NCBI RefSeq assembly: GCF_025947225.1
Contig: NZ_CP110005.1
Location: forward strand, 2,108,001-2,172,000
From: Flavobacterium sp. N2270
GTDB lineage: Bacteria; Bacteroidota; Bacteroidia; Flavobacteriales; Flavobacteriaceae
Direction: 5' to 3'
Length of the DNA stretch: 64,000 nucleotides
The notes beneath the pieces were generated by a model that was not told the DNA's origin, did no database searches, and saw nothing but the letters and a program-made list of their open reading frames with translations. Shown here piece by piece: positions 1-64,000 of the stretch; positions within the stretch are counted from its first letter, which is position 1, and each line of letters opens with the position of its first letter. The position numbers and the translations under genes are program-made.

Positions 1-756
1 AAGACTTATAAAATAGATTTATTAAGTTCTACTTTACAACCTTTACAAATAGCTACTATTGCAGGTCCAATGGCTCAGATTAATAATAATTTGTTTATAG
101 GTCAATATGTTGCAGGAAAAATTTCAAAATTAAATTTATCTACAAATATTGTAACAGATGTTTTATTAGGATTTAAACCTAATTTCTTTTCAATGAGTGG
201 TAATGAAATATATTTTACATCAAATTATACTAACCAACTTTATAAATTTGATTCTAATACTAATACTACAGAAACAATTTTATCTAATTTAGATTATGTT
301 TCAGGAATCGTTTTTAAAAATAATTTTTTATATGTATGTGAAAGTATGAGTAATTCAATTTCATTTTATAAACAACCCAATTACGACTTTGGTAACCTTC
401 TACAGTTACCATTAAACTCATGGCCAAACGGAAATTTAATAGTGGGCGATTATTTATTCTTTATACAAACAAGTGCTGGAAAAATTTCTAAATTTCAATT
501 AGAATCTACATTATCAAGCAACGTTTTCAATGAAAATATTAATAAAGTTACTGTTTATCCTAACCCTTCTAATGGAATATTTAATCTAAAAAGTAATAAT
601 GAACTAAAAAACGCAAAAGTTTATGATTTAAAAGGTAATTTAATTATTAATTCAAAAATAGAGAATAATAAAATTAATCTTTCAAATTTTTCAAATGGTA
701 GTTATGTACTTGAAATTGACGAACAATTAACTAAAATGACAATTATAAAGAAATAA
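1..756 (+). CDS. T9SS-exported beta-propeller-like protein, 3' part
   Basis: The reading frame is open from the first base of the window, so the true start lies upstream and this is the C-terminal part only. About the first 175 visible residues look like repeated short beta-strand units (patterns such as FVGQY, YKFDSNT), as in SMP-30/NHL-type propellers. The last 75 residues, starting at VYPNPSNG and ending in TIIKK, form a type A T9SS sorting domain, which directs export through the outer membrane and is cleaved by the PorU sortase. I infer a secreted or surface-attached protein. The ligand or enzymatic activity cannot be told. It converges on the thioesterase gene with no spacer. Confidence 0.8.
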   Translation, partial: KTYKIDLLSSTLQPLQIATIAGPMAQINNNLFIGQYVAGKISKLNLSTNIVTDVLLGFKPNFFSMSGNEIYFTSNYTNQLYKFDSNTNTTETILSNLDYVSGIVFKNNFLYVCESMSNSISFYKQPNYDFGNLLQLPLNSWPNGNLIVGDYLFFIQTSAGKISKFQLESTLSSNVFNENINKVTVYPNPSNGIFNLKSNNELKNAKVYDLKGNLIINSKIENNKINLSNFSNGSYVLEIDEQLTKMTIIKK

Positions 757-1146
757 CTATTTATTTAATCGGTTTGATATATACTCTATTTCAGTTTTTC
801 CATGAGGTTTAGGTTTTCCATCTAATCCTAAATTTACCATAATAATATTCTCAATTGTAATTATCGCTTCCCTAGTCATCATGTTTCTAACTTCGCAATT
901 AAGTACAAGTGATGTAGTTCCAAATTTAATAACTTCTAATCCTATTTCAATAATATCACCTTGTTTTGCAGCACTCATAAAGTTTATTTCACTCATAAAT
1001 TTGGTTACTACTTTTGGGTTTTCTAATTGCACAATAGAGTACAAAGCCGCTTCTTCATCTACCCAAGCCAATAATCTACCTCCAAATAAAGTTCCGTTTG
1101 CATTTAAATCCTCAGGCTTAACCCATTTTCTTGTGTGAAATTTCAT
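757..1146 (-). CDS. Acyl-CoA thioesterase, hotdog fold
   Basis: A protein of 129 residues matching the YciA/ACOT hotdog family, which hydrolyses acyl-CoA to free fatty acid and CoA in the cytoplasm. The diagnostic stretch is near residues 15-32 (NANGTLFGGRLLAWVDEE), with the catalytic Asp/Glu pair at its end, and the second family motif KFGTTS is at about 75. It is a single hotdog domain, slightly shorter than the usual 130-160 residues. Its stop codon directly abuts the stop of the convergent upstream gene. It lies downstream of the his operon but 78 bp away and is probably independent of histidine synthesis. The substrate chain length cannot be judged. Confidence 0.85.
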   Translation of the reverse strand: MKFHTRKWVKPEDLNANGTLFGGRLLAWVDEEAALYSIVQLENPKVVTKFMSEINFMSAAKQGDIIEIGLEVIKFGTTSLVLNCEVRNMMTREAIITIENIIMVNLGLDGKPKPHGKTEIEYISNRLNK

Positions 1147-1224
1147 AGTTTTTATTTTTTATTAAAAGTAATAAAAATCAAAATAGAATATTATTTTAAA
1201 CAAATTGTTTTTCTTATAATTAAA

Positions 1225-1824
1225 TTACTTTTCTCTATTCTTTAAGACATTTACCACATCATTCAATTGAAAACCTTTTGCTTGTAATAAAATTAAGTAA
1301 TGAAACAATAAATCGGCGCTTTCAGATAAAAATAAATCGTCGTTATTGTCTTTTGCTTCTATGACTACTTCAACCGCTTCTTCACCCACTTTTTGAGCAA
1401 TTTTATTCATTCCTTTTGCAAATAAACTGGCAACATAACTCTTTTCAGAATCAGCATTTTCTTTTCTATTCTGAATAGTTTTTTCCAATTTGGAAATGAA
1501 CCCAAAACTTTGATTATTAGCTTCTTGCCAACAAGTATCTAAACCTGTATGACAAGTTGGTCCTGCTGGATTTACTTGTACTAAAAGTGTATCGTTATCA
1601 CAATCATTTTTAATAGAAACCAAATTTAAAAAGTTGCCACTCTCCTCGCCTTTTGTCCATAATCTGTTTTTAGAACGACTGAAAAATGTCACTTTATTGG
1701 TTTCTAAAGTTTTATCTAAAGCTTCTTGATTCATGTAACCCAACATTAAAACATTTTTAGTTTCATTGTCTTGAATAATTGCTGGAATTAATCCGTCGTT
1801 ATTTTTTGTAAAATCTATTTTCAT
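1225..1824 (-). CDS. hisIE: Bifunctional phosphoribosyl-AMP cyclohydrolase / phosphoribosyl-ATP pyrophosphatase
   Basis: A protein of 199 residues catalysing histidine steps 2 and 3: PR-ATP to PR-AMP (HisE) and ring opening to ProFAR (HisI). The N-terminal HisI domain (about 1-105) has the metal motif DCDND at 74-78 and the zinc cysteines C91 and C98 in PTCHTGLDTCW. The C-terminal HisE domain (about 110-199) carries the MazG-like helix KVGEEAVEVVIEA. The fusion is normal for Bacteroidota and enterobacteria. It is the last gene of the his operon, 65 bp after hisF. Confidence 0.97.
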   Translation of the reverse strand: MKIDFTKNNDGLIPAIIQDNETKNVLMLGYMNQEALDKTLETNKVTFFSRSKNRLWTKGEESGNFLNLVSIKNDCDNDTLLVQVNPAGPTCHTGLDTCWQEANNQSFGFISKLEKTIQNRKENADSEKSYVASLFAKGMNKIAQKVGEEAVEVVIEAKDNNDDLFLSESADLLFHYLILLQAKGFQLNDVVNVLKNREK

Positions 1825-1889
1825 CTATTTTTATTTAAAGATTGAATGATTTAAAATTGAAAAATTATTTTGATAATTAACTTTTAATC
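1825..1889. repeat. AT-rich intergenic repeat between hisF and hisIE
   Basis: This 65-bp gap holds TTTATTTAAAGATTGAA followed by AT-rich sequence and a partly complementary TTTAATCTTAAAT, so it can fold imperfectly. The same motif begins the hisA-hisH gap. I read it as one copy of a short dispersed intergenic repeat; no gene is present. Confidence 0.45.
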
Positions 1890-2645
1890 TTAAATCCGTA
1901 CTTCTATATTTTGTTCTTTTAAATATTGTTTTAATTCAGGAATTTCAATTTCTTGGAAATGAAAAACACTCGCAGCCAAAGCAGCATCAGCTTTTCCATT
2001 GATAAAAGCATCAACAAAATGTTCTTTAGTTCCTGCTCCGCCTGATGCAATAATTGGAATATTAACTAAAGTTGAAAGTTTAGCTAAAGCTTCATTGGCA
2101 AATCCGTTTTTGGTTCCGTCGTTATTCATAGAAGTGAATAAAATTTCACCTGCTCCTCTTTTTTCCACTTCAATTGCCCAATCAAATAGGTTTAATTCGG
2201 TTGGAACTTTACCTCCTACTAAATGTACTATCCATTCACTATCAATCTCCTTAGCATCAATTGCTACAACTACACATTGACTTCCAAATTCTTGCGCTAA
2301 TTCGTTAATTAAATTAGGATTTTTAACGGCTGAAGAGTTGATAGAAACCTTATCCGCTCCATTTTTTAATAAAATTGAAACATCTTCAACAGAACTAATT
2401 CCTCCGCCAACGGTAAACGGAATATTAATAGCTTTTGCTACATTTCTAACCAAATCGACTAAAGTTTTTCTTCTTTCTTCAGTTGCTGAAATGTCTAGAA
2501 AAACCAATTCATCTGCTCCTTCTTCTGAATATTTTTTAGCCAATTCAACAGGATCACCTGCATCTTTTAAATCCACAAAATTGACACCTTTTACAGTTCT
2601 TCCATTTTTGATGTCTAAACATGGAATTATTCTTTTTGTCAGCAT
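1890..2645 (-). CDS. hisF: Imidazole glycerol phosphate synthase cyclase subunit
   Basis: A protein of 251 residues, the (beta/alpha)8 cyclase subunit that uses ammonia from HisH to turn PRFAR into imidazole glycerol phosphate and AICAR. The catalytic aspartates D11 (IIPCLDIK) and D130 (VVAIDAKE) are present, as are the phosphate-binding loops VGGGIS (79-84) and ASGGAG near 201. The length is the standard for the family. It starts 2 bp after the hisA stop, so the two are translationally close. It works as a heterodimer with HisH, encoded two genes upstream. Confidence 0.98.
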
Positions 2646-2647
2646 TT

Positions 2648-3373
2648 TTATTGGTTTAAAATGAAATTTTCTAATTGTTTTAAGGAAATTCTTCCTTCAT
2701 AAATGGCTTTACCAATGATTGTTCCTTCACAACCTAATTCGGATAATTTGGGTAATTCATCAAAAGTTGAAATTCCACCAGAAGCGATTAGTTTTACATT
2801 TTCGCATAAAGTCAAAATTTCTTGATATAAATCAAAACTTGGTCCTTCAAGCATTCCGTCTTTAGCAATATCTGTACAAATTACATATGAAATTCCATCT
2901 TTTTGATAGTTCTGTATAAACGGAATAACTTCTTCGTTACTTTCTTCTAACCAACCTGAAACCGCTATTTTTCTATTATTGGCATCTGCACCAAGAATTA
3001 TCTTTTCTGTTCCATATTGGTTAATCCATTCTTTGAATAAAGGCGGATTTTTAACAGCAATACTTCCTCCTGTTATTTGATTTGCACCACTTTCAAAAGC
3101 AATTTTTAAATCCTCATCGGTTTTTAAACCGCCACCAAAATCAATTTTTAGTTTGGTTTTAGTCGCAATTTGTTCTAATACTTTATGATTGATGATTCTA
3201 CTTGATTTTGCACCGTCTAAATCTACTAAATGTAAATATTGTATTCCTGCGTCTTCAAAAGATTTGGCAACTTCTAAAGGGTTTTCGTTGTATATTTTTT
3301 TGGTATTATAATCGCCTTTCGACAAGCGAACACATTTTCCGTCTATAATATCTATTGCTGGTATAATTCTCAT
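2648..3373 (-). CDS. hisA: ProFAR isomerase
   Basis: A protein of 241 residues, 1-(5-phosphoribosyl)-5-[(phosphoribosylamino)methylideneamino]imidazole-4-carboxamide isomerase, an Amadori rearrangement in histidine synthesis. It is a TIM barrel with catalytic D8 (IIPAIDII) and D130 (LGADANN), the conserved TD pair at 167-168 ([10 protein letters not shown]), and phosphate loops FGGGLK and ASGGIS. It is paralogous to HisF, as usual. It lies between hisH (65-bp gap with a hairpin) and hisF (2-bp gap). Confidence 0.98.
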
Positions 3374-3393
3374 TTTTTTTTATTTAAAGATTT

Positions 3394-3431
3394 AAAGATT
3401 GAAGCATTTAAAAATTATTTTTTCAATCTTT
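3394..3431. repeat. Perfect 10-bp inverted repeat in the hisH-hisA gap
   Basis: AAAGATTGAA at 3394-3403 and TTCAATCTTT at 3422-3431 form a perfect 10-bp stem with an 18-nt loop. The element contains the same TTTAAAGATTGAA core as the hisF-hisIE gap. There is no strong U-tract of terminator type, and the downstream genes must be transcribed through it, so I read it as a dispersed repeat or an mRNA stabiliser. Confidence 0.55.
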
Positions 3432-3438
3432 TAATTAT

Positions 3439-4026
3439 TTAATCTTTCAATTCTAGGAAATTCTTCAAAATTTGTTCTCCGAAAGCACCACTTTTTTCTG
3501 GGTGAAATTGTACACCATAGAAATTATTTTTTTGTAAAGCTGAAGCATATTCCATTTCATAATTTGTTGTTGCAATCATTTCTAAACATTTTGGAGCATA
3601 AAAACTATGCACTAAATACATGAATTCATGTTCTTTAATATCTTGAAATAAAGCTGATTTTAAATTATAAATAGTATTCCAACCCATTTGAGGAACTTTT
3701 ACTTTATTTGAAAATTTTAGTATATCTACATCAAAAATTCCTAGACCTTTTGTATCCCCTTCTTCAGAACTTTTGCACATCAATTGCATTCCTAAACAAA
3801 TGCCTAAAATAGGTTGCTTTAACTTTGGAATTAATTTGTCTAAACCAGATTCAGTTAGCTTTTTCATGGCACTACTCGCTTCTCCAACACCAGGAAAAAT
3901 AACTTTATCTGCAGATTGAATAAAAGCAACATCATTTGTCAAAACTCCTTCAAAACCTAATCGATCTAAAGCAAATTGAATGCTTTGGATATTTCCGGCT
4001 CCGTAATCTATAATTGCAATTTTCAT
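3439..4026 (-). CDS. hisH: Imidazole glycerol phosphate synthase glutaminase subunit
   Basis: A protein of 195 residues, a class I glutamine amidotransferase that supplies ammonia to HisF. The catalytic triad is visible: the nucleophile C77 in LGICLGMQ, and H175 and E177 in VQFHPEKSG. The oxyanion strand is PGVGEA at 45-50. The size is standard. Its start codon overlaps the last base of hisB at position 4026, so coupled translation is likely. Confidence 0.98.
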   Translation of the reverse strand: MKIAIIDYGAGNIQSIQFALDRLGFEGVLTNDVAFIQSADKVIFPGVGEASSAMKKLTESGLDKLIPKLKQPILGICLGMQLMCKSSEEGDTKGLGIFDVDILKFSNKVKVPQMGWNTIYNLKSALFQDIKEHEFMYLVHSFYAPKCLEMIATTNYEMEYASALQKNNFYGVQFHPEKSGAFGEQILKNFLELKD

Positions 4027-5165
4027 TATAACATTCCTTTTGTAGATGGTAAAATCAATTTTTCAGTATCGCGTTTTACGGCTACTTTTATGGCTTTTGC
4101 AAATGCTTTAAAAATTGCTTCAATTTTGTGGTGTTCGTTGGTTCCCTCAGCTTTAATGTTTAAATTGGCTTTTGCACCATCGGTAAACGATTTGAAAAAA
4201 TGAAAAAACATTTCGGTTGGCATTTTTCCAATCATTTCTCGTTTGAATTCCGTTTCCCAAACCAACCAATTTCTTCCTCCAAAATCAATAGCAACTTGTG
4301 CTAAACAATCGTCCATTGGTAAACAAAATCCGTAGCGTTCAATTCCTAATTTATTTCCCAATGCTTTTGCAAAAACTTCTCCTAAAGCTATTGCTGTATC
4401 TTCAATGGTGTGGTGTTCATCTACTTCTAAATCTCCTGTAACTTGAATATCTAAATCCATTTGACCGTGACGCGCAATTTGGTCTAACATGTGGTCGAAA
4501 AAAGCAATTCCTGTATCAATTTTGCTTTTTCCCGTTCCGTCTAAATTAACCGTAATTACAATATCTGTTTCATTTGTTTTACGAATAATAGAAGCCGAAC
4601 GCTCTTCTAATTTTAAAAACTCATAAATTGTCTTCCAAGAAGTTGTAGTTAATGCAATTGTAGACGCTAATTCTTCTAAAGAAGATGCAATTTCGCTTTC
4701 ACCAAGGTTATCTTCGTTTTTAATAAAAATAGCTTTAGAACCTAAGTTTTTAGCCAATTCAACATCAGTAATCCTATCGCCTAATACAAATGAATTAGAT
4801 AAATCATAGGCTGGATTATTCAAATATTTGGTCAACATTCCAGTTCTAGGTTTACGAGTTGGCGCATTGTCTTCTGGGAAACTTTTATCGATAAAAATTT
4901 CATTAAATGTAACTCCTTCATTTTCAAACGCTTTTACAATAAAATTTTGCGCTGGCCAAAAAGTATCTTCTGGAAAACTAGTTGTTCCTAAACCATCTTG
5001 ATTGGTTACCATTGCCAATTCGAAATCTAATTCATTATTAATTTTAGCTAAATATTGAAATGCATTTGGATAAAACTCTAATTTAGACAAACAGTCTAAT
5101 TGGTAATTTTTTGGTTCTAAAACAATTGTTCCATCTCTATCTATAAATAATACTTTTTTAGCCAT
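4026..5165 (-). CDS. hisB: Bifunctional histidinol-phosphatase / imidazoleglycerol-phosphate dehydratase
   Basis: A protein of 379 residues catalysing two non-consecutive histidine steps. The N-terminal HAD phosphatase domain (about 1-170) starts with FIDRDGT, giving the nucleophile D9 and acid D11. The C-terminal IGP dehydratase domain (about 190-379) has the two manganese-binding repeats EHHTIEDTA and [12 protein letters not shown]. The fusion is seen in gamma-proteobacteria and Bacteroidota. It follows hisC by 1 bp and overlaps hisH by one base. At about 25 residues longer than the enteric enzyme, it is otherwise intact. Confidence 0.98.
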
Positions 5166-5166
5166 T

Positions 5167-6198
5167 TTAAAATGATTTTATAGTTTCGATTAAATTTAAG
5201 TTTTCTTCTTTAGTTCCAATAGTAATTCGTAAACAATTCTCGCATAAAGGCTGATTTGATCTGTTTCGTATAACAATTCCGTTCACTAAAAACTGTTGAT
5301 AACGCTTGTCTGCATTGTCTACTTTGATTAAAATAAAATTAGCATCTGTAGGATATATTTTTTCGATGAATGAAAAATTTAATAATTCTTCGATTAATTT
5401 ATCTCTTTCGTTTAAAATTTTCTTAACCTGTGGTTTGAAAGTTCCTTGTAATAATTTTCTAATAGCATTTTCCTGTGAAGAAATATTTATGTTATAAGGA
5501 GGTTTTATCTTATTTAAAACATCTAAAATAGATTTTGATGCATATAAAATACCAACACGCAAACCAGCCATAGCATAAGCTTTAGATAAGGTTTGTGTAA
5601 TAATTAAATTTGGAAAATCGTTTAATTCACTTAACCAGCTTCTATTTTTTGAAAAATCAATATAAGCTTCGTCAATTATTACTAAACCATTAAAATTATT
5701 TAAAATTTTAAGTACTGATTCGTCTGAAAATGAGTTTCCAGTTGGGTTATTTGGAGAACATAAAAAAATAATTTTAGTGTTTTTATCTACTGCATTTAAA
5801 ATAGTATCTACATTAGGTTGAAAATCATTAGTTAATAGAACTTCTCTGTTTTCGATAGCATTTATATTCGCTAAAACATCATACATACCATATGTTGGAG
5901 GTAATGTAATAACATTATCTCTATTAGGCTCGCAAAATGCTCTAAAAACCAAATCTAATACTTCATCGCTTCCATTTCCAAGTAGAATATTTTCAACATA
6001 AACGTCTTTTATAGCAGCAATTTCAGCTTTTAAATCTTTTTGTTGGGGATCAGGATAACGGTTAAAACCGTTTGAATATGGGTTCTCATTAGCATCTAAG
6101 TATATCATTTCTTGTGTGAAATTTTCAAATTCATCTCGTGCAGAAGAATATGGTTTCATTTTCTTTATATTATCTCTTATTAATTTTTCTATATTCAT
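5167..6198 (-). CDS. hisC: Histidinol-phosphate aminotransferase
   Basis: A class I/II PLP aminotransferase converting imidazole-acetol phosphate and glutamate to histidinol phosphate. The PLP lysine lies in [15 protein letters not shown], and the PLP-phosphate motifs LLGNGSDE and SPNNPTGN are present. The frame is open to 6225, but I chose the ATG at 6198. The extra nine residues would come from a repeat element (AACCACATAGACACA) and match no family N-terminus, whereas [11 protein letters not shown] is a typical one. The result is 343 residues, the normal length. It lies 1 bp before hisB and 114 bp after hisD. Confidence 0.95.
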
Positions 6199-6211
6199 AT
6201 TTTTTTGTTTT

Positions 6212-6310
6212 AACCACATAGACACAATAGATTTATTATGTTCTTATTAGAAGCTTCGCTTTTGATAGTTTACATAGTAATGTTTTAAATAATCTATGCT
6301 TCTATGTGTT
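6212..6310. repeat. Imperfect inverted repeat in the hisD-hisC gap
   Basis: AACCACATAGACACAATAG at 6212-6230 faces AATCTATGCTTCTATGTGTT at 6291-6310, which reads AACACATAGAAGCATAGATT on the other strand. The two arms are about 20 bp with few mismatches around a 60-nt loop. A third related unit is found in the hisG-hisD gap. ACATAGAxxCATAGA elements look like a dispersed repeat family of this genome. Confidence 0.6.
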
Positions 6311-6312
6311 TA

Positions 6313-7593
6313 TTAATTATTTTTTAATCTCAATGTCACCGCATTTTTATGTGCTTGTAATCCTTCAGCTTCTGCCATTAATTCAATAGGATTTCCAATT
6401 TTTTGGATTCCTTTTTGGGATATTTTTTGGAATGTCATTGCTTTTTGAAAACTGTCTAAATTCACACCACTATAACTTTTTGAATAACCGTTAGTTGGTA
6501 ATGTGTGATTGGTTCCAGATGCGTAATCTCCTGCACTTTCGGGTGTATAATTACCAATAAACACTGAACCTGCATTTTCAATTCCGTTTATAAAATAATC
6601 TTCTTTTTTCGAACAAACAATAAAATGTTCTGGAGCATATTCATTGATTAAATCTAATGCAATTTGTTCATTATCAACATATATTAACTTAGAATTATTA
6701 ATTGCCACTTGAGCGATTTCTTTTCTAGGCAAAACTTCTAATTGCTTGTAAATTTCTTCTTCAACGTCATTTAACATGTTTTTTGAAATCGTTACTAAAA
6801 TAACTTGACTGTCTTTTCCGTGCTCCGCTTGACTCAATAAATCAGACGCAACATAAGAAGGAACAGCAGTTTCATCAGCAAAGACTAACAATTCACTTGG
6901 TCCGGCCGGCATATCAATAGCTACTCCGTTTTGAGAAGCAAATTGTTTTGCGATAGTTACAAACTGATTTCCTGGTCCGAATATTTTATACACTTGGGGA
7001 ATGGTTTCTGTTCCAAACGTCATTCCTGCAATAGCTTGAATTCCACCAACTTTATAAATTTTAGAAATTCCACATAAATTTGCAGTATACAAAATTGCTG
7101 GATTTATATTTCCGTTTTTATCAGGTGGTGTACATAATATAATTTCCTTACAACCAGCAATTGTAGCAGGAATAACTAACATTAAAACGGTTGAGAATAA
7201 AGGTGCAGAACCACCAGGAATATACAAACCTACTTTTTGAATCGGTCTTTTCTCTTGCCAACATGAAACCCCTTCCGTAGTTTCAACTTCAATTTTTGTT
7301 GTTTTTTGAGCAAAGTGAAATTTATAAATGCTATTTTTTGCTAACTCAATTGCTTCTTTTAATTCAACAGAAACTTCCTTCTTAGCTTTTTCAATTTCTT
7401 CATTTGTTACAAGAATATTTTTGATTTCAATTCCGTCAAAAAGATTTGTGTATTTTGAAACAGCAATATCTCCTTTTTGTTGTACTTCTTTAAAAATTTG
7501 TTTTACTGTTTCTTCAACATCAGTAAAAGATTGTGTTGGTCTTTTTAAAATTTCTGACCAATTTTCTGGTTGTGGGTTGTATATTTTGTTCAT
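6313..7593 (-). CDS. hisD: Histidinol dehydrogenase
   Basis: A protein of 426 residues, the zinc- and NAD-dependent enzyme of the last two steps (histidinol to histidine). Family landmarks are GLYIPGGSAPLFSTVLM near 127, GPGNQFVT near 215, the zinc/substrate segment LLSQAEHGKDSQ, and the catalytic pair in NEYAPEHFIV near 325. The length fits the 420-440 residue family. It is the second gene of the operon, separated from hisG by a 100-bp gap that carries a dispersed repeat. Confidence 0.98.
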   Translation of the reverse strand: MNKIYNPQPENWSEILKRPTQSFTDVEETVKQIFKEVQQKGDIAVSKYTNLFDGIEIKNILVTNEEIEKAKKEVSVELKEAIELAKNSIYKFHFAQKTTKIEVETTEGVSCWQEKRPIQKVGLYIPGGSAPLFSTVLMLVIPATIAGCKEIILCTPPDKNGNINPAILYTANLCGISKIYKVGGIQAIAGMTFGTETIPQVYKIFGPGNQFVTIAKQFASQNGVAIDMPAGPSELLVFADETAVPSYVASDLLSQAEHGKDSQVILVTISKNMLNDVEEEIYKQLEVLPRKEIAQVAINNSKLIYVDNEQIALDLINEYAPEHFIVCSKKEDYFINGIENAGSVFIGNYTPESAGDYASGTNHTLPTNGYSKSYSGVNLDSFQKAMTFQKISQKGIQKIGNPIELMAEAEGLQAHKNAVTLRLKNN

Positions 7594-7607
7594 TTTGTTT
7601 TTTGTTT

Positions 7608-7624
7608 AACACATAGAAACATAG
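7608..7624. repeat. Dispersed repeat unit in the hisG-hisD gap
   Basis: AACACATAGAAACATAG at 7608-7624 is the same unit as the arms of the inverted repeat in the hisD-hisC gap, and TCTATATGTT follows about 8 bp later as a weak partner. It lies within a 100-bp untranslated gap inside the operon; nothing else is recognised there. Confidence 0.5.
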
Positions 7625-7693
7625 TTTTATTCTATATGTTTTTTAAGACGTTTCACTTATTTATAGATAGCATAATAAAGTTTAATTATTCAT

Positions 7694-8551
7694 TTACAAA
7701 ACCATTTTTTCTATTGGGCAAACCAAAATTCCTTCGGCTCCAGCTTCTTTCAGTTGATCAATTACATCCCAAAAGGTATCTTCGTCAATTACAGAATGTA
7801 CACTGCTCCAGCCTTCTTCTGCTAAGGGCATAACTGTTGGGCTTTTTAAAACTGGCAAAATGTTACTAATTTCGTCAATTTTATCATTTGGAACATTCAT
7901 TAAAATGTATTTTGATTTTTTTGAACGTAAAACGGATTGAATTCTGAATTGTAATTTTGATAAAAGCGCTTTAGATTCAGAAGATATTTGTGGAGAAACT
8001 GCTAAAACTGCTTCACTTTTTAAGATAACTTCAACTTCTTTTAAACCGTTTTTGAATAAAGTACTTCCGCTAGAAACAATATCAACAATTGCATCAGATA
8101 AACCAATGTTTGGCGCAATCTCAACCGAACCTGAAATTTGGTGAATATCAACGGTCATTCCTTTAGAAGTAAAGAAATCTATAACTGTTTTAGGATAAGA
8201 CGTTGCAACACGTAATCCATTTAAATCATTTAAAGATTTGTAATCAAACGCTTTAGGAACAGCGACAGAAACTTTACATTTTGAAAAACCTAATTTTTCA
8301 GCAACTTGGATTCCTTGGCCTTTTTCTACCAATAGATTATCGCCCATAATAGCAATATCTACAACTCCATCAATTAGATATTGAGGAATATCTGAATTTC
8401 TAAGAAAATAAACTTCTAAAGGAAAGTTTGAAGCGGTTACTTTTAACTGGTCGTTTCCGTTATAAACAGAAATACCTGAATCTTTTAAGAGTTGAAGACT
8501 TTCTTCGTAAAGTCGTCCTGATTTTTGAATTGCAATTTTTAAGATACTCAT
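7694..8551 (-). CDS. hisG: ATP phosphoribosyltransferase, long form
   Basis: A protein of 285 residues catalysing the committed step, ATP plus PRPP to PR-ATP. It is the long (HisGL) form. Two catalytic lobes (about 1-205) include the PRPP loop IVDIVSSGSTLFKNGL, and the C-terminal ACT-like domain (about 210-285) normally binds histidine for feedback inhibition. No HisZ is therefore needed, and none is seen. It is the first structural gene of the operon, downstream of the leader peptide and terminator. Confidence 0.98.
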   Translation of the reverse strand: MSILKIAIQKSGRLYEESLQLLKDSGISVYNGNDQLKVTASNFPLEVYFLRNSDIPQYLIDGVVDIAIMGDNLLVEKGQGIQVAEKLGFSKCKVSVAVPKAFDYKSLNDLNGLRVATSYPKTVIDFFTSKGMTVDIHQISGSVEIAPNIGLSDAIVDIVSSGSTLFKNGLKEVEVILKSEAVLAVSPQISSESKALLSKLQFRIQSVLRSKKSKYILMNVPNDKIDEISNILPVLKSPTVMPLAEEGWSSVHSVIDEDTFWDVIDQLKEAGAEGILVCPIEKMVL

Positions 8552-8600
8552 TTTGTTTTGAAAATTATTGAGTATACCTAATAGCTAATTTCTAAGAAAG

Positions 8601-8632
8601 AAAAAACCCGTTTGATATACTCAAACGGGTTT
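8601..8632 (-). terminator. his operon attenuator terminator
   Basis: On the minus strand an 11-bp perfect stem (AACCCGTTTGA at 8605-8615 with TCAAACGGGTT at 8621-8631, 5-nt loop) is followed by a run of U residues (complement of 8601-8606). It sits between the His-rich leader peptide and hisG, so it is a regulated intrinsic terminator rather than an operon end. Confidence 0.88.
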
Positions 8633-8662
8633 ATAATTATTTTGGTTTATTACACAAAAACA

Positions 8663-8722
8663 TCATTGCCTAGCTTGAGCTTGGTTTAAATGATGATGAT
8701 GATGTAATTGATTTGTAAACAT
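8663..8722 (-). CDS. hisL: his operon leader peptide (attenuation)
   Basis: A 19-codon ORF starting with ATG at 8722-8720 and ending with TGA at 8665-8663. Codons 7-11 are five consecutive CAT histidine codons. It lies between a clear TAnnTTTG promoter and the terminator hairpin before hisG. By analogy with enterobacterial HisL, ribosome stalling on the His codons when charged tRNA-His is scarce would prevent terminator formation. What I see directly is the ORF, the His run and the hairpin; the mechanism is inferred. The symbol is given by function, since the sequence beyond the His run is not recognisably homologous. Confidence 0.85.
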   Translation of the reverse strand: MFTNQLHHHHHLNQAQARQ

Positions 8723-8747
8723 TTTTATTTGTGTTTTAATAACAGTG

Positions 8748-8780
8748 CAAATATAAAGACATAAAAATTGAATAAACAAA
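8748..8780 (-). promoter_or_regulatory. his operon promoter
   Basis: On the minus strand TATATTTG (8755-8748) matches the Bacteroidota -7 consensus TAnnTTTG, and TTTG at 8780-8777 is a -33 element 21 nt upstream. The leader peptide begins about 25 nt downstream of the -7 box. Confidence 0.75.
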
Positions 8781-8804
8781 TTATTTTTAAATTTTATGTT
8801 TTGT

Positions 8805-9512
8805 TTAAGCTAATTGCACACCGAAAAAGTGACCAACTAAGGCTGTTAAAACCATTGCAATCGTACCCCAAAAAGTAACTCTAATCACTGCTTTTAGAAT
8901 GCTTGAACCACCTGTTTTTGCTGCTAAAGCTCCTAATAAAGCTAAAAATAAAATAGCTGTACCATACAACCAAAATTCCATAGATTTAATTGGTAAAAAT
9001 AAAGTTACTAAAAAAGGCAAAGCTCCACCAATAGTAAATGCAGCTCCTGAAGCTAGTGCTGCTTGTAATGGATTTGCTTGACTAATTTCATTAATTCCTA
9101 ATTCATCTCTAACATGCGCTCCTAATGCATCGTGTTCGGTTAATTCTAAGGCAACTTGCATTGCAGTTTCTTTTTTTAAACCTCTCTCTTCATAGATATC
9201 AGCTAAACGTTGTAATTCGAGTTCAGGCATTTGTTCTAATTCAATTTTTTCTCTTTCTATGTCTGCTTTTTCTACATCAGTTTGAGAACTTACTGAAACG
9301 TACTCACCTGCAGCCATTGATAAAGCTCCAGCTACTAATCCAGCTAAAGTTGCTAATATAACTGGTTCACGAAATTCACTTGCTGCTGCAACACCAATAG
9401 CAATACTTGAGGTTGAAAGTATTCCGTCATTAGCACCTAAAACAGCTGCTCTTAACCAATTGCTTTTGTGAATGTAATGATTGTCTAAATAGTCATCTGC
9501 TTGATTTTCCAT
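8805..9512 (-). CDS. VIT1/CCC1-family metal transporter
   Basis: A protein of 235 residues of the vacuolar iron transporter family, membrane proteins that move Fe2+ or Mn2+ out of the cytosol. The family start motif LGANDGILSTSSIAIGVAAA is at about 25-45, with five predicted membrane segments (two before and three after a charged domain). The cytosolic metal-binding region (about 80-135) is rich in Glu. The start codon is 3 bp after the stop of the RND adaptor gene, so the two form one operon and the protein probably joins the metal efflux set. Iron or manganese is the family norm; specificity here is inferred. Confidence 0.88.
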   Translation of the reverse strand: MENQADDYLDNHYIHKSNWLRAAVLGANDGILSTSSIAIGVAAASEFREPVILATLAGLVAGALSMAAGEYVSVSSQTDVEKADIEREKIELEQMPELELQRLADIYEERGLKKETAMQVALELTEHDALGAHVRDELGINEISQANPLQAALASGAAFTIGGALPFLVTLFLPIKSMEFWLYGTAILFLALLGALAAKTGGSSILKAVIRVTFWGTIAMVLTALVGHFFGVQLA

Positions 9513-9515
9513 AGT

Positions 9516-10631
9516 TTAAATGCTATCAAATACACCTTTTGTAAGTATTTTTGAGTTTTTGTTTACTTTATTACTTTCAATAATTTCTATAGAATCGGCG
9601 GACTTCTCTCCTACTTTGACTTCCGTTTTTTCAAAGGTATAATCAGCTTTAGAATTATTTTTAACTAAAAGTACATAATTTTTATCATTTTCAGTAATTA
9701 AAGCATCAGTTGGAATAGCTAAACCTTTCTTTGAATCTGTCAAAATGGTTGCTTCTACGAACATTCCAGTTAATAATCGTTGTTTAATAGCATCATCTAA
9801 GTGTCCGTGAATCATGATTGTTCTGTCGTTTCCTTCAATAGATTTTCCTACCAAAACTACTTTTGCCTTGAATTCTTCTTTTGAAGCTTGTGGAACTGTA
9901 AAAACAATATTTTGATTTTCTTTAACTTGAAGAATGTCTTTTTCAAAAACAGCTAATTCAACATGTAAATGATCTGTATCTACAATTTCTAAAATAATAT
10001 CTGAAGGAGCCATAAACATTCCCACATTTGCATTCATAACCGTTACATCACCAGCAATTGGTGCATAAATTGTAATAGTTGAAGTTAAATTTCCTTTCTG
10101 CACTTGAGCTGGAGAAATGTTTAATACTTGTAGTTTCTTTTTTAAACTTTGGTACATTCCATTAGCTCTTTTGTAATCACTTTCTGCTTTTAGATAGTTT
10201 TTTTGGGAAGTGATTTTTTCATCATACAAGGTTTTTTGTCTTTCAAATTCAGATTTTAAATAACTGATTTGTTCAGCCACTTCTAAATAATCTTTCTGAA
10301 TATCAATGAATTCCGTGTTTTCAAGAGTGACTAAAGCTTGTCCTTTTTTGATTTTATCACCAATTAATAAATGGGTTGATTTGATATAACCACCTAAAAA
10401 TGAAGTGATTTTAACTCTATTTTCTGGTGGAACATCAATTTTTCCTGTAGCTTTTACACCAACATTAAAGTCTTGTTCCATTGGAGAACCAATTTCCATT
10501 TTCATGGTTTGAAATTGTGCTGCCGAAATTGAAATTTCGTCTTCATTTTTTGCAACAGTTTCTTCTGTGGCTTCTTGTTTACAAGCCATTAAGAGTAATC
10601 CTGATAGAAATATATATAGTAGCTTTTTCAT
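9516..10631 (-). CDS. RND efflux periplasmic adaptor lipoprotein
   Basis: A protein of 371 residues of the membrane-fusion family (CusB/CzcB type) that links an inner-membrane RND pump to an outer-membrane channel. The N-terminus has a lipoprotein signal with lipobox LLMAC (C17). The barrel-sandwich/lipoyl halves lie around residues 68-115 and 180-215, separated by a coiled-coil hairpin (about 115-175), and then beta-barrel and membrane-proximal domains follow. No His/Met-rich metal-binding N-terminus is seen. It lies 65 bp downstream of the pump gene and 3 bp upstream of the VIT transporter. Confidence 0.9.
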   Translation of the reverse strand: MKKLLYIFLSGLLLMACKQEATEETVAKNEDEISISAAQFQTMKMEIGSPMEQDFNVGVKATGKIDVPPENRVKITSFLGGYIKSTHLLIGDKIKKGQALVTLENTEFIDIQKDYLEVAEQISYLKSEFERQKTLYDEKITSQKNYLKAESDYKRANGMYQSLKKKLQVLNISPAQVQKGNLTSTITIYAPIAGDVTVMNANVGMFMAPSDIILEIVDTDHLHVELAVFEKDILQVKENQNIVFTVPQASKEEFKAKVVLVGKSIEGNDRTIMIHGHLDDAIKQRLLTGMFVEATILTDSKKGLAIPTDALITENDKNYVLLVKNNSKADYTFEKTEVKVGEKSADSIEIIESNKVNKNSKILTKGVFDSI

Positions 10632-10696
10632 TTGTTTTTGTTTTATTTTTGTAACTAATTAAGGATCTGTTTTCTGAAATCTGAAAATCTGAAAAT

Positions 10697-13600
10697 CTAT
10701 TCTAAAGTTATGTATTGTAAATTTAATTGTGTTAAGTTGTATTGTAACAGCGTTTCTAAATAATCCATTTGAATGGAAGTTGCATTTTCTAAACTCATTA
10801 TGTATTGAAAAAAGTCAATTTCTCCATGTTTGTAGCTCATGTCAGCCACTTTTATGATTTCTTCGGATAATTTCTTTCCATATTGATTATAATAATTGAT
10901 TCCTTCTTGAAATTTTTCTAAAGTTTGTTTCTGTTGGCTTAAATGTGCTTCGATTTTAAACATTTCGTTTTCTTTTTGAGCTTCCCAACTTTGTAATTCA
11001 ATTTTAGCCACTTTGTTTTTAGCTACATTTCCGTTAAAGAATAAAGGAATAGAAACTCCTACTTGAAATCCATATAAAGAAGAAGATAAACCTGTGTTTT
11101 TTCCTTGAAAATATTCTAAATGCAAATCGGGTAATGCTTGTTGTTTTTGAAAGGATATTTGTTTCTTATAAATATCTGTAACATTCTCATAATATGAATT
11201 GTATAATTCTTTATTATTAGTATTACTTAAATTGTTTTCTGCTTTTAATTCTGTTGAAGAAATTACTAATTTTTCCTCTGTTTGCACTAAAGATTTAAGC
11301 TTGTCATAAAACCCAATTTTGTCCTTTTTAATTTGAATTAATTTGGTGTTAATTTGACGAAATTTAGCTTGAGCTGTAATTTTTTCTAAATAATTACTTT
11401 CTCCTAATTCGAATCTTCTATCACTTGCATTTGAAAAATTTTGATACAAACTATCTAAATAATTGTATAATTTTTCTTGATGTTGTACAAATACGATTTG
11501 ATTATAAACTGTAGAAATTTCACGAGTCAATTGACTTTTCTGTAAATTCAAATTTGAGTTTTCTTTCTCATATTCAGCTTGTAATACTTTCTTGTGCGCT
11601 CCATAAACCGTAGGAAAGGCAAAACTTTGTTGCACTCCAAAAACTTTTAATGGTTCGTTATTCACCGCTAAATTATTTTGATCATAACTATAATAAATAT
11701 TAGTTTTGTCAATAGAATAAGCCATTTTTATAGATGCTTTTGCTTTATCTACTTGCAATTGCATTGCTTTGATATTGTTGTTATTCGAAATTCCTTTTGC
11801 TACTAAACTATCCAATTCAGGGTTGTTGTTTTGAGCAAATCCGAAACCTGTAAACATGAAAAACAAAATGATATTAGTTCCTGGTGTATGTTTTTTGAAT
11901 TTTGGTTTTTTAAATTCTTTGGTGTCCATAATTTTATATAAAATAGGTAAAACTAACATTGTTAATAAAGTTGCTGTGAATAAACCACCAATTACAACCG
12001 TTGCTAAAGGTCTTTGTACTTCTGCTCCAGCTGATGACGAAATTGCCATTGGTAAAAATCCTAAAGCAGCAGCAGCAGCTGTTAATAATACTGGTCGTAA
12101 TCTATCTGTTGTACCTTTTAGAATTAATTCATCTATGTTTTTCATTCCTTCATGTTTTAATTCTTTGAAATGTTCAATTAATACAATTCCGTTTAAAACA
12201 GCTATTCCAAATAAAGCGATAAATCCAACTCCAGCAGAAATACTGAAAGGTAAATCGCGAATCCATAAAAATAAAACACCACCAACTGCAGATAAAGGAA
12301 TCGCAGAATACACCATTAAAGCCTCTTTTACAGAACCAAAAGCAAAATATAATAAGATAAATATCAAGAATAAAGCTATTGGAACAGCGATTAATAGACG
12401 AGCTTTGGCACTTTGAAGGTTTTCAAACTGTCCACCATAAGTGACTCTGTAACCTGTTGGTAATTTAATTTTAGTATCTACAATATTTTGAATATCATCC
12501 ACAACACTTTGTAAATCTCGATTTCTAACGTTAATTCCAACAACAATTCTTCTGTTGGTATTATCTCTTGAAATTTTGGCTGGACCAGTTGTGTATTCAA
12601 TATTTGCTAATTCTTGCAACGGAATTTGTTGCCCATTTAGAGCCGAAACATATAAATTTTGAACATCTTGAATTCCAGAACGATTTTCTTTATCTAGACG
12701 AATTACCATGTCGAAACGTTTTTCACCTTCGAACACATTTCCAACCGTTTTTCCTGCGAAAGCTAAAGATAAAACATCATTTAAATCCGCTATATTCATT
12801 CCAAATTGAGCAATTTTCATTCTGTCATACGTTACAGCCATTTGCGGTAAACCTTCTGTTTTTTCGATAATAATATCCGAAGCACCTTCTACATATTTAA
12901 TCGCTTTGGCAATTTCGTCTGCTTTTCGGGCTAAGACTTCTAAATCATCCCCAAAAACTTTTACAGCAACATCTGAACGTGTTCCAGAAATTAGTTCGTT
13001 AAAACGCATCTCTATAGGTTGCGTAAATTCGATTTCCATATTTGGAATCTTCTTTTCGATGGCTTCTTTGATTTTATCGGCTAATTCGTCTTTTGAATCA
13101 GCTGAAACCCATTCTGATTTTGGTTTTAATTTTACAATTACATCACTTTCTTCCATACTCATTGGATCTGTTGGAACTTCTGCAGCTCCTATCCTACTGA
13201 CTACTTGATCAACTTCTGGAAAGTTTTTTAATATGATTTGTTCGATTTTTGTTGTTGTTTCAATGGTTTTAGTTAATGATGTTCCTGTTTTTAAAACCGG
13301 TTGAATTACGAAATCACCTTCATCTAAGGTTGGGATAAATTCACCACCCATCGTCATAAATAAAGTTATAGCTAAAGCCAATAAACCTAAAGCACCATAT
13401 AACACCTTTTTTGTATTAGCTATTGCCCAAGTAATTACAGGTAAATACCAAGAATTCAATTTATTAATTAATTTATTGGAAAGTGAATTTGGATTTTCAG
13501 CAGTTGGTTTTAAAAATAATGATGAAACCACTGGAACATAAGTGAAACAGAATAACATAGCTCCAACTAAAGCAAAACTGAAGGTCATTGCCATAGGTTT

Positions 13601-15034
13601 AAACATTTTTCCTTCAACACCAGAAAGTGATAGAATTGGAATAAATACAATTAAGATGATTAATTGACCAAAAACAGCCGAATTCATCATTTTTGAAGCA
13701 CTTTTATACGTTATTTCATCAATTTGAACTTGTCTGTCTTCTTTAGATAGTCCAACTAAATGTTTGGATTTATGAGCGATTTGAAAAGCTATAAACTCGA
13801 CTATAATTACTGCTCCATCGATTATAATTCCAAAATCAATTGCACCTAAACTCATTAAGTTGGCATCAATTCCGAAAATATTCATAAAAGAAATTGCAAA
13901 AAGTAAACATAATGGAATAACCGAAGCTACAACTAATCCTGAACGCCAATTTCCTAATAATAAAACCACTACGAAAATTACAATCAAACAACCTAGAATA
14001 AGGTTTTCAGCTACTGTAAAAGTTGTTTTTCCAACTAATTCACTTCTTTCTAAAAATCCGTTGATATAAACACCTTTTGGTAATGTTTTTTCAATTTCTA
14101 TAACTCTTGCTTTTACATCATCAATAACTTGCTTAGAGTTTCCTCCTTTTAGCATCATTACTTGACCTAAAACTTTTTCACCTTCTCCATTTCCTGTGAT
14201 GGCTCCAAAACGATTAGCAGAACCATAATGAACATTTGCTACATTTTTTACATAAATTGGATTTCCATTTACATTTTTTACGACAATATTATTGATATCT
14301 TCAATCGATTTTACTTTTCCTTCTCCACGAATGAAATAACTTTGATTCGTTTTTTCTATATATGCTCCACCAGCAATACTGTTATTACTTTCTAAAGCTG
14401 TGAAAACATCATTGATTGAAATATCCATTGCTTTAAGAGCTGAAGGTGTTATTGCAACTTCATATTGTTTTAGATATCCACCCCAAGTATTGATTTCCAC
14501 AACTCCATTTATACCCGATAATTGACGTTTAACTACCCAATCTTGTAAGGTTCTTAAATCGGTTACCGAATATTCATCTTTATATTCTGGTTTAACTTCT
14601 AAAGTATATTGATAAATTTCTCCTAAACCTGTTGTAATTGGTCCCATTTCTGGAGTTCCAAAACCATCTGGAATTTTTTCTGAAGCTGATTTTATTTTTT
14701 CGGCAATTAGTTGTCTTGGTAAATACGTTCCCATTTCGTCAGTAAAAACTATTGTTACTACTGATAAACCAAATTTTGAAATAGAACGAATTTCTTCCAC
14801 TCCAGGTAAATTGGCCATTTCTAATTCAACCGGATAGGTAATATATTGTTCAATATCTTGAGTAGAAAGATTTTGAGAAGTTGTGATGACTTGAATTTGG
14901 TTATTGGTAACATCAGGAACTGCACCAATAGATATTTGAGTAATAGAATACACTCCAAAACCCGCAATTCCTAAAATAAATAATAAAACTATGAATTTAT
15001 TTTTTAAGCTAAAAGCTATGATTTTTTCTAACAT
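10697..15034 (-). CDS. CzcA-type RND heavy-metal pump fused to a TolC-like outer-membrane protein
   Basis: A protein of 1445 residues. Residues 1 to about 1040 are a complete 12-TM HAE/HME RND pump. TM4 holds D400, D406 and E413 (LGAIDFGIIIDGAVIIVEF), the pattern of divalent-cation (Co/Zn/Cd/Ni) pumps rather than Cu/Ag ones. After TM12 comes a basic linker, then an internal signal-like segment ending FGFAQ at about residue 1068. Residues 1069-1445 form a TolC/OprM-type domain of long coiled-coil helices with SIPLFFNG strands. Such fusions are known in flavobacteria; I infer cleavage after FAQ to release the channel. It is co-directional with the adaptor and VIT genes. Confidence 0.92.
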   Translation of the reverse strand: MLEKIIAFSLKNKFIVLLFILGIAGFGVYSITQISIGAVPDVTNNQIQVITTSQNLSTQDIEQYITYPVELEMANLPGVEEIRSISKFGLSVVTIVFTDEMGTYLPRQLIAEKIKSASEKIPDGFGTPEMGPITTGLGEIYQYTLEVKPEYKDEYSVTDLRTLQDWVVKRQLSGINGVVEINTWGGYLKQYEVAITPSALKAMDISINDVFTALESNNSIAGGAYIEKTNQSYFIRGEGKVKSIEDINNIVVKNVNGNPIYVKNVANVHYGSANRFGAITGNGEGEKVLGQVMMLKGGNSKQVIDDVKARVIEIEKTLPKGVYINGFLERSELVGKTTFTVAENLILGCLIVIFVVVLLLGNWRSGLVVASVIPLCLLFAISFMNIFGIDANLMSLGAIDFGIIIDGAVIIVEFIAFQIAHKSKHLVGLSKEDRQVQIDEITYKSASKMMNSAVFGQLIILIVFIPILSLSGVEGKMFKPMAMTFSFALVGAMLFCFTYVPVVSSLFLKPTAENPNSLSNKLINKLNSWYLPVITWAIANTKKVLYGALGLLALAITLFMTMGGEFIPTLDEGDFVIQPVLKTGTSLTKTIETTTKIEQIILKNFPEVDQVVSRIGAAEVPTDPMSMEESDVIVKLKPKSEWVSADSKDELADKIKEAIEKKIPNMEIEFTQPIEMRFNELISGTRSDVAVKVFGDDLEVLARKADEIAKAIKYVEGASDIIIEKTEGLPQMAVTYDRMKIAQFGMNIADLNDVLSLAFAGKTVGNVFEGEKRFDMVIRLDKENRSGIQDVQNLYVSALNGQQIPLQELANIEYTTGPAKISRDNTNRRIVVGINVRNRDLQSVVDDIQNIVDTKIKLPTGYRVTYGGQFENLQSAKARLLIAVPIALFLIFILLYFAFGSVKEALMVYSAIPLSAVGGVLFLWIRDLPFSISAGVGFIALFGIAVLNGIVLIEHFKELKHEGMKNIDELILKGTTDRLRPVLLTAAAAALGFLPMAISSSAGAEVQRPLATVVIGGLFTATLLTMLVLPILYKIMDTKEFKKPKFKKHTPGTNIILFFMFTGFGFAQNNNPELDSLVAKGISNNNNIKAMQLQVDKAKASIKMAYSIDKTNIYYSYDQNNLAVNNEPLKVFGVQQSFAFPTVYGAHKKVLQAEYEKENSNLNLQKSQLTREISTVYNQIVFVQHQEKLYNYLDSLYQNFSNASDRRFELGESNYLEKITAQAKFRQINTKLIQIKKDKIGFYDKLKSLVQTEEKLVISSTELKAENNLSNTNNKELYNSYYENVTDIYKKQISFQKQQALPDLHLEYFQGKNTGLSSSLYGFQVGVSIPLFFNGNVAKNKVAKIELQSWEAQKENEMFKIEAHLSQQKQTLEKFQEGINYYNQYGKKLSEEIIKVADMSYKHGEIDFFQYIMSLENATSIQMDYLETLLQYNLTQLNLQYITLE

Positions 15035-15134
15035 TATGAGTAAATTGAAAAATTACTGAATAGTACTTATCTCTTTTTCAGACAAATACAATTAAAAAGA
15101 TAGAAATTAATTAAAATCTCTAAACAATAAAATG

Positions 15135-15512
15135 TTAGGCTATTTTTGGTGGAAGCCAAATTGAAGTAAATAAGTTTGATTTAAAGTAATTCTTATAAAA
15201 AAAATCTTTTTTTACTGAAATTAAAGTTTTAATAATTTCAAGTTGAAAGCTTAAAACAGGAAAAGTAAATAATACATTCGTAGTATTATCAAATGTTTTA
15301 AAAGGTAAGTTTTGGTGTTCAGCTTGATTGTTTTCTGAACTTTTTGAATAATGAAACTTTATAAAATCTATAAAAGAAGTTGATTTTGTAGCCACTTCAT
15401 TTTTATGTTCGTTATAGTGTTCTATTAAATTTGGAATTTTCAAGAATTGCCCTATTGATGTGTTGGCACACAAAAATATTGTTATTAGAAAAATGGCAAT
15501 TACTTTATTCAT
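15135..15512 (-). CDS. Small exported protein preceding the RND pump
   Basis: A protein of 125 residues with a clear N-terminal signal sequence (hydrophobic 4-20, cleavage likely after SIG near 21). I do not recognise the family. The mature part has scattered His (EHYNEHKNE, AEHQN), aromatic-rich stretches and a C-terminus TSIWLPPKIA. The only cysteine is inside the signal. It lies 100 bp before the RND pump gene, with a TATATTTG promoter upstream, so it is likely the first gene of the efflux operon. A periplasmic metal-related role is inference from position only. Confidence 0.7.
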   Translation of the reverse strand: MNKVIAIFLITIFLCANTSIGQFLKIPNLIEHYNEHKNEVATKSTSFIDFIKFHYSKSSENNQAEHQNLPFKTFDNTTNVLFTFPVLSFQLEIIKTLISVKKDFFYKNYFKSNLFTSIWLPPKIA

Positions 15513-15561
15513 CCTGTAAAATTAGTAAAAAAAATTACTTTACTATGTAACTTAAATCACA

Positions 15562-15597
15562 CAAATATAAGCTAGTTATCTTTAAGAAAGATTAAGA
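15562..15597 (-). promoter_or_regulatory. Efflux operon promoter with direct-repeat activator box
   Basis: On the minus strand TATATTTG (15569-15562) is a -7 element. There is no -33 TTG at the usual distance. Instead a direct repeat TCTTAA-N4-TCTTAA (15597-15582) lies 12 nt upstream, the arrangement of an OmpR-family activator site. The response regulator encoded just upstream is the obvious candidate; this is inference. Confidence 0.5.
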
Positions 15598-15607
15598 GTT
15601 ACTTAAT

Positions 15608-17014
15608 TTATTCTTTAGGAAAACTTAAGATTATAGTAGTTCCTTTATTTAATTGTGATTCTATGTTTATTGTTATGTTTAATAATTCGCAAAGTCTTTT
15701 TACTATTGATAATCCTAAACCAGTTCCTTTAATATTAGGGTGATTTAAACTTTCTGATCTAAAAAAAGAATTGAAAACTTTATCTTTATCTTCTTCTGAA
15801 ATTCCTATTCCTTCATCAGTAATACTGCATGTTATAATATTACCTTCATTATACAGCTTAACAATAACATTTGAGCAGTCTTCAGAGTATTTTAAAGCAT
15901 TTGAAAAGATATTACTCAGTATTATGGAAACCAAATTATAATCGGATTGAATATAAAAATCTTCCTCAAATTCATTACTAATTTTACATTGTTTATCTTT
16001 TATTTTTTGAGAAAAACGTGCAGATGTATCTAATAAAAGCGCATTTAATAATATGCTTTCCGATTTAATATTTTGTTTTTCGTTTTCAAAACGAGCTAAT
16101 AATAACAATTGATCAACTAAAATATTTAATCGATCTACTTCTTTAATACAGAAATTTATTTTTGATTCATATTCCTGTTTTTCACGTGGTTTTCTTATTA
16201 AAACTTCAAGAGTACCTTTAATTACCGCTAGAGGAGTTCGTAATTCATGAGAAGCGTCTGATGTAAATTTTTTTTCACGTTCAACAGCTTTTTCGATACG
16301 ATCTAACAGTTCGTTAATTTGAGTGGAAAGTTGGTATAACTCGTCTTTGTTTTGAGGTAATGGAATACGTTTTGATAAATTGTCTTTTGTAATAGAATTT
16401 GCAGTTGAAGTAATTAAATTGATTGGTTTTATACTTCTGCCAGCAAAAAAGCGAGCAATAATGAAAAGTACAATTAGAATAATTGGAAAAGAAATCAATA
16501 ACACTTTTTGAAGAATAACTACAATATCAAAATCATCAATTGACATGGCTACAATAACATAAGCAATAACTTTATTATTTTGAATTATTGGTTTTTGAAT
16601 TTGTCTTACAGGTTCATTATTTAAGGTTGTATTAAAAAAAGTGTTATTTTTATTATCATTTTGTAAAACAAGGTTAAGGTTGTTTAAGTTAGGTGATTTA
16701 TCAATTAATTCTTTATTATTATCAAAAAATTGAACAAATACAGGATTTATATGAACGGTATTATGTTCTCTTGCAGCCCATTCATCAACTTGAATTAAAT
16801 AGGTTTCATGAGAATCTATTTTTACATCGTCTATATGCTTTTCTAATTCAATATAAATTTCATCATTTATATGCTTATTTACACTTAGTCTAACAATATA
16901 AAAAATAAATAAAAAAACAAATGCAATAAGAACAGCTCCACTTACAATGTAATTGAAAGCAATTCTATTTTTAAATGAAAAAGAAAAATAATTAGTCATT
17001 TGCGATGTAGCCAA
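15608..17014 (-). CDS. Sensor histidine kinase with HAMP domain
   Basis: A protein of 468 residues. TM1 (about 21-43) and TM2 (about 166-191) bracket a 120-residue periplasmic sensor domain containing several His. HAMP follows (about 192-245), then HisKA with the phospho-acceptor H256 in DASHELRTPL, and a HATPase_c domain with N-box SNIFSNALKYS, G1 DEGIGI and G2 GTGLGLS. It is of the CusS/ArlS type. Its start overlaps the response regulator gene by 23 bp; an internal Met at residue 6 would shorten the overlap to 8 bp. Being between a metal-efflux operon and a redox operon, it probably senses metal or envelope redox stress. Confidence 0.92.
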   Translation of the reverse strand: MATSQMTNYFSFSFKNRIAFNYIVSGAVLIAFVFLFIFYIVRLSVNKHINDEIYIELEKHIDDVKIDSHETYLIQVDEWAAREHNTVHINPVFVQFFDNNKELIDKSPNLNNLNLVLQNDNKNNTFFNTTLNNEPVRQIQKPIIQNNKVIAYVIVAMSIDDFDIVVILQKVLLISFPIILIVLFIIARFFAGRSIKPINLITSTANSITKDNLSKRIPLPQNKDELYQLSTQINELLDRIEKAVEREKKFTSDASHELRTPLAVIKGTLEVLIRKPREKQEYESKINFCIKEVDRLNILVDQLLLLARFENEKQNIKSESILLNALLLDTSARFSQKIKDKQCKISNEFEEDFYIQSDYNLVSIILSNIFSNALKYSEDCSNVIVKLYNEGNIITCSITDEGIGISEEDKDKVFNSFFRSESLNHPNIKGTGLGLSIVKRLCELLNITINIESQLNKGTTIILSFPKE

Positions 17015-17654
17015 CTCCTCTTATGGTTTTTATAAGTTCTTGTTCTTTAGTTAAATTTAGTTTTTTTCTAATGGCATTCATGAAAACATCAATTACACCT
17101 GTATCATATTCAAAATGAATATTCCAAACATCTTCTATTATAGCATTTCTCGTGCAAACTTTGCCTTTATTTTTAATTAAATAACTTAAAAGCTCAAACT
17201 CTCTTTGTGTTAAATTTACCTCATTATCATCTATAAAAGCCTGAAACAACCCTTTATTTAATGTAATGTTTCCAAGTTTTAAAATAGTATTTTCTTTTTT
17301 TTCTCTAAAATGAATTTTTATACGCTCTAAAAGTTCATCAAAACTAAACGGCTTTTTAATATAATCGTTTGCACCTGCTTTTAATCCTTCAATAGTTTCC
17401 TGAACAGTGTCTCTTGCTGTTAAAAAAAGAATTGGTACTAAATTATTTTGAGCGCGTATTGCTTTACAAACTTCTAATCCACTCATTTTTGGTAACATCC
17501 AGTCTAGTAGAATCAAATCAATATTAGAATGTAGAGCCTTTTCTAATCCATCTGTACCATTATTTGCAGTACTTACCGTAAAGTTTTCTTCTTCTAAACC
17601 TTGTTTTAAAAAGTTTGAAATACCAATTTCATCTTCAACGATTAGAATGTGCAT
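16992..17654 (-). CDS. OmpR/CusR-family response regulator
   Basis: A protein of 220 residues. The receiver domain (1-115) has the acidic pocket E7/D8, the phosphorylation site D51 in LLDWMLPKMSG and the conserved Lys in YIKKPFS. The C-terminal winged helix (about 125-218) contains the family pattern LTQREFELLSYLI and IRGVGY. It begins 10 bp after the DUF3570 gene stop and overlaps the kinase gene, so it is cotranscribed with the thioredoxin-ApbE-DUF4266-DUF3570 genes. OmpR-type regulators bind direct repeats; candidates lie upstream of both flanking operons. Confidence 0.94.
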   Translation of the reverse strand: MHILIVEDEIGISNFLKQGLEEENFTVSTANNGTDGLEKALHSNIDLILLDWMLPKMSGLEVCKAIRAQNNLVPILFLTARDTVQETIEGLKAGANDYIKKPFSFDELLERIKIHFREKKENTILKLGNITLNKGLFQAFIDDNEVNLTQREFELLSYLIKNKGKVCTRNAIIEDVWNIHFEYDTGVIDVFMNAIRKKLNLTKEQELIKTIRGVGYIAND

Positions 17655-17664
17655 GATTATAATG

Positions 17665-19104
17665 TTATTGTTCTACAAATTTAAGTCCGAAAGTTACAAT
17701 ATTTGCATTTAACCCATCATTTCTATCATAATGGCTCAATCGTAAATCAATATTTTTTAATCCGAATTTTAGTATTTTAAAAGACGTAAAAATATCAGTA
17801 TACCCTATTCCAATACCATATTGATTGGCATTAAAAGTAGATAAATCATAATCGGAAGTATAGTATTTTTCAGTTGATAAATGTGTTTCAAAAGGGGCAA
17901 AATATTTAGATTTATCTTGAGCATAATATCTATATGAAGGGTAAACAGTAAATTTATCAGTCACTTTAACAGGTAGTTCAATACTAGCAGTGTGTGCTGT
18001 AACTCCCCAATTATCCCAATAATATCTATAATATGTTCTAACTGTTACTCTTTCATTTAAATAATAATTTAAACGACCACCAACCGGTATTTTAAATCGA
18101 GAATTAGGTAAACGTTCTATATCGTCAGCTAATTGATATACACCTTGGTTTTGAGTTGTTGTATAAACAGGAATATACTGTGCATCTCCAATATAATAAT
18201 TGGCTTTATCGGCAAAATATACTCTTTGATAAGGAGTTGAAAGCATTCCTTGTTGAGATAAAATATCAAAAAATAATGAAAACTGCATTTTTTTAGTAGC
18301 TACTTGAGAAAAACCAAAAGAGGCAGAATATGAATTTCTATTGGTTCCGTTCCAACTTGAAAAATCAGAAGGTAAGTAACTTGTAGTAGGATTACCGTTT
18401 TGATCTAAAACTGTAATTCCACTAAAATATCCATTATTTTGGAAATTGGAACCGTATTTTGAATATTCACTTAATTCCGTAGGATAAATTGGTCTCCATT
18501 GATCTAAATAAACATTTCCTTTAATTGATATTTCAGAATTTTTATCATTAAATAGTTTTGTAATTCCACCACCAAAACCAATTGAGGTATAATCGTATTC
18601 ATTTGAAAAAGCAACATCTGCATTCCAAATAAAATTTCTATCATCACTACTATGACTATAGTTTGCAACTACAGACGCATAAACATCTGATGCAGAAGCT
18701 CCTGAACTAGCTTGCCAAGGTGTACCTGTAGGGCCAGTTGCTGAATCTCTGTCATCATCATCGTCATCGTCACCGCCACCAGAGGCTCCAGAAGCATTAA
18801 AAGGGTTAATATTACTCGAAGAGGCTGAAGTGTATGCAGAAAGTCCAACATCGATAGTTAAAACATCGTCATCGTTCATTGGTATTGCTACTACAATATT
18901 TGAAGCTAAATCTGTTAAGTCTTCAGTACCTATTCCACCTGAAACAGCAGAATGAATACCATCTTGTTTATAGTAACTTAGTAAAAAATCTACTTCTGTG
19001 CTCTCTAAAACACGTTTTTTGTATGTAACCGTAGTTGAATCTGTTTCTTGTGCAAAAGAAAAGATTGAAACAAACAGAACTAAAAAGGATAATTTATATT
19101 TCAT
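17665..19104 (-). CDS. DUF3570 outer-membrane-barrel-like protein
   Basis: A protein of 479 residues with a signal peptide (1-18, SFAQ). I recognise DUF3570 by the pattern of alternating beta strands with aromatic ends throughout (YRYYWDNWG, YPSYRYYAQ) and a C-terminal strand ending in Gln. A transmembrane beta-barrel is likely. Near residue 105 is a low-complexity insert: SGAS at 105-108, seven consecutive Asp at 112-118, and a second SGAS at 134-137. The SGA[S/T] pattern resembles ApbE flavinylation sites, although the usual upstream Asp is not in place. It lies 14 bp after DUF4266 and 10 bp before the response regulator. The function is not established. Confidence 0.85.
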   Translation of the reverse strand: MKYKLSFLVLFVSIFSFAQETDSTTVTYKKRVLESTEVDFLLSYYKQDGIHSAVSGGIGTEDLTDLASNIVVAIPMNDDDVLTIDVGLSAYTSASSSNINPFNASGASGGGDDDDDDDRDSATGPTGTPWQASSGASASDVYASVVANYSHSSDDRNFIWNADVAFSNEYDYTSIGFGGGITKLFNDKNSEISIKGNVYLDQWRPIYPTELSEYSKYGSNFQNNGYFSGITVLDQNGNPTTSYLPSDFSSWNGTNRNSYSASFGFSQVATKKMQFSLFFDILSQQGMLSTPYQRVYFADKANYYIGDAQYIPVYTTTQNQGVYQLADDIERLPNSRFKIPVGGRLNYYLNERVTVRTYYRYYWDNWGVTAHTASIELPVKVTDKFTVYPSYRYYAQDKSKYFAPFETHLSTEKYYTSDYDLSTFNANQYGIGIGYTDIFTSFKILKFGLKNIDLRLSHYDRNDGLNANIVTFGLKFVEQ

Positions 19105-19118
19105 TTAATTCTAATTTA

Positions 19119-19328
19119 TTAATTACAGCCGCAACCACCGCCTGTTTTTCCACCATTTGCTCCTGCAGCAGCTTCTCTATAGACTTGAAACGTAGTTTCA
19201 TATCGCTCAGAACTTCTGGCTGATAATTTCATATCAGGGTCGTTAATGTATTGCTTGTCGTATTCTTTTACAGAATTGCATGAAAAAAATGCAGTACAAA
19301 TACTACACAATAGAATTATTTTTTTCAT
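19119..19328 (-). CDS. DUF4266 small lipoprotein
   Basis: A protein of 69 residues. The signal and lipobox AFFSC place the lipidated Cys at 17, leaving a mature part of about 52 residues. The central conserved segment (YINDPDMKLSARSSER) is typical of DUF4266, and the tail is Gly-rich and ends GGGCGCN with C66 and C68. A lipidated, surface-anchored peptide with a terminal CxC suggests metal binding or disulfide chemistry, consistent with a thioredoxin in the same operon. It lies between apbE (11 bp) and DUF3570 (14 bp). The function is unknown. Confidence 0.85.
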   Translation of the reverse strand: MKKIILLCSICTAFFSCNSVKEYDKQYINDPDMKLSARSSERYETTFQVYREAAAGANGGKTGGGCGCN

Positions 19329-19339
19329 TTTATAGGGTA

Positions 19340-20317
19340 TTAATTATTTTTTAAATCGATATGTTTTGAAACATGAATAGCTCCTTTATCATCAACAATA
19401 ATGCATTCAATTCCATTTAATTGGTTTACTAAATCTAGTCCTACTTCTATTCCCATTACAAAAATGGATGTTGCTAAAGCATCGGCTAGTTCTGTTTTTT
19501 TGGCAAATACAGAAACGCTAACAATTCCGCTTGACGGATATCCTGTTCGTGGATCTATAATGTGTGAATATCTCGTTCCATTAAAAGTTACATACTTTTC
19601 ATAACTTCCAGAAGTTTCTACAGCACTATCTACTAAAGGAAAAGTAGCAAACACTTTGTTTTTATTCATTGGGTTTATAATTCCTACAGTCCAAGGCGAA
19701 CCATCTAATTGATTACCCCAAGTATTAATATCTCCTGAAACGTTTACAACACCTGCTTTACAACCTTTTTCTTGTAATAAATCTTTTATTTTATCGGCAA
19801 TATAACCTTGGCCTATTCCGCCTAAACCCAACTTCATTCCTTTATTTTTAAGGAAAACAGTAGTGTCTTTACTGTTAAAAATGATGTTTTGATACCCCAC
19901 TTTTGCTACCGAATTTTTAATTTCTTCTTCTGTAGGCATTTGCTTCATGCTTCCGTCGAATTTCCATATCCTATCCATAGAGGCATAACTAATATCAAAA
20001 GCACCATTAGTAAGTTTAGAAATCTTTACAGCTCTTTCCAATAAATCAAAAACTTCAAAATCAACTTTTACAGGTTGAATTCCTGCATTTTGATTAATTT
20101 TAGAAACTTGAGTAGTAGGAATCCAATCTGAAATTAAATGTTCTATTCTTTTTACTTCTCCAATAGCTTCTTTACAAAAGAAATTTCCCTCAACAGTATC
20201 TTTACTAATCACCGTAATTTCAAACGGACTTCCTAATACGGAATATTTTTTCTTATGAACAATTTGCCCAAAAGAAGTAATAGAGCTAATTAGTAAAAGA
20301 CATAATAAATTTTTCAT
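19340..20317 (-). CDS. apbE: FAD:protein FMN transferase
   Basis: A protein of 325 residues with an N-terminal signal peptide (about 1-17). ApbE/Ftp transfers FMN from FAD to a Ser/Thr of extracytoplasmic proteins. Family motifs present are KLGLGGIGQGYIADKI near 166-181, VNVSGDINTWG near 196 and the metal/FAD segment IIDPRTGYPSSG near 257. It is exported and therefore acts in the periplasm. Its acceptor is not an obvious NqrC/RnfG here; the operon partners DUF3570 and DUF4266 are candidates. It lies 5 bp after the thioredoxin gene. Confidence 0.93.
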   Translation of the reverse strand: MKNLLCLLLISSITSFGQIVHKKKYSVLGSPFEITVISKDTVEGNFFCKEAIGEVKRIEHLISDWIPTTQVSKINQNAGIQPVKVDFEVFDLLERAVKISKLTNGAFDISYASMDRIWKFDGSMKQMPTEEEIKNSVAKVGYQNIIFNSKDTTVFLKNKGMKLGLGGIGQGYIADKIKDLLQEKGCKAGVVNVSGDINTWGNQLDGSPWTVGIINPMNKNKVFATFPLVDSAVETSGSYEKYVTFNGTRYSHIIDPRTGYPSSGIVSVSVFAKKTELADALATSIFVMGIEVGLDLVNQLNGIECIIVDDKGAIHVSKHIDLKNN

Positions 20318-20322
20318 TATTT

Positions 20323-20757
20323 TTATTTTTCTACAGCATGAATCATTTTAATGTATTCTTCAGGAGAAACATTTTTATAACCCATTTTGCTTAAAATTTT
20401 ACCCGATTTATCTAAGATAACAACTAAAGGAAAACTTCCTTCTACATTATATTTCTCGGCTAATTTTCTGTTTTTTTCTGTTTGACTATCTTCTAGTTGA
20501 TTTGCTTTTTTTCTAGGAAAATCAGCTTTAACAATAATCCAGTTTGCATTTGCTTCTTTTTTAAAAGCTTCTGATTGCCAAATATTTCTATCTAATTTTA
20601 TACACGGAGCACACCAATCAGAACCTGAAAAAACAAGTATAATATTTTTGTTTTCTTCATTTGCCAGTTGTTTTGCTTCTTCAAAGTCAAATTTCCAATC
20701 TTGGGAATAAACTAATGAACTAAATAAAACTGTAGCTATTAATAAAATATTTTTCAT
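20323..20757 (-). CDS. Periplasmic thioredoxin-family protein
   Basis: A protein of 144 residues with a signal peptide cleaved near SLVYSQ (18). The thioredoxin fold has the active site WCAPC (C49, C52) in FSGSDWCAPCIKLD, followed by the family cis-Pro region GSFPLVVILD. It belongs to the thioredoxin_7/DsbD-gamma-like group. It is the first gene of the run trx-apbE-DUF4266-DUF3570-RR-HK, all spaced by 5-14 bp or overlapping. It could keep the CxC of the DUF4266 lipoprotein reduced, which is an inference from the neighbourhood. Confidence 0.9.
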   Translation of the reverse strand: MKNILLIATVLFSSLVYSQDWKFDFEEAKQLANEENKNIILVFSGSDWCAPCIKLDRNIWQSEAFKKEANANWIIVKADFPRKKANQLEDSQTEKNRKLAEKYNVEGSFPLVVILDKSGKILSKMGYKNVSPEEYIKMIHAVEK

Positions 20758-20824
20758 TGTTTCTAAATTTAGAAGTACAAATTAACACTTTTTTTAAGAT
20801 GATTAAAGCCAAGAATTTGAAATT

Positions 20825-20841
20825 TAAGTAAAACTTAAGTA
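20825..20841. promoter_or_regulatory. Direct repeat upstream of the thioredoxin operon
   Basis: TTAAGT at 20825-20830 and 20836-20841 repeats with an 11-bp period (ACTTAA on the coding minus strand). The half-site resembles the TCTTAA pair before the efflux operon. It may be the binding site of the OmpR-type regulator encoded in this operon. I found no convincing -7 box for the operon. The rest of the 227-bp divergent region shows nothing else. Confidence 0.3.
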
Positions 20842-20984
20842 AACTATTTTACTATTTGAGGAAAACCGTAATTATTAAGGCTTTCTTTTTTTTATTTTTG
20901 TAAGAAATTTAATAATTCAAACTAGGATTTTTATTATATTTGAGAAATAATAATTCGTTATTCTATAATCTTAATTTTTAAAAT

Positions 20985-22007
20985 ATGCCAACTATTCAGC
21001 AAATCGTTAAGGAAATTAGAAAAACTCTATCAAGTTTTGATATTACAAAGGGAATAGAGTTGTCTGACAATGAAGCTAAGACTAGAATGTATTTAGTGGA
21101 ACCTTTTTTTGAATCTTTAAGATACAATAGAGGATTTGAAAATAGTAACTTAGTTCCTGAATATGATGCTGATTTTGCAAGTTTAAAAGGTAAAAAAGTA
21201 GATTATGCGATATTGTTTAGGAATAAACCAGAAATTATTGTTGAAGTAAAAAAGTGTAGTGTAAAATTAAATGATAAGCATCTTGCTCAATTAAATGAAT
21301 ATTTTAATAATACAAATGATTGTAAAATTGGTATATTAACCAATGGAATTCAATATGAATTTTATTGTAGAAATAATAATGGTAATAATAATGGATTACA
21401 CCCTACCCCTTTTTATGTTTTTGATTGGGAAAATATTGATGGTAGTCAATTAGAAAAATTAGCTGAATTTTATGTTACTGAAATTAACACCAAAGATATT
21501 ATAGATTCAGCTCAGGATTCTTTTTTCATGGAAGGATTTGAAGAAGCTCTTTTTAAAGAACTCGTAAAGCCTTCAACTGAATTTGTAAAAGCTGTTTTTT
21601 CACATATGAATGGCAAGAGATTAACCGAGAATATTGAAAAACAAATTAGAGATTTAATAAATTCCGTTTCTATTAAATCAGCTTTAGATCGATTGATTAT
21701 AGAGGAATCATCAAATGCAAATTCAGGAATCATTACAACAGATGATGAACTAAAAGTTTATCATGTTATAAAAACAATTCTTGCTCAACATAAACAAATT
21801 GAAACTAATTCTGTTGGTTATAAAGATTTTAAAGGAAAGTTTTCAATAATTCTTGATGACAATCAAAAGAAAAAAGTATGTGATTTATATATAACTCCAA
21901 CAAGTCATAAGATTGATATTGATGGAGAAAAAATTGAAATTCCTGATATTGATAGTATTGTAAAGTTAAAAAAGAGACTAATAGATAAAGCATTATCACT
22001 GTTATAA
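20985..22007 (+). CDS. Orphan HsdR N-terminal-domain (type I restriction nuclease-like) protein
   Basis: A protein of 340 residues. Residues about 20-130 match the PD-(D/E)xK nuclease domain seen at the N-terminus of HsdR, with D73 (KKVDYAILF) and the pair E87-x-K89 (IIVEVKK). There is no helicase domain and no hsdM/hsdS nearby, so this is not a functional type I system. The C-terminal 200 residues are helical and not recognised. Stand-alone proteins of this kind are common in bacteria and of unknown role, perhaps in DNA repair or defence. It is transcribed alone, divergent from the thioredoxin operon. Confidence 0.8.
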   Translation: MPTIQQIVKEIRKTLSSFDITKGIELSDNEAKTRMYLVEPFFESLRYNRGFENSNLVPEYDADFASLKGKKVDYAILFRNKPEIIVEVKKCSVKLNDKHLAQLNEYFNNTNDCKIGILTNGIQYEFYCRNNNGNNNGLHPTPFYVFDWENIDGSQLEKLAEFYVTEINTKDIIDSAQDSFFMEGFEEALFKELVKPSTEFVKAVFSHMNGKRLTENIEKQIRDLINSVSIKSALDRLIIEESSNANSGIITTDDELKVYHVIKTILAQHKQIETNSVGYKDFKGKFSIILDDNQKKKVCDLYITPTSHKIDIDGEKIEIPDIDSIVKLKKRLIDKALSLL

Positions 22008-22022
22008 TTACATTCTTAAACG

Positions 22023-24050
22023 TTAAACCAAACCATTATACTTTCTCACAAACCATTCCGTAGCTAATGTAATGGCTAACAAAATTAAAAGCCATTTTAA
22101 GTCAATTAGTGGAGATTTTTGTACTACTTGCTTAGCAATTGGCTTGTATTGTTCGTCTTTGATTAAAACGTCTATTAAACGCTCAATTTGATTAGGATGA
22201 TAGACATTACCATTGGTATTCTTAGCCAATTGTGTCAGTTGGTCTTTATTTGGGTTTACAAATTGTTTTTCGCTGTTGTAGTCCAAAACTTCAAAACTTC
22301 CGTTAAACACCTCTTTTTGTTTCGTTTCTCTAACTGTAAACGAATAGTTTCCTGCTTCTAAATCGTTAAATACAACTTCAAAATCTGTGTTGGTTTTAAT
22401 AAAATTGTATTTCAATGCTTTTTTAGTTGATTGGTTTACCAATGTTATTTCCAAAAGTGCATCAGCATCAAATTCATAGTTTTTATTGAAATATTGTGCT
22501 TTAATACTAATGTTTTCGCCTGTATTATAAAAGTTTTCATGTTGTACAACCAAATTCTTTTTAACATCGTTTGAAATCAAATACTGAATGGTTTTATCCA
22601 TAAACAAATCGAAATCTTTAAAATCATTCTTTGCTAAATAGGTTTCGCTTCTCCATTTCCAAAGGTTTTCTCCAAATAAATATGAAGTTCGTTGTTTGTT
22701 TACTTCGGTAAAAGCCAATAAAGGCGTTTCTAAAGTAACATTTCGAACACGAGCAAAAAGCAATGTTTCTATTTTAGTTTTTGGAACAATGGAAACAAAT
22801 TTATTTTCTAATGGAGAAAAGTTTTCAAAGCCAATATTCTGTTGAGAAAAGTTGGTAAATGATGAATTAAAATTGGCTGAGTAATTTTCAGTTTGATTGG
22901 TGCTTTGAAAAGTAAAGTCGTCTTGGTTTTTATTTAAAAAAGTAAAATCGGTATGCTTTCCTGTTAGGATAAAACAATTTGAATTCCTGTTTTTTATGTA
23001 ATTAAAAACCGATTGAAATTTAGAATTGGGTTGATAAATTATAAATAAATTAAATTCATCTAATGATTTGATTTCTTTAATATTAACCACATTTACTTTA
23101 CGCTGTTCATTAACTTCGATACTTCTTTTTAACACACTAATATCTGGATGATTAATATCGGTAATTAAAGCAATTTCACTACGCTGATCTAAAATTTCAA
23201 CCGCAAAATATTTAGAGTTATTGGTTTTGTTTTTTTCTGTAGATAAAGGTGAAATTACTGCTGTATATTTTTGAATTCCAACTTTAGTTGCAGGCAATAA
23301 AGCATTTACTGTAATTGTTCTTTTCTCTTTGGTAAATCGTACTTTTTCTTTAAATACAACCTGATTTCCCTGCAGGATTGAAAACGTAGTTTCAACCGCT
23401 TGGTTTCCGTTGTATTGCAAAAAGATTTCGACAGGAAATTTATTTCTTAAAAAAGCGTATTTATTCACGTTGATTTGCGCTACTTTTAAATCAACTACAG
23501 TTGTTGTATCACCTAATATTATTGGGTTTACCGAAATATTTTCAGGAAAAGCATACACATAATCGTTTCCTTGTGTTTGATTTCCATCAGTAAATAAAAC
23601 AACAGGATATTTCTTGTTGCGATACAATTGCTTTAGTTCTTTAGCAACGTTATCAATACGTGTTTGCTTTCCTTTAAAATCAGGATTTTCAGACGATTTT
23701 AAACCTTCATCAAAAGTATACGCTTGAACAGCATATTTATCGTCAAGATCTTTGTTTTTAAGAATTACGTTGAATAATTCGGTTACTTTAGAAGTATTCT
23801 CTAATTCTGCAATAGAGCTAGAATTATCAGCAATTATAGGTAGAGGAATTTTCTCAATTTCGTTAATTTTTCTACTGATTATAGGGTTTATAAGCAATAG
23901 CAGAATTGTAAAAATGGAAATAAAACGTAAAAAAGCCAAAAACAACGTCACTTTTGACCTGTTTTTGGCTTTGTATATATATTGATAAAACGACAATAAT
24001 GCAGAGATTACTACTGAAAGTACTAGAAGCAAGATTGTGGTTTTGGTCAT
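22023..24050 (-). CDS. Membrane-anchored VWA-like protein of unknown function
   Basis: A protein of 675 residues. Two N-terminal membrane segments (about 5-25 and 36-57) are followed by a domain starting PIIADNSSSIAEL, which supplies a MIDAS-type D75-x-S77-x-S79, with VLFTDGNQ further on as in von Willebrand A domains. A large beta-rich extracytoplasmic region follows, and a C-terminal membrane helix lies near 650-667. The layout resembles BatA/BatB-like or aerotolerance-type membrane proteins of Bacteroidota, but no MoxR ATPase or DUF58 gene is adjacent. It follows fabG by 4 bp and may share its transcript. The function is not known. Confidence 0.8.
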   Translation of the reverse strand: MTKTTILLLVLSVVISALLSFYQYIYKAKNRSKVTLFLAFLRFISIFTILLLLINPIISRKINEIEKIPLPIIADNSSSIAELENTSKVTELFNVILKNKDLDDKYAVQAYTFDEGLKSSENPDFKGKQTRIDNVAKELKQLYRNKKYPVVLFTDGNQTQGNDYVYAFPENISVNPIILGDTTTVVDLKVAQINVNKYAFLRNKFPVEIFLQYNGNQAVETTFSILQGNQVVFKEKVRFTKEKRTITVNALLPATKVGIQKYTAVISPLSTEKNKTNNSKYFAVEILDQRSEIALITDINHPDISVLKRSIEVNEQRKVNVVNIKEIKSLDEFNLFIIYQPNSKFQSVFNYIKNRNSNCFILTGKHTDFTFLNKNQDDFTFQSTNQTENYSANFNSSFTNFSQQNIGFENFSPLENKFVSIVPKTKIETLLFARVRNVTLETPLLAFTEVNKQRTSYLFGENLWKWRSETYLAKNDFKDFDLFMDKTIQYLISNDVKKNLVVQHENFYNTGENISIKAQYFNKNYEFDADALLEITLVNQSTKKALKYNFIKTNTDFEVVFNDLEAGNYSFTVRETKQKEVFNGSFEVLDYNSEKQFVNPNKDQLTQLAKNTNGNVYHPNQIERLIDVLIKDEQYKPIAKQVVQKSPLIDLKWLLILLAITLATEWFVRKYNGLV

Positions 24051-24054
24051 CCTA

Positions 24055-24801
24055 TTAAGTTAACATTCCTCCATCTACATTAATAACTTGTCCGGTTACA
24101 TAAGCACTCATATCTGAAGCTAAGAACACACAAACATTTGCAATATCTTCTGGAGTACCACCTCTTTTTAACGGAATAGATTCTCTCCAACCTTTTACAG
24201 TGTCTTCGTTTAATTTTGCAGTCATTTCAGTTTCAATAAAACCAGGAGCAATAGCGTTTGAACGAATATTTCTAGAGCCTAATTCTAAAGCGATTGATTT
24301 AGTAAAACCAATCATACCTGCTTTAGAAGCTGCATAATTTGCTTGTCCAGCGTTACCCTTCACTCCTACTACACTACTCATATTAATGATAGAGCCTTTA
24401 CGGTTTTTCAACATTATTTTTTGTACTGCTTTAGTCATGTTAAATACCGACTTTAAGTTGATTTCGATAACCGCATCAAAATCTTCCTCGCTCATACGCA
24501 TTAACAAGTTATCTTTTGTAACACCCGCATTATTAATTAAAATATCGATAGTTCCAAATTCAGCAATTACATCATCAATTAATTTTTGAGCTTCGTTGAA
24601 ATCTGCTGCATTTGATTTAAATCCTTTAGCTTTAACACCTAAAGCATTTAATTCATTTTCTAAAGCTGTTGCTGATTCTACAGATGAACTGTATGTAAAT
24701 GCAACATTAGCACCTTGTTGTGCAAAAACTTCTGCAATACCTTTGCCAATACCTCTACTAGCACCAGTAATAATAGCAACTTTACCTTCTAATAATTTCA
24801 T
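24055..24801 (-). CDS. fabG: 3-oxoacyl-[acyl-carrier-protein] reductase
   Basis: A protein of 248 residues, a short-chain dehydrogenase that reduces beta-ketoacyl-ACP with NADPH in fatty acid elongation. The Rossmann motif GASRGIGKG is at 13-21, the NNAG strand at 90-93, and the catalytic triad at S143, Y156 and K160 (NYAASKAG). The C-terminal motif TGQVINVDGGM is typical of FabG. The length matches. It is transcribed divergently from the ECF sigma gene. Confidence 0.95.
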   Translation of the reverse strand: MKLLEGKVAIITGASRGIGKGIAEVFAQQGANVAFTYSSSVESATALENELNALGVKAKGFKSNAADFNEAQKLIDDVIAEFGTIDILINNAGVTKDNLLMRMSEEDFDAVIEINLKSVFNMTKAVQKIMLKNRKGSIINMSSVVGVKGNAGQANYAASKAGMIGFTKSIALELGSRNIRSNAIAPGFIETEMTAKLNEDTVKGWRESIPLKRGGTPEDIANVCVFLASDMSAYVTGQVINVDGGMLT

Positions 24802-24838
24802 AAAATGTATATTCGTTTAGTTTGTTTCAATTAAAGTT

Positions 24839-24846
24839 CAAATATA
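24839..24846 (-). promoter_or_regulatory. Putative fabG -7 promoter element
   Basis: TATATTTG on the minus strand matches the TAnnTTTG consensus and sits 38 bp before the fabG start. No good -33 TTG is seen at 19-21 nt upstream. Confidence 0.45.
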
Positions 24847-24929
24847 GGAATATTTTAATCTTTTAAAAATAGTAAGTTTTAGATTAAACCTTTTTTATTA
24901 GTTTTGGTCTTAAGAACAATGTATAATTA

Positions 24930-25478
24930 ATGACGCAAATAAAACGTAATTTTAATTCTGTTTACAACGAATACCATCTTTTGGTATATAATGTTGCGCT
25001 TAATTATGTTCAAAATATTGAAGATGCTGAAGAAATTACTCAGGATGTATTCTTAAAAGTACACGAATCATTATCTGACTTTAAAGAAAACTCATCGCTC
25101 AAAACATGGTTATATCGTATAACTATAAATCAATCTTTAGATTTTATAAAAAAGAAAAACAGTAAAAAAAGATTTTTTATCTTTGGAAAAAAGAGTCAAA
25201 ATGAATTTGAATTAATAAATATTTCCAATTTTGAACATCCTGGAATACTCCTAGAACAACAAGAAGATGCTAAAGTATTGTTTCTAGTAATTAATTCTTT
25301 GCCAGTAAATCAGAAAACGGCATTTATTCTTTCAAAAGTTGATGGATTAAGTAATCCTGAAGTATCTGAAATTATGGAAATAAGTATTTCTGCGGTTGAA
25401 TCTTTAATTTTTAGAGCAAAAAAAGAATTAAAAGAAAAATTATCAAATAAATTTGAAGAATATCGCAAGAATAAATAA
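24930..25478 (+). CDS. ECF-family RNA polymerase sigma factor
   Basis: A protein of 182 residues. Region 2 (about 10-75) includes the polymerase-binding helix EDAEEITQDVFLKVHESL. Region 4 (about 125-175) has the helix-turn-helix LSNPEVSEIMEISISAVESLIFRAKKEL. There is no C-terminal extension. The next genes encode a small single-pass membrane protein and a periplasmic Spy/CnrX-like protein, the partners expected of a metal-responsive ECF such as CnrH. Three identical-spacing promoters nearby (GCAAGAA-N14-CGTCTAAA) carry the CGTC -10 core that ECF factors commonly read. I see no such site before the sigma gene itself. Confidence 0.93.
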   Translation: MTQIKRNFNSVYNEYHLLVYNVALNYVQNIEDAEEITQDVFLKVHESLSDFKENSSLKTWLYRITINQSLDFIKKKNSKKRFFIFGKKSQNEFELINISNFEHPGILLEQQEDAKVLFLVINSLPVNQKTAFILSKVDGLSNPEVSEIMEISISAVESLIFRAKKELKEKLSNKFEEYRKNK

Positions 25479-25493
25479 TTTATTTCGTCTAAA
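25465..25493 (+). promoter_or_regulatory. ECF promoter A (before anti-sigma candidate)
   Basis: GCAAGAA at 25465-25471, 14 nt, CGTCTAAA at 25486-25493. The -35 lies inside the last codons of the sigma gene. The distance from CGTC to the next ATG (25520) is 34 bp. Two more copies with the same spacing and the same distance to an ATG lie at 28005 and 31907, which makes chance unlikely. Confidence 0.8.
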
Positions 25494-25519
25494 ATAATGA
25501 AAGTTAAAACTGAAATACA

Positions 25520-25789
25520 ATGGAAAAAGATAGATGGATTGAAAATGTATTAAATAGTACAAATGGAATTACTAAAGTAAGTCCAAACGATCAATTATTT
25601 TCTAAAATACAGTCAAGAATAAACGATCAAAAACCTGCAGAAACATATGTGAAATGGTTAATTGCAGCATCAATTGTTGTACTTATTTCGTTAAATACAA
25701 CTTATATATTACAAAAAAATTCTACTAACAAACAGAATAATGACAATATTACTTCTTTAGTAAAAACTGCCAATAATCAATTATACTAA
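25520..25789 (+). CDS. Small single-pass membrane protein, candidate anti-sigma factor
   Basis: A protein of 89 residues. A 42-residue N-terminal cytoplasmic part contains an amphipathic segment (SPNDQLFSKIQSRINDQ). It is followed by one membrane helix (about 45-63, WLIAASIVVLISLNTTYIL) and a short Asn-rich periplasmic tail. Size and topology match CnrY-type minimal anti-sigma factors (about 95 residues), and it directly follows the ECF gene. Sequence homology to CnrY is not evident to me. It is preceded by ECF promoter A and followed 5 bp later by the Spy/CnrX-like gene. Confidence 0.75.
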   Translation: MEKDRWIENVLNSTNGITKVSPNDQLFSKIQSRINDQKPAETYVKWLIAASIVVLISLNTTYILQKNSTNKQNNDNITSLVKTANNQLY

Positions 25790-25794
25790 TTAAG

Positions 25795-26274
25795 ATGACA
25801 AAAAGTAAATTATTAACTTTTGCAGTTATAGTCTTGTTTCTTATAAATATTTCTACGTTATCTTTTTTATTTTTTAAAGAACCAAGAACAGATAATAGGC
25901 CTAATCAAAGACCAAGACCTAATCCTAGTGAAGTAGTTATTCACGAATTGGATTTTGACGAGCAACAAATTGAAAAATATAGGGTTTTAATTGAAAAACA
26001 TTCTACTCAAATTAACGATTTAGATCAAAAAATAAATGAAACTAAAAATAAACTTTATTTAGAATTAGCTTCAAATGAAAATAATTCAAAAAAAGATTCT
26101 ATTTTAAATGTATTAAACAACTATAAATCTGAGGTTGAATTGGCTCATTATAATCATTTTTTAGATATTAAAAATCTTTGTAAACCAGAACAATTAAATA
26201 ATTATAATACGTTAATTTTAGAGTTATCAAATATTTTTGCTCCTAAACCTATGCATCATAGAACTAATGATTAA
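25795..26274 (+). CDS. Spy/CnrX-like periplasmic metal-sensor protein
   Basis: A protein of 159 residues. An N-terminal membrane anchor (6-27) is followed by a Pro/Arg linker and a helical hairpin domain starting ELDFDEQQIEKYRVLI, the pattern of the Spy/CpxP/CnrX 'periplasmic heavy metal sensor' group. Possible metal ligands are H50, H69, the HxxH at 118-121 (AHYNHF), C129 and the C-terminal H154-H155. In CnrYXH systems the CnrX dimer binds metal and relays the signal to the anti-sigma factor. The gene overlaps mbnP by 8 bp. The role is inferred from fold and neighbours. Confidence 0.78.
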   Translation: MTKSKLLTFAVIVLFLINISTLSFLFFKEPRTDNRPNQRPRPNPSEVVIHELDFDEQQIEKYRVLIEKHSTQINDLDQKINETKNKLYLELASNENNSKKDSILNVLNNYKSEVELAHYNHFLDIKNLCKPEQLNNYNTLILELSNIFAPKPMHHRTND

Positions 26275-26968
26275 AATTATTTATTCATTAGTTATTATAT
26301 TTTCAATTCAATTAAACGCTCAGCAATCTTCTGATAGTTTATATTTAAATGTTAATGTATTATTTGATGGAAATCCATTACAATTAGATTCTAATTATAT
26401 TTCAAAAACAAAAGACACTTTAAGTTTCTCAACAGTTAAATTCTACTTATCATCAGTTGAATTTCATTTTAGTGATAATTCAACTTATAAAGAAGTAAAG
26501 AGTTATCATTTAATAGATGTTACCAAACCAAAATCCACAGCACTTTCTTTTTCAAAAACTAATTTTAAAGACAAAACACTAAAATCAGTTCAATTTAATA
26601 TTGGTGTGGATAGCTTAATGAGTGTTTCGGGAGCAATGAAAGACGATCTAGATCCAACAAAAGGAATGTATTGGGCTTGGCAAAGTGGTTATATTAATAT
26701 GAAAATTGAAGGAAAAAGCTCGAGTTGTTTAACTCGGAAAAATAAGTTTCAGTTTCATATTGGTGGTTATATATATCCAAACTACGCAATACGAAAAGTT
26801 ATCGTACCATCTATTAATCAAAAAGATAACAACAAAATAGCATTAGCTATGGACTTAGGGAAGTTGTTTTCTAAAATTCAGTTAAAAGAAAATAATACTA
26901 TAATGATTCCTGGGAAAGATGCAATGCAGTTAGCCGATTTAAGTAGTCAAATTTTCTTTATGCAATGA
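26267..26968 (+). CDS. MbnP-family copper-binding protein
   Basis: A frame of 233 residues from the ATG at 26267. The frame opens at 26237, but the later ATG gives a proper signal peptide ending LNAQ at 19 and an 8-bp overlap with the upstream gene. MbnP landmarks are VKFYLSSVEFHF, FNIGVDSLMSVSGAMKDDLDP, GMYWAWQSGYINMKIEG and FQFHIGGY. In characterised MbnPs a Trp is oxidised to kynurenine by MbnH and then helps bind Cu(I). W136 and W138 are the likely candidates, but which is modified is not proven by sequence. It overlaps the MbnH-like gene by 4 bp. Confidence 0.88.
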   Translation: MIKIIYSLVIIFSIQLNAQQSSDSLYLNVNVLFDGNPLQLDSNYISKTKDTLSFSTVKFYLSSVEFHFSDNSTYKEVKSYHLIDVTKPKSTALSFSKTNFKDKTLKSVQFNIGVDSLMSVSGAMKDDLDPTKGMYWAWQSGYINMKIEGKSSSCLTRKNKFQFHIGGYIYPNYAIRKVIVPSINQKDNNKIALAMDLGKLFSKIQLKENNTIMIPGKDAMQLADLSSQIFFMQ

Positions 26969-27996
26969 GAAAAAGTTTTTTATACAGTTGTGTTATATTG
27001 ATAATATGTATTATTTCATTTGGATATGTTTTTTATGACCCTACTCCTATTTATTTAGAAATTCCAAAAAAATGGCCAAAACCTACTTATGATTTTAGCA
27101 AAAATCCATTAACGGAAGAAGGTTTTCAATTGGGTAGAAGTTTATTTTACGATCCTATTATTTCTAGAGATAACACTATTTCATGTGCCAGTTGTCATTT
27201 GCAACAAACAGGTTTTACACATGTAGATCATGATTTAAGCCACGGAATTGAAGGTAAAATAGGAACTAGAAACTCTGCAACTTTAATGAATTTAGCTTGG
27301 AATACTCATTTCATGTGGGATGGAGCTGTAAATCATTTAGAAATACAACCTCTTGCTCCTATTGAAAGTGAAGTTGAAATGGATGAAACGCTAGAAAATA
27401 TTGTCTCTAAGCTTCAACAAAACGAAAAATATGTACAAATGTTTGAAAAAGCATTTGGAACTAAAAAAATTACAGGACAGTTAACTTTAAAAGCCTTAGC
27501 TCAATTTGTAGTAATGCTTAAAACAGATAATTCTAAATACGATAAAGTCATTCGTAAAGAAGCAAATTTTACTACACAAGAGCATAATGGTTATTCTTTA
27601 TTTAAACAACATTGCGCATCTTGTCATCAAGAGCCATTATTTACAAATAATAGTTTTGAAAATAACGGATTAGCTATAGATAGTACGTTAAATGATTTTG
27701 GAAGAATGAAAATTACAAATAATTCAAAAGATAAATTAAAATTTAAAGTACCAACTTTAAGAAATATACAATTTACCTTTCCATACATGCACGATGGTCG
27801 ATTTAATACCTTAACAGAAGTTGTAAAACATTATAATTCTGGAATACATAAAAATGAAACATTAAGTTCTAAATTATTAAAACCAATGAATTTATCCGAT
27901 AATGATAGAGTTGATTTAGTTGCTTTTTTAAAAACGTTAACAGATGAAGAATTTTTATTTAATACAAGGTTTTCTTACCCAAGAGAAAATAATTGA
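26965..27996 (+). CDS. MbnH-like di-haem cytochrome c peroxidase/MauG-family enzyme
   Basis: A protein of 343 residues with an N-terminal membrane/signal segment (about 5-24). Two haem c sites are present: C74-A-S-C77-H78 and C217-A-S-C220-H221. The family segment RNSATLMNLAWNTHFMWDGA surrounds W118, and KVPTLRNIQFTFPYMHDGRF is near the C-terminal haem. MauG/MbnH enzymes use high-valent di-haem chemistry to oxidise protein residues. Pairing with MbnP (4-bp overlap) supports MbnH function over H2O2 detoxification by a classical CcpA. It is located in the periplasm. Confidence 0.9.
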   Translation: MRKSFLYSCVILIICIISFGYVFYDPTPIYLEIPKKWPKPTYDFSKNPLTEEGFQLGRSLFYDPIISRDNTISCASCHLQQTGFTHVDHDLSHGIEGKIGTRNSATLMNLAWNTHFMWDGAVNHLEIQPLAPIESEVEMDETLENIVSKLQQNEKYVQMFEKAFGTKKITGQLTLKALAQFVVMLKTDNSKYDKVIRKEANFTTQEHNGYSLFKQHCASCHQEPLFTNNSFENNGLAIDSTLNDFGRMKITNNSKDKLKFKVPTLRNIQFTFPYMHDGRFNTLTEVVKHYNSGIHKNETLSSKLLKPMNLSDNDRVDLVAFLKTLTDEEFLFNTRFSYPRENN

Positions 27997-28004
27997 GAAG
28001 TTAT

Positions 28005-28033
28005 GCAAGAAATAAAAATTATTGTCGTCTAAA
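28005..28033 (+). promoter_or_regulatory. ECF promoter B (before EF-hand gene)
   Basis: GCAAGAA at 28005-28011, 14 nt, CGTCTAAA at 28026-28033. CGTC is 33 bp before the ATG at 28059. The spacing equals that of promoters A and C, and this supports a start at 28059 rather than at the earlier in-frame ATG at 27993, which would lie upstream of the promoter. Confidence 0.8.
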
Positions 28034-28058
28034 TATTTATAACCAAAAACTTCAAACA

Positions 28059-28337
28059 ATGAAAAAGGTAACATTATTATTTGCACTCATTGCAATCTCT
28101 TTTAACTCTTGTGCTCAAGAAAAAAAAGAAGAACGAAAAATGCCAACAGTAGATGAAATTTTTACTCAAATGGATAGTAATAAAGATAACAAGTTGTCTA
28201 AAAAAGAAATAAAAGGTCCACTTAAAGATGACTTTTCTAAGGTAGACATCAATAAAGATGGCTTTATTAGTAAAGAAGAATTAAAAAAAGCACCAAAACC
28301 AGAAAGAAAAGGTCCGCCAGAAAGACAAGAAAAATAG
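28059..28337 (+). CDS. EF-hand lipoprotein
   Basis: A protein of 92 residues from the ATG at 28059. The N-terminus is a lipoprotein signal with Cys in SFNSCAQE. Two EF-hand loops follow: DSNKDNKLSKKE and DINKDGFISKEE, each with Asp at loop positions 1, 3 and 5 and Glu at 12, so calcium binding is likely. The C-terminus is Lys/Pro-rich. The longer frame from 27993 would add 22 residues with no signal character. It is the first gene after ECF promoter B. The partner is unknown. Confidence 0.85.
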   Translation: MKKVTLLFALIAISFNSCAQEKKEERKMPTVDEIFTQMDSNKDNKLSKKEIKGPLKDDFSKVDINKDGFISKEELKKAPKPERKGPPERQEK

Positions 28338-28363
28338 TATTATTATAACTAAAGTTAATAATC

Positions 28364-29134
28364 ATGAAAAAAATAGTTATGAATATAAAATTAAGTTTCA
28401 TAATAATATTAACTGCTTCCACTAGTTTATTCATTTCTTGTAATAACGATAATGAAAAAGATGAAGTAGTTACTACTGGAACTTTAGATCCAGCTTACGC
28501 CGAATTTGATCCTGACGAAACAGATATTTATTTATATGGTACAAATGTAGTTATTGAAACTACCGGTAGACCAAATCATACAACAACTTATTGGGGAACA
28601 TCACACCCTTTATATTTAAGTGAACCAACTGTACAAATGACTGCAGGTGGAGCAACTTTAATTACAGGTTACGATGCATCAGGTTCATTAACAGTTCCTC
28701 AAAACCCAACTTTTGCGAGTTCAACAACGGCAACTTCATTAAATCATGTTGGAATTGCTGTAAGTGGTGCAGCCATTTTTAATGATTCTGAAGGTAATGG
28801 ACCTTTATCATCAGCTGCAGGAAGTCTTGATTGGTGTGGAGCTCACATTGGCCCATCGGTTTATCATTACCATTTAGAACCTAAAGCTTTTTCTTATGAT
28901 GATGAAAATTTAGTTGGAGTTATTTCTGATGGTTTTTTTATTTATGGAAGAAAATGTCATTCAACTGGAACCTATCCAACTGATTTAGATGCGTCTCACG
29001 GACATACATCTACTACACAACATTCAACTACAGCAAAATATCATTATCATGTTGAAAATGAAGTATATTCTACAACAGGAAGTTATATAGTGTTTAAAGG
29101 TCCATACAAAGGAACACCAAATGCTTTTAACTAG
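28364..29134 (+). CDS. YHYH-domain lipoprotein
   Basis: A protein of 256 residues (a start at Met6 is also possible) with a lipoprotein signal ending LFISCNND. The conserved YHYH domain fills residues about 90-250. It has YHYHLEPKAF near 165 and a second KYHYHVENE near 228, with many His, Asp and Cys in between (DWCGAHIG, GRKCHS). His-rich motifs suggest metal binding. The biochemical function of YHYH proteins is not established to my knowledge. A second YHYH protein lies three genes downstream, and MbnP/MbnH and Sco in the same block point to copper. Confidence 0.85.
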   Translation: MKKIVMNIKLSFIIILTASTSLFISCNNDNEKDEVVTTGTLDPAYAEFDPDETDIYLYGTNVVIETTGRPNHTTTYWGTSHPLYLSEPTVQMTAGGATLITGYDASGSLTVPQNPTFASSTTATSLNHVGIAVSGAAIFNDSEGNGPLSSAAGSLDWCGAHIGPSVYHYHLEPKAFSYDDENLVGVISDGFFIYGRKCHSTGTYPTDLDASHGHTSTTQHSTTAKYHYHVENEVYSTTGSYIVFKGPYKGTPNAFN

Positions 29135-29735
29135 AATAATATATATATCATTTATAATTAGTCTTTTTGGTTGTAATAATAATTCAAATAATAATTCAAA
29201 TAATAATTCTTACAACCAAAAAGATTATTTTTCCATTATTGTACCAAAAGATAATTTAAAATTAAATACTTCAGAGGGAAATTGGTATTATAAAAATATT
29301 CCTTTCACGGGAAAAACGATTGTAAATTATCCAAATAATAAAATTCAAGAGGAAATTCTTTATTTTAAAGGTAAAAAAAATGGAGTTTCATCAAAGTATT
29401 TTATTAATGGAACTATTCAAAAAAAATCATTTTATAAGAATAATCAATTAGATGGAATTGTAAAAACTTGGTGGGAAAATGGCAATTTAGCATCTGAATC
29501 CATTTATAAAAATGGTACTAGAAATGGCATACAAAAATCTTGGCATCCCAATGGACAAATGTCACGATTGAACACTTTAAAAAATGGAATTGAAGAAGGT
29601 CTACAGCAAGCTTGGTTAGATAACGGAAAAATATATGTAAACTGTGAAATGAAAAATGGTAGAACTTTTGGGCTTAAAAGAGCTATTCTTTGTTATGAAT
29701 TAAAAGATGAAAAAGTACAATACGATGAAGAATAA
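29121..29735 (+). CDS. YwqK/MORN-repeat lipoprotein
   Basis: A protein of 204 residues with lipobox LFGCNN (C17), directly followed by NNNSNNNSNNNS from a 12-bp tandem repeat. From about residue 50 there are repeated MORN-like units with the cores GKKNGVSSKYF, NNQLDGIVKTWWENG, NGTRNGIQKSWHPNG and NGIEEGLQQAWLDNG, as in YwqK-family proteins. It overlaps the YHYH gene by 14 bp. Such lipoproteins are widespread in Bacteroidota and poorly understood. The 'antitoxin' label sometimes applied to YwqK has no support here, since no toxin gene is adjacent. Confidence 0.82.
   Translation: MLLTRIIYISFIISLFGCNNNSNNNSNNNSYNQKDYFSIIVPKDNLKLNTSEGNWYYKNIPFTGKTIVNYPNNKIQEEILYFKGKKNGVSSKYFINGTIQKKSFYKNNQLDGIVKTWWENGNLASESIYKNGTRNGIQKSWHPNGQMSRLNTLKNGIEEGLQQAWLDNGKIYVNCEMKNGRTFGLKRAILCYELKDEKVQYDEE
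29163..29223 (+). repeat. Tandem repeat inside a perfect 14-bp inverted repeat
   Basis: CTTTTTGGTTGTAA (29163-29176) pairs perfectly with TTACAACCAAAAAG (29210-29223). The 33-nt loop holds three copies of a 12-bp unit (AATAATAATTCA). The whole hairpin lies within codons 15-35 of the YwqK lipoprotein gene. The unit is a multiple of three, so copy-number change would keep the frame. Confidence 0.75.
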
Positions 29736-30384
29736 TGTTTTAATACTAGTTAGTTTAATTTTATTAATTGGTTGTAAAAAATTAGAACAAGAAAAAGTTC
29801 TTAGTAGAGTTGAAACTTTACCTTTTTATGATGAAGCAACATTTACTCCAAAATGGTTTGCAAATGATAATGATTCTTTAAAATATTTCCATAAAATAGC
29901 AGATTTTAATCTAATTAACCAAGACGGTGAAACCATTTCTAATAAAACATTTTATAACAAAATTTATATCACAGATTTCTTTTTCACTACTTGTCCAGGA
30001 ATTTGTCCAAAAATGACAGCAAGTATGATGGATTTACAAAAGGAATATATAAATGATGATGAAGTAATGCTTCTCTCTCATTCTGTAACTCCAGAAATCG
30101 ATTCTGTTCCAACTTTAAAAGAATATGCCTTAAAGAATGAAATAGTTTCCTCAAAATGGCATTTGGTAACCGGAAATCGTAAAGAAATTTATGATTTAGG
30201 TAGAAAATCTTATTTCGTAGAAGAAGATTTGGGAAAAGAAAAAACAGCTAATGATTTTCTTCATACTGAAAATTTTGTTTTAGTAGATAAGAACAAACAC
30301 ATTAGAGGAATTTATAACGGTCTTAATTCAAATGATATAATTCAATTAATTACTGATGTTAAAACATTAAAAAAAGAAAAATAA
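29725..30384 (+). CDS. Sco-family copper chaperone lipoprotein
   Basis: A protein of 219 residues from the ATG at 29725. The frame begins at 29707, but Met7 gives a compact signal and lipobox LLIGC (C17). The thioredoxin fold has the Sco copper site C-x3-C in TTCPGICPKM, and the distal His is in DFLHTENFVLVD. Sco proteins deliver copper to cytochrome oxidase or act as periplasmic thiol reductases. It overlaps the end of the YwqK gene by 11 bp and sits between two YHYH genes in a probable copper regulon. Confidence 0.92.
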   Translation: MKNNVLILVSLILLIGCKKLEQEKVLSRVETLPFYDEATFTPKWFANDNDSLKYFHKIADFNLINQDGETISNKTFYNKIYITDFFFTTCPGICPKMTASMMDLQKEYINDDEVMLLSHSVTPEIDSVPTLKEYALKNEIVSSKWHLVTGNRKEIYDLGRKSYFVEEDLGKEKTANDFLHTENFVLVDKNKHIRGIYNGLNSNDIIQLITDVKTLKKEK

Positions 30385-30388
30385 TTTT

Positions 30389-31732
30389 ATGAAAAAACAA
30401 TTACTTTGTTTATATATCCTTTTTGCCCTAGGACTAAACGCACAAACAAACCCTGCAATAACGAGTTGGCTCCAAAACACAACAACAACAGGAACTTATT
30501 ACCAATCTGGAAATTCTACTCCAATTTCTAATGGTATTTTAGTAAATTGTCAACAAGTAAGATATGGAACAGATTGGGTGTATATTAATGCAACCGGAAT
30601 CCCAGCTTATCCCACTGGTATTTTTACTGGAGATGGAAACACAAATGTAGCAGGCAATCAAAATGCAATTTACAGGCTTCCATTAAATCCAACTCAAAAT
30701 ACAGGAACTCCTACTGCAACTTCTGCAGGAAATTGTGGAATTTTCATAAATGGTGTTTCATTATTTGATTACCGAGATGGGGTTGCTTGGAATAATTCTA
30801 CAAACGCTTTATGTGGTGGACCAGGTAACCCAACATGCCCAGGTGGACCAGCAGCAACACAAACTTGGAACAGAGATGCAGTACCTGCTGAAAAACTAGG
30901 TTTTGATTGTGCAAAAGGTCATCCAGCTGGTACAAATTATCATCATCATCAAAATCCAAGTGCTTTTAAATATGATAGTACAACTTCTAACTCATATTCT
31001 AATATCTGTAATTTATATGATTCTGAAGGTCTGTATACTATTAATCCATCTCAACATTCTCCATTAATAGGTTATGCTTATGATGGTTTTCCAATTTATG
31101 GCGCTTATGCTTATACAAATACTAATGGTACTGGTGCAATTACAAGAATGAAATCGGGATACCAATTAAGTACGAATACAACAAGAACAAATGGACCTCC
31201 TGTTAATTCAACTTATTTTAATGGTTATTTTAGAGAAGATTATGTATTTGTTTCACATCCTTCAGATCCTACTTATTTAGATGAACACAATGGTAGGTTT
31301 TGCATAACTCCAGAATATCCAGCAGGTATATATTGTTATTTTGCGACAGTAAATGCAGATAATTCATCTGCATATCCATATGTTATTGGACCAACTTACT
31401 ATGGAAATGTAACCGGAGGAAAAGTTACAACAGTACCTACTGGTGTTACTACCTATGTTTTAAATTCAGATGATTTTACTTTAGAAAAAAAGAGTATAAA
31501 AATTTTCCCAAATCCTTCTCAAGATTTTATAACTATTCAAACTGATTTTGTCGAAACAGATTATAAAGTAGAATTAATAAATGAATTAGGACAAGTTATT
31601 AAAAGTTCAAAAATTTTACAGGGAACAACAATGTGCTCAATTGAATTAGATACTGTATACAATGGTGTGTATTTTATTAAAGTAACTTTAAGAGAACATT
31701 CTAAAACTCATAAAATTATAGTAAACAAGTAA
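30389..31732 (+). CDS. YHYH-domain protein with T9SS sorting domain
   Basis: A protein of 447 residues. A signal peptide (1-18, ALGLNAQ) is followed by a YHYH-type domain (about 30-350) with the His cluster NYHHHQNPSAF near 192 and GYAYDGFPIYGAYAY. Several Cys pairs are present (NPTCPGG, FDCAKGHP). The last 80 residues, from IKIFPNPSQDF to KIIVNK, are a type A T9SS sorting domain, so this paralogue is exported beyond the outer membrane while the upstream YHYH protein is a lipoprotein. It ends in a terminator. Confidence 0.88.
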   Translation: MKKQLLCLYILFALGLNAQTNPAITSWLQNTTTTGTYYQSGNSTPISNGILVNCQQVRYGTDWVYINATGIPAYPTGIFTGDGNTNVAGNQNAIYRLPLNPTQNTGTPTATSAGNCGIFINGVSLFDYRDGVAWNNSTNALCGGPGNPTCPGGPAATQTWNRDAVPAEKLGFDCAKGHPAGTNYHHHQNPSAFKYDSTTSNSYSNICNLYDSEGLYTINPSQHSPLIGYAYDGFPIYGAYAYTNTNGTGAITRMKSGYQLSTNTTRTNGPPVNSTYFNGYFREDYVFVSHPSDPTYLDEHNGRFCITPEYPAGIYCYFATVNADNSSAYPYVIGPTYYGNVTGGKVTTVPTGVTTYVLNSDDFTLEKKSIKIFPNPSQDFITIQTDFVETDYKVELINELGQVIKSSKILQGTTMCSIELDTVYNGVYFIKVTLREHSKTHKIIVNK

Positions 31733-31772
31733 TAATAATAAATTAGGATTAGAATTAGTTTAATTAGTTGTG

Positions 31773-31813
31773 AAAAGAGTTTATCAAATATTTTGATTGA
31801 CTCTTTTTTTTTT
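31773..31813 (+). terminator. Intrinsic terminator after the YHYH operon
   Basis: AAAAGAGT (31773-31780) pairs with ACTCTTTT (31800-31807), with additional inner pairing (ATCAAA with TTTGAT), followed by a run of T to 31813. It ends the EF-hand/YHYH/Sco transcript before ECF promoter C. Confidence 0.8.
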
Positions 31814-31906
31814 AAATTAATTCAAACATTAAATACTAAAAATCAACACATTAACTGATAATAAAAAAATAAAAGATTAATGTTATCAAAATATTAAATA
31901 TTTAGC

Positions 31907-31935
31907 GCAAGAATTAAATTAAAGTTTCGTCTAAA
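31907..31935 (+). promoter_or_regulatory. ECF promoter C (before cotH operon)
   Basis: GCAAGAA at 31907-31913, 14 nt, CGTCTAAA at 31928-31935. CGTC is 34 bp before the ATG at 31962. It is identical in layout to promoters A and B and connects the CotH/VTC operon to the ECF regulon. Confidence 0.8.
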
Positions 31936-31961
31936 AGAAATAAGACTAAAAATTTATTATA

Positions 31962-34226
31962 ATGAAAAAAATTACATTATTTCTGTTCTTTTGCGCTAAT
32001 TTATCTTTTGGGCAAACATTTTATGATGAAAATACTATTCAAGATATTAGAATTGTTTTTTCTCAAAGCAACTGGGATGCACTATTAGATGCTGCAGAAG
32101 CATCAGATGCTTATGTCCAAGCTACATCTGTAACCATTAATGGTACTTTAATTGAAAACGTTGGAGTAAAATATAAAGGGAATAGTTCGTATAACGCAAG
32201 TTATAATAAAAACCCTTTTCATATTGAATTAGATACTTATCAAGATCAAGATTATCAAGGTTATACAGATATAAAACTAAATAATGTTATTTATGATCCA
32301 TCATTTGTTAGAGAAACGGTAGCATATAATATTACTAGAAAATATATGCATGCTCCACTATCTAATTATGCTAATGTATATGTAAATGGAACATTAATAG
32401 GGTTGTATACAAATGTTGAATCAATCTCTAAAAAATTTGTAGATAGTCATTTTGGTTCAAAAACAAATGCTTTTTTTAATTGTAGTCCTCCTGCAGGAGC
32501 AGGTCCTTCTACAACTAATTTACCAAATCTTGCATATTTAGGAACTAATAGTACAAGTTATGAATCAGCTTATGAAATGAAATCAGATACGGGTTGGGAT
32601 GATTTAATTAATTTAACTAACACATTAAGTAATAATGTAACAAATATTGAAACAATTTTAGATGTTGATAGAGCTTTATGGATGTTAGCATTAGATAATG
32701 TAATGGTTAACTTAGATAGTTATATTGGACAATTTAAACAAAATTATTATTTGTATAAAGATGATAATGGACGTTTTAATCCTATAAAATGGGACTTTAA
32801 TATGTGTTTTGGAACATTCAATATGACAGGAAGTAGTGGCTCTAGTGGAACTTTAACTACAACTACATCAAAAAGACAGTTATCTCATACTTTACATTCA
32901 ACAGAGTCTAGCTGGCCATTAGTACAAAAATTACTCGCTGTTCCTACTTATAAGAAAAAATACTTAGCGCATTATAAAACGATCTTAACAGAAAATTTTT
33001 CTAACAATAGTTATTATGCAACTGCACAAGCATTTCAAACATTGATTAGTGCTTCAGTTTCAGCAGACCCTAATAAATTTTATACCACTGCGCAATTTAC
33101 AAGTAACATGACAACAGATGTTTCTGTTGGAATGAATACAGCACCAGGTTTAAGTAATTTAATGCCTGGGCGTGTAACCTACTTAAGTGCATTAAGCGAT
33201 TTTACAGCTACACAACCTACTATTTCAAATGTTACAACATCTAATAACAATCCTATGATTGGAAATAATGTTAACTTTAACGCAACAGTTACAAACGTAA
33301 CGGGTAGTTCTGTATATCTAGGATATAGAACTGATGCATTATTACCTTTTAATAAAATTACTTTATATGATGATGGTGCACATAATGATGGTGTTGCTGG
33401 TGATAACATTTATGGTAACTCGATTACAATTTCAAGTGTAACAACTCAATATTATATTTATGGAGAAAATACAACAATTGGAAAATTTTCTCCTGAAAGA
33501 GCAGAACATGAGTATTATACTTTAACGGCCACTTATCCTACTATTACACCTGGTGATTTAGTTGTGAACGAGATTATGGCTCAAAATACAAATACAGTTA
33601 CTGATCCTCATGGAGATTATAGCGATTGGTTTGAGTTATATAACAATTCAACTAACACTATTAGTCTTGATTATTTATATGCTACAGATGATCCAACAAA
33701 TTTATTAAAATGGCAATTTCCCTCAGGACTTACAATAGCGCCAAATAGTTACTTAATTGTATGGGCAGATGAAGATTTAAATCAAGATGGTATCCATGCA
33801 GACTTTAAGTTTTCAGCAGCTGGAGAAAGTTGCATACTTTCTTATTCAGATGGTACAATCGTAGATAGTGTAACATTTGGAGTTCAAACGGCAAATATGG
33901 GTTATGCAAGAATTCCTAATGGAACAGGAAATTTTGTAATACAAGCACCTACTTATAATGCTAATAATGAGTCATTATCTATCTCAAGTGAAGTTTTTAA
34001 TCAATCATTAATTACTTATCCTAACCCAACATCAGGAAATTTAACTATTGAAAATAGTCAATTTAATATTGAAAAAGTGGAAATTTTTAATTTACAAGGC
34101 CAACTTTTATATTCTAATAAATATGAAAATTCTAATTTATTGAATTTAGATTTTTCAAGTTATTCAAACGGAATGTATTTAGTAGTAATCAATTCAAATA
34201 CTAACATAAAAATCATTAAAAACTAA
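31962..34226 (+). CDS. CotH-kinase-family protein with lamin-tail and T9SS domains
   Basis: A protein of 754 residues. It has a signal peptide (1-18, SFGQ) and then a CotH domain (about 25-410) with VGVKYKGNSSYN, the ATP-site-like segment NVESISKKFVDSHFG and PIKWDFNMCF. A beta-sandwich region and a lamin-tail (LTD) domain follow (about 525-655, VVNEIMAQNTN to YARIPNG). The C-terminal T9SS type A sorting domain starts at YPNPTSGN. CotH of Bacillus is an atypical secreted protein kinase; extracellular kinase activity here is an inference. It is the first gene of an operon with a VTC polymerase and DUF4956. Confidence 0.9.
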   Translation: MKKITLFLFFCANLSFGQTFYDENTIQDIRIVFSQSNWDALLDAAEASDAYVQATSVTINGTLIENVGVKYKGNSSYNASYNKNPFHIELDTYQDQDYQGYTDIKLNNVIYDPSFVRETVAYNITRKYMHAPLSNYANVYVNGTLIGLYTNVESISKKFVDSHFGSKTNAFFNCSPPAGAGPSTTNLPNLAYLGTNSTSYESAYEMKSDTGWDDLINLTNTLSNNVTNIETILDVDRALWMLALDNVMVNLDSYIGQFKQNYYLYKDDNGRFNPIKWDFNMCFGTFNMTGSSGSSGTLTTTTSKRQLSHTLHSTESSWPLVQKLLAVPTYKKKYLAHYKTILTENFSNNSYYATAQAFQTLISASVSADPNKFYTTAQFTSNMTTDVSVGMNTAPGLSNLMPGRVTYLSALSDFTATQPTISNVTTSNNNPMIGNNVNFNATVTNVTGSSVYLGYRTDALLPFNKITLYDDGAHNDGVAGDNIYGNSITISSVTTQYYIYGENTTIGKFSPERAEHEYYTLTATYPTITPGDLVVNEIMAQNTNTVTDPHGDYSDWFELYNNSTNTISLDYLYATDDPTNLLKWQFPSGLTIAPNSYLIVWADEDLNQDGIHADFKFSAAGESCILSYSDGTIVDSVTFGVQTANMGYARIPNGTGNFVIQAPTYNANNESLSISSEVFNQSLITYPNPTSGNLTIENSQFNIEKVEIFNLQGQLLYSNKYENSNLLNLDFSSYSNGMYLVVINSNTNIKIIKN

Positions 34227-34231
34227 TTAAA

Positions 34232-34618
34232 ATGAAATACAAAACATTATTACTTATTGCAATAACATCACTTTTATTATCATGTTCAAAAGATGAAGGT
34301 TATGGAGGATTAGCTACAATTACTGGAAAAGTATATGGAAAAGATTATAATTCAAACGGTGTATTAGTTAGTGAAAATTACCTTGGTGGAGCAAAAGTTT
34401 ATATTGGTGTGCACGGAAGTTCAACTCCATTTGATGATATCGATACTTCATATGATGGAACTTTTAGATTTGAATATTTACAAAAAGGAACTTACGACAT
34501 TTGGGTTTTTGGTGATTGTGATTCTTGTAGTTGGGATCAAACCTATGTTTTGCAAACTGTAGAAATTTCTTCAAAAAAATCTTCTGTAACAATGGAAGAT
34601 TTAATAATTACATTTTAA
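34232..34618 (+). CDS. Lipoprotein with carboxypeptidase-regulatory-like fold
   Basis: A protein of 128 residues with lipobox LLLSCSKDE (C18). The mature part reads as one beta-sandwich of the CarboxypepD_reg type: ATITGKVYGKD, a central GGAKVYIG strand, YDGTFRFEYLQKGTYDIWVFG, and a terminal strand. A CDSC pair is near residues 90-93. It lies 5 bp after cotH and 6 bp before the VTC gene, so it belongs to that operon. No enzymatic function is seen; an adhesion or scaffold role is possible. Confidence 0.75.
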   Translation: MKYKTLLLIAITSLLLSCSKDEGYGGLATITGKVYGKDYNSNGVLVSENYLGGAKVYIGVHGSSTPFDDIDTSYDGTFRFEYLQKGTYDIWVFGDCDSCSWDQTYVLQTVEISSKKSSVTMEDLIITF

Positions 34619-34624
34619 TAAAAG

Positions 34625-35374
34625 ATGTTTAATAAATTTAAAAATAACTTAAATTCAATAAGTCCAGTTTCTTTAAGAGAGCTAGACTCTGTTGCATTAC
34701 TTAACAGAGTTGATAGTAAGTATACTTTAACAGAAGAAAATTTAAATAATATTCTTCCATGTTTAGTAAACAACTATAACGTACTTGAAATTGATGGAAT
34801 GAGAGTTTTTACCTATGAAAACAATTATTTTGACACCCCAAATTTATTGTTTTTTAGAGATCATCATAACGGATATGCTAAAAGAATTAAAGTTAGAAGC
34901 AGAAGATATGTAGAGTCTAATCTTTGTTTTTTTGAAATTAAAAAAAAAGAAAAAATATCTAGAACAAACAAATTTAGAGAACGTTTGCCTAATATTCTTT
35001 CTGAAATTAATGCAGATAGAAAAGAAGTAATACAAAGCTTCATTCGTAAAGAAATATCTGACATTAAATTAATTCTAAAAAACAATTTTAGTAGAATTAC
35101 ATTAGTTAATAAAAATTTTACAGAGCGAGTTACGATCGATTTAAACCTACATTTTCAAGATGGTGATCAAGAAGTTAAATTAGATAATGTAGCTATTGTA
35201 GAAGTTAAACAATCTAAGACATCAATTGCATCTCCAATAACAACTTACTTTAAAGAGAATACAATTAGACAACAAAGTATAAGTAAATACATATATGGTG
35301 TAGCATCCTTAATGCCCGAAATCAAAAAAAATAATTTTTTACCCATAATCAAAAAAATAAATAATTTAACCTAA
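34625..35374 (+). CDS. VTC-domain polyphosphate polymerase
   Basis: A protein of 249 residues of the VTC/CYTH triphosphate tunnel fold, the catalytic domain of yeast Vtc4 which makes polyphosphate from ATP. Typical features are LLNRVDSKYTL near the N-terminus, YFDTPNL, the basic strand AKRIKVRSRRY, FFEIKKK, VAIVEVKQSK and the C-terminal QQSISKYIYG. It is cytoplasmic with no membrane segment. It shares a base with the next gene, a DUF4956 membrane protein, which may anchor or export the polymer. Activity is inferred from the fold. Confidence 0.88.
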   Translation: MFNKFKNNLNSISPVSLRELDSVALLNRVDSKYTLTEENLNNILPCLVNNYNVLEIDGMRVFTYENNYFDTPNLLFFRDHHNGYAKRIKVRSRRYVESNLCFFEIKKKEKISRTNKFRERLPNILSEINADRKEVIQSFIRKEISDIKLILKNNFSRITLVNKNFTERVTIDLNLHFQDGDQEVKLDNVAIVEVKQSKTSIASPITTYFKENTIRQQSISKYIYGVASLMPEIKKNNFLPIIKKINNLT

Positions 35375-36015
35375 TGGAAAACGAAGAACTAGTAACATCA
35401 GCATTCAGTATAAGTGATTTTTCAAATAGAGCTTTAATAGATTTTATTGCAATTATTATATTAGTAGGATTCATTTATTATCCAAAACATAAAAACAAAG
35501 ACTTCATTTTTAACTTCGTTTTATTCAACGTTGTTAATTTCATGATTTGTAGTTTGCTTGGAGCAGTAAAAATTAAAATTGGGTTTGCTTTTGGATTGTT
35601 TGCAATGTTTTCAATTATTAGATATAGAACCATTGCAATTTCAATTAAAGATATGGGTTACTTCTTTGGCTGCGTAGCACTTGGAATGATCAACTCGTTA
35701 GCTTCTGTTGAAGATGGTTTTACTTTATTAATCATATGTAACGCTGTAATTCTATTATTAACATTCTTACTTGAACGTTTAGATTTTCTAAAAAACGAAA
35801 ATTCAAAACTAATTGTTTATGATAATGTAGAGTTAATAAAACCAGAAAATAAGTTGTTATTATTAGATGATTTAAAATTTAGAACTGGTTTAAATATTCA
35901 TAAAGTAGAAGTGCTTACAATAGATTATTTAAAAGATGTAGCTCAAATTAAGGCTTATTATTTTTCTAAAGAAAGTTTAAATTTAATTCCAAATTCAACT
36001 GATAATGATGATTAA
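35374..36015 (+). CDS. DUF4956 membrane protein
   Basis: A protein of 213 residues. Four or five membrane segments span about residues 20-150 and include the family signature FSIIRYRTIAISIKDMGYFFGCVALG. The C-terminal 60 residues are cytoplasmic and charged. DUF4956 proteins regularly accompany VTC-domain polymerases in bacteria, and a role as the membrane partner of polyphosphate synthesis has been guessed but not shown to my knowledge. It overlaps the VTC gene by one base and the DUF2490 gene by 11 bp. Confidence 0.88.
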   Translation: MENEELVTSAFSISDFSNRALIDFIAIIILVGFIYYPKHKNKDFIFNFVLFNVVNFMICSLLGAVKIKIGFAFGLFAMFSIIRYRTIAISIKDMGYFFGCVALGMINSLASVEDGFTLLIICNAVILLLTFLLERLDFLKNENSKLIVYDNVELIKPENKLLLLDDLKFRTGLNIHKVEVLTIDYLKDVAQIKAYYFSKESLNLIPNSTDNDD

Positions 36016-36751
36016 TAAGAAAATTATAGGTCTTTTTTTAATTTTCTTTACTTCTGTAATTTATAGTCAAAGTTATACTGATACGCAAGGAAGGTTTATT
36101 TCTTCGGTAGATTATAAAATTACTAAAAAATTAAAAATTTCAGGTGAATATAGATATTCATTACAGAATGATTTTGCCGTGTTTAGATCAAGTGCAGGAG
36201 AAATTGGTTTAAAATACGATTTTACAAAACGATTAAATGTTTTAGGCGGTTATCGATTCACAACTTCTTTTGAAGAAGACAACCATCGTTTTTTTGTTGG
36301 AATTAAATACAATAAAAAATGGAACGACTTTAAAGCGGCTATAACATCAAAATATCAATTTTCTACTAATAGTTTTGATTCGGACTTTATGCAGTATTAT
36401 AAAGAACCCGTTCATATGCTTAGAGAAGAAATAAGTTTAGATTATGATATTCCAAATACGAAAGCTTCAGTATTTATTGCTTCTGAAATATTTTTGAAAA
36501 TGGACAGTCAGCCTTATTTAAAATGGAATAGAATGCGTTATTCAATTGGTGGAGAATACAGATTGAAGTATGGTACCACAGTTGGTCTTTCGGGTTTTTA
36601 TGACGATAAAGTGAATCCGCAAAAAAATGATAGGATTGTACTTGTTACAAAACTGAACGTTTCAATTGATGGTTTTCTTAAAAAGCTAAAAAAGAATAAG
36701 AAGAAAGCGTTGAAAAAGGAAAATGAACAAAATGAAGAAATTGAAGAATAA
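36005..36751 (+). CDS. DUF2490 outer-membrane-barrel-like protein
   Basis: A protein of 248 residues with a signal peptide (about 1-20, VIYSQ). Alternating strands such as SGEYRYSLQNDF, VLGGYRFTTSF and GGEYRLKYGTTVGLSGFY are characteristic of DUF2490, a probable outer-membrane beta-barrel. The C-terminus is unusual: a run rich in Lys then Glu (KKLKKNKKKALKKENEQ) extends past the last strand. It is the last gene of the cotH operon, followed by a strong terminator. A second Met one codon in is an equally good start. Confidence 0.83.
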   Translation: MMINKKIIGLFLIFFTSVIYSQSYTDTQGRFISSVDYKITKKLKISGEYRYSLQNDFAVFRSSAGEIGLKYDFTKRLNVLGGYRFTTSFEEDNHRFFVGIKYNKKWNDFKAAITSKYQFSTNSFDSDFMQYYKEPVHMLREEISLDYDIPNTKASVFIASEIFLKMDSQPYLKWNRMRYSIGGEYRLKYGTTVGLSGFYDDKVNPQKNDRIVLVTKLNVSIDGFLKKLKKNKKKALKKENEQNEEIEE

Positions 36752-36782
36752 AAAAAAGCGAAACATTTGTTTCGCTTTTTTT
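36752..36782. terminator. Bidirectional terminator
   Basis: AAAAAAGCGAAAC, loop ATTT, GTTTCGCTTTTTT: a 13-bp perfect stem with A and T runs on both sides. It serves the DUF2490 gene on the plus strand and sucD on the minus strand. Confidence 0.9.
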
Positions 36783-36799
36783 TATCTGATAGTTTAAGA

Positions 36800-37672
36800 T
36801 TAACCTAAAACTTCTTTTACTTTTTTACCAATTTCAGCTGGAGAATCTACAACGTGAATTCCGTTTTCTCTCATAATACGTTTCTTAGCTTCAGCTGTAT
36901 CATCAGATCCTCCTACAATTGCACCTGCGTGACCCATTGTACGACCTGCTGGAGCAGTTTCACCTGCAATAAAACCAACAACTGGTTTTCTGTTTCCGTC
37001 CGCTTTAACCCATTTAGCAGCATCAGCTTCTAATTGACCACCAATTTCACCTATCATTACGATGATTTCAGTTTCTGGATCGTTCATTAATAATTCAACA
37101 GCTTCTTTAGTTGTAGTTCCAATGATTGGATCTCCACCAATTCCGATAGCTGTAGTAACTCCTAATCCTTGTTTTGCAACTTGATCAGCAGCTTCATAAG
37201 TTAAAGTACCTGATTTAGAAACGATACCTACTGTTCCTTTTTTGAAAACAAAACCTGGCATAATACCAACTTTAGCTTCACCTGGAGTAATAACACCTGG
37301 ACAGTTAGGACCTACTAAACGACAATCTCTATCTTGTACATAAGCGTAAGCTTTAATCATATCAGCAACAGGGATTCCCTCTGTGATACAAATAATAACT
37401 TTAATTCCTGCATCAGCAGCTTCCATAATTGCATCGGCAGCAAAAGCTGGAGGTACAAATAAAATAGAAGTATCAGCTCCTGCTTGATCAACTGCATCTT
37501 TTACAGTATTAAAAACAGGAAGGTCTAAATGTGTTTGACCACCTTTACCTGGAGTAACTCCACCTACAACATTTGTTCCGTATTCAATCATTTGAGTAGC
37601 GTGGAAAGTTCCTTCGCTACCTGTAAATCCTTGAACAATTATTTTTGAATCTTTATTTACTAAAACACTCAT
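36800..37672 (-). CDS. sucD: Succinate-CoA ligase, alpha subunit
   Basis: A protein of 290 residues of the TCA cycle enzyme that interconverts succinyl-CoA and succinate with ATP or GTP formation. The CoA-binding Rossmann motif [13 protein letters not shown] is near 15, [21 protein letters not shown] near 120-140, and the phospho-His is in [11 protein letters not shown] near 247. The beta subunit gene sucC is not in the window, which is common in flavobacteria where the two are unlinked. A TACTTTTG box is at 37708-37715 on the minus strand, 36 bp upstream of the start. Confidence 0.97.
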
Positions 37673-37756
37673 GATATGATTATTATAATTATATTTTTAT
37701 TTGTGATGCAAAAGTAAGATTTTTGATAAAAAAACGATACCTTTTTTACTTTTATT

Positions 37757-38119
37757 TTATGCTGGTTGGCTAATTTGATAACCTTTTATTAATTTATTTC
37801 CTGAAAACTCCCAAATAACAATAATTTTTGCAATATGCATTAATTCTTTAGGGTTTTCTATGGTTGCAACTTTATGGTTATAATGAACAGTTACTAAATC
37901 ATCTTCGGCGATTAAATGCTCAATCTCAATAATTGATTTATGATAATTTTGACTTAATTCTTTGCCTAAATTTATTATTCCCTCTTTTTCTAAAATTAAA
38001 GTTCCTTCAGAACTATCCCAATGAAGAATAACATCATCATGTAGTATTTTATTTAATGCATTTACATCTCTAATACCATCTGAAATATAAAACTCTTTAA
38101 GTAGTTCTTTTTTTGCCAT
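37757..38119 (-). CDS. NTF2-like (SnoaL-type) small protein
   Basis: A protein of 120 residues with an NTF2/SnoaL-like cone fold: an N-terminal helix pair, then VILHWDSSEG, DDLVTVHYNHKV and IVIWEFSGNKLIKGYQI. The latter pattern is usual for the family. It could be a small hydrolase or isomerase, or a binding protein; no catalytic Asp-His dyad is convincing. It starts 2 bp after the second lpxD-like gene, so it is the distal gene of the lipid A operon, perhaps only by position. Confidence 0.75.
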   Translation of the reverse strand: MAKKELLKEFYISDGIRDVNALNKILHDDVILHWDSSEGTLILEKEGIINLGKELSQNYHKSIIEIEHLIAEDDLVTVHYNHKVATIENPKELMHIAKIIVIWEFSGNKLIKGYQISQPA

Positions 38120-38121
38120 AA

Positions 38122-39051
38122 TTACTTTAATTTATTTAGAATCTCAGGAATTCGTTTAATATTTACTAACTGCTTTAGCTTTTCTCTAGATTCTTCAATA
38201 GGAGTACCAAAATAGGTCTTCCCTCCTTCTATAGATTTTGTCACCCCAGTTTGCCCTAGTATTATTGCTTTTTCTCCAATTGAAATTCCGCTTGTTGTTC
38301 CTACTTGCCCCCAAATAGTAACTTCATTTTCAATCACAACACAACCCGCAATTCCTGTTTGAGCAGCAATTAAACATTTCTTACCAATAATTGTATCATG
38401 ACCAACATGAACCTGATTGTCTATTTTTGTTCCTTCTCCAATAGTAGTATCTCCAGTAACTCCTTTATCAATAGTACATAAAGCTCCTATTCCAACATTA
38501 TCTTCTATGACTACTCTTCCGTTTGATAAAAGTTGGTCATACCCTTCCGGACGTTTTTTATAATAAAAAGCATCAGCGCCAAGAATTGTTCCGGCTTGTA
38601 TAACTACATTATTACCAATTATCGTATTGTCATAAATAGTAACATTTGGATGAATAATACAATTTGTGCCAATTGATACATTATTACCAATGAAGCAATT
38701 AGGTTGAATTATCGACCCTTCTCCTACTTTAGATGATTCAGAAATTGAAACATTTGAAGGTTGAAAAGGTCTAAAGTGTTTTGTTAATGTGTTAAAATCT
38801 CTAAAAGGATCATCTGAAATTAGTAAAGCTTTACCTTTTGGACATTCTACTTCTTTATTAATTAAAATAATTGTAGCTGCCGATTGTAATGCTTTGTCAT
38901 AATATTTTGGATGATCAACAAAAACGATATCTCCAGGTGTAACCACATGAATTTCATTCATACCTTCAACCGGAAAATCATCATTACCAACATAATTAGC
39001 ACTAATTATATTTGCAATATCTTTAAGAGTTTGTTTTGAAGAAAATTTCAT
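38122..39051 (-). CDS. LpxD-like UDP-glucosamine N-acyltransferase paralogue
   Basis: A protein of 309 residues. An N-terminal LpxD-type domain (1-100) precedes a left-handed beta-helix of hexapeptide repeats (about 105-270) that keeps the catalytic His in [12 protein letters not shown]. It is shorter than the LpxD at 41845 (338 residues) and clearly divergent from it, so one enzyme may add a different acyl chain or act on another sugar. It starts 6 bp after efp and is followed by an NTF2-like gene. Annotation as a second LpxD is an inference. Confidence 0.8.
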
Positions 39052-39057
39052 ATAAAA

Positions 39058-39624
39058 TTATTCTTTTACTCGCTCCATATAATTACCAGAAGCAGTATCA
39101 ATTTTAATTTTATCTCCTTCATTTATAAACAAAGGCACATTAACACTAGCGCCTGTTTCAACAGTTGCAGGTTTTGTAGCATTTGTTGCTGTATTTCCTT
39201 TCAAACCTGGTTCAGTATATGTTACTTCAAGAACAATTGAAGCTGGCATATCTACTGATAAAGGTAAATCAGTTTCAGTGTTTATTTGTAGTAATACATT
39301 TGTTCCTTCTTTTAATAAATCTGGAGCATCTAAAACACTTCTTTGTAAAGTAATTTGTTCGTAGTTATCTACGTTCATAAAGTGAAATGTTTCACCTTCT
39401 GCATATAAAAATTGATAGGTATGCGTTTCTACACGAACAACATCAATTTTATGCCCTGCTGAAAAGGTATTGTCTAATACTTTTCCATTACTAACTGATT
39501 TTAATTTTGTTCTTACAAAAGCAGGTCCTTTTCCTGGTTTAACGTGTAAAAATTCAATAATTTTATATATATCGTGATTATATTTAATACATAATCCGTT
39601 TCTAATATCTGAAGTACTTGCCAT
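39058..39624 (-). CDS. efp: Elongation factor P
   Basis: A protein of 188 residues that binds between the P and E sites of ribosomes and rescues stalling at polyproline. The N-terminal KOW-like domain carries the loop KPGKGPAFVRTK with K32 at the tip, the position modified by lysylation in many bacteria. Two OB domains and the C-terminal signature GDKIKIDTASGNYMERV follow. No epmA/epmB genes are in the window. It is embedded between lpxA and an lpxD-like gene, a recurring arrangement in Bacteroidota. Confidence 0.97.
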   Translation of the reverse strand: MASTSDIRNGLCIKYNHDIYKIIEFLHVKPGKGPAFVRTKLKSVSNGKVLDNTFSAGHKIDVVRVETHTYQFLYAEGETFHFMNVDNYEQITLQRSVLDAPDLLKEGTNVLLQINTETDLPLSVDMPASIVLEVTYTEPGLKGNTATNATKPATVETGASVNVPLFINEGDKIKIDTASGNYMERVKE

Positions 39625-39661
39625 TTTATTTATTTTATTTAAATTTTAATATATTTAAAGT

Positions 39662-40447
39662 CTATCCAATTCCTGAATAACCTTTCATAATTCCTCTTGA
39701 AGAATTTTTTATGAAATCTAAAATTTCATCTCTTTCGTTAGTTGCTTCCATTTCAGCTTCAATGATACTAACTGCTTGAGAAGTATTGTAATTTTTTTGA
39801 TATAAAATTCTGTATATATCTTGAACTTCTCTAATCTTTTCAGTTGTAAAACCTCTTCTTCTTAATCCTACAGAGTTTATACCAACGTAAGATAAAGGTT
39901 CTTTTGCTGCTTTTGTAAAGGGTGGAACATCTTTACGGACTAAAGAACCACCAGAAATCATTGCATGTTCTCCAATACTAATAAATTGATGAACAGCTGC
40001 TAAACCTCCAATAATAGCAAAGTTACCTACGGTTACATGACCAGCTAATGCAACGCCATTTACAATAATTGCATTATTACCAATATTACAGTCGTGTGCT
40101 ATATGGGCTGTAGCCATAATTAAACAATTTTGACCGATTACTGTTTTCCCAGAAGCTGAAGTTCCTCTGTTAATTGTAACACATTCTCTTACAGTTGTAT
40201 TATCTCCTATAATTGCTAAAGAATCTTCTCCACCAAATTTTAAGTCTTGAGGAACTGCAGCAATTACTGCACCTGGAAAAATGTTACAATTCTTACCAAT
40301 TCTTGCTCCTTCCATTATTGTTACATTAGAACCTATCCAAGTTCCTTCACCAATTTCAACATTATTATGAATAGTTGTAAAAGGATCTATAACCACATTT
40401 CGAGCAATTTTCGCTCCAGGATGTACATATGCTAACGGTTGATTCAT
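39662..40447 (-). CDS. lpxA: UDP-N-acetylglucosamine O-acyltransferase
   Basis: A protein of 261 residues catalysing the first acylation of lipid A synthesis (3-hydroxyacyl-ACP to UDP-GlcNAc). The first 190 residues are hexapeptide repeats forming a left-handed beta-helix. The catalytic His lies in MATAHIAHDCNIG near 121-125, and the family-specific LAAVHQFISIGEHAMISGG follows. The C-terminal helices are present. The length is normal. It starts 6 bp after lpxC/fabZ. Confidence 0.97.
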   Translation of the reverse strand: MNQPLAYVHPGAKIARNVVIDPFTTIHNNVEIGEGTWIGSNVTIMEGARIGKNCNIFPGAVIAAVPQDLKFGGEDSLAIIGDNTTVRECVTINRGTSASGKTVIGQNCLIMATAHIAHDCNIGNNAIIVNGVALAGHVTVGNFAIIGGLAAVHQFISIGEHAMISGGSLVRKDVPPFTKAAKEPLSYVGINSVGLRRRGFTTEKIREVQDIYRILYQKNYNTSQAVSIIEAEMEATNERDEILDFIKNSSRGIMKGYSGIG

Positions 40448-40453
40448 AAAATA

Positions 40454-41839
40454 TTATTTTTTTGCTATTTGTGCCATTAATTCGGCTTGTGCAACTAATT
40501 TACCGTTTGCATAAGCATAAGCTTGCATATGGCATATTCCACGTCTAATAGGTGTTATTAAATCACATTTAAATACTAATGTATCACCAGGTAATACTTT
40601 TTGTTTGAATTTAACATTATCAATTTTCATGAAGAATGTTAAATAATTTTCAGGATCTGGTACAGAACTTAAAATTAAAATACCTCCTGTTTGAGCCATT
40701 GCTTCTACAATTAAAACCCCAGGCATTACTGGAGCTCCAGGAAAATGTCCCACGAAGAAATCTTCATTCATAGTTACATTTTTCAACCCAACTACATGAC
40801 TGTCTGACATTTCTAAAATTCTATCAACTAATAAAAACGGTGGACGGTGAGGCAACATAGACATAATTTTTGTTATGTCCATTAATGGTTCTTTATGTAA
40901 ATCGTATACAGGAATTTGGTTTCTCTGTTCTGCTTTAATTATTTTTGAAAGATGTTTTGCAAATTGTGTATTAATCGAATGACCTGGTTTATTTGCAATA
41001 ACTTTTCCTTGAATTTTAATACCTACTAAAGCTAAATCTCCAATAACATCTAGCAATTTATGACGAGCAGCTTCATTTGGAAAGTGTAAAGTAAGATTGT
41101 CTAAAATTCCGTTTTCTTTTACAGAAATTTTATCTTTATTAAAAGCTTTTTTTAAGTTCTCCATGGTTTCAGGAGAAATTTCTTTATCTACATAAACTAT
41201 TGCATTATTTAAATCACCACCTTTAATTAGACCATGTTGCAATAAGCTTTCTAATTCATGTAAAAAGCTAAAAGTTCTACAATCAGCAATTTCAGTTTTA
41301 AATTCTGAAATTGAATTCATTGTTGCATTTTGAGTTCCTAAAATTTTAGTTCCAAAATCAACCATTGCTGTAACACTATATTCATCACTTGGAATAATAG
41401 TTATTTCACTTCCGGTTGTTTCATCTTTATATGAAATAACTTCTTTAACAACATAAACATTTCTTTCAGCACATTGCTCTTCAATACCTACTTTTTCAAT
41501 GGCTTCAACAAAGTACTTTGATGACCCATCCATAATAGGAGGCTCAGAAGCGTTTAATTCTATAATTACATTGTCAACATCACAACCTACAAAAGCAGCT
41601 AAAACATGCTCTGAAGTTTGAATATTAACTCCGCCTTTTTCAAGGTTAGTTCCTCTTTGTGTGTTTACTACATAGTTTGCATCAGCTTCAATAACTGGTT
41701 GACCTTCAAGATCAACTCTAATAAATGTAAAACCGTTGTTAACTGGTGCAGGTTTAAATGTCATTATAACATCTTGTCCTGTGTGTAATCCTACTCCTGT
41801 AAGAGTTATTTCACTTGCGATGGTTTTTTGCTTAACCAT
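40454..41839 (-). CDS. lpxC/fabZ: Bifunctional UDP-3-O-acyl-GlcNAc deacetylase / 3-hydroxyacyl-ACP dehydratase
   Basis: A protein of 461 residues. The N-terminal LpxC (about 1-305) has the zinc ligands in TSEHVLAAF and HKLLDVIGDL, and performs the committed step of lipid A synthesis. The C-terminal FabZ (about 318-461) has MLPHRPPFLLVDR with catalytic His and VMPGVLIVEAMAQ with catalytic Glu, and makes trans-2-enoyl-ACP. The fusion is characteristic of Bacteroidota and couples the two pathways competing for 3-hydroxyacyl-ACP. It starts 5 bp after lpxD. Confidence 0.97.
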   Translation of the reverse strand: MVKQKTIASEITLTGVGLHTGQDVIMTFKPAPVNNGFTFIRVDLEGQPVIEADANYVVNTQRGTNLEKGGVNIQTSEHVLAAFVGCDVDNVIIELNASEPPIMDGSSKYFVEAIEKVGIEEQCAERNVYVVKEVISYKDETTGSEITIIPSDEYSVTAMVDFGTKILGTQNATMNSISEFKTEIADCRTFSFLHELESLLQHGLIKGGDLNNAIVYVDKEISPETMENLKKAFNKDKISVKENGILDNLTLHFPNEAARHKLLDVIGDLALVGIKIQGKVIANKPGHSINTQFAKHLSKIIKAEQRNQIPVYDLHKEPLMDITKIMSMLPHRPPFLLVDRILEMSDSHVVGLKNVTMNEDFFVGHFPGAPVMPGVLIVEAMAQTGGILILSSVPDPENYLTFFMKIDNVKFKQKVLPGDTLVFKCDLITPIRRGICHMQAYAYANGKLVAQAELMAQIAKK

Positions 41840-41844
41840 AAGAA

Positions 41845-42861
41845 TTAATTATTTTTTTTAAATTCGTTAATATCTGAAACTATTTTAGGTAAATTTTTAA
41901 AATGAACATATGATTTAGCAAAATCTCCATAATTAAATGCTGGAGAACCTTGAACTACTTCATTATCTGGTAGATTTTTACCAATTCCTGATTGCGCTTG
42001 TACTTTTACTCCATTTCCGATCGTTAAATGCCCCGCAATTCCTACCTGTCCGCCAATCATGCAATTTTTTCCAATTTTTGTAGAACCTGCAATTCCTGTT
42101 TGAGCAGCAATAACCGTATTTTCGTCAATATCTACATTATGTGCTACTTGTATGTGATTGTCTAATTTTACTCCGTTTCTAATAAATGTAGAACCTAATG
42201 TCGCTCTATCAATAGTAGTGTTTGCACCTATTTCAACATCATTTTCTATAATTACATTACCTATTTGTGGTACTTTTTTAAATGTACCGTCTTGTTGTGG
42301 TGCAAAACCAAATCCGTCTGAACCAATAATTGTTCCTGAATGAATAGTACAATTGTTACCAATTTCAGTTTCTGAATAAATTCGTACACCAGCAAAAAAG
42401 ATACAATCATTACCTATAGTTACATTATCGCCAATAAAACTATTAGGATAAATTTTTACATTAGTACCTATTTTTACATTTTTACCAATGTAACAAAAAC
42501 TACCTAAATATAGTCCTTCACCATAAGTAACATTTTCTGAAATCATTGATGGCTGTTCAATACCTGATTTCATTAGCTTTACCTGATTGTAATATTCTAA
42601 TAATTTAGAAAAAGATTTATATGCATCTTCAACCTTAATTAAAGTTGTAGTTATTTCTTGTTCTGGTACAAAAGTATTGCTAACAATCGTTATAGTTGCT
42701 TTTGTAGAGTATATGTAATTGATATACTTAGGATTAGCTAAAAAAGTTAATGATCCTTCTGTGCCTTCTTCTATTTTCGCTAATTTAAAAACTTCAGCAT
42801 TAGGATTCCCTACTACTTTACCTTCTAATATACCTGCTATTTGTTCTGCTGTAAATTTCAT
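41845..42861 (-). CDS. lpxD: UDP-3-O-(3-hydroxyacyl)glucosamine N-acyltransferase
   Basis: A protein of 338 residues, the third step of lipid A synthesis. The N-terminal uridine-binding domain (about 1-100) is followed by a long left-handed beta-helix with the catalytic His in IQVAHNVDIDENTV near 237, and the substrate motif GSDGFGFAPQ near 180. The C-terminal helix ends in Lys/Asn. It is the first gene of the lipid A operon and begins 31 bp after the HD-domain gene. Confidence 0.97.
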   Translation of the reverse strand: MKFTAEQIAGILEGKVVGNPNAEVFKLAKIEEGTEGSLTFLANPKYINYIYSTKATITIVSNTFVPEQEITTTLIKVEDAYKSFSKLLEYYNQVKLMKSGIEQPSMISENVTYGEGLYLGSFCYIGKNVKIGTNVKIYPNSFIGDNVTIGNDCIFFAGVRIYSETEIGNNCTIHSGTIIGSDGFGFAPQQDGTFKKVPQIGNVIIENDVEIGANTTIDRATLGSTFIRNGVKLDNHIQVAHNVDIDENTVIAAQTGIAGSTKIGKNCMIGGQVGIAGHLTIGNGVKVQAQSGIGKNLPDNEVVQGSPAFNYGDFAKSYVHFKNLPKIVSDINEFKKNN

Positions 42862-42892
42862 CTTGACAAAAATATAAAATTAAATTAAATAC

Positions 42893-44128
42893 TTAGACTT
42901 CCAATACTACTTTTGGAAAACATATAAAATATTTTGTAACAGGTTTAGATAATGCTTTTAAATTTAATTGATCAGAAGCTTCTACTACATCTTCCACTTT
43001 TTTGTTCTTTTTTAGTATTCGTATAGGTTCATCATTTTTATTATAAGCCTGATTTTTTATTTTTCCTTTAAACACAAAATAAGCCGCTTCTTTTTCAGAT
43101 AAACTATGTTTTTTCATGTATAATTCTATATAACCTAATAATCTCTCTTTGTTAGGTTTATCATCTCCCATCTGAATTTTTAGTAGATCTCTGTTTAATG
43201 TCATTTTACACAAAGAACTTAATACAAAATCATCGTGAAATTGCCATTCTTTTATTGCTCCCATCACATCATAATCATCCAATAATGCAAATTTTTCAAG
43301 TATTGAATTATTGAAATCTATTAATGAAATTTTATTATTTAAGAAGAATTTTAACGGCTGACTACAATTTAAAATAATTCCTTTTTGAGATAATTCTTTT
43401 GCTCTTTTTAAGATTTTTGTCAATATTAATTCAGCAACTACTCCAGTTTTATGTAAATAAACTTGCCAATACATTAATCTTCTTGCTACTAAAAACATTT
43501 CTACCGAATAAATCCCTTTTTCCTCAATAACTAAGCAGTCATCCTGAACATTCATCATTTGAATTAATCGTTCACTGTTGATGTTTCCTTCAGCAACTCC
43601 ACTATAAAAACTATCGCGACGCAAATAATCCATTCTATCCATATCTAATTGACTCGAAATTAATTGCAACATGAATTTTCTATGATATTCACCTTTAAAA
43701 ACTTGTATCGCTAAATCTAATTGCCCATTAAATTCAACATTTAATTCTTGCATGAAAAGTAATGATAATTCTTCATGATGCACTTCTTCAACAATACTTT
43801 TTTCCATTGCATGACTGTATGGGCCGTGGCCTATATCATGTAAAAGTATAGCTACATAAAGGGCATTTTCCTCATCATCTGAAATATCAACTCCTTTAAA
43901 GCGCAATGTTTGTACAGCTTTTTGCATAATATGCATACAACCTATCGCATGATGAAAACGCGTATGATGTGCGCCAGGATAAACCAAATAAGTCATTCCC
44001 ATTTGAGAAATTCTTCGCAAACGCTGAAAATATCTATGCTGAATTAAATCGTAAATTAGAGTGTTAGGAATGGTTATGAAACCATAAATTGGATCGTTAA
44101 AAATTTTGAGTTTATTGGTTTGGCTCAC
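42893..44128 (-). CDS. HD-domain phosphohydrolase
   Basis: A protein of 411 residues. The metal site is assembled from HTRFHHAIGCMHIM, ILLHDIGHGPYSHAME (the HD dyad) and later LDMDRMDYLRRD. The order is that of the YdhJ/SAMHD1-like dNTPase group, which hydrolyse nucleotides. Substrate choice cannot be read from the sequence. It is cotranscribed with or just upstream of lpxD and divergent from porX. A TACATTTG box at 44148-44155 on the minus strand may be its promoter. Confidence 0.88.
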   Translation of the reverse strand: MSQTNKLKIFNDPIYGFITIPNTLIYDLIQHRYFQRLRRISQMGMTYLVYPGAHHTRFHHAIGCMHIMQKAVQTLRFKGVDISDDEENALYVAILLHDIGHGPYSHAMEKSIVEEVHHEELSLLFMQELNVEFNGQLDLAIQVFKGEYHRKFMLQLISSQLDMDRMDYLRRDSFYSGVAEGNINSERLIQMMNVQDDCLVIEEKGIYSVEMFLVARRLMYWQVYLHKTGVVAELILTKILKRAKELSQKGIILNCSQPLKFFLNNKISLIDFNNSILEKFALLDDYDVMGAIKEWQFHDDFVLSSLCKMTLNRDLLKIQMGDDKPNKERLLGYIELYMKKHSLSEKEAAYFVFKGKIKNQAYNKNDEPIRILKKNKKVEDVVEASDQLNLKALSKPVTKYFICFPKVVLEV

Positions 44129-44282
44129 AAGTTTAAATTTTGATTAACAAATGTAATTAAAATTAACAGATTTTTTATGAACTATTAAATATTCATTTTT
44201 TTAAGTATATACATAAATTTTATACTAATTTTAATACATTCATCGTTGAAGAAATAGTAACTTGCAGACAAATTAGTACAAA

Positions 44283-45836
44283 ATGAATAAAATAAAAATA
44301 CTTTGGGTTGATGATGAAATTGACTTATTAAAGCCTCATATATTATTTCTAGAAAAGAAAAACTACGACGTTACTACTTGTAATAACGGACAAGATGCAA
44401 TTGAACTATTTGAAGAAAATAATTTTGATGTTGTTTTTTTAGATGAAAATATGCCCGGTTTAAGTGGTCTCGAAACTTTATCAGAATTAAAAGAAAAAAA
44501 ATCTTCTGTTCCTGTAATAATGATTACTAAAAGTGAAGAAGAATATATTATGGAAGAAGCTATTGGCTCTAAAATAGCAGATTACTTAATAAAACCAGTA
44601 AACCCTAATCAAATACTCTTAAGTTTAAAAAAGAACTTAGATCATTCTCGATTAGTCTCTGAAAAAACGACTTTAGACTACCAAAAAGAATTTCGTAAAA
44701 TAGCTATGGATATGGCTATGGTCAATTCTTTTGAAGATTGGGCAGATTTATACAAAAGACTGATTTATTGGGAAATGGAACTTGAAAATATCGAAGACCA
44801 AAGCATGGTTGAAATATTGGAAAGTCAAAAAGTCGAAGCTAATCATCAATTTGGAAAGTTTATTGAAAAAAACTACGAAGATTGGTTTGTTGAAAACAAC
44901 AATAAACCAGTACTTTCACATAAACTTTTTGGAGAATTAGTTGCGCCTGAAATTCGTAAGAAAGACAAACCAATTCTATTTGTAGTTATAGATAATTTGA
45001 GATATGACCAATGGAAAGCTTTTGAAAACATTGTAAACAATCATTACAAATTAGAAAAAGAGACTAGTTATTACGCAATGTTACCAACCGCTACTCAATA
45101 TGCTCGTAATGCAATATTTTCTGGTTTAACTCCTTTGGAAATGGAGAAAAAATTTCCGCAATATTGGAAAAATGACCCAGATGAAGGCGGAAAAAATTTA
45201 TATGAAGGTGAGTTTTTAACGGAACAACTAAAACGTTTAGGTTTAGATATTAAACAAGAATATTATAAGATTACTAATTTTAGAGATGGAAAAAAATTAG
45301 CAGACAACTTCAAAGGATTAAAAGATAATGATTTAACTACAATTGTTTATAATTTTGTAGATATGCTTTCACATGCCAAAACCGAAATGGAAGTTGTAAA
45401 GGAATTAGCTTCAGATGACAAAGCTTATCGCTCATTAACAGTAAGTTGGTTTAAAAATTCGCCTTTATTGGATATGATTCAGCAAGCCCAAAAAATGGGT
45501 TTCAAATTAATTTTAACTACCGATCATGGAACGATTAATTGTAAAAATCCGTCTAAAGTAATTGGCGACAAAAATACAAGTTTAAACCTTCGTTATAAAA
45601 CTGGTAGAAGTTTAACCTATGAAAACAAAGATGTTTATGCAGTTAAAGATCCTAAAAAAATAGGTTTACCTGCATTAAATATGAGTAGTTCGTTTATTTT
45701 TGCAAAAAATGACTATTTCTTAGCTTATGTTAACAATTACAATCATTATGTAAGTTATTATAGAAATACTTATCAACATGGTGGAATTTCATTAGAAGAA
45801 ATGATCGTTCCTTTTTTAGTTTTAGAACCAAAATAA
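44283..45836 (+). CDS. porX: T9SS regulator PorX (receiver plus PglZ/alkaline-phosphatase domain)
   Basis: A protein of 517 residues. The N-terminal receiver domain (1-120) has the phospho-acceptor D54 in VVFLDENMPGLSG. A helical linker follows, and then a PglZ-type alkaline phosphatase-like domain (about 200-517) with metal ligands in VVIDNLRYDQW, the Thr nucleophile region LPTATQYARN, and LTTDHGTINC. PorX with the kinase PorY controls T9SS gene expression and gliding; its C-terminal domain degrades cyclic oligonucleotides. porY and sigP are not in the window. T9SS substrates in the window fit its presence. Confidence 0.95.
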   Translation: MNKIKILWVDDEIDLLKPHILFLEKKNYDVTTCNNGQDAIELFEENNFDVVFLDENMPGLSGLETLSELKEKKSSVPVIMITKSEEEYIMEEAIGSKIADYLIKPVNPNQILLSLKKNLDHSRLVSEKTTLDYQKEFRKIAMDMAMVNSFEDWADLYKRLIYWEMELENIEDQSMVEILESQKVEANHQFGKFIEKNYEDWFVENNNKPVLSHKLFGELVAPEIRKKDKPILFVVIDNLRYDQWKAFENIVNNHYKLEKETSYYAMLPTATQYARNAIFSGLTPLEMEKKFPQYWKNDPDEGGKNLYEGEFLTEQLKRLGLDIKQEYYKITNFRDGKKLADNFKGLKDNDLTTIVYNFVDMLSHAKTEMEVVKELASDDKAYRSLTVSWFKNSPLLDMIQQAQKMGFKLILTTDHGTINCKNPSKVIGDKNTSLNLRYKTGRSLTYENKDVYAVKDPKKIGLPALNMSSSFIFAKNDYFLAYVNNYNHYVSYYRNTYQHGGISLEEMIVPFLVLEPK

Positions 45837-45842
45837 AAATAA

Positions 45843-46256
45843 ATGCAAATAGTTTTTTCTTTAGACGAAATACAAAGCGTTGTAAAACAATTGCTTAATA
45901 CAAATGGATTAAAAAAAGTGATTACATTTCATGCAGAAATGGGTGTTGGAAAAACAACATTTATTAAAGAAATTGTAAAACAATTAGACGTTAATGATAA
46001 TTCGAGCAGCCCAACTTTTTCATTGGTAAACGAATACGAAACTTCGACAGGAGAAGTTATTTATCACTTTGATTTATATCGTTTAAACAACGAAGAAGAA
46101 GCATATGATATGGGAATTGATGAGTATTTTTATTCTGGAAATTGGTGTTTAATAGAATGGCCAGAAAAAACGCCAAACTTAATTCCAATTGATCATGCTG
46201 CAATTCACTTAAAAATTGTAGAAAATGGAAAAAGAGAATTAACGTTAATAAATTAA
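45843..46256 (+). CDS. tsaE: tRNA threonylcarbamoyladenosine biosynthesis ATPase
   Basis: A protein of 137 residues, a P-loop ATPase that works with TsaB/TsaD to place t6A at position 37 of ANN-decoding tRNAs. Walker A is EMGVGKTTF near 30-38, followed by SSPTFSLVNEY and YHFDLYRL. The LIEWPEK motif is near 108. The size is normal. It lies 6 bp after porX. Confidence 0.95.
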   Translation: MQIVFSLDEIQSVVKQLLNTNGLKKVITFHAEMGVGKTTFIKEIVKQLDVNDNSSSPTFSLVNEYETSTGEVIYHFDLYRLNNEEEAYDMGIDEYFYSGNWCLIEWPEKTPNLIPIDHAAIHLKIVENGKRELTLIN

Positions 46257-46335
46257 TCTATAATTTGTTATTTTTAAGCACTTGCAAATTGTAAGATTAT
46301 TTCCTAAATTGGCTAAACATAACTAAAAACCAACT

Positions 46336-47532
46336 ATGTCAACGTACAGTCCTTTTTCAAAAATGCAATTACTTCCACAGGAAGAAAAGTTAGAAATTGC
46401 ACGACATAAAAGCGAATTATTTATTGGTGTTCCAAAAGAGACTTCCTATCAAGAACGACGTATTTGCTTAACACCTGATGCCGTTAGTTCATTGGTAAAT
46501 CATGGTCATAGAGTTATGATTGAAGCGGGGGCTGGAGAGAGTTCAAGTTTTTCTGATAAAGAATATAGTGAAGCGGGTGCAGAAGTAACAAACGATACAA
46601 ATAAAGTTTTTGGCTGCCCAATGATTTTAAAAGTAGAACCTCCTACTCTCGTTGAAGTTGAGATGATGAACCCGCAAACAATTGTAATTTCAGCTATCCA
46701 ATTAAAAACACAGAAAAAAGAATATTTTGAGGCATTGGCCATAAAAAGAATTACTGCAATAGCATTTGAATTCATAAAAGACGAAGATGGTTCTTATCCA
46801 GCTGTAAAGTCATTATCAGAAATAGCAGGAATTGCTTCAATTCATATCGCTGCAGAGCTAATGATTAATCAAAACATAGGTAAAGGTTTACTTTTTGGCA
46901 ATATTACTGGAGTTCCACCTACAGAAGTTGTAATTCTTGGTGCAGGAACCGTTGCCGAATTTGCAGCACGAACTGCAATAGGATTAGGCGCAAATGTAAA
47001 AGTATTTGACAATTCAATTACAAAATTAAGACGATTACAAAACAATTTAAACCAAAGAATATTTACTTCAACCATACAAGAAAAAAGCCTTTTAAAAGCA
47101 TTACGCAGATGTGATGTAGCTATTGGAGCAATGAGAGGAAAAAATAGAACTCCTATTATAGTTACCGAAACTATGGTTGAAAACATGAAAAAAGGAGCTG
47201 TAATAGTAGATGTAAGTATAGATACTGGTGGATGTTTTGAATCTTCTGAAATAACAACACATGAAAAACCAACATTCATAAAAAACGATGTAATTCATTA
47301 TTGTGTCCCTAATATTCCATCAAGATATTCTAAAACAGCTTCAATGTCAATTAGTAATATTATTTCACCTTTTTTATTAGACATTGCTGAAGATGGAGGT
47401 ATTGAAAGTGCAATTCGTTGTAATAGAGGTTTAAAAAACGGAATTTATTTCTATCATGGTCTATTAACAAATAAATCTATTGGAGATTGGTTTAACATTG
47501 AATACAGAGATATTAATTTATTAGTTTTTTAA
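46336..47532 (+). CDS. Alanine dehydrogenase
   Basis: A protein of 398 residues of the alanine dehydrogenase / transhydrogenase alpha family, which makes pyruvate, NH4+ and NADH from alanine. FIGVPKETSYQERRICLTP is at the N-terminus, AIQLKTQKKEYF in the middle and the NAD motif VILGAGTVAEFAARTAIGLG near 200. It is longer at the N-terminus (about 25 residues) than the Bacillus enzyme, as usual for Bacteroidota. It is monocistronic, 79 bp after tsaE. Confidence 0.88.
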   Translation: MSTYSPFSKMQLLPQEEKLEIARHKSELFIGVPKETSYQERRICLTPDAVSSLVNHGHRVMIEAGAGESSSFSDKEYSEAGAEVTNDTNKVFGCPMILKVEPPTLVEVEMMNPQTIVISAIQLKTQKKEYFEALAIKRITAIAFEFIKDEDGSYPAVKSLSEIAGIASIHIAAELMINQNIGKGLLFGNITGVPPTEVVILGAGTVAEFAARTAIGLGANVKVFDNSITKLRRLQNNLNQRIFTSTIQEKSLLKALRRCDVAIGAMRGKNRTPIIVTETMVENMKKGAVIVDVSIDTGGCFESSEITTHEKPTFIKNDVIHYCVPNIPSRYSKTASMSISNIISPFLLDIAEDGGIESAIRCNRGLKNGIYFYHGLLTNKSIGDWFNIEYRDINLLVF

Positions 47533-47563
47533 AGTAAATACTCTTACTAAGTCAATAAAACAT

Positions 47564-47571
47564 TAAATTTG
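47564..47571 (+). promoter_or_regulatory. Putative -7 element before DUF4258 gene
   Basis: TAAATTTG matches TAnnTTTG, 17 bp before the start codon of the DUF4258 gene. No -33 TTG is clear. Confidence 0.45.
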
Positions 47572-47587
47572 TCGAAAATTTTTTAAA

Positions 47588-47974
47588 ATGAAATTCAAGT
47601 TTAGATTAGCCTATTACCTATTCGGATTAATGTTAGGTGGCTTTTTTGTAGTATATTTTTTAGGAGCAAAAGCAGATGCCAAAGGGGTTGAGTTTTGCTA
47701 CTTACCAAACTGTAGAGCTTTAAAAGATATGAGAAGTAAATCATTTCATTATTCTGAAGCTGCGAAAAATACTTTAAATGAAGGTTGGGTAACAATTGAA
47801 GATGTTAAAGCGAGTATGCAATATGGTGATATAGATTTTGGAAAAAGTAATATTCCATCAAAAAACGGAAAAATATATGTTATCGAAGGTAAAACAGCTC
47901 AAAATGAAGCAATTATATTAACAGTAGCAAACAGTACTACTAAGGCAACTTTAGAGTCAATAGAAAAAAAATAA
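47588..47974 (+). CDS. DUF4258 membrane-anchored protein
   Basis: A protein of 128 residues. One N-terminal membrane helix (8-26, YLFGLMLGGFFVVYFLG) is followed by a short Cys pair (FCYLPNC) and the DUF4258 core (YSEAAKNTLNEGWVTIEDVKASM, then KIYVIEGKTAQNEAIILTVAN). DUF4258 folds resemble RelE-like toxins in some proteins, but no antitoxin gene is present and the membrane anchor argues for another role. The function is unknown. Confidence 0.82.
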   Translation: MKFKFRLAYYLFGLMLGGFFVVYFLGAKADAKGVEFCYLPNCRALKDMRSKSFHYSEAAKNTLNEGWVTIEDVKASMQYGDIDFGKSNIPSKNGKIYVIEGKTAQNEAIILTVANSTTKATLESIEKK

Positions 47975-47992
47975 TTTTTTATTTAAAAACAC

Positions 47993-48022
47993 TTGTAAAT
48001 ATAAATAATGGGTGTATATTTG
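47993..48022 (+). promoter_or_regulatory. tRNA-Val promoter
   Basis: TTG at 47993-47995, 19 nt, TATATTTG at 48015-48022: an exact match to the Bacteroidota -33/-7 consensus. The tRNA begins 35 bp downstream. Confidence 0.85.
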
Positions 48023-48057
48023 CACTCGCAATACGGTAATAGTAAAGCAGTTTATTG

Positions 48058-48132
48058 GGGCGATTAGCTCAGCTGGTTCAGAGCACCTCGTTTACACCGA
48101 GGGGGTCGGGGGTTCGAACCCCTCATCGCCCA
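48058..48132 (+). tRNA. tRNA-Val (anticodon TAC)
   Basis: 75 nt. The acceptor stem is GGGCGAT with ATCGCCC, discriminator A at 48132. The anticodon arm is CCTCG-TTTACAC-CGAGG with anticodon TAC, and the T-loop is TTCGAAC within GGGGG/CCCTC (one G-U pair). The 3' CCA is not encoded. The promoter and terminator are its own. Confidence 0.97.
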
Positions 48133-48143
48133 CTTCAATTTCT

Positions 48144-48175
48144 AAAAAAATCCTACAGAAATGTAGGATTTTTTT
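48144..48175 (+). terminator. Terminator after tRNA-Val
   Basis: Seven A, TCCTACA, loop GAAA, TGTAGGA, seven T: a perfect stem of 14 bp ending in a T run, 12 bp after the tRNA. Confidence 0.9.
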
Positions 48176-48226
48176 ATTTTAATTTACTTTGATTTTCTTT
48201 ATATTTGAAATTTAAGATAAATCAAA

Positions 48227-48592
48227 ATGAAAACAACTCCAGAACATGACGAACGAATTGCAAAAATGACTTTTGCCTCTGTTTATCCACATTATGTAAC
48301 AAAAGTCCAGAAAAAAGGTCGAACAATAGATGAATTACATCAAGTTATCGAATGGCTTACTGGTTTTAATAACCAAAAACTACAAGAACTAATTGATGAT
48401 GAGGCTACTTTTGAAGCTTTCTTCCAAAATGCAAATTTAAATATAAATGCACAACTTATTAAAGGCGTTATTTGTGGTTATAGAATTGAAGAAATTGATA
48501 ATGATTTAACCAGACAAACTAGATATTTAGACAAACTAGTTGATGAATTAGCAAAAGGAAAAAAAATGGAGAAAATATTGAGAAACAAATAA
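48227..48592 (+). CDS. DUF2200 protein
   Basis: A protein of 121 residues recognised as DUF2200 by the conserved start (HDERIAKMTFASVYPHYVTKVQKKGRT) and IEWLTGFNNQKL. It is entirely soluble, helical and cytoplasmic. The C-terminal part (IKGVICGYRIEEIDNDLTRQTRYLDKLVDELAKGK) is also conserved in the family. DUF2200 proteins are widespread single-gene units without known function; the YdhG/YjbR-like shape is a guess. It is monocistronic. Confidence 0.85.
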   Translation: MKTTPEHDERIAKMTFASVYPHYVTKVQKKGRTIDELHQVIEWLTGFNNQKLQELIDDEATFEAFFQNANLNINAQLIKGVICGYRIEEIDNDLTRQTRYLDKLVDELAKGKKMEKILRNK

Positions 48593-48818
48593 AACTAAGG
48601 AACCCATATTAAAACAACACATTCAAAATATCGGAATGTTGCTTTATAAGCATCTTGACATTTACAGGTATTTTTTTCCTTGTATGTTACTTGATTTTTC
48701 TTCTGAACCAATAAGTAAGATTTACACGAGAGAATCAATTTAGAGAATATAAATTACCATTTATAAACTTAAGGATATAAAAAACTAAAGATATAAAAAA
48801 CTAAATATAATTTAAACT
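48593..48818. other. Intergenic region with a short direct repeat
   Basis: 226 bp with no gene or RNA that I can support. GATATAAAAAACTAAA occurs twice in tandem near 48774-48804, just before the following membrane protein gene. There is no TAnnTTTG box with good position. Confidence 0.4.
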
Positions 48819-49355
48819 TTGAAAGATAAAATAAGAATTATCATTAGCGTATTGTTTCCTGTAATAATGATTTTATTCAGGTACTCAAAGTATATTAATT
48901 ATTTAGGCGTACTTTTACTCTTATCATTATTAATCCTTGATTTTATTAATTTAAATAAAATTAAGAATTCAAAGTCTTCTTTAATTCATTATTTATCTTG
49001 GATAATTATTTCAGCTACTATAATTTATTTAAGAAATATTGAACTAACAATATATTCACAATTAGTTTTAATTTTTATATTTAAAACTACCATACTCTTT
49101 TTATCGTTATTAAAATACAGAAGTTTTTATGTTACTAAGTCTTTTTTAGGAAAAATATGGATTCTAAGCCTATTTTTATATTTAATTGAACTTATCTTAA
49201 ATTCAACACATACAACAGCAGAACTATGTTTAAAACTAGCAATCCTTACATCAATCGAATCAATATTAATAATAATGTTCAATAATAAGTTGAAAATATA
49301 TCAAAAAAACTTCCTAAATATTTTTTGGAATAAAATTTCAAAAACAAATAACTAA
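48819..49355 (+). CDS. Multi-pass membrane protein of unknown function
   Basis: A protein of up to 178 residues with about five hydrophobic helices (IIISVLFPVIMILF, YLGVLLLLSLLILDFI, LSWIIISATIIYL, LVLIFIFKTTILFLSLL, ILSLFLYLIELILN). I do not recognise the family. The only start giving full length is TTG at 48819; the first ATG would be residue 17, inside the first helix, so TTG is preferred but uncertain. The base composition is like the neighbourhood. It is followed by a bidirectional terminator. Confidence 0.55.
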   Translation: MKDKIRIIISVLFPVIMILFRYSKYINYLGVLLLLSLLILDFINLNKIKNSKSSLIHYLSWIIISATIIYLRNIELTIYSQLVLIFIFKTTILFLSLLKYRSFYVTKSFLGKIWILSLFLYLIELILNSTHTTAELCLKLAILTSIESILIIMFNNKLKIYQKNFLNIFWNKISKTNN

Positions 49356-49373
49356 ATTTAGTATTAACAAAAA

Positions 49374-49397
49374 AAAATCCCTCAACTGAGGGATTTT
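49374..49397. terminator. Bidirectional terminator
   Basis: AAAATCCCTC, loop AACT, GAGGGATTTT: a perfect 10-bp stem between the convergent membrane protein and proline dehydrogenase genes. Confidence 0.85.
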
Positions 49398-49402
49398 GCG
49401 TT

Positions 49403-50569
49403 TTATAATTTTCTTCTACTTCTTTCTTTCTTAATTAAATCGAGCTCACGGCTTGTTTGTCCGGCTACAGAAGTATTTTCTTCGGCTCTACGAATTAAAT
49501 ATGGCATAACATCTCTAACTGGTCCAAATGGAAGGTATTTTGCCACATTATAACCTTGTTCCGCTAAATTATAACTAATATTATCACTCATTCCATATAA
49601 TTGACCGAAAAAGATTCTGTTCTCGTTTTTAGTAATTCCTTTTTCTTCACACAATTCCATCAATCGATATGAACTATTTTCATTATGAGTTCCTGCAAAA
49701 ATGTACATTTTATCAATATTATCAACCATATAAACAATTGCTGCATCATAATTTTCATCAGTAGCTTGTTTAGTTGCGCATATTGGCGATTTATATCCTT
49801 TATCTTCTGCTCTAGCATTTTCCTTTTCCATATAGGCTCCACGAACAATTTTCATACCAATGAAGAATCCATCTTTATTAGCTCTGTCATGAAGGTTTTT
49901 CAAGTAGTCTAATCTATCCCAACGATACATTTGTAGCGTATTATATACTATTGCTCTTTGTTTATTGTATTTACGCATCATTTCTTCAACCAAATCATCT
50001 GCAGCATCTTGCATCCAGCTTTCTTCAGCATCAATTAATAATGCAACATCTTTATCGTGCGCAATTTTACACACTTTATCAAAACGAGCAACTACTCTAT
50101 TCCATTCTTCTTTTTCTTTCTCATTCAACTCTGCTCCAGATCCTACTTTTTCATATAAAGCAATTCTACCAAATCCAGTAGGTTTAAAAACTGCAAATGG
50201 AATTGCCATACGTTCTTTAGCAAAATCAACTGTTTTTAAAATCATTTCTAAAGCAGCATCAAATTGAGCTTCTTCTTCTTTTCCTTCTACAGAATAATCT
50301 AAAACAGATGAAACTCCTTTAGTATACATTTTATCAACAACCGAAAGACAATCATGTTCATTTATTCCGCCACAAAAATGATCAAAAACAGTAGAACGAA
50401 TTAATCCTTCAACTGGTAAATGTGCTTTCAATGCAAAATTTGTAACAGCTGTACCAATTTTTACAAGAGGTTGACTTTCAATTAATTTGAATAAAAAATA
50501 AGCTCTTTCTAACTCGGTATCACTTTTAAGTGAAAAAGCAACTTCTGTATTGTTAAAGATTTTCTCCAT
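49403..50569 (-). CDS. Proline dehydrogenase
   Basis: A protein of 388 residues of the monofunctional PRODH family: an FAD-dependent TIM barrel oxidising proline to pyrroline-5-carboxylate. Landmarks are FAVFKPTGFGRIALYEK near 122, LLIDAEESWMQDAADDL near 180, KIVRGAYMEKE near 236 and FGQLYGMSDNISYNLAEQGY near 320. The C-terminal YLIRRAEENTSV provides the Arg residues that bind the proline carboxylate. It is stand-alone, without the P5C dehydrogenase fused as in PutA. A TATATTTG box at 50593-50600 on the minus strand is its likely -7 element. Confidence 0.93.
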   Translation of the reverse strand: MEKIFNNTEVAFSLKSDTELERAYFLFKLIESQPLVKIGTAVTNFALKAHLPVEGLIRSTVFDHFCGGINEHDCLSVVDKMYTKGVSSVLDYSVEGKEEEAQFDAALEMILKTVDFAKERMAIPFAVFKPTGFGRIALYEKVGSGAELNEKEKEEWNRVVARFDKVCKIAHDKDVALLIDAEESWMQDAADDLVEEMMRKYNKQRAIVYNTLQMYRWDRLDYLKNLHDRANKDGFFIGMKIVRGAYMEKENARAEDKGYKSPICATKQATDENYDAAIVYMVDNIDKMYIFAGTHNENSSYRLMELCEEKGITKNENRIFFGQLYGMSDNISYNLAEQGYNVAKYLPFGPVRDVMPYLIRRAEENTSVAGQTSRELDLIKKERSRRKL

Positions 50570-50664
50570 GAGATTTTGACTAAATTGTTATGCAAATATA
50601 CTGTAGTCTTCTCTATTTTTAAATAAAAAATACCTTATTTTGCATGAAATTGAAAACAATAACA

Positions 50665-51732
50665 ATGCAAACTATTCAAGCACACAATTATAAAATATTA
50701 TTTGACGATTTAGGTTATGAGTTTCTTGCCAAATCAATAACACCACAATTGTATTCAAAAATATTTATAATTGTAGATGAGAATACTTCAAACGAATGTC
50801 TACCTCGATTTTTAGCGAATTTTGCTACAGAAGTAGCTATTGAAATTATTGAATTAGAAGCTGGTGAAGCACATAAAAATATTGAAACTTGTTTAGGCAT
50901 TTGGAATAGTTTAACCGAATTAGAAGGAGATAGAAAAAGTATTATCATAAACCTTGGAGGTGGTGTGATTACAGATATTGGCGGCTTTGTTGCTTGTACA
51001 TTTAAAAGAGGTATCGATTTCATAAATGTTCCTACTACTCTTTTAGCTATGGTTGATGCATCAATAGGTGGGAAAAATGGAGTTGATTTAGGAAACTTAA
51101 AAAACCAGATTGGAATAATTAGAGAACCAAAAGCAGTGTTAATCGATACACATTTTCTGAGTACTTTATCTGCAAGAGAAATGCGTTCTGGATTAGCAGA
51201 AATGCTTAAGCATGGTTTAATTTACGATAAACTATATTGGAATAAATTTAAACACCTAAATAACTTAAGTACTGATGATTTGAATAGTTTAATTCATGAA
51301 TCAGTTCAAATAAAAAACATAATAGTTTCTGAAGACTTAACCGAAAATGGAATAAGAAAATCTTTAAATTTCGGACACACTTTAGGTCATGCAATAGAAA
51401 GCTATTTATTGGAACATCCTAATAAAAAATCATTACTCCATGGTGAAGCTATTGCCATAGGAATGATTTTAGAAAGTTATATTTCTAAAGAAAAAAATCT
51501 TATTTCTGAAATTGAATATTTAGAAATAAAAGAACTAATTAATTCGCTTTATGACAAGGTTGAATTTAATGAAACTGACATTCAAAAAGTAATTGAATTA
51601 TTAATTTTTGACAAGAAAAATGAATTTGGCACCATTCAATTTGCGCTTTTAGATGGAATAGGTAAAATTAAAATCAATCAAACAGCTGATAATGAATTAA
51701 TTATAAAATCTTTTATAAATTATAAAAACTAA
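50665..51732 (+). CDS. aroB: 3-dehydroquinate synthase
   Basis: The second step of the shikimate pathway, a NAD- and metal-dependent synthase. The NAD loops LGGGVITDIGGFVACTFKRG are near 100, and the metal ligands are in GLAEMLKHGLI, FGHTLGHAIE and LLHGEAIAIGM. I use the ATG at 50665 (355 residues). The frame opens at 50644, but that ATG lies within a few bases of a promoter-like TACCTTATTTTG, and the family N-terminus fits the later start (MQTIQAHNYKILF). It is divergent from proline dehydrogenase. Confidence 0.95.
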   Translation: MQTIQAHNYKILFDDLGYEFLAKSITPQLYSKIFIIVDENTSNECLPRFLANFATEVAIEIIELEAGEAHKNIETCLGIWNSLTELEGDRKSIIINLGGGVITDIGGFVACTFKRGIDFINVPTTLLAMVDASIGGKNGVDLGNLKNQIGIIREPKAVLIDTHFLSTLSAREMRSGLAEMLKHGLIYDKLYWNKFKHLNNLSTDDLNSLIHESVQIKNIIVSEDLTENGIRKSLNFGHTLGHAIESYLLEHPNKKSLLHGEAIAIGMILESYISKEKNLISEIEYLEIKELINSLYDKVEFNETDIQKVIELLIFDKKNEFGTIQFALLDGIGKIKINQTADNELIIKSFINYKN

Positions 51733-51774
51733 AAAAAAATAATCTAATTCATTCCAATCGGTAATAATATTTTT

Positions 51775-51782
51775 TAAATTTG
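51775..51782 (+). promoter_or_regulatory. Putative promoter of the arginine decarboxylase operon
   Basis: TAAATTTG matches the -7 consensus. Transcription from here would give a 5' leader of roughly 235 nt before the arginine decarboxylase start at 52026. No -33 TTG is visible. Confidence 0.45.
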
Positions 51783-51786
51783 CAGT

Positions 51787-51966
51787 AATGAAAAAACCAC
51801 ATTTACTTCAAAATTTAACGACAAGCTTTTCTTTTCAGAAAAACAGCTATTCAATACATCATAATAGTTGTTCCTTTAATGAAAGTATTTTTGTATTTGA
51901 TTTATTTGAATTGTTAAAAGCATTTAACGAAAAACTTTTAATAATATTTTCTAACATAAGACTTTG
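51787..51966 (+). other. 59-codon open frame in the leader before arginine decarboxylase
   Basis: An ATG at 51787 opens 59 codons ending with TGA at 51964-51966. The composition (FSFQKNSYSIHHNSCSF, DLFELLKAF) is not obviously protein-like, and the ATG sits almost on the expected transcription start. It could be a leader peptide, a leaderless small protein, or a chance frame in a structured 5' UTR. The 293-bp gap between aroB and the decarboxylase holds nothing else that I recognise. Confidence 0.35.
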
Positions 51967-52025
51967 AAAATTAATTGTTTATAAAATTAAAACAATTAAT
52001 AAATTTCAAAAATATTACTCAAAAA

Positions 52026-53426
52026 ATGAATACAAAATATTTCGATTTAATCAATCAAACTTTCTATTTTCCTCAAGAAGAATTTACCTTAAATAAAGAC
52101 AATCTTGAATTTCATAAAATTGATTTAATGAAACTAGTAGAACAATATGGTACACCTTTAAAGTTTACTTATTTACCTCAAATTTCAAACAACATCAATA
52201 AAGCAAAAGGATGGTTTAGAAAAGCAATGGAAAAACATAAGTACGAAGGTAAGTATCACTATTGCTATTGCACTAAAAGCTCTCATTTCCAGTTTATTAT
52301 GAATGAGGCTTTTAAAAATAATATTCATATTGAAACATCTTCTGCGGTTGACATTAATATTGTTGAAAGTCTTTTAGAAGAAGGAAAAATCAATAAAAAT
52401 ACGTTTGTTATTTGTAATGGTTTTAAGAGAGATGCTTACGTAGAAAATATTGCTAGAATTGTTAATAATGGACACAAGAATACAATTCCAATTATTGATA
52501 ATTACGAGGAATTAGACTTATTACAAGAGCAAATTGATGGTAAATTCAAAATCGGAATTAGAATTGCCGCAGAAGAAGAACCAAAATTTGAATTTTATAC
52601 TTCTCGTTTAGGTATTGGATATAGAAATATTGTTCCTTTTTACAGAAAACAAATACAAGAAAATAAACAAGTTGAGCTTAAAATGCTTCACTTCTTTATT
52701 AATACAGGAATTCGTGATACTGCTTATTATTGGAACGAATTACTAAAATGTTTAAAAGTTTATATTGCACTAAAGAAAGAGTGCCCAACATTAGATAGTT
52801 TAAATATTGGAGGTGGTTTTCCTATTAAAAATTCACTTGCATTTGAATATGATTATCAATACATGATTGATGAAATTATTAATCAAATAAAAATAGCTTG
52901 TGATGAAGCTGAAGTACCTGTTCCAAATATTTTTACAGAATTTGGTTCATTTACAGTAGGTGAAAGCGGAGGTGCTATTTATCAAGTATTATATCAAAAA
53001 CAACAAAATGATAGAGAAAAATGGAACATGATTGATTCTTCATTCATTACTACTCTACCTGATACTTGGGCAATTAACAAAAGATTTGTAATGTTAGCCA
53101 TTAACAGATGGAATGATACATATGAAAGAGTGCTATTAGGCGGTATGACTTGTGATAGTGACGATTATTACAACTCAGAACAAAACATGAATGCCGTTTA
53201 TTTACCAAAATATAACAAGGAAAAACCTTTATACATAGGTTTTTTCAATACTGGAGCTTATCAAGAAACAATTGGTGGTTTTGGCGGTTTACATCACTGT
53301 TTAATTCCTCAACCAAAACATATTTTAATCGATAGGGATGAAAATGGTATTTTAGCAACAGAAGTTTTCTCTGAACAGCAAAAAGCTGAAGACATTATGA
53401 ATATATTAGGTTACAAAAAGAAATAA
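52026..53426 (+). CDS. speA: Arginine decarboxylase-like PLP enzyme
   Basis: A protein of 466 residues from the ATG at 52026; the frame extends to 51975, but those 17 residues (FIKLKQLINFKN) look like leader sequence. It is a fold III PLP decarboxylase with the PLP lysine in YCTKSSHFQ (K84), IETSSAVD, the phosphate loop LNIGGGFPIKNS, and catalytic Cys/Asp in GGMTCDSDD. It is shorter than E. coli SpeA (658) but of the length annotated as arginine decarboxylase in Bacteroidota. It lies 40 bp before a deoxyhypusine-synthase-like gene. The substrate arginine is by homology. Confidence 0.85.
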   Translation: MNTKYFDLINQTFYFPQEEFTLNKDNLEFHKIDLMKLVEQYGTPLKFTYLPQISNNINKAKGWFRKAMEKHKYEGKYHYCYCTKSSHFQFIMNEAFKNNIHIETSSAVDINIVESLLEEGKINKNTFVICNGFKRDAYVENIARIVNNGHKNTIPIIDNYEELDLLQEQIDGKFKIGIRIAAEEEPKFEFYTSRLGIGYRNIVPFYRKQIQENKQVELKMLHFFINTGIRDTAYYWNELLKCLKVYIALKKECPTLDSLNIGGGFPIKNSLAFEYDYQYMIDEIINQIKIACDEAEVPVPNIFTEFGSFTVGESGGAIYQVLYQKQQNDREKWNMIDSSFITTLPDTWAINKRFVMLAINRWNDTYERVLLGGMTCDSDDYYNSEQNMNAVYLPKYNKEKPLYIGFFNTGAYQETIGGFGGLHHCLIPQPKHILIDRDENGILATEVFSEQQKAEDIMNILGYKKK

Positions 53427-53466
53427 TATACAAATACAGAATTTTTTTCAATTAAATAAAATAACA

Positions 53467-54441
53467 ATGAGCAAAGGTCCAATTAGTCAATTTATAGAAA
53501 ATAATTTTCTTCACTTCAATTCAGCAGCTTTAGTTGATGCGGCAAAAGGATATGAAGAACACTTATTAGATAATGGTAAAATGCTAATTTCGCTTGCAGG
53601 CGCAATGAGTACAGCTGAATTAGGAAAATCATTAGCTGAAATGATTCGTCAAGATAAAGTACACGTAATATCATGTACTGGAGCTAATTTAGAAGAAGAT
53701 ATTATGAACTTAGTTGCTCATAATTCATATAAAAGAATTCCTAACTATAGAGATTTAACACCTCAAGAAGAATGGGATTTACTAGAAAACCATTACAATC
53801 GTGTAACAGATACTTGTATTCCTGAAGAAGAAGCTTTTAGAAGATTACAACAACATTTAATTGATATTTGGAAAAAAGCTGAAAGTGAAGGTAAACGATA
53901 TTTTCCACATGAATTCATGTACCAAATGATTAATTCAGGTGTTTTAGAACAATATTATGAAATTGATCCTAAAGATTCTTGGATGGTTGCTGCTGCTGAA
54001 AAAAACTTACCTATTGTTGTTCCAGGTTGGGAAGATAGTACAATGGGAAATATTTTTGCTTCTTATTGTATTAAAGGAGAATTAAATGTTTCTACAACTA
54101 AAAGCGGTATTGAATACATGATGTGGTTAGCAGATTGGTACCCAAAAAACTCTGGTGGAAAAGGATTAGGTTTTTTCCAAGTTGGAGGAGGAATTGCTGG
54201 AGATTTCCCAATTTGTGTAGTACCAATGCTTTATCAAGACATGGAAATGCACGATATTCCATTCTGGAGTTACTTCTGTCAAGTTTCTGATTCTACAACA
54301 AGTTATGGTTCATACTCTGGCGCAGTTCCAAATGAGAAGATTACTTGGGGAAAATTAGATATAACAACTCCTAAATTCATAGTAGAATCTGATGCAACGA
54401 TCGTAGTTCCGTTGATTTTTGCTCATGTTTTAGGTTGGTAA
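53467..54441 (+). CDS. Deoxyhypusine-synthase-like protein lacking the catalytic lysine
   Basis: A protein of 324 residues with the DHS fold and NAD-site features (SLAGAMSTAELG, SCTGANLEEDIMN, VPGWEDSTMGN, GSYSGAVPNEKITWGKL). Eukaryotic DHS has GGG-x-x-Lys-His-His, where the Lys forms the aminobutyl imine. Here the same position reads GGGIAGDFP (240-248), so the Lys is Gly245. Bacteria have no eIF5A, so another reaction is expected, probably on polyamines, as the neighbour is arginine decarboxylase. No agmatinase gene follows. The function is unproven. Confidence 0.85.
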   Translation: MSKGPISQFIENNFLHFNSAALVDAAKGYEEHLLDNGKMLISLAGAMSTAELGKSLAEMIRQDKVHVISCTGANLEEDIMNLVAHNSYKRIPNYRDLTPQEEWDLLENHYNRVTDTCIPEEEAFRRLQQHLIDIWKKAESEGKRYFPHEFMYQMINSGVLEQYYEIDPKDSWMVAAAEKNLPIVVPGWEDSTMGNIFASYCIKGELNVSTTKSGIEYMMWLADWYPKNSGGKGLGFFQVGGGIAGDFPICVVPMLYQDMEMHDIPFWSYFCQVSDSTTSYGSYSGAVPNEKITWGKLDITTPKFIVESDATIVVPLIFAHVLGW

Positions 54442-54527
54442 AAAAAATGAAAAAAAATTAAATTATAATTTGATTTTTTCAATAAGGATGTTACTTTTGA
54501 TAAAAAATAAAGATTAAATTTTACCCA

Positions 54528-54833
54528 ATGAAAAGAATTATTGTTGATTACGCAAAATTAACAAATGAAATCTTAACCTTGCTAGTTGAGAAGTTTCCTG
54601 ATGGATATGAAGATTCAGATATCATACGATTCAAGAACATTAAAAATGAAACAGTTGAGGCTGTTGAAGTACGTACTGAAGACACTATTTTTCTAGTAAA
54701 AGTAAGTACCAAATTAGCTGACAGAATAGAAAACTACGAAGATGATGAAGATGATGATAACACAGGTGATGACTCATTAGACTCTTTAAATGATTTAGAG
54801 ATTGCTGATGAATCTGATTCTGATGAAGATTAA
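54528..54833 (+). CDS. Small acidic-tailed protein of unknown function
   Basis: A protein of 101 residues. The first 70 form a compact alpha/beta unit (MKRIIVDYAKLTNEILTLL, then KNETVEAVEVRTEDTIFLVKVS). The last 30 are almost entirely Asp, Glu and Ser (YEDDEDDDNTGDDSL). I know related hypothetical proteins in flavobacteria but no function. The acidic tail could bind basic proteins or metal. It lies 86 bp after the DHS-like gene and is followed by a terminator. Confidence 0.75.
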   Translation: MKRIIVDYAKLTNEILTLLVEKFPDGYEDSDIIRFKNIKNETVEAVEVRTEDTIFLVKVSTKLADRIENYEDDEDDDNTGDDSLDSLNDLEIADESDSDED

Positions 54834-54837
54834 AAAT

Positions 54838-54867
54838 AAAAAAGCTCCAATTTATTGGAGCTTTTTT
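54838..54867. terminator. Bidirectional terminator
   Basis: AAAAAAGCTCCAA, loop TTTA, TTGGAGCTTTTTT: a perfect 13-bp stem between convergent genes. Confidence 0.9.
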
Positions 54868-54870
54868 ATT

Positions 54871-55383
54871 TTACAAATATCTTTCCTTAATAATATCTAA
54901 ATGATGCTTTTCGTGGCCTTGAATAATAACACCAAGTGCTCTAACAGACACCGAAGAATTTGATGCTATACCAAGTCTTTTCATTTGTTTACTTGAAAAA
55001 CTTTTAAAAAGGCATATAGTAGAGTTTCTTACCATTTTATATTCTTCAATTAAGCTTGAAGTACTCCTCTCACCTGCCAAAGCTTCAATAACATAATCAT
55101 TTTCTTCAAAACCAGGTAAATCAGTTTTATCATTTCTTGCAATTCTAAGCGCCCTATATGCAAATATCCTTTCAGTGTCAATTAAATGTAAAAAAATATC
55201 CTTAACCGTCCATTTTCCCTCAGAATAACGATAATTTAGTTTATCTCTGGGTATAGTTTTGAAAAATTCTACAACAAGAGTTGATTGTTGTATTAAACCA
55301 TCAATTATTGACAAATGATTATTTGCAATTGTTACATAGTTCGCATAAAATGGAGCAAACTCATTTTCATTAAATTCTATCAT
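54871..55383 (-). CDS. DinB-family protein
   Basis: A protein of 170 residues with the DinB/YfiT four-helix bundle. The metal-ligand His are in VKDIFLHLIDTERIFAYRALRIARND (first) and GHEKHHLDIIKERY (the last two). The family includes metal-dependent thiol transferases such as bacillithiol S-transferase, and Flavobacterium can make bacillithiol, so that is possible. Specific activity cannot be given. It starts 17 bp downstream of the terminator that follows lrp. Confidence 0.85.
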   Translation of the reverse strand: MIEFNENEFAPFYANYVTIANNHLSIIDGLIQQSTLVVEFFKTIPRDKLNYRYSEGKWTVKDIFLHLIDTERIFAYRALRIARNDKTDLPGFEENDYVIEALAGERSTSSLIEEYKMVRNSTICLFKSFSSKQMKRLGIASNSSVSVRALGVIIQGHEKHHLDIIKERYL

Positions 55384-55400
55384 AATTATAAATATAATAA

Positions 55401-55425
55401 AAAATCCCGGGAATACCGGGATTTT
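55401..55425. terminator. Terminator after the Lrp gene
   Basis: AAAATCCCGG, loop GAATA, CCGGGATTTT: a perfect 10-bp stem. On the minus strand it follows the lrp stop by a few bases and precedes the dinB start. Confidence 0.85.
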
Positions 55426-55429
55426 ACAA

Positions 55430-55909
55430 TTACATTTCTTTAAAAATGGTATGCATTAACCTTTTTTTATCGTTTATGCTCTCTTCAAGTGATATCATTG
55501 TTTCTGTTCTATAAACACCTTCAATATCATCAATCATGAAAATAACTTCTTTTGCATGTTTTGTATCTCTTGCTCTAATTTTACAGAAAATATTAAATTT
55601 ACCTGTTGTTATGTGAGCAACTGTTACATACGGTATTTGATCAATCCTTTCTAATACAAATTTTGTTTGTGACGTATTGTGCAAGAAAACACCAACATAA
55701 GCTATAAAAGAATAACCTAATTTTTCATAATCTAAAGTTAACGAAGAGCCTTGAATAATTCCAGCTTCTTCCATTTTTTTTACTCTAACATGTACAGTTC
55801 CTGCAGAAATAAGCAATTTTTTTGCAATATCCGTAAAAGGAACTCTTGTGTTATCAATTAACATGTCTAAAATTTGATGATCCACTTCATCTAATCGAAA
55901 CTTACTCAT
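55430..55909 (-). CDS. Lrp/AsnC-family transcriptional regulator
   Basis: A protein of 159 residues. The N-terminal HTH (1-60) reads LDEVDHQILDMLIDNTRVPFTDIAKKLLISAGTVHVRVKKMEEAGII, and the C-terminal RAM domain (about 70-150) contains the ligand-binding VTVAHITTGKFN. Such regulators sense amino acids as octamers. It is monocistronic. The target is unknown; the neighbouring peptidase is a possible one. Confidence 0.93.
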   Translation of the reverse strand: MSKFRLDEVDHQILDMLIDNTRVPFTDIAKKLLISAGTVHVRVKKMEEAGIIQGSSLTLDYEKLGYSFIAYVGVFLHNTSQTKFVLERIDQIPYVTVAHITTGKFNIFCKIRARDTKHAKEVIFMIDDIEGVYRTETMISLEESINDKKRLMHTIFKEM

Positions 55910-55951
55910 AAAGTATAAAATAATAAATATTTAAAATTCTAATTGAAAGTG

Positions 55952-55959
55952 CAAATTTA
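55952..55959 (-). promoter_or_regulatory. Putative lrp -7 element
   Basis: TAAATTTG on the minus strand, 43 bp before the lrp start and directly after the peptidase stop codon. The -33 element is not clear. Confidence 0.5.
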
Positions 55960-57111
55960 TTAAAGAATTAATAATCCATTACTATATTTTAACAAATTAT
56001 TTAGATAAAAATCCGCTTTTTCTTGTTTTTTTGGTAAATTTCCATATGAAGAACTAAAAAACATTCCTTCACAATCATATTCAACATGTCCATAAGAATT
56101 TTCTAAATTATCTATTTGTGTTATTTCTGCTACAAAATCAATCTTTCCATTTACTAACACTTCTTTATATTGCGCTGCAAAGTTAATTAATTTTTCTTCT
56201 GAATTCTTAATAATTTTGACGTTTTTGTAAATAAAATCGAAATAATTCTTAATGTTTTGAGGTATTATTAAATATTCTTTAATTTCAGAGTCAAAATTAG
56301 TTTCCCTACTTACTCCTAACAAAGAAGAAATTAACGATATGAATACAAATTTTCTAACTTCATCTCTTTGATAATCATTTGCATAATGTCCTGCCTCAAA
56401 TAAAATCGTTGGTGTTCCTTGAGATGTAAAGTAATCTCCAATACAGTTTATATTAAAAGCATCATCAAACCTTCCTATTTGATTAGGAATAACCAATTGC
56501 AATTCCTTATTAATCATATTAATGATTTTAATAGCTTTAAAACGAGTTTCGTTAAAATCACACTCAACATTATAAGAAGGTGCTAAAAAAGACATTGTAG
56601 CAGGTAATTTAGTACCTTCAGTACCAAATATAGTGCGCTGATCATGTAAATTATAGCAATAATCTGGATTAAAACTAAGATATAATTCTCTTAACAACTT
56701 ACTTTCAGGTTGTGTAATGTTAAATGCATCTCTATTTAAGTCAATTTCATTAGCATTAACCCTTGTATAAGCTTCTGCTCCATCAGGATTTAAAATAGGA
56801 ATACATAATAAAGTATATTTTTCTTTAATTTTTAATACTAATTCATCATCAGAATTCAAGAAATTAAAAAAATCCAACAATCCTTTTGTTGTTGTAGATT
56901 CATTCCCGTGCATTTGAGACCACATGAATATTTTGATTTTTCCTGTTCCAAATTGAACGCTGTAGATATTTTTATCTTGAACTGATTTTCCTTCAATTGA
57001 AATTTTAAAATTGGAATTTAATAAGCTTAATTCATTTTCAATATGAGAATTTGTAACATATCGTCCTGATAAATTCTTGTTTAAATATTCGTTGGCTAAT
57101 TGCAAAAACAT
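55960..57111 (-). CDS. M14-family zinc carboxypeptidase
   Basis: A protein of 383 residues. The zinc ligands H68 and E71 are in SQMHGNESTT, the third His is in CYNLHDQRTIFG near 155, and the catalytic Glu is in PTILFEAGHYAND near 240. There is no signal peptide, so it is a cytoplasmic peptidase, perhaps for cell-wall or gamma-linked peptides as in other M14 members. The last 100 residues are an extra beta-rich part. It is divergent from an XRE regulator, with several palindromic sites in the 303-bp gap; two of them are adjacent to its start. Confidence 0.9.
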   Translation of the reverse strand: MFLQLANEYLNKNLSGRYVTNSHIENELSLLNSNFKISIEGKSVQDKNIYSVQFGTGKIKIFMWSQMHGNESTTTKGLLDFFNFLNSDDELVLKIKEKYTLLCIPILNPDGAEAYTRVNANEIDLNRDAFNITQPESKLLRELYLSFNPDYCYNLHDQRTIFGTEGTKLPATMSFLAPSYNVECDFNETRFKAIKIINMINKELQLVIPNQIGRFDDAFNINCIGDYFTSQGTPTILFEAGHYANDYQRDEVRKFVFISLISSLLGVSRETNFDSEIKEYLIIPQNIKNYFDFIYKNVKIIKNSEEKLINFAAQYKEVLVNGKIDFVAEITQIDNLENSYGHVEYDCEGMFFSSSYGNLPKKQEKADFYLNNLLKYSNGLLIL

Positions 57112-57414
57112 ACTCTATATTATTATGTTACAAATGTAAACAACTATCTATTTACAAATGTAAACAAATAAATGTACTGTTTTGTTTACTTTTGTAAACA
57201 CGTTACCATTACGTATTAGCATCTTTACCTATTTGTACAATTACATTTGTAATACAAAATATTATCACTATAGATAATATTAAAAATCAGTTAGTTATAT
57301 ATCCTTATATAAAGTAAACAATTAAACGTTTAGTCTATTTATATAAGTTTAATTGTTTATTTGAAAACTTATATTTACATTTGTAAACCTTAATTTGAAT
57401 AATTACAATTTACA
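57112..57414. promoter_or_regulatory. Operator-rich divergent promoter region
   Basis: This 303-bp region has no gene. It holds five palindromes of the form TTTAC-N4-GTAAA: 57128-57139 (TTACAAATGTAA), 57151-57164 (TTTACAAATGTAAA), 57184-57199 (GTTTACTTTTGTAAAC), 57241-57252 (TTACATTTGTAA) and 57374-57387 (TTTACATTTGTAAA). Two lie next to the peptidase start and one lies 27 bp before the XRE start. Binding by the XRE protein, with autoregulation and control of the peptidase, is the natural inference. Confidence 0.75.
57315..57359. repeat. Perfect 13-bp inverted repeat
   Basis: TAAACAATTAAAC at 57315-57327 and GTTTAATTGTTTA at 57347-57359 with a 19-nt spacer. It is distinct from the TTTAC-N4-GTAAA operators and has no T run, so it is not a terminator. 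It may be a second regulator site. Confidence 0.6.
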
Positions 57415-57894
57415 ATGGTAAACACAGATGATTTCATTAAACGACTAGAAGAAATACTAGAATATTACGGTTTATCTGCTTCTGGATTTGCAGATAAGAT
57501 TAGTGTACAACGTTCTAGTTTGTCTCACCTACTCTCTGGAAGAAACAAACCGAGTTTAGATTTCATTATGAAAATTATTGAAGAATTTCCTGAAGTAGAT
57601 TTATATTGGATTTTAAATGGTAAAGGAACATTCCCAAAATCAGAACATAAAATAATTGAAAATAGTTCTCCTACTCCAATTTCTAAAACTGAAAATATTG
57701 TAGAAAAATCAAATGCTTCAAATTCGGATTTATTTTCTCAAAATATAGAAAGTGAAAATACTGCCGTAAAAAATAATTTAGAAGAAAAAAATTCAAATAC
57801 GCAGATTTTTCCACAAACACAAAATTCGTCCAATATTGAACGAATTGTTATTTTTTATAAAAATGGAAGTTTTAAAGAATATCACCCTGAATAA
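57415..57894 (+). CDS. XRE-family transcriptional regulator
   Basis: A protein of 159 residues. The N-terminal HTH_3 domain (about 7-62) has LSASGFADKISVQRSSLSHLLSGRNKPS, with recognition helix QRSSLSHLLSG, followed by LDFIMKIIEEFPEVDLYWILNGKG. The remainder is an Asn/Ser-rich, probably disordered linker and a short C-terminal strand (IERIVIFYKNGSFKEYHPE). The C-terminal part is seen in many flavobacterial regulators. It probably controls itself through the operators upstream. There is no phage gene nearby. Confidence 0.92.
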   Translation: MVNTDDFIKRLEEILEYYGLSASGFADKISVQRSSLSHLLSGRNKPSLDFIMKIIEEFPEVDLYWILNGKGTFPKSEHKIIENSSPTPISKTENIVEKSNASNSDLFSQNIESENTAVKNNLEEKNSNTQIFPQTQNSSNIERIVIFYKNGSFKEYHPE

Positions 57895-57904
57895 TCTCTA
57901 AAAA

Positions 57905-57938
57905 AAAACGCTCTACTATATAATTAGTAAAGCGTTTT
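57905..57938. terminator. Terminator between XRE and lipoprotein genes
   Basis: AAAACGCT (57905-57912) pairs with AGCGTTTT (57931-57938); CTACTA and TAGTAA extend the stem. It is between convergent genes. Confidence 0.7.
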
Positions 57939-57959
57939 AAATTCTACTTTAAGAATAAT

Positions 57960-58967
57960 TTATTTTCGAAGTAAGTAAACTGCTGCAACTCCTGCTTCTG
58001 CTCTAGAATCAACTGGAGCAACATCACCAGATGCAGTTGGGATATTAAAAGTTAACACTTTACCACCACCATTAGCTCTTTCTGCTACATAAATTACATT
58101 TGTTACATAATCGTAAGCAACATCAACCGGATTTCCTAAAGTTGAGCTCGCTCCATAGATTCTTTTTTGGTTACTCATAGCAATAGTTCCCATATTTGAA
58201 GTAGAATTAAGTACAGTTGTAAAATTATTTATCACAATTAGGCCTCCGTCAGTTGCATCAGCAGCACTTGCAACGTCTGTTAAAATCATTACATCATCAT
58301 TTGCAGAATAAGTAATTCCATGAGTACGTGTTAAACCTTCAATAGTTACACGTTTAGTTGGCATAATAGTTCCAGAAGCTAATGAGAAAAAATTCTCAAA
58401 AACCAATATATCGCTAGTTAAATCGGCAACAGCATATAAAGTTGTTCCTTCAGCGTGAATTCCCCAAATTTTAAAATCTAAAGTATATTCGTTTATTAAA
58501 TTATAACCTGATGTTGTTTTTTGATAAACAAGAAATTTATTTGTATCGTTATTAATAGTTGCTTGATCTTGAGTAACAATTATTTTATCTCCAGAAATAG
58601 CAATTTCTCTAGCATTTGTAAAATCCATATTCGAACTAAAATTAGATAACATTAAATTATCTGTATTGGTTTCAACCCCATTTTTTAGTCCTGAATAAGT
58701 TTCTAAACGATTATTTGTTCTTGATGCAAGTATAACTTCATCAGAAAATGAATTGTAATAAATTCCATCATTATCTGTTCCGTTTACAGAAAATGAAAAA
58801 ATAGATGAATTTGTTGATAATAAATCAACAAAGGAAATTTTACCTGTTGTATTACTTGAAGTAACTAATTTTAATTCAGGATTAGATTGTGATGACATTG
58901 AATCATCATCTGTACAAGAAACAGCTATTAATGATAATAAAGTTCCTAAAGCAAGCATTTTTTTCAT
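57960..58967 (-). CDS. Propeller-like lipoprotein
   Basis: A protein of 335 residues with lipobox LIAVSCTDDD (C18). The mature protein is built of repeated units of about 45 residues (DGIYYNSFSDEVILASRTNN, THGITYSANDDVMILTDVAS, DVAYDYVTNVIYVAERANGGG), typical of a beta-propeller of the NHL/SMP-30 sort. No T9SS domain is present. The function is unknown; a surface binding role is likely. It is monocistronic. Confidence 0.78.
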   Translation of the reverse strand: MKKMLALGTLLSLIAVSCTDDDSMSSQSNPELKLVTSSNTTGKISFVDLLSTNSSIFSFSVNGTDNDGIYYNSFSDEVILASRTNNRLETYSGLKNGVETNTDNLMLSNFSSNMDFTNAREIAISGDKIIVTQDQATINNDTNKFLVYQKTTSGYNLINEYTLDFKIWGIHAEGTTLYAVADLTSDILVFENFFSLASGTIMPTKRVTIEGLTRTHGITYSANDDVMILTDVASAADATDGGLIVINNFTTVLNSTSNMGTIAMSNQKRIYGASSTLGNPVDVAYDYVTNVIYVAERANGGGKVLTFNIPTASGDVAPVDSRAEAGVAAVYLLRK

Positions 58968-59040
58968 AATTTAAGTTTTTTAGATTGTTATTAAAAACTC
59001 ATTTACGAGAAAAATGAAATCTTGGTTTTAAAATTTATAA

Positions 59041-59598
59041 TTATTTTTTTGGAACATAACTATTTTCTGGAATTTTACCAATAACACCTTTAAAATTGGC
59101 TTGTAATAGTGGTAAATCTTTTTCAATATCTCCTGTTGGATAAAAGGGTTTGTGATAAACTACTTCTTTATTAGCATAATCAAAAGCTACAGGAACAATT
59201 GGTACATTTGCTTTTAAAGCTATGTAATAAAAACCTGTTTTCCATTCTTCTACTTTTTTACGAGTTCCTTCAGGAGCAATGGCTAATCTAAACACTTCAT
59301 TTTCTTCAAAAATTTTAGCAATAGCATCTACTTTATTTTCCTTTTTTTGTCGGTTTAAAGCTTTTCCGCCTGTCCATTTAAAAAAATATCCAAATGGAAA
59401 AACAAATAATTCTTTTTTGGCAACATAATTAATATCTAATTCTAAAATAGCTCTAGAAAAAATACCCAAGAAAAAATCCCACCAACTTGTGTGAGGTACT
59501 GCAATAACAATACATTTAGTAATATTTTTTTCAATAGTTCCTACAACCTTCCAACCAAGCAGTTTGCAAAAGATTAAAGTATATATGTATTTTTTCAT
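59041..59598 (-). CDS. 1-acyl-sn-glycerol-3-phosphate acyltransferase-like protein
   Basis: A protein of 185 residues of the PlsC family. The catalytic H-x4-D is H36-D41 in PHTSWWDFF, and the phosphate-binding motif is APEGTRKKVEEWKTGF near 113. It is short and lacks the extra N-terminal membrane helix of some PlsC proteins; one hydrophobic helix lies at 5-20. It may acylate lysophosphatidate or another lipid such as an ornithine lipid precursor, and flavobacteria have several such genes. It is divergent from the methyltransferase-like gene. Confidence 0.87.
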   Translation of the reverse strand: MKKYIYTLIFCKLLGWKVVGTIEKNITKCIVIAVPHTSWWDFFLGIFSRAILELDINYVAKKELFVFPFGYFFKWTGGKALNRQKKENKVDAIAKIFEENEVFRLAIAPEGTRKKVEEWKTGFYYIALKANVPIVPVAFDYANKEVVYHKPFYPTGDIEKDLPLLQANFKGVIGKIPENSYVPKK

Positions 59599-59654
59599 TT
59601 TGTTCTTTTAATTGGTGTAAAAATAGAATTATATTTACAAATAGAAAAAATACA

Positions 59655-60320
59655 ATGCTTAAAAAGTGGTTAAGTTATATACTTCCTATTACTATATATG
59701 AGAAAAAATCTCAAATAAGTAAGAATTTAGAAGTAACCTGGAATAATGGCAAATTGGTCATTGATTCTGAAAACACGAATTATTCATACGGAAGTCTGCA
59801 AAAAGTACTACGTAACGGATTGTATTCTATTGGTAAAGAAAGAATTCAAAACATGAATTCTATTTTAGTTCTTGGTGTTGCTGGCGGAAGTGTAATTAAA
59901 ACGCTTGTGGATGAATTTCAATTCAAAGGTAAAATTACTGGAGTTGAAATTGATGAAGAAATTACTACTATTGCAAACCAATATTTTAAATTGAATGAAA
60001 TAACGAACTACACTCCTATTATTGCCGATGCAAATGAATTTGTTAAAAGTACAACTGAAAATTTTGATTTAATTATCATTGATATTTTTCAGGATGCAAC
60101 TATGCCCGACTTTTTATTTAAAAATGAATTTATCAATAATACTAAACAATTGCTTCAAATTAATGGATTTATTTTATTTAATACTATGAACTTAGATGAA
60201 AAAGGAATTGATAAAAACAAACAGTTCATCGGTGCTTTTGAAACCTCAAGTTATATAATTAAAGAGTTTAAAAATATTGAAGTTTTTAATGAGTTGATTT
60301 TGGTTGAAAAGATTGATTAG
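59655..60320 (+). CDS. Spermidine-synthase-fold methyltransferase-like protein
   Basis: A protein of 221 residues. The Rossmann core has ILVLGVAGGSVIKTL near 70, the acidic ribose-binding VEIDEEI near 97 and DLIIIDIFQDATMPDF near 138. The arrangement is that of SpeE homologues, but the aminopropyltransferase catalytic motif DxTDP is replaced by DIFQDATMP, so true spermidine synthesis is doubtful. The N-terminal 50 residues form the small beta-domain of the family. The substrate is unknown. Confidence 0.8.
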   Translation: MLKKWLSYILPITIYEKKSQISKNLEVTWNNGKLVIDSENTNYSYGSLQKVLRNGLYSIGKERIQNMNSILVLGVAGGSVIKTLVDEFQFKGKITGVEIDEEITTIANQYFKLNEITNYTPIIADANEFVKSTTENFDLIIIDIFQDATMPDFLFKNEFINNTKQLLQINGFILFNTMNLDEKGIDKNKQFIGAFETSSYIIKEFKNIEVFNELILVEKID

Positions 60321-60322
60321 AA

Positions 60323-61000
60323 TTATAAATTTAGTCTTTCTATTTTATTAGTTATAGAAAATTCTTTCATTTCGTTTTCTAAATTAGTAAAATCTTCTTT
60401 TTTAATTTTTTTAGTGATTTCACCTTTTTTCAGAACTAAAATTTCATCACAATTATCATTTAAAGTCGAAAAAATATGTGAAGAAATAATAACAGTTTTA
60501 TTTAGTCTTTTTAATTCATGAATAATTGCCGTAATAATCATATTACTTTGAATATCAACACCATTAAAAGGTTCGTCTAAAATAAATAATTCGTTTTTTT
60601 GAAGTAAAATTGAAGTTAACGCTAATTTTTTCTTCATTCCGGTAGAATATGTTACTGCATATTGATCTAATGGCAAGTCAAAAATATTTTTATCATCAAA
60701 ATCTAAATTCTCAACTTTTCGAGCAGTACATAATAATTGTAAATATTCTCGACCAGTTATTTTAGAAAAGAAAAATGATTCTGTTTGTAAAAAACCTAAT
60801 TTCTCTTTCATTATTCCATATTCGCAAGTAACTTCTCCTTGAAATGATTCTAAACCAGCTAAACATTTAAAAAAAGTTGTCTTTCCTGATCCGTTTTCAC
60901 CAACAATTCCATACACTTTTCCTTTTTCGAAGGATAAATTCAGATTATTAAGAACTTCATTTTTCCCAAAAGACTTTGAAAGGTTTTTAATTTCAATCAT
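60323..61000 (-). CDS. ABC transporter ATP-binding protein
   Basis: A protein of 225 residues. Walker A is GENGSGKT at 34-41, the Q-loop is FLQTESFFF, the signature is a variant YSTGMKKKLAL, Walker B is LFILDEPFNGVD and the switch His is in ISSHIF. It belongs to the group of multidrug/lantibiotic-type exporters with an ABC-2-like permease. It overlaps the upstream membrane gene by 4 bp. The substrate is unknown. Confidence 0.92.
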   Translation of the reverse strand: MIEIKNLSKSFGKNEVLNNLNLSFEKGKVYGIVGENGSGKTTFFKCLAGLESFQGEVTCEYGIMKEKLGFLQTESFFFSKITGREYLQLLCTARKVENLDFDDKNIFDLPLDQYAVTYSTGMKKKLALTSILLQKNELFILDEPFNGVDIQSNMIITAIIHELKRLNKTVIISSHIFSTLNDNCDEILVLKKGEITKKIKKEDFTNLENEMKEFSITNKIERLNL

Positions 61001-61926
61001 TTTAAAAAGGTATTTAATTTTTTAACCGATTCAAGATATAAATATGGAATAACTAATATTAAAATGGGCGGAAACCAAGCTAAAAAAGCAAGTATTACAC
61101 CTTCTCTAATGGTTATTTTATCTGGAAAAGCAGCATATTTTGCTAACATGGCTGTAAGAATAAATAAATAACTCAAACACAAAATCCCTATTATTAATGC
61201 GTATTCTGTTGGAAAAAAAATCAACAGATTTATAATTATTGGCAAACATAATATTGATGAATAAAGTACTATTATTCTAAATTTATACCGAATAAATTCT
61301 TTTGCATTCATTGAATAAATCCAAACAAAATACTTATTTTCTGGTTCTGTGTAAAAAAGTAAACATGTAAATTGTATTAGTAAAAAGGAAAAAATACCTA
61401 AACCAAAATTATTTACTTTGATAGCCATAAAACATATGAAAAATGCAAAAATATTGACTAAAAATGTTTTTCTAAAACCAATGCAAAACTCAAAAGGATA
61501 TTTATAAAAAGGTGTTTTTAGAGTGAATTTAGCCTTGCTATTAAAATTTACAAAAGCAAACAAAAAACTTATTATTACTAATAAAAAACTGAATATCAAT
61601 TCTTTATAATAAATCAAAAAAAATAAAAAAGGAATTGCTATTAGGAAATTTTCTAAAAGTCTAATCTTTATAAAATCTGCTTTTGTAAAAACACTTTTTA
61701 AAAAATTAATTTTACTTTCTTGAGCAATTTTAACGATAAAACTTAACGAAAGAAATGTATAAATTACAGGAGCATATTCAACATCATTAAATAATTTTAT
61801 AGACAATTGATAAAATAAAAAAACACTTGCTAAATAAACAAGTATTGGGTTTATACCAAATTCAATTAAATGACGATTGGTCATTTTGTATTGTAATTTA
61901 AAGTATTCTTTTATCATTTTTTTCAA
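60997..61926 (-). CDS. ABC-2-like transporter permease
   Basis: A protein of 309 residues. Seven or eight hydrophobic helices are spread over the whole length (ILVYLASVFLFYQL, FLIAIPFLFFLIYY, LLVIISFLFAFV, VNIFAFFICFMAIKV, YSSILCLPIIINLLIFF, LIIGILCLSYLFILTAML, LAWFPPILILVIPYLYL). No strong family signature is visible, but the 4-bp overlap with the ATPase gene identifies it as the permease. It begins 3 bp after the next upstream gene. Confidence 0.8.
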   Translation of the reverse strand: MKKMIKEYFKLQYKMTNRHLIEFGINPILVYLASVFLFYQLSIKLFNDVEYAPVIYTFLSLSFIVKIAQESKINFLKSVFTKADFIKIRLLENFLIAIPFLFFLIYYKELIFSFLLVIISFLFAFVNFNSKAKFTLKTPFYKYPFEFCIGFRKTFLVNIFAFFICFMAIKVNNFGLGIFSFLLIQFTCLLFYTEPENKYFVWIYSMNAKEFIRYKFRIIVLYSSILCLPIIINLLIFFPTEYALIIGILCLSYLFILTAMLAKYAAFPDKITIREGVILAFLAWFPPILILVIPYLYLESVKKLNTFLK

Positions 61927-61928
61927 TT

Positions 61929-62396
61929 TTAAATTTCTGCTTTTTCATAAAACGAATAAAATAGAAAACTTACAATTATTAATCTAACATAAGTAATTAT
62001 TGGCTTTAAAATCAATCCAAAAGTATATTTTAGATAAAAATCGGTTTGATTTACCCAACTTTCATGATAATTTTCTACAATGTATGCACCAACATATGAA
62101 GTGAACAAAAACTGAAATACTTGAGTAATGATATAAAGAATAATAAAAAACTTTATCCATTTTAAATAATCAACATTCGGTTTAATTATCTTTAGGAAGA
62201 AATAAAAAGATAAAATATTTGAAATATTGAAAAGTATATCGGTAAACCAAAACTTAAATTTATTATCAAAATTTGTTAGAATAAGTAGATTTTCAAACAA
62301 AATTTCAACAGAATATGCAAAACCAGAAATAGCTAACCAAGCAGATAATCCAAATGCAACTAAGAGATAATCTTTTTTAAGATAATTATTTTCCAT
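61929..62396 (-). CDS. Four-helix membrane protein of the ABC cluster
   Basis: A protein of 155 residues with four membrane helices (about 12-35, 50-68, 80-103, 128-148). I do not recognise the family. It begins within the end of the lipoprotein gene (11-bp overlap) and ends 3 bp before the permease, so it is translated with them and is probably an accessory of the transporter. The loop between helices 3 and 4 (YIVENYHESWVNQTDF) is probably extracytoplasmic. Confidence 0.7.
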   Translation of the reverse strand: MENNYLKKDYLLVAFGLSAWLAISGFAYSVEILFENLLILTNFDNKFKFWFTDILFNISNILSFYFFLKIIKPNVDYLKWIKFFIILYIITQVFQFLFTSYVGAYIVENYHESWVNQTDFYLKYTFGLILKPIITYVRLIIVSFLFYSFYEKAEI

Positions 62397-63021
62397 AATA
62401 ATTTTTTTCTAAACTTTTCATCGATTTCACTCTTTTACTATACAATCTATTTTTCTTAATTTTCCATTTTTCGTTTACAAAATAATAGTAATATCCTTGC
62501 TTTTCTAACATTTCAAATTCAAAGAAATTAAGGTTTGATGATTTAAAATAATAAATTATATCACTATAGCCAACAAATGAAATTTGAAGTTTTTCAAATT
62601 TATTTTTTGAAAATTTTACTACTCCTAAAGAATTTGTAGTTTTTCCTTCGATAAAATCATTTCCAATAAATGTTACACAATTGGCGCCTTGAATTGGACC
62701 ATATCTATCAACTATTTTGAATTCAATAGAATCATTAGGCTTTTCGAGTTCTTTTAATAAAATATATTCTGGTTTTTCATTTGGTTGAATATCACTATTC
62801 AGTATTAAATATTTCCCTTCTTTTATCCATTTACCTTTTGTTTGTCCATTTCCAGCTAATCCGGCATACCAATCAAATATAAAAGTACTATCAGGTTTAA
62901 TTGTAATTGATTCAAAAACATCATAACCACCATCCCAAGAATATTTTCCATAAATATTATTTCTTTTTAAAGAGCAATTTAAAAATAGTAATGAACTTAA
63001 AAATAGTGCAATTGTTTTCAT
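62386..63021 (-). CDS. Lipoprotein of the ABC cluster
   Basis: A protein of 211 residues with lipobox LFLNCSLKRN (C16). The N-terminal half looks like a lipocalin-type sheet (GKYSWDGGYDVFESITIKPDSTFIF, GKWIKEGKYLILNSD). The C-terminal half contains a carboxypeptidase-regulatory-like repeat (GANCVTFIGND, TNSLGVVKFSKNKFEKLQISFVGYSDI). I do not know a family for the combination. It is the first gene of the ABC set, 28 bp after kdsB. Confidence 0.72.
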   Translation of the reverse strand: MKTIALFLSSLLFLNCSLKRNNIYGKYSWDGGYDVFESITIKPDSTFIFDWYAGLAGNGQTKGKWIKEGKYLILNSDIQPNEKPEYILLKELEKPNDSIEFKIVDRYGPIQGANCVTFIGNDFIEGKTTNSLGVVKFSKNKFEKLQISFVGYSDIIYYFKSSNLNFFEFEMLEKQGYYYYFVNEKWKIKKNRLYSKRVKSMKSLEKNYYGK

Positions 63022-63049
63022 TTTTTATTAACATAATTATTTTTTAAAC

Positions 63050-63775
63050 TTAAACCATTTTCCTAGCCTTCTCTAAATCTTCTGGAGTATCAATTCCTAT
63101 ACTTCCGTGTGCTGTTTCAACCATTTTTATGCGCTTTCCATATTCTAAATAACGAAGTTGTTCTAGTTTTTCAGAAGCTTCTAAAGAAAGCATAGGTAAA
63201 CTGTAAAAATCCAATAAAGCTTGTTTTCTAAACGCATAAATTCCAATATGTTTCATGTAACGAACACCTACATTTTCTTCTCTTGGAAAAGGAATTACCG
63301 AGCGCGAAAAATATAAGGCAAAATTTTGTTGGTCTACTATAACTTTTACGTTATTCGGACTGTTAATTTCTTCTTTATCAGTAATTTGAAACATTAATGA
63401 AGCTAAGTCTACTTTTTTATCGCTATCTTTTTTGAAAACCTCAATTAATTCTTCCAATGGTTTTTTATCGATAAAAGGTTCATCGCCTTGTACATTTACC
63501 ACAACATCAACGTCAATATTTTCAACTGCTTCCGCTATTCTATCGCTTCCACTTTCATGTTCTTTTATACTCATTATTGCTTTTCCGTTATGGGCAATAA
63601 TTTCTTTATATATTAAGGTAGAATCTGTAACTACAAAAACATCGTCAAATAAATTTGTAGCAATTGCAGCTTCATACGTTCTCACAATTACAGATTTTCC
63701 ACCTAAATCTTGCATTAATTTAGCAGGAAAACGTGTAGATGCATAACGAGCTGGAATAACGGCGATGATTTTCAT
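63050..63775 (-). CDS. kdsB: 3-deoxy-manno-octulosonate cytidylyltransferase
   Basis: A protein of 241 residues that activates Kdo as CMP-Kdo for lipopolysaccharide inner-core synthesis. The CTP-binding start is [22 protein letters not shown], followed by [21 protein letters not shown] with the metal Asp, and a C-terminal [11 protein letters not shown]. The length is standard. It is encoded just before the ABC set and after the helicase. Confidence 0.97.
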
Positions 63776-63821
63776 GTGACTTTGTCTGTTTTAAAATGCT
63801 AAGATAAAATGTTTTTGTTTT

Positions 63822-64000
63822 TTATTGTTCAAAATATTCATCTTTAAATCCTATTAAGTATAATTTTTCTTTAGCACGAGTAATTGCAGTGTATAACCAA
63901 CGAATATAATCTTTATCAATACCATTTGGTAAATATGGTTGTTCGACAAAAACAGTGTGCCATTGTCCTCCTTGGGATTTATGACAGGTCATAGCATACG
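63822..64000 (-). CDS. RecD/UvrD-like helicase, C-terminal fragment
   Basis: This gene is cut by the window edge. From 63998 down to the stop at 63824-63822 there are 58 codons: motif V-like YAMTCHKSQGGQWHTVFVEQ and motif VI YTAITRAKEKLYLIG, the C-terminus of SF1 helicases such as RecD2 and UvrD-like enzymes. The Arg finger in ITRAK is intact. The N-terminal domains are outside the window, so it is not possible to tell RecD2 from others. Confidence 0.88.
   Translation of the reverse strand, partial: YAMTCHKSQGGQWHTVFVEQPYLPNGIDKDYIRWLYTAITRAKEKLYLIGFKDEYFEQ

Follow-up and report, generated by a model that had tools for sequence, protein, structure and literature searches.

The window, that is, the whole stretch of 64,000 nucleotides from Flavobacterium sp. 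N2270 that was analysed, contains a series of genes that starts with an ECF sigma factor gene and includes three copies of a two-block sequence that we read as promoters. The features, by position in the window, are the following.

24930–25478, plus strand: gene for a 182-aa ECF sigma factor, with Sigma70_r2 and Sigma70_r4_2 passing their Pfam cut-offs
25465–25493, plus strand: predicted promoter 1, GCAAGAA-N14-CGTCTAAA, overlapping the sigma gene 3′ end and preceding the anti-sigma, sensor, MbnP and MbnH genes
25520–25789, plus strand: probable anti-sigma factor of 89 aa with a single TM helix around residues 46–64 (hydropathy)
25795–26274, plus strand: probable periplasmic sensor, Spy/Metal_resist-like, N-terminal TM helix (hydropathy)
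26270–26968, plus strand: MbnP family protein, PF20243 at 162.2 bits (cut-off 27)
26965–27996, plus strand: MbnH/MauG-like di-haem protein, PF03150 (CCP_MauG) at 191.8 bits (cut-off 25.6), two CxxCH motifs
28005–28033, plus strand: predicted promoter 2, just past the MbnH stop, preceding the EF-hand, YHYH, MORN, Sco and YHYH genes
28059–28337, plus strand: EF-hand protein, PF13202 and others
28364–29134, plus strand: YHYH protein 1, PF14240 at 54.4 bits
29121–29735, plus strand: MORN-repeat-variant protein, PF07661
29707–30384, plus strand: Sco1/SenC-like protein, PF02630 at 84.7 bits
30389–31732, plus strand: YHYH protein 2 with T9SS sorting tail, PF14240 at 186.2 bits, PF18962
31772–31808, plus strand: probable terminator closing the second transcript, hairpin then T run, −13.7 kcal/mol, z −3.86
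31907–31935, plus strand: predicted promoter 3, preceding the CotH/VTC operon
31962–34226, plus strand: CotH kinase-like protein carrying a lamin-tail domain and a T9SS tail, PF08757, PF00932, PF18962
34232–34618, plus strand: 128-aa protein, no Pfam match
34625–35374, plus strand: VTC-domain protein, PF09359 at 83.5 bits
35374–36015, plus strand: DUF4956 protein, PF16316
36005–36751, plus strand: DUF2490 protein, PF10677
36747–36786, strand unassigned (minus in the scan): terminator-like hairpin where the third transcript would end

All three sites are exact plus-strand matches to GCAAGAA-N14-CGTCTAAA with a spacer of 14, as the preliminary description had reported, and their CGTC cores, which it placed 33–34 bp before an ATG, lie 34, 33 and 34 nt from the start codons at 25520, 28059 and 31962. 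The number of matches expected in the window was 0 (100 dinucleotide shuffles), and the genome (2,791,361 bases) holds three exact matches, all in this locus, none with one mismatch and five with two; three of these five fall within an ORF, and in the remaining two CGTCTAAA is replaced by AATCTAAA or CGTTGAAA. With up to three mismatches allowed, the motif is not enriched in the genome (103 sites vs 157 for a reversed control); what stands out is the near-exact form, found in the genome at this locus alone. When a weight matrix built from 88 sites of other loci (excluding the window, L123 and L124) was applied, the three sites scored 36.9, 36.5 and 33.7, and the next best position in the window scored 9.6. 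A chance origin is ruled out by the shuffles, the genome scan and the matrix scores. The sigma gene does adjoin the first site as described earlier, but the site overlaps the gene instead of merely following it, the first 14 nt of promoter 1 being the last 14 nt of the gene, stop codon included.

The sites are also kept in relatives. Among 71 Flavobacterium-type loci (the window plus 70 named loci; of the 80 named, nine distant ones and L195, which is cut by a contig end, were excluded), a search for [GA]CAAGA and [CA]GTC at spacers of 11–18 found a near-identical site at the sigma gene 3′ end in 67 (66 at spacer 14; four lacked it) and at the MbnH 3′ end in 36 of 45 (35 at spacer 14), with six of the nine loci lacking the latter showing altered −35s at unchanged spacing. 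In total, 101 of the 103 sites at sigma or MbnH ends have a spacer of 14, and a few relatives, such as L163, L168 and L184, have AGTC at the sigma-end site. The control, 555 other ORF ends defined mechanically and searched at spacer 14 only, gave five hits. Some of these five may be true sites.

Of 150 same-genus genomes, 40 contain an orthologue of the sigma factor (match at E ≤ 1e-30) and 17 the exact motif, all 17 being among the 40. A looser form of the motif was present in 24 of these 40 vs 3 of the 110 without the orthologue, the three hits lying inside ORFs, and gave 47 sites against 7 for a reversed control pattern. Of 60 distant loci, taken from 68 places listed, 25 carry an A-type −35 (mostly GAAGGA, or GAATGA) at the same places, the end of sigma or that of MbnH, and 30 had no site at either end under the rule used; seven of the nine distant named loci carry an A-type −35 (GAAGGA or GAATGA) at one of these ends. 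The GAAGGAA pattern alone was uninformative across the phylum (4 sites in 296 genomes vs 12 reversed-control sites). Of the four loci, L205 (sigma and sensor) and L203 (a MauG-like gene) hold a relative, and two of the four sites lie inside ORFs. The sets of 40, 80 named and 60 distant loci overlap in their contigs (L190 and L237, for example, are the same contig), and counts from separate sets are therefore not additive. The idea that the three sites are recent functionless copies of each other, which the threefold presence of the identical seven plus eight bases within one locus might suggest, is already contradicted by this conservation at the same places in relatives and by spacers and flanks that differ between the sites, and its probability is close to nil.

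At promoter 1 the DNA itself is constrained. The C-terminal Arg-Lys is encoded by CGC AAG in 57 of the 58 sigma genes ending in Arg-Lys (at least 60% identity, window included), whereas elsewhere in those genes CGC accounts for 69 of 272 and AAG for 207 of 1203 of the respective codons, and in 58 ORFs of the window CGC makes up 3.1% of Arg codons and AAG 11.5% of Lys codons. This near-invariance against low usage elsewhere indicates constraint on the DNA and not on the protein alone, and it rules out coding constraint as the sole explanation.

Strong conservation close to start codons could also mark a transcription factor operator or an RNA element. However, the sites consist of two blocks around a fixed 14-nt AT-rich variable spacer without a palindrome, and they occur in a single orientation: in the 80 named loci and the window (1.35 Mb), all 98 core sites are on the sense strand against none on the other, and 34 against none for GAAGGA-form sites in the 60 distant loci (0.44 Mb). 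This orientation led us to reject an operator or dyad. In addition, the next start codon follows CGTC at exactly 13 nt in 41 of 67 loci (those of 81 where a site with an ORF of 60 aa or more after it was found), leaving little room for a transcribed element, and we give the operator or RNA element a very slim chance overall.

If the sites are ECF promoters, they might be read mainly by another sigma factor of the genome, with the neighbouring one a bystander. A first look gave 15 sigma-like candidates, the adjacent one included, and the adjacent gene is not itself behind the motif here; against this, every one of the 17 same-genus genomes with the exact motif carries the adjacent sigma's orthologue, and the −35 changes in step with that protein. 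Base −34 is C in 68 of 68 loci in which sigma residue 154 is S or P, and A in 33 of 33 in which it is K, G, R or A, so that the base tracks the residue in all 101 usable loci, and of all 182 columns this residue carries the most information on base −34. Residue 154 aligns with G168 of sigmaE, which touches base −34 (PMC6713349). For base −32, residue 161 is tied with column 89, and the exceptions are L281, L283 and L190/L237 (one contig, present twice). Two of the 103 loci were excluded from the −34 table and six from the −32 table because two sites of the locus disagreed. The −35 change is mostly a clade difference, with one independent pair on well-supported branches and five on the best tree (90 rows: the window, all loci from L186 on minus L195, and every fifth of the remainder), and few independent changes thus stand behind the correlation. 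We consider another sigma as the main reader to be very improbable. The promoter reading and its assignment to the adjacent ECF sigma, both put forward in the preliminary description, are supported by conserved position, spacing and orientation, by co-occurrence with the sigma and by a −35 that covaries with the recognition helix of sigma4, and the three sites are most likely driven by the product of the adjacent gene.

The only domains of the sigma factor itself are sigma2 (PF04542) and sigma4 (PF08281), both above cut-off, and TIGR02937 scores 100.5 vs 42.9 bits; these are the domains to which the ECF definition was later narrowed (PMC8103513). The same review gives AAC as common to the −35 of ECF targets and positive autoregulation as early criteria. 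The sites have GCAAGAA here and GAAGGA in distant orthologues instead of AAC, which counts against the promoter reading, and CGT, looked for in the −10 of an ECF target, is present as CGTC at all three sites of the window. The sigma gene has no site of its own in the 250 nt upstream searched (best matrix score −20.8), so the feedback visible here is negative; a site is found upstream of the sigma gene in a few relatives, such as L175, L191 and L127. L175 (F. gelidilacus) has further sites at the sigma end, past MbnH and ahead of CotH.

The genes behind the three sites very likely form one control unit. This grouping had been proposed before and holds, except that it omitted the MORN-variant gene (29121–29735) and the 128-aa protein gene (34232–34618). 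The VTC, DUF4956 and DUF2490 genes, also named as members, do lie behind promoter 3 here, but they are found behind or beside a site in very few loci. CotH is the first gene after a site in 10 of 11 loci carrying it (window included), and VTC is rarer. The recurrent targets across loci are MbnP, MbnH and YHYH genes, together with multicopper oxidase in relatives, where extra sites precede multicopper oxidase, thioredoxin-like and YHYH operons; MbnP and MbnH are absent from L160, L163, L165, L177 and L181, among other loci. Terminator-like sites number 6 in the region vs 3.3 in shuffles. The hairpin at 31772–31808 does not appear in the terminator scan, which requires more G-C pairs, and, as judged by eye, T comes after the inverted repeat at 36747–36786 on either strand.

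In the first transcript, the 89-aa protein has no Pfam or NCBIfam match; alignment places it in a conserved family, its tail is NQLY, and its position makes it a probable anti-sigma factor. In the sensor, His69 and His121 are conserved. The MbnP and MbnH proteins of the window fall under the NCBIfam cut-offs (39.2 bits for TIGR04052, equivalog cut-off 140; 227.5 bits for TIGR04039, cut-off 362.85). MbnPH reportedly forms kynurenine and binds copper, going by the title of Manesis et al. 2021.

The arrangement resembles CnrYXH, the nickel/cobalt system of Cupriavidus metallidurans plasmid pMOL28, in having an ECF sigma, a short anti-sigma and a periplasmic sensor and in its sigma-dependent promoters, the CnrH-dependent ones preceding cnrY and cnrC (PMC9045368); the two sigmas align over nearly their full length (hhalign 99.1%). 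The probable anti-sigma is similar in size to CnrY (89 and 94 aa), with an hhalign probability of 0.3% when this one sequence was compared. The systems differ in gene order (cnrY/X/H vs sigma/anti-sigma/sensor here) and in output, which is RND efflux there and MbnP, MbnH, YHYH, Sco, CotH and other proteins here, with the RND family absent from the 14 genes behind the window sites. In CnrYXH the sigma-dependent promoter also serves the sigma gene, along with those of anti-sigma and sensor, whereas here the sigma gene lies outside the controlled transcript, with promoter 1 at its 3′ end.

Promoters of E. coli sigmaE (RpoE), the top PDB match of the window sigma, and of B. subtilis SigW share a −35 with a central A-tract, reading GGAACTT or GAAACCT instead of the GCAAGAA or GAAGGA found here. 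The −10 CGTCTAA and the geometry are also similar to those of the E. coli sigmaE promoter. A recognition helix that contacts base −34 and the bases opposite −33 or −32 (PMC6713349) is a further point in common. The probable anti-sigma differs in lacking a Pfam or NCBIfam match. The adjacent mbnP-mbnH pair is shared with methanobactin and other operons; the pair extends far beyond methanobactin producers and an ECF sigma occurs in an operon group that can include it (PMC3621798), and MbnPH-like genes share operons with copper genes (PMC9426467). No methanobactin biosynthesis family matched among the scanned genes behind the sites (Pfam, NCBIfam), and whereas MbnI/MbnR are FecI/FecR-like with a TonB receptor partner, a short probable anti-sigma without a Pfam match lies beside a Spy-like protein here.

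What such a system would sense is suggested by its targets. MbnP and MbnH recur, with Sco or a multicopper oxidase in some loci, and we lean towards the copper state of the envelope as the signal; loci without MbnP/MbnH make this less than certain, as does a 2013 paper (PMC3621798) that found no data to connect MbnP homologues with copper. Alternatively, the regulon may be real and its signal general envelope or protein-folding stress, with a sensor working like the chaperones Spy and CpxP. The sensor family profile matches Spy (3oeo, E 8.3e-4), its comparison with the single CnrX sequence gave no clear link (hhalign 4.9%, E 0.0081), and the absence of MbnP/MbnH from some loci fits this reading too. 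The copper-associated targets speak against it, as do the 26 of 38 sensors that match Metal_resist (PF13801) at E ≤ 1 (best 6.1e-12), although the window sensor itself, at 11.9 bits, falls short of the 29.2 cut-off, and phmmer against PDB returned nothing convincing for it (best Shroom2, E 0.0069). On balance, general envelope or protein-folding stress is the less likely signal.

Under the promoter reading, the three sites would serve the sigma encoded by 24930–25478. At rest, the 89-aa membrane anti-sigma presumably holds the sigma, and the periplasmic Spy-like protein encoded beside it presumably governs release. A signal would let the sigma start three transcripts, namely anti-sigma/sensor/MbnP/MbnH, EF-hand/YHYH/MORN/Sco/YHYH and CotH/128-aa protein/VTC/DUF4956/DUF2490. 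Active sigma would raise its own anti-sigma and sensor and not itself, because promoter 1 comes after the sigma gene, and what can be seen of the loop is therefore negative feedback. We hold this model as a whole, with three promoters, one sigma, anti-sigma/Spy-like control and negative feedback, with considerable confidence. The literature searched, in which subscription papers were mostly outside coverage, yielded no description of the locus.

More tentatively, it is quite possible that this is a widespread Bacteroidota ECF system for envelope copper proteins (MbnP/MbnH, multicopper oxidase, Sco, and secreted YHYH and CotH proteins), with inhibitor-only feedback in most Flavobacterium loci, an anti-sigma mRNA often starting at or beside the start codon, and a two-base −35 switch (C-34 to A, A-32 to G) accompanying changes at residues 154 (S to K) and 161 (F to Q or S), whichever way these went, which would make a natural series of sigma/promoter pairs differing in specificity. 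The locus would give a concrete regulatory handle, with exact predicted promoters, on the MbnP/MbnH pair, the YHYH proteins and the CotH/VTC operons. Across Bacteroidota, the sigma and its promoters vary together, and one residue-base pairing agrees with crystal-structure contacts. A sigma activating its inhibitor but not itself would depart from the positive autoregulation that is usual for ECF genes.

The motif GCAAGAA-N14-CGTCTAAA occurs three times in the window, each copy exact as the preliminary description had reported, which had also placed each of them 33-34 bp ahead of an ATG. The sites and the features around them are:

24930..25478 (+), ECF sigma factor gene, 182 aa
25465-25493, site 1, starting within the 3' end of the sigma gene
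25520..25789, probable anti-sigma gene
25795..26274, probable sensor gene
28005-28033, site 2, after MbnH
31772-31808, hairpin and T run after YHYH2, the second of two YHYH genes (z -3.86)
31907-31935, site 3, before CotH
36747-36786, hairpin and T run after DUF2490

The whole genome holds no exact match besides these three, and no match at one mismatch. Five matches differ at two positions: three of them fall within ORFs and two carry AATCTAAA or CGTTGAAA in place of CGTCTAAA. At three mismatches the motif was not commoner than its reversed control. When scored with a weight matrix made from 88 sites of other loci, excluding the window and its two closest relatives, the three window sites reached 36.9, 36.5 and 33.7, and the next-best place in the window 9.6. 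The terminator scan listed no + strand terminator between MbnH and site 2, so read-through is possible there.

Pfam and NCBIfam models identified the ECF sigma factor, MbnP, a di-haem MbnH/MauG-like protein, EF-hand, YHYH, MORN-variant and Sco proteins, YHYH and CotH proteins each with a T9SS tail, VTC, DUF4956 and DUF2490. The 89-aa probable anti-sigma gene 3' of sigma matched no family in either collection; its product, with one membrane helix, is one of a conserved family (alignment A3). The periplasmic end of this family is a conserved NQLY (62/72 by a loose pattern), perhaps a contact with the sensor. The probable sensor has an N-terminal membrane helix and by itself falls under the Metal_resist cut-off; 26 of 38 members of its family matched Metal_resist at E<=1, with 6.1e-12 as the best value, and a profile of the family matched Spy at E 8.3e-4.

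To follow the sites in relatives, we used the best 80 of 257 candidate loci fetched by the sigma protein, the nearest being Flavobacterium sp. LMO8 (96%); the window and 70 of these 80 form a Flavobacterium-type set (n=71). Within it, a site is present at the sigma 3' end in 67/71 loci and at the MbnH 3' end in 36/45, compared with 5/555 other ORF ends at spacer 14. Six of the nine MbnH ends without a site have an altered -35 (GCACGAA, GGACGAA, GCATGAA, ATAAGAA) at unchanged spacing, and the spacer is 14 in 101/103 sites of the set and 15 in two. Across the 80 named loci and the window (1.35 Mb), 98 core sites lie in the operon direction and none in the opposite one. Usually the sigma gene is followed by a site, anti-sigma, sensor, MbnP, MbnH and another site, and then by YHYH2, a multicopper oxidase or CotH, while in five loci (L160, L163, L165, L177, L181) YHYH1/MORN/Sco take the place of MbnP and MbnH, both absent. 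Where CotH is present (n=11), it is the first gene behind a site in ten loci (window, L123, L124, L126, L169, L170, L171, L172, L175, L189); the eleventh, L155, has an altered -35 that reads GCATGAA. Among the loci examined, VTC/DUF4956/DUF2490 turned up in no more than four: the window, L123, L124, which is cut after VTC, and L122 of G043, one of 150 same-genus genomes. L123, from LMO8, has no MbnP, MbnH or Sco match at the locus and retains sigma, anti-sigma, sensor, EF-hand and the CotH/VTC operon with sites. In 13 named loci (e.g. L142:14491-15672), YHYH2 is followed by an additional, distant di-haem gene of the MauG-like type. Five Flavobacterium-type loci (L131, L137, L141, L152, L156) come from MAG records whose titles name Rhizobium, Bifidobacterium or Nitrotoga, probably wrongly.

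Among the 150 same-genus genomes, the exact motif was found in 17 (25 sites, with one match to the reversed-pattern control), all of them within the 40 that encode the sigma (E<=1e-30). A looser pattern matched at 47 sites spread over 27 genomes (control, 7 sites) and was present in 24/40 genomes with the sigma versus 3/110 without it, the three sites in the latter all lying inside ORFs. We examined four sites distant from the sigma locus, two in G014 and one each in G021 and G043. L327 (G014) and L325 (G021) each precede a three-gene set whose nearest relatives are a multicopper oxidase with a T9SS tail (79-82% identity to the first gene), a thioredoxin-like protein and a YHYH protein; L122 (G043) precedes a YHYH protein directly after VTC/DUF4956/DUF2490, and L326, the second G014 site, a 124-aa ORF with no Pfam match. 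Genus-level conservation and position support the earlier reading of the three sites as promoters of the adjacent ECF sigma.

The overlap of site 1 with the sigma gene leaves a trace in codon choice. In 57/58 sigma genes, the Arg-Lys pair at the C-terminus is encoded by CGC AAG; both codons are minority choices in the window ORFs (3.1% and 11.5%) and account for 69/272 and 207/1203 elsewhere in the same sigma genes. The DNA itself is thus constrained here, beyond the protein it encodes. No site was found in the 250 nt upstream of the window sigma gene, so the active sigma would raise anti-sigma and sensor and leave its own level unchanged; a small number of relatives do carry an upstream site (L175, L191, L188, L127 and L128, with weaker ones in L186, L192 and L199). 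As PMC8103513 describes it, positive autoregulation is usual for ECF genes, and the window wiring differs. From CGTC it is exactly 13 nt to the following start codon in 41/67 loci, 34 nt in the window, and 11-27 nt in 29 distant loci, barring two (44 and 49). L125, L145, L132 and others have the 13-nt gap between the site and the anti-sigma gene. Transcription from ECF promoters usually starts 7-8 nt past CGTC, and the 13-nt gap therefore suggests that many anti-sigma mRNAs are leaderless or nearly so.

Sigma and promoter also vary together in 103 loci collected by a site rule leaving -35 element bases -34 and -32 free. Residue 154 is the most informative of 182 sigma columns for base -34: S or P goes with C in 68/68 loci, and K, G, R or A with A in 33/33 (101 loci; two were omitted, their own two sites disagreeing at -34). 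Base -32 (97 loci) is best matched by residue 161, which ties with column 89 and has exceptions in L281 and L283 (S and A) and in L190 and L237, one contig (F and G). L183, a Flavobacterium-type locus, has V for F161 and G at -32, and retains S154 and C-34. Residues 154 and 161 are part of the recognition helix; their aligned counterparts in sigmaE are G168 and F175, read through a chain with a three-residue offset from the paper's numbering that we assigned ourselves. In the complexes described in PMC6713349, sigmaE G168 is among the residues touching base -34 and F175 contacts the T opposite -33, and its counterpart in SigW contacts bases opposite -32 and -33. On a tree built without the recognition helix, the -35 change amounts to a single independent pair when counted over well-supported branches, and to five pairs on the best tree. 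The apparent joint change of sigma and promoter is therefore a good positional match resting on few events.

Outside the genus, a sigma profile search (E<=1e-40) matched 64/295 genomes of the class. We took 60 of the 68 listed profile places and scored sites at the sigma or MbnH end. By our rule 25/60 have an A-type -35 (23 with GAAGGA at least once, else GAATGA) with N14 and CGTC[TA]A, 5/60 a GC-type one and 30/60 no site at either end; seven of nine distant named loci are A-type. The GAAGGA form occurs 34 times in sense and never in antisense in the 60 loci. A plain phylum-wide search with the exact pattern was uninformative (4 sites vs 12 control sites).

Because MbnP/MbnH, Sco and multicopper oxidase are among the predicted targets, we consider copper, with moderate confidence, the most likely signal, in either direction of response. 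According to PMC9426467, MbnPH-like genes elsewhere share operons with copper genes. The account in PMC3621798 has the methanotroph CorA/CorB genes, partly similar to the MbnP/MbnH type, lowered by copper, describes MbnP as not markedly similar to CorA, and states that no data available in 2013 connected MbnP homologues with copper.

Among described systems, CnrYXH, the nickel/cobalt ECF system of Cupriavidus metallidurans pMOL28 (L331), comes nearest in plan. The window sigma aligns with CnrH (99.1%), whereas the sensor against CnrX (4.9%) and the anti-sigma against CnrY (0.3%) give no clear link; gene order and output differ, and the window sigma, unlike that of CnrYXH, lies outside its own transcript. 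From these comparisons we regard the system as CnrYXH-like in plan and do not class it as a CnrYXH member. Adjacent to cnrY on pMOL28 is a short protein (L331:22905-23027) whose annotation reads YHYH domain-containing, and the cnrY and cnrC upstream regions (L331:23253-23279, 24627-24653) share, by eye, (A/G)AGGGG 22 nt ahead of CGTA. At the positions of residues 154 and 161, CnrH carries K and G, fitting A at -34 and G at -32 there, in a register that is a guess. Our literature search, with many journals outside its coverage, found no paper on the present combination.

For Flavobacterium, the sequence comparisons argue that the ECF regulon is conserved and built on two core promoters, with additional promoters serving secreted proteins; the sigma with part of its predicted sites extends well beyond the genus. 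The preliminary description, which proposed a single regulon that includes the anti-sigma gene, the CotH/VTC operon and the region between them, was right, and for Flavobacterium its finding can be stated more strongly.
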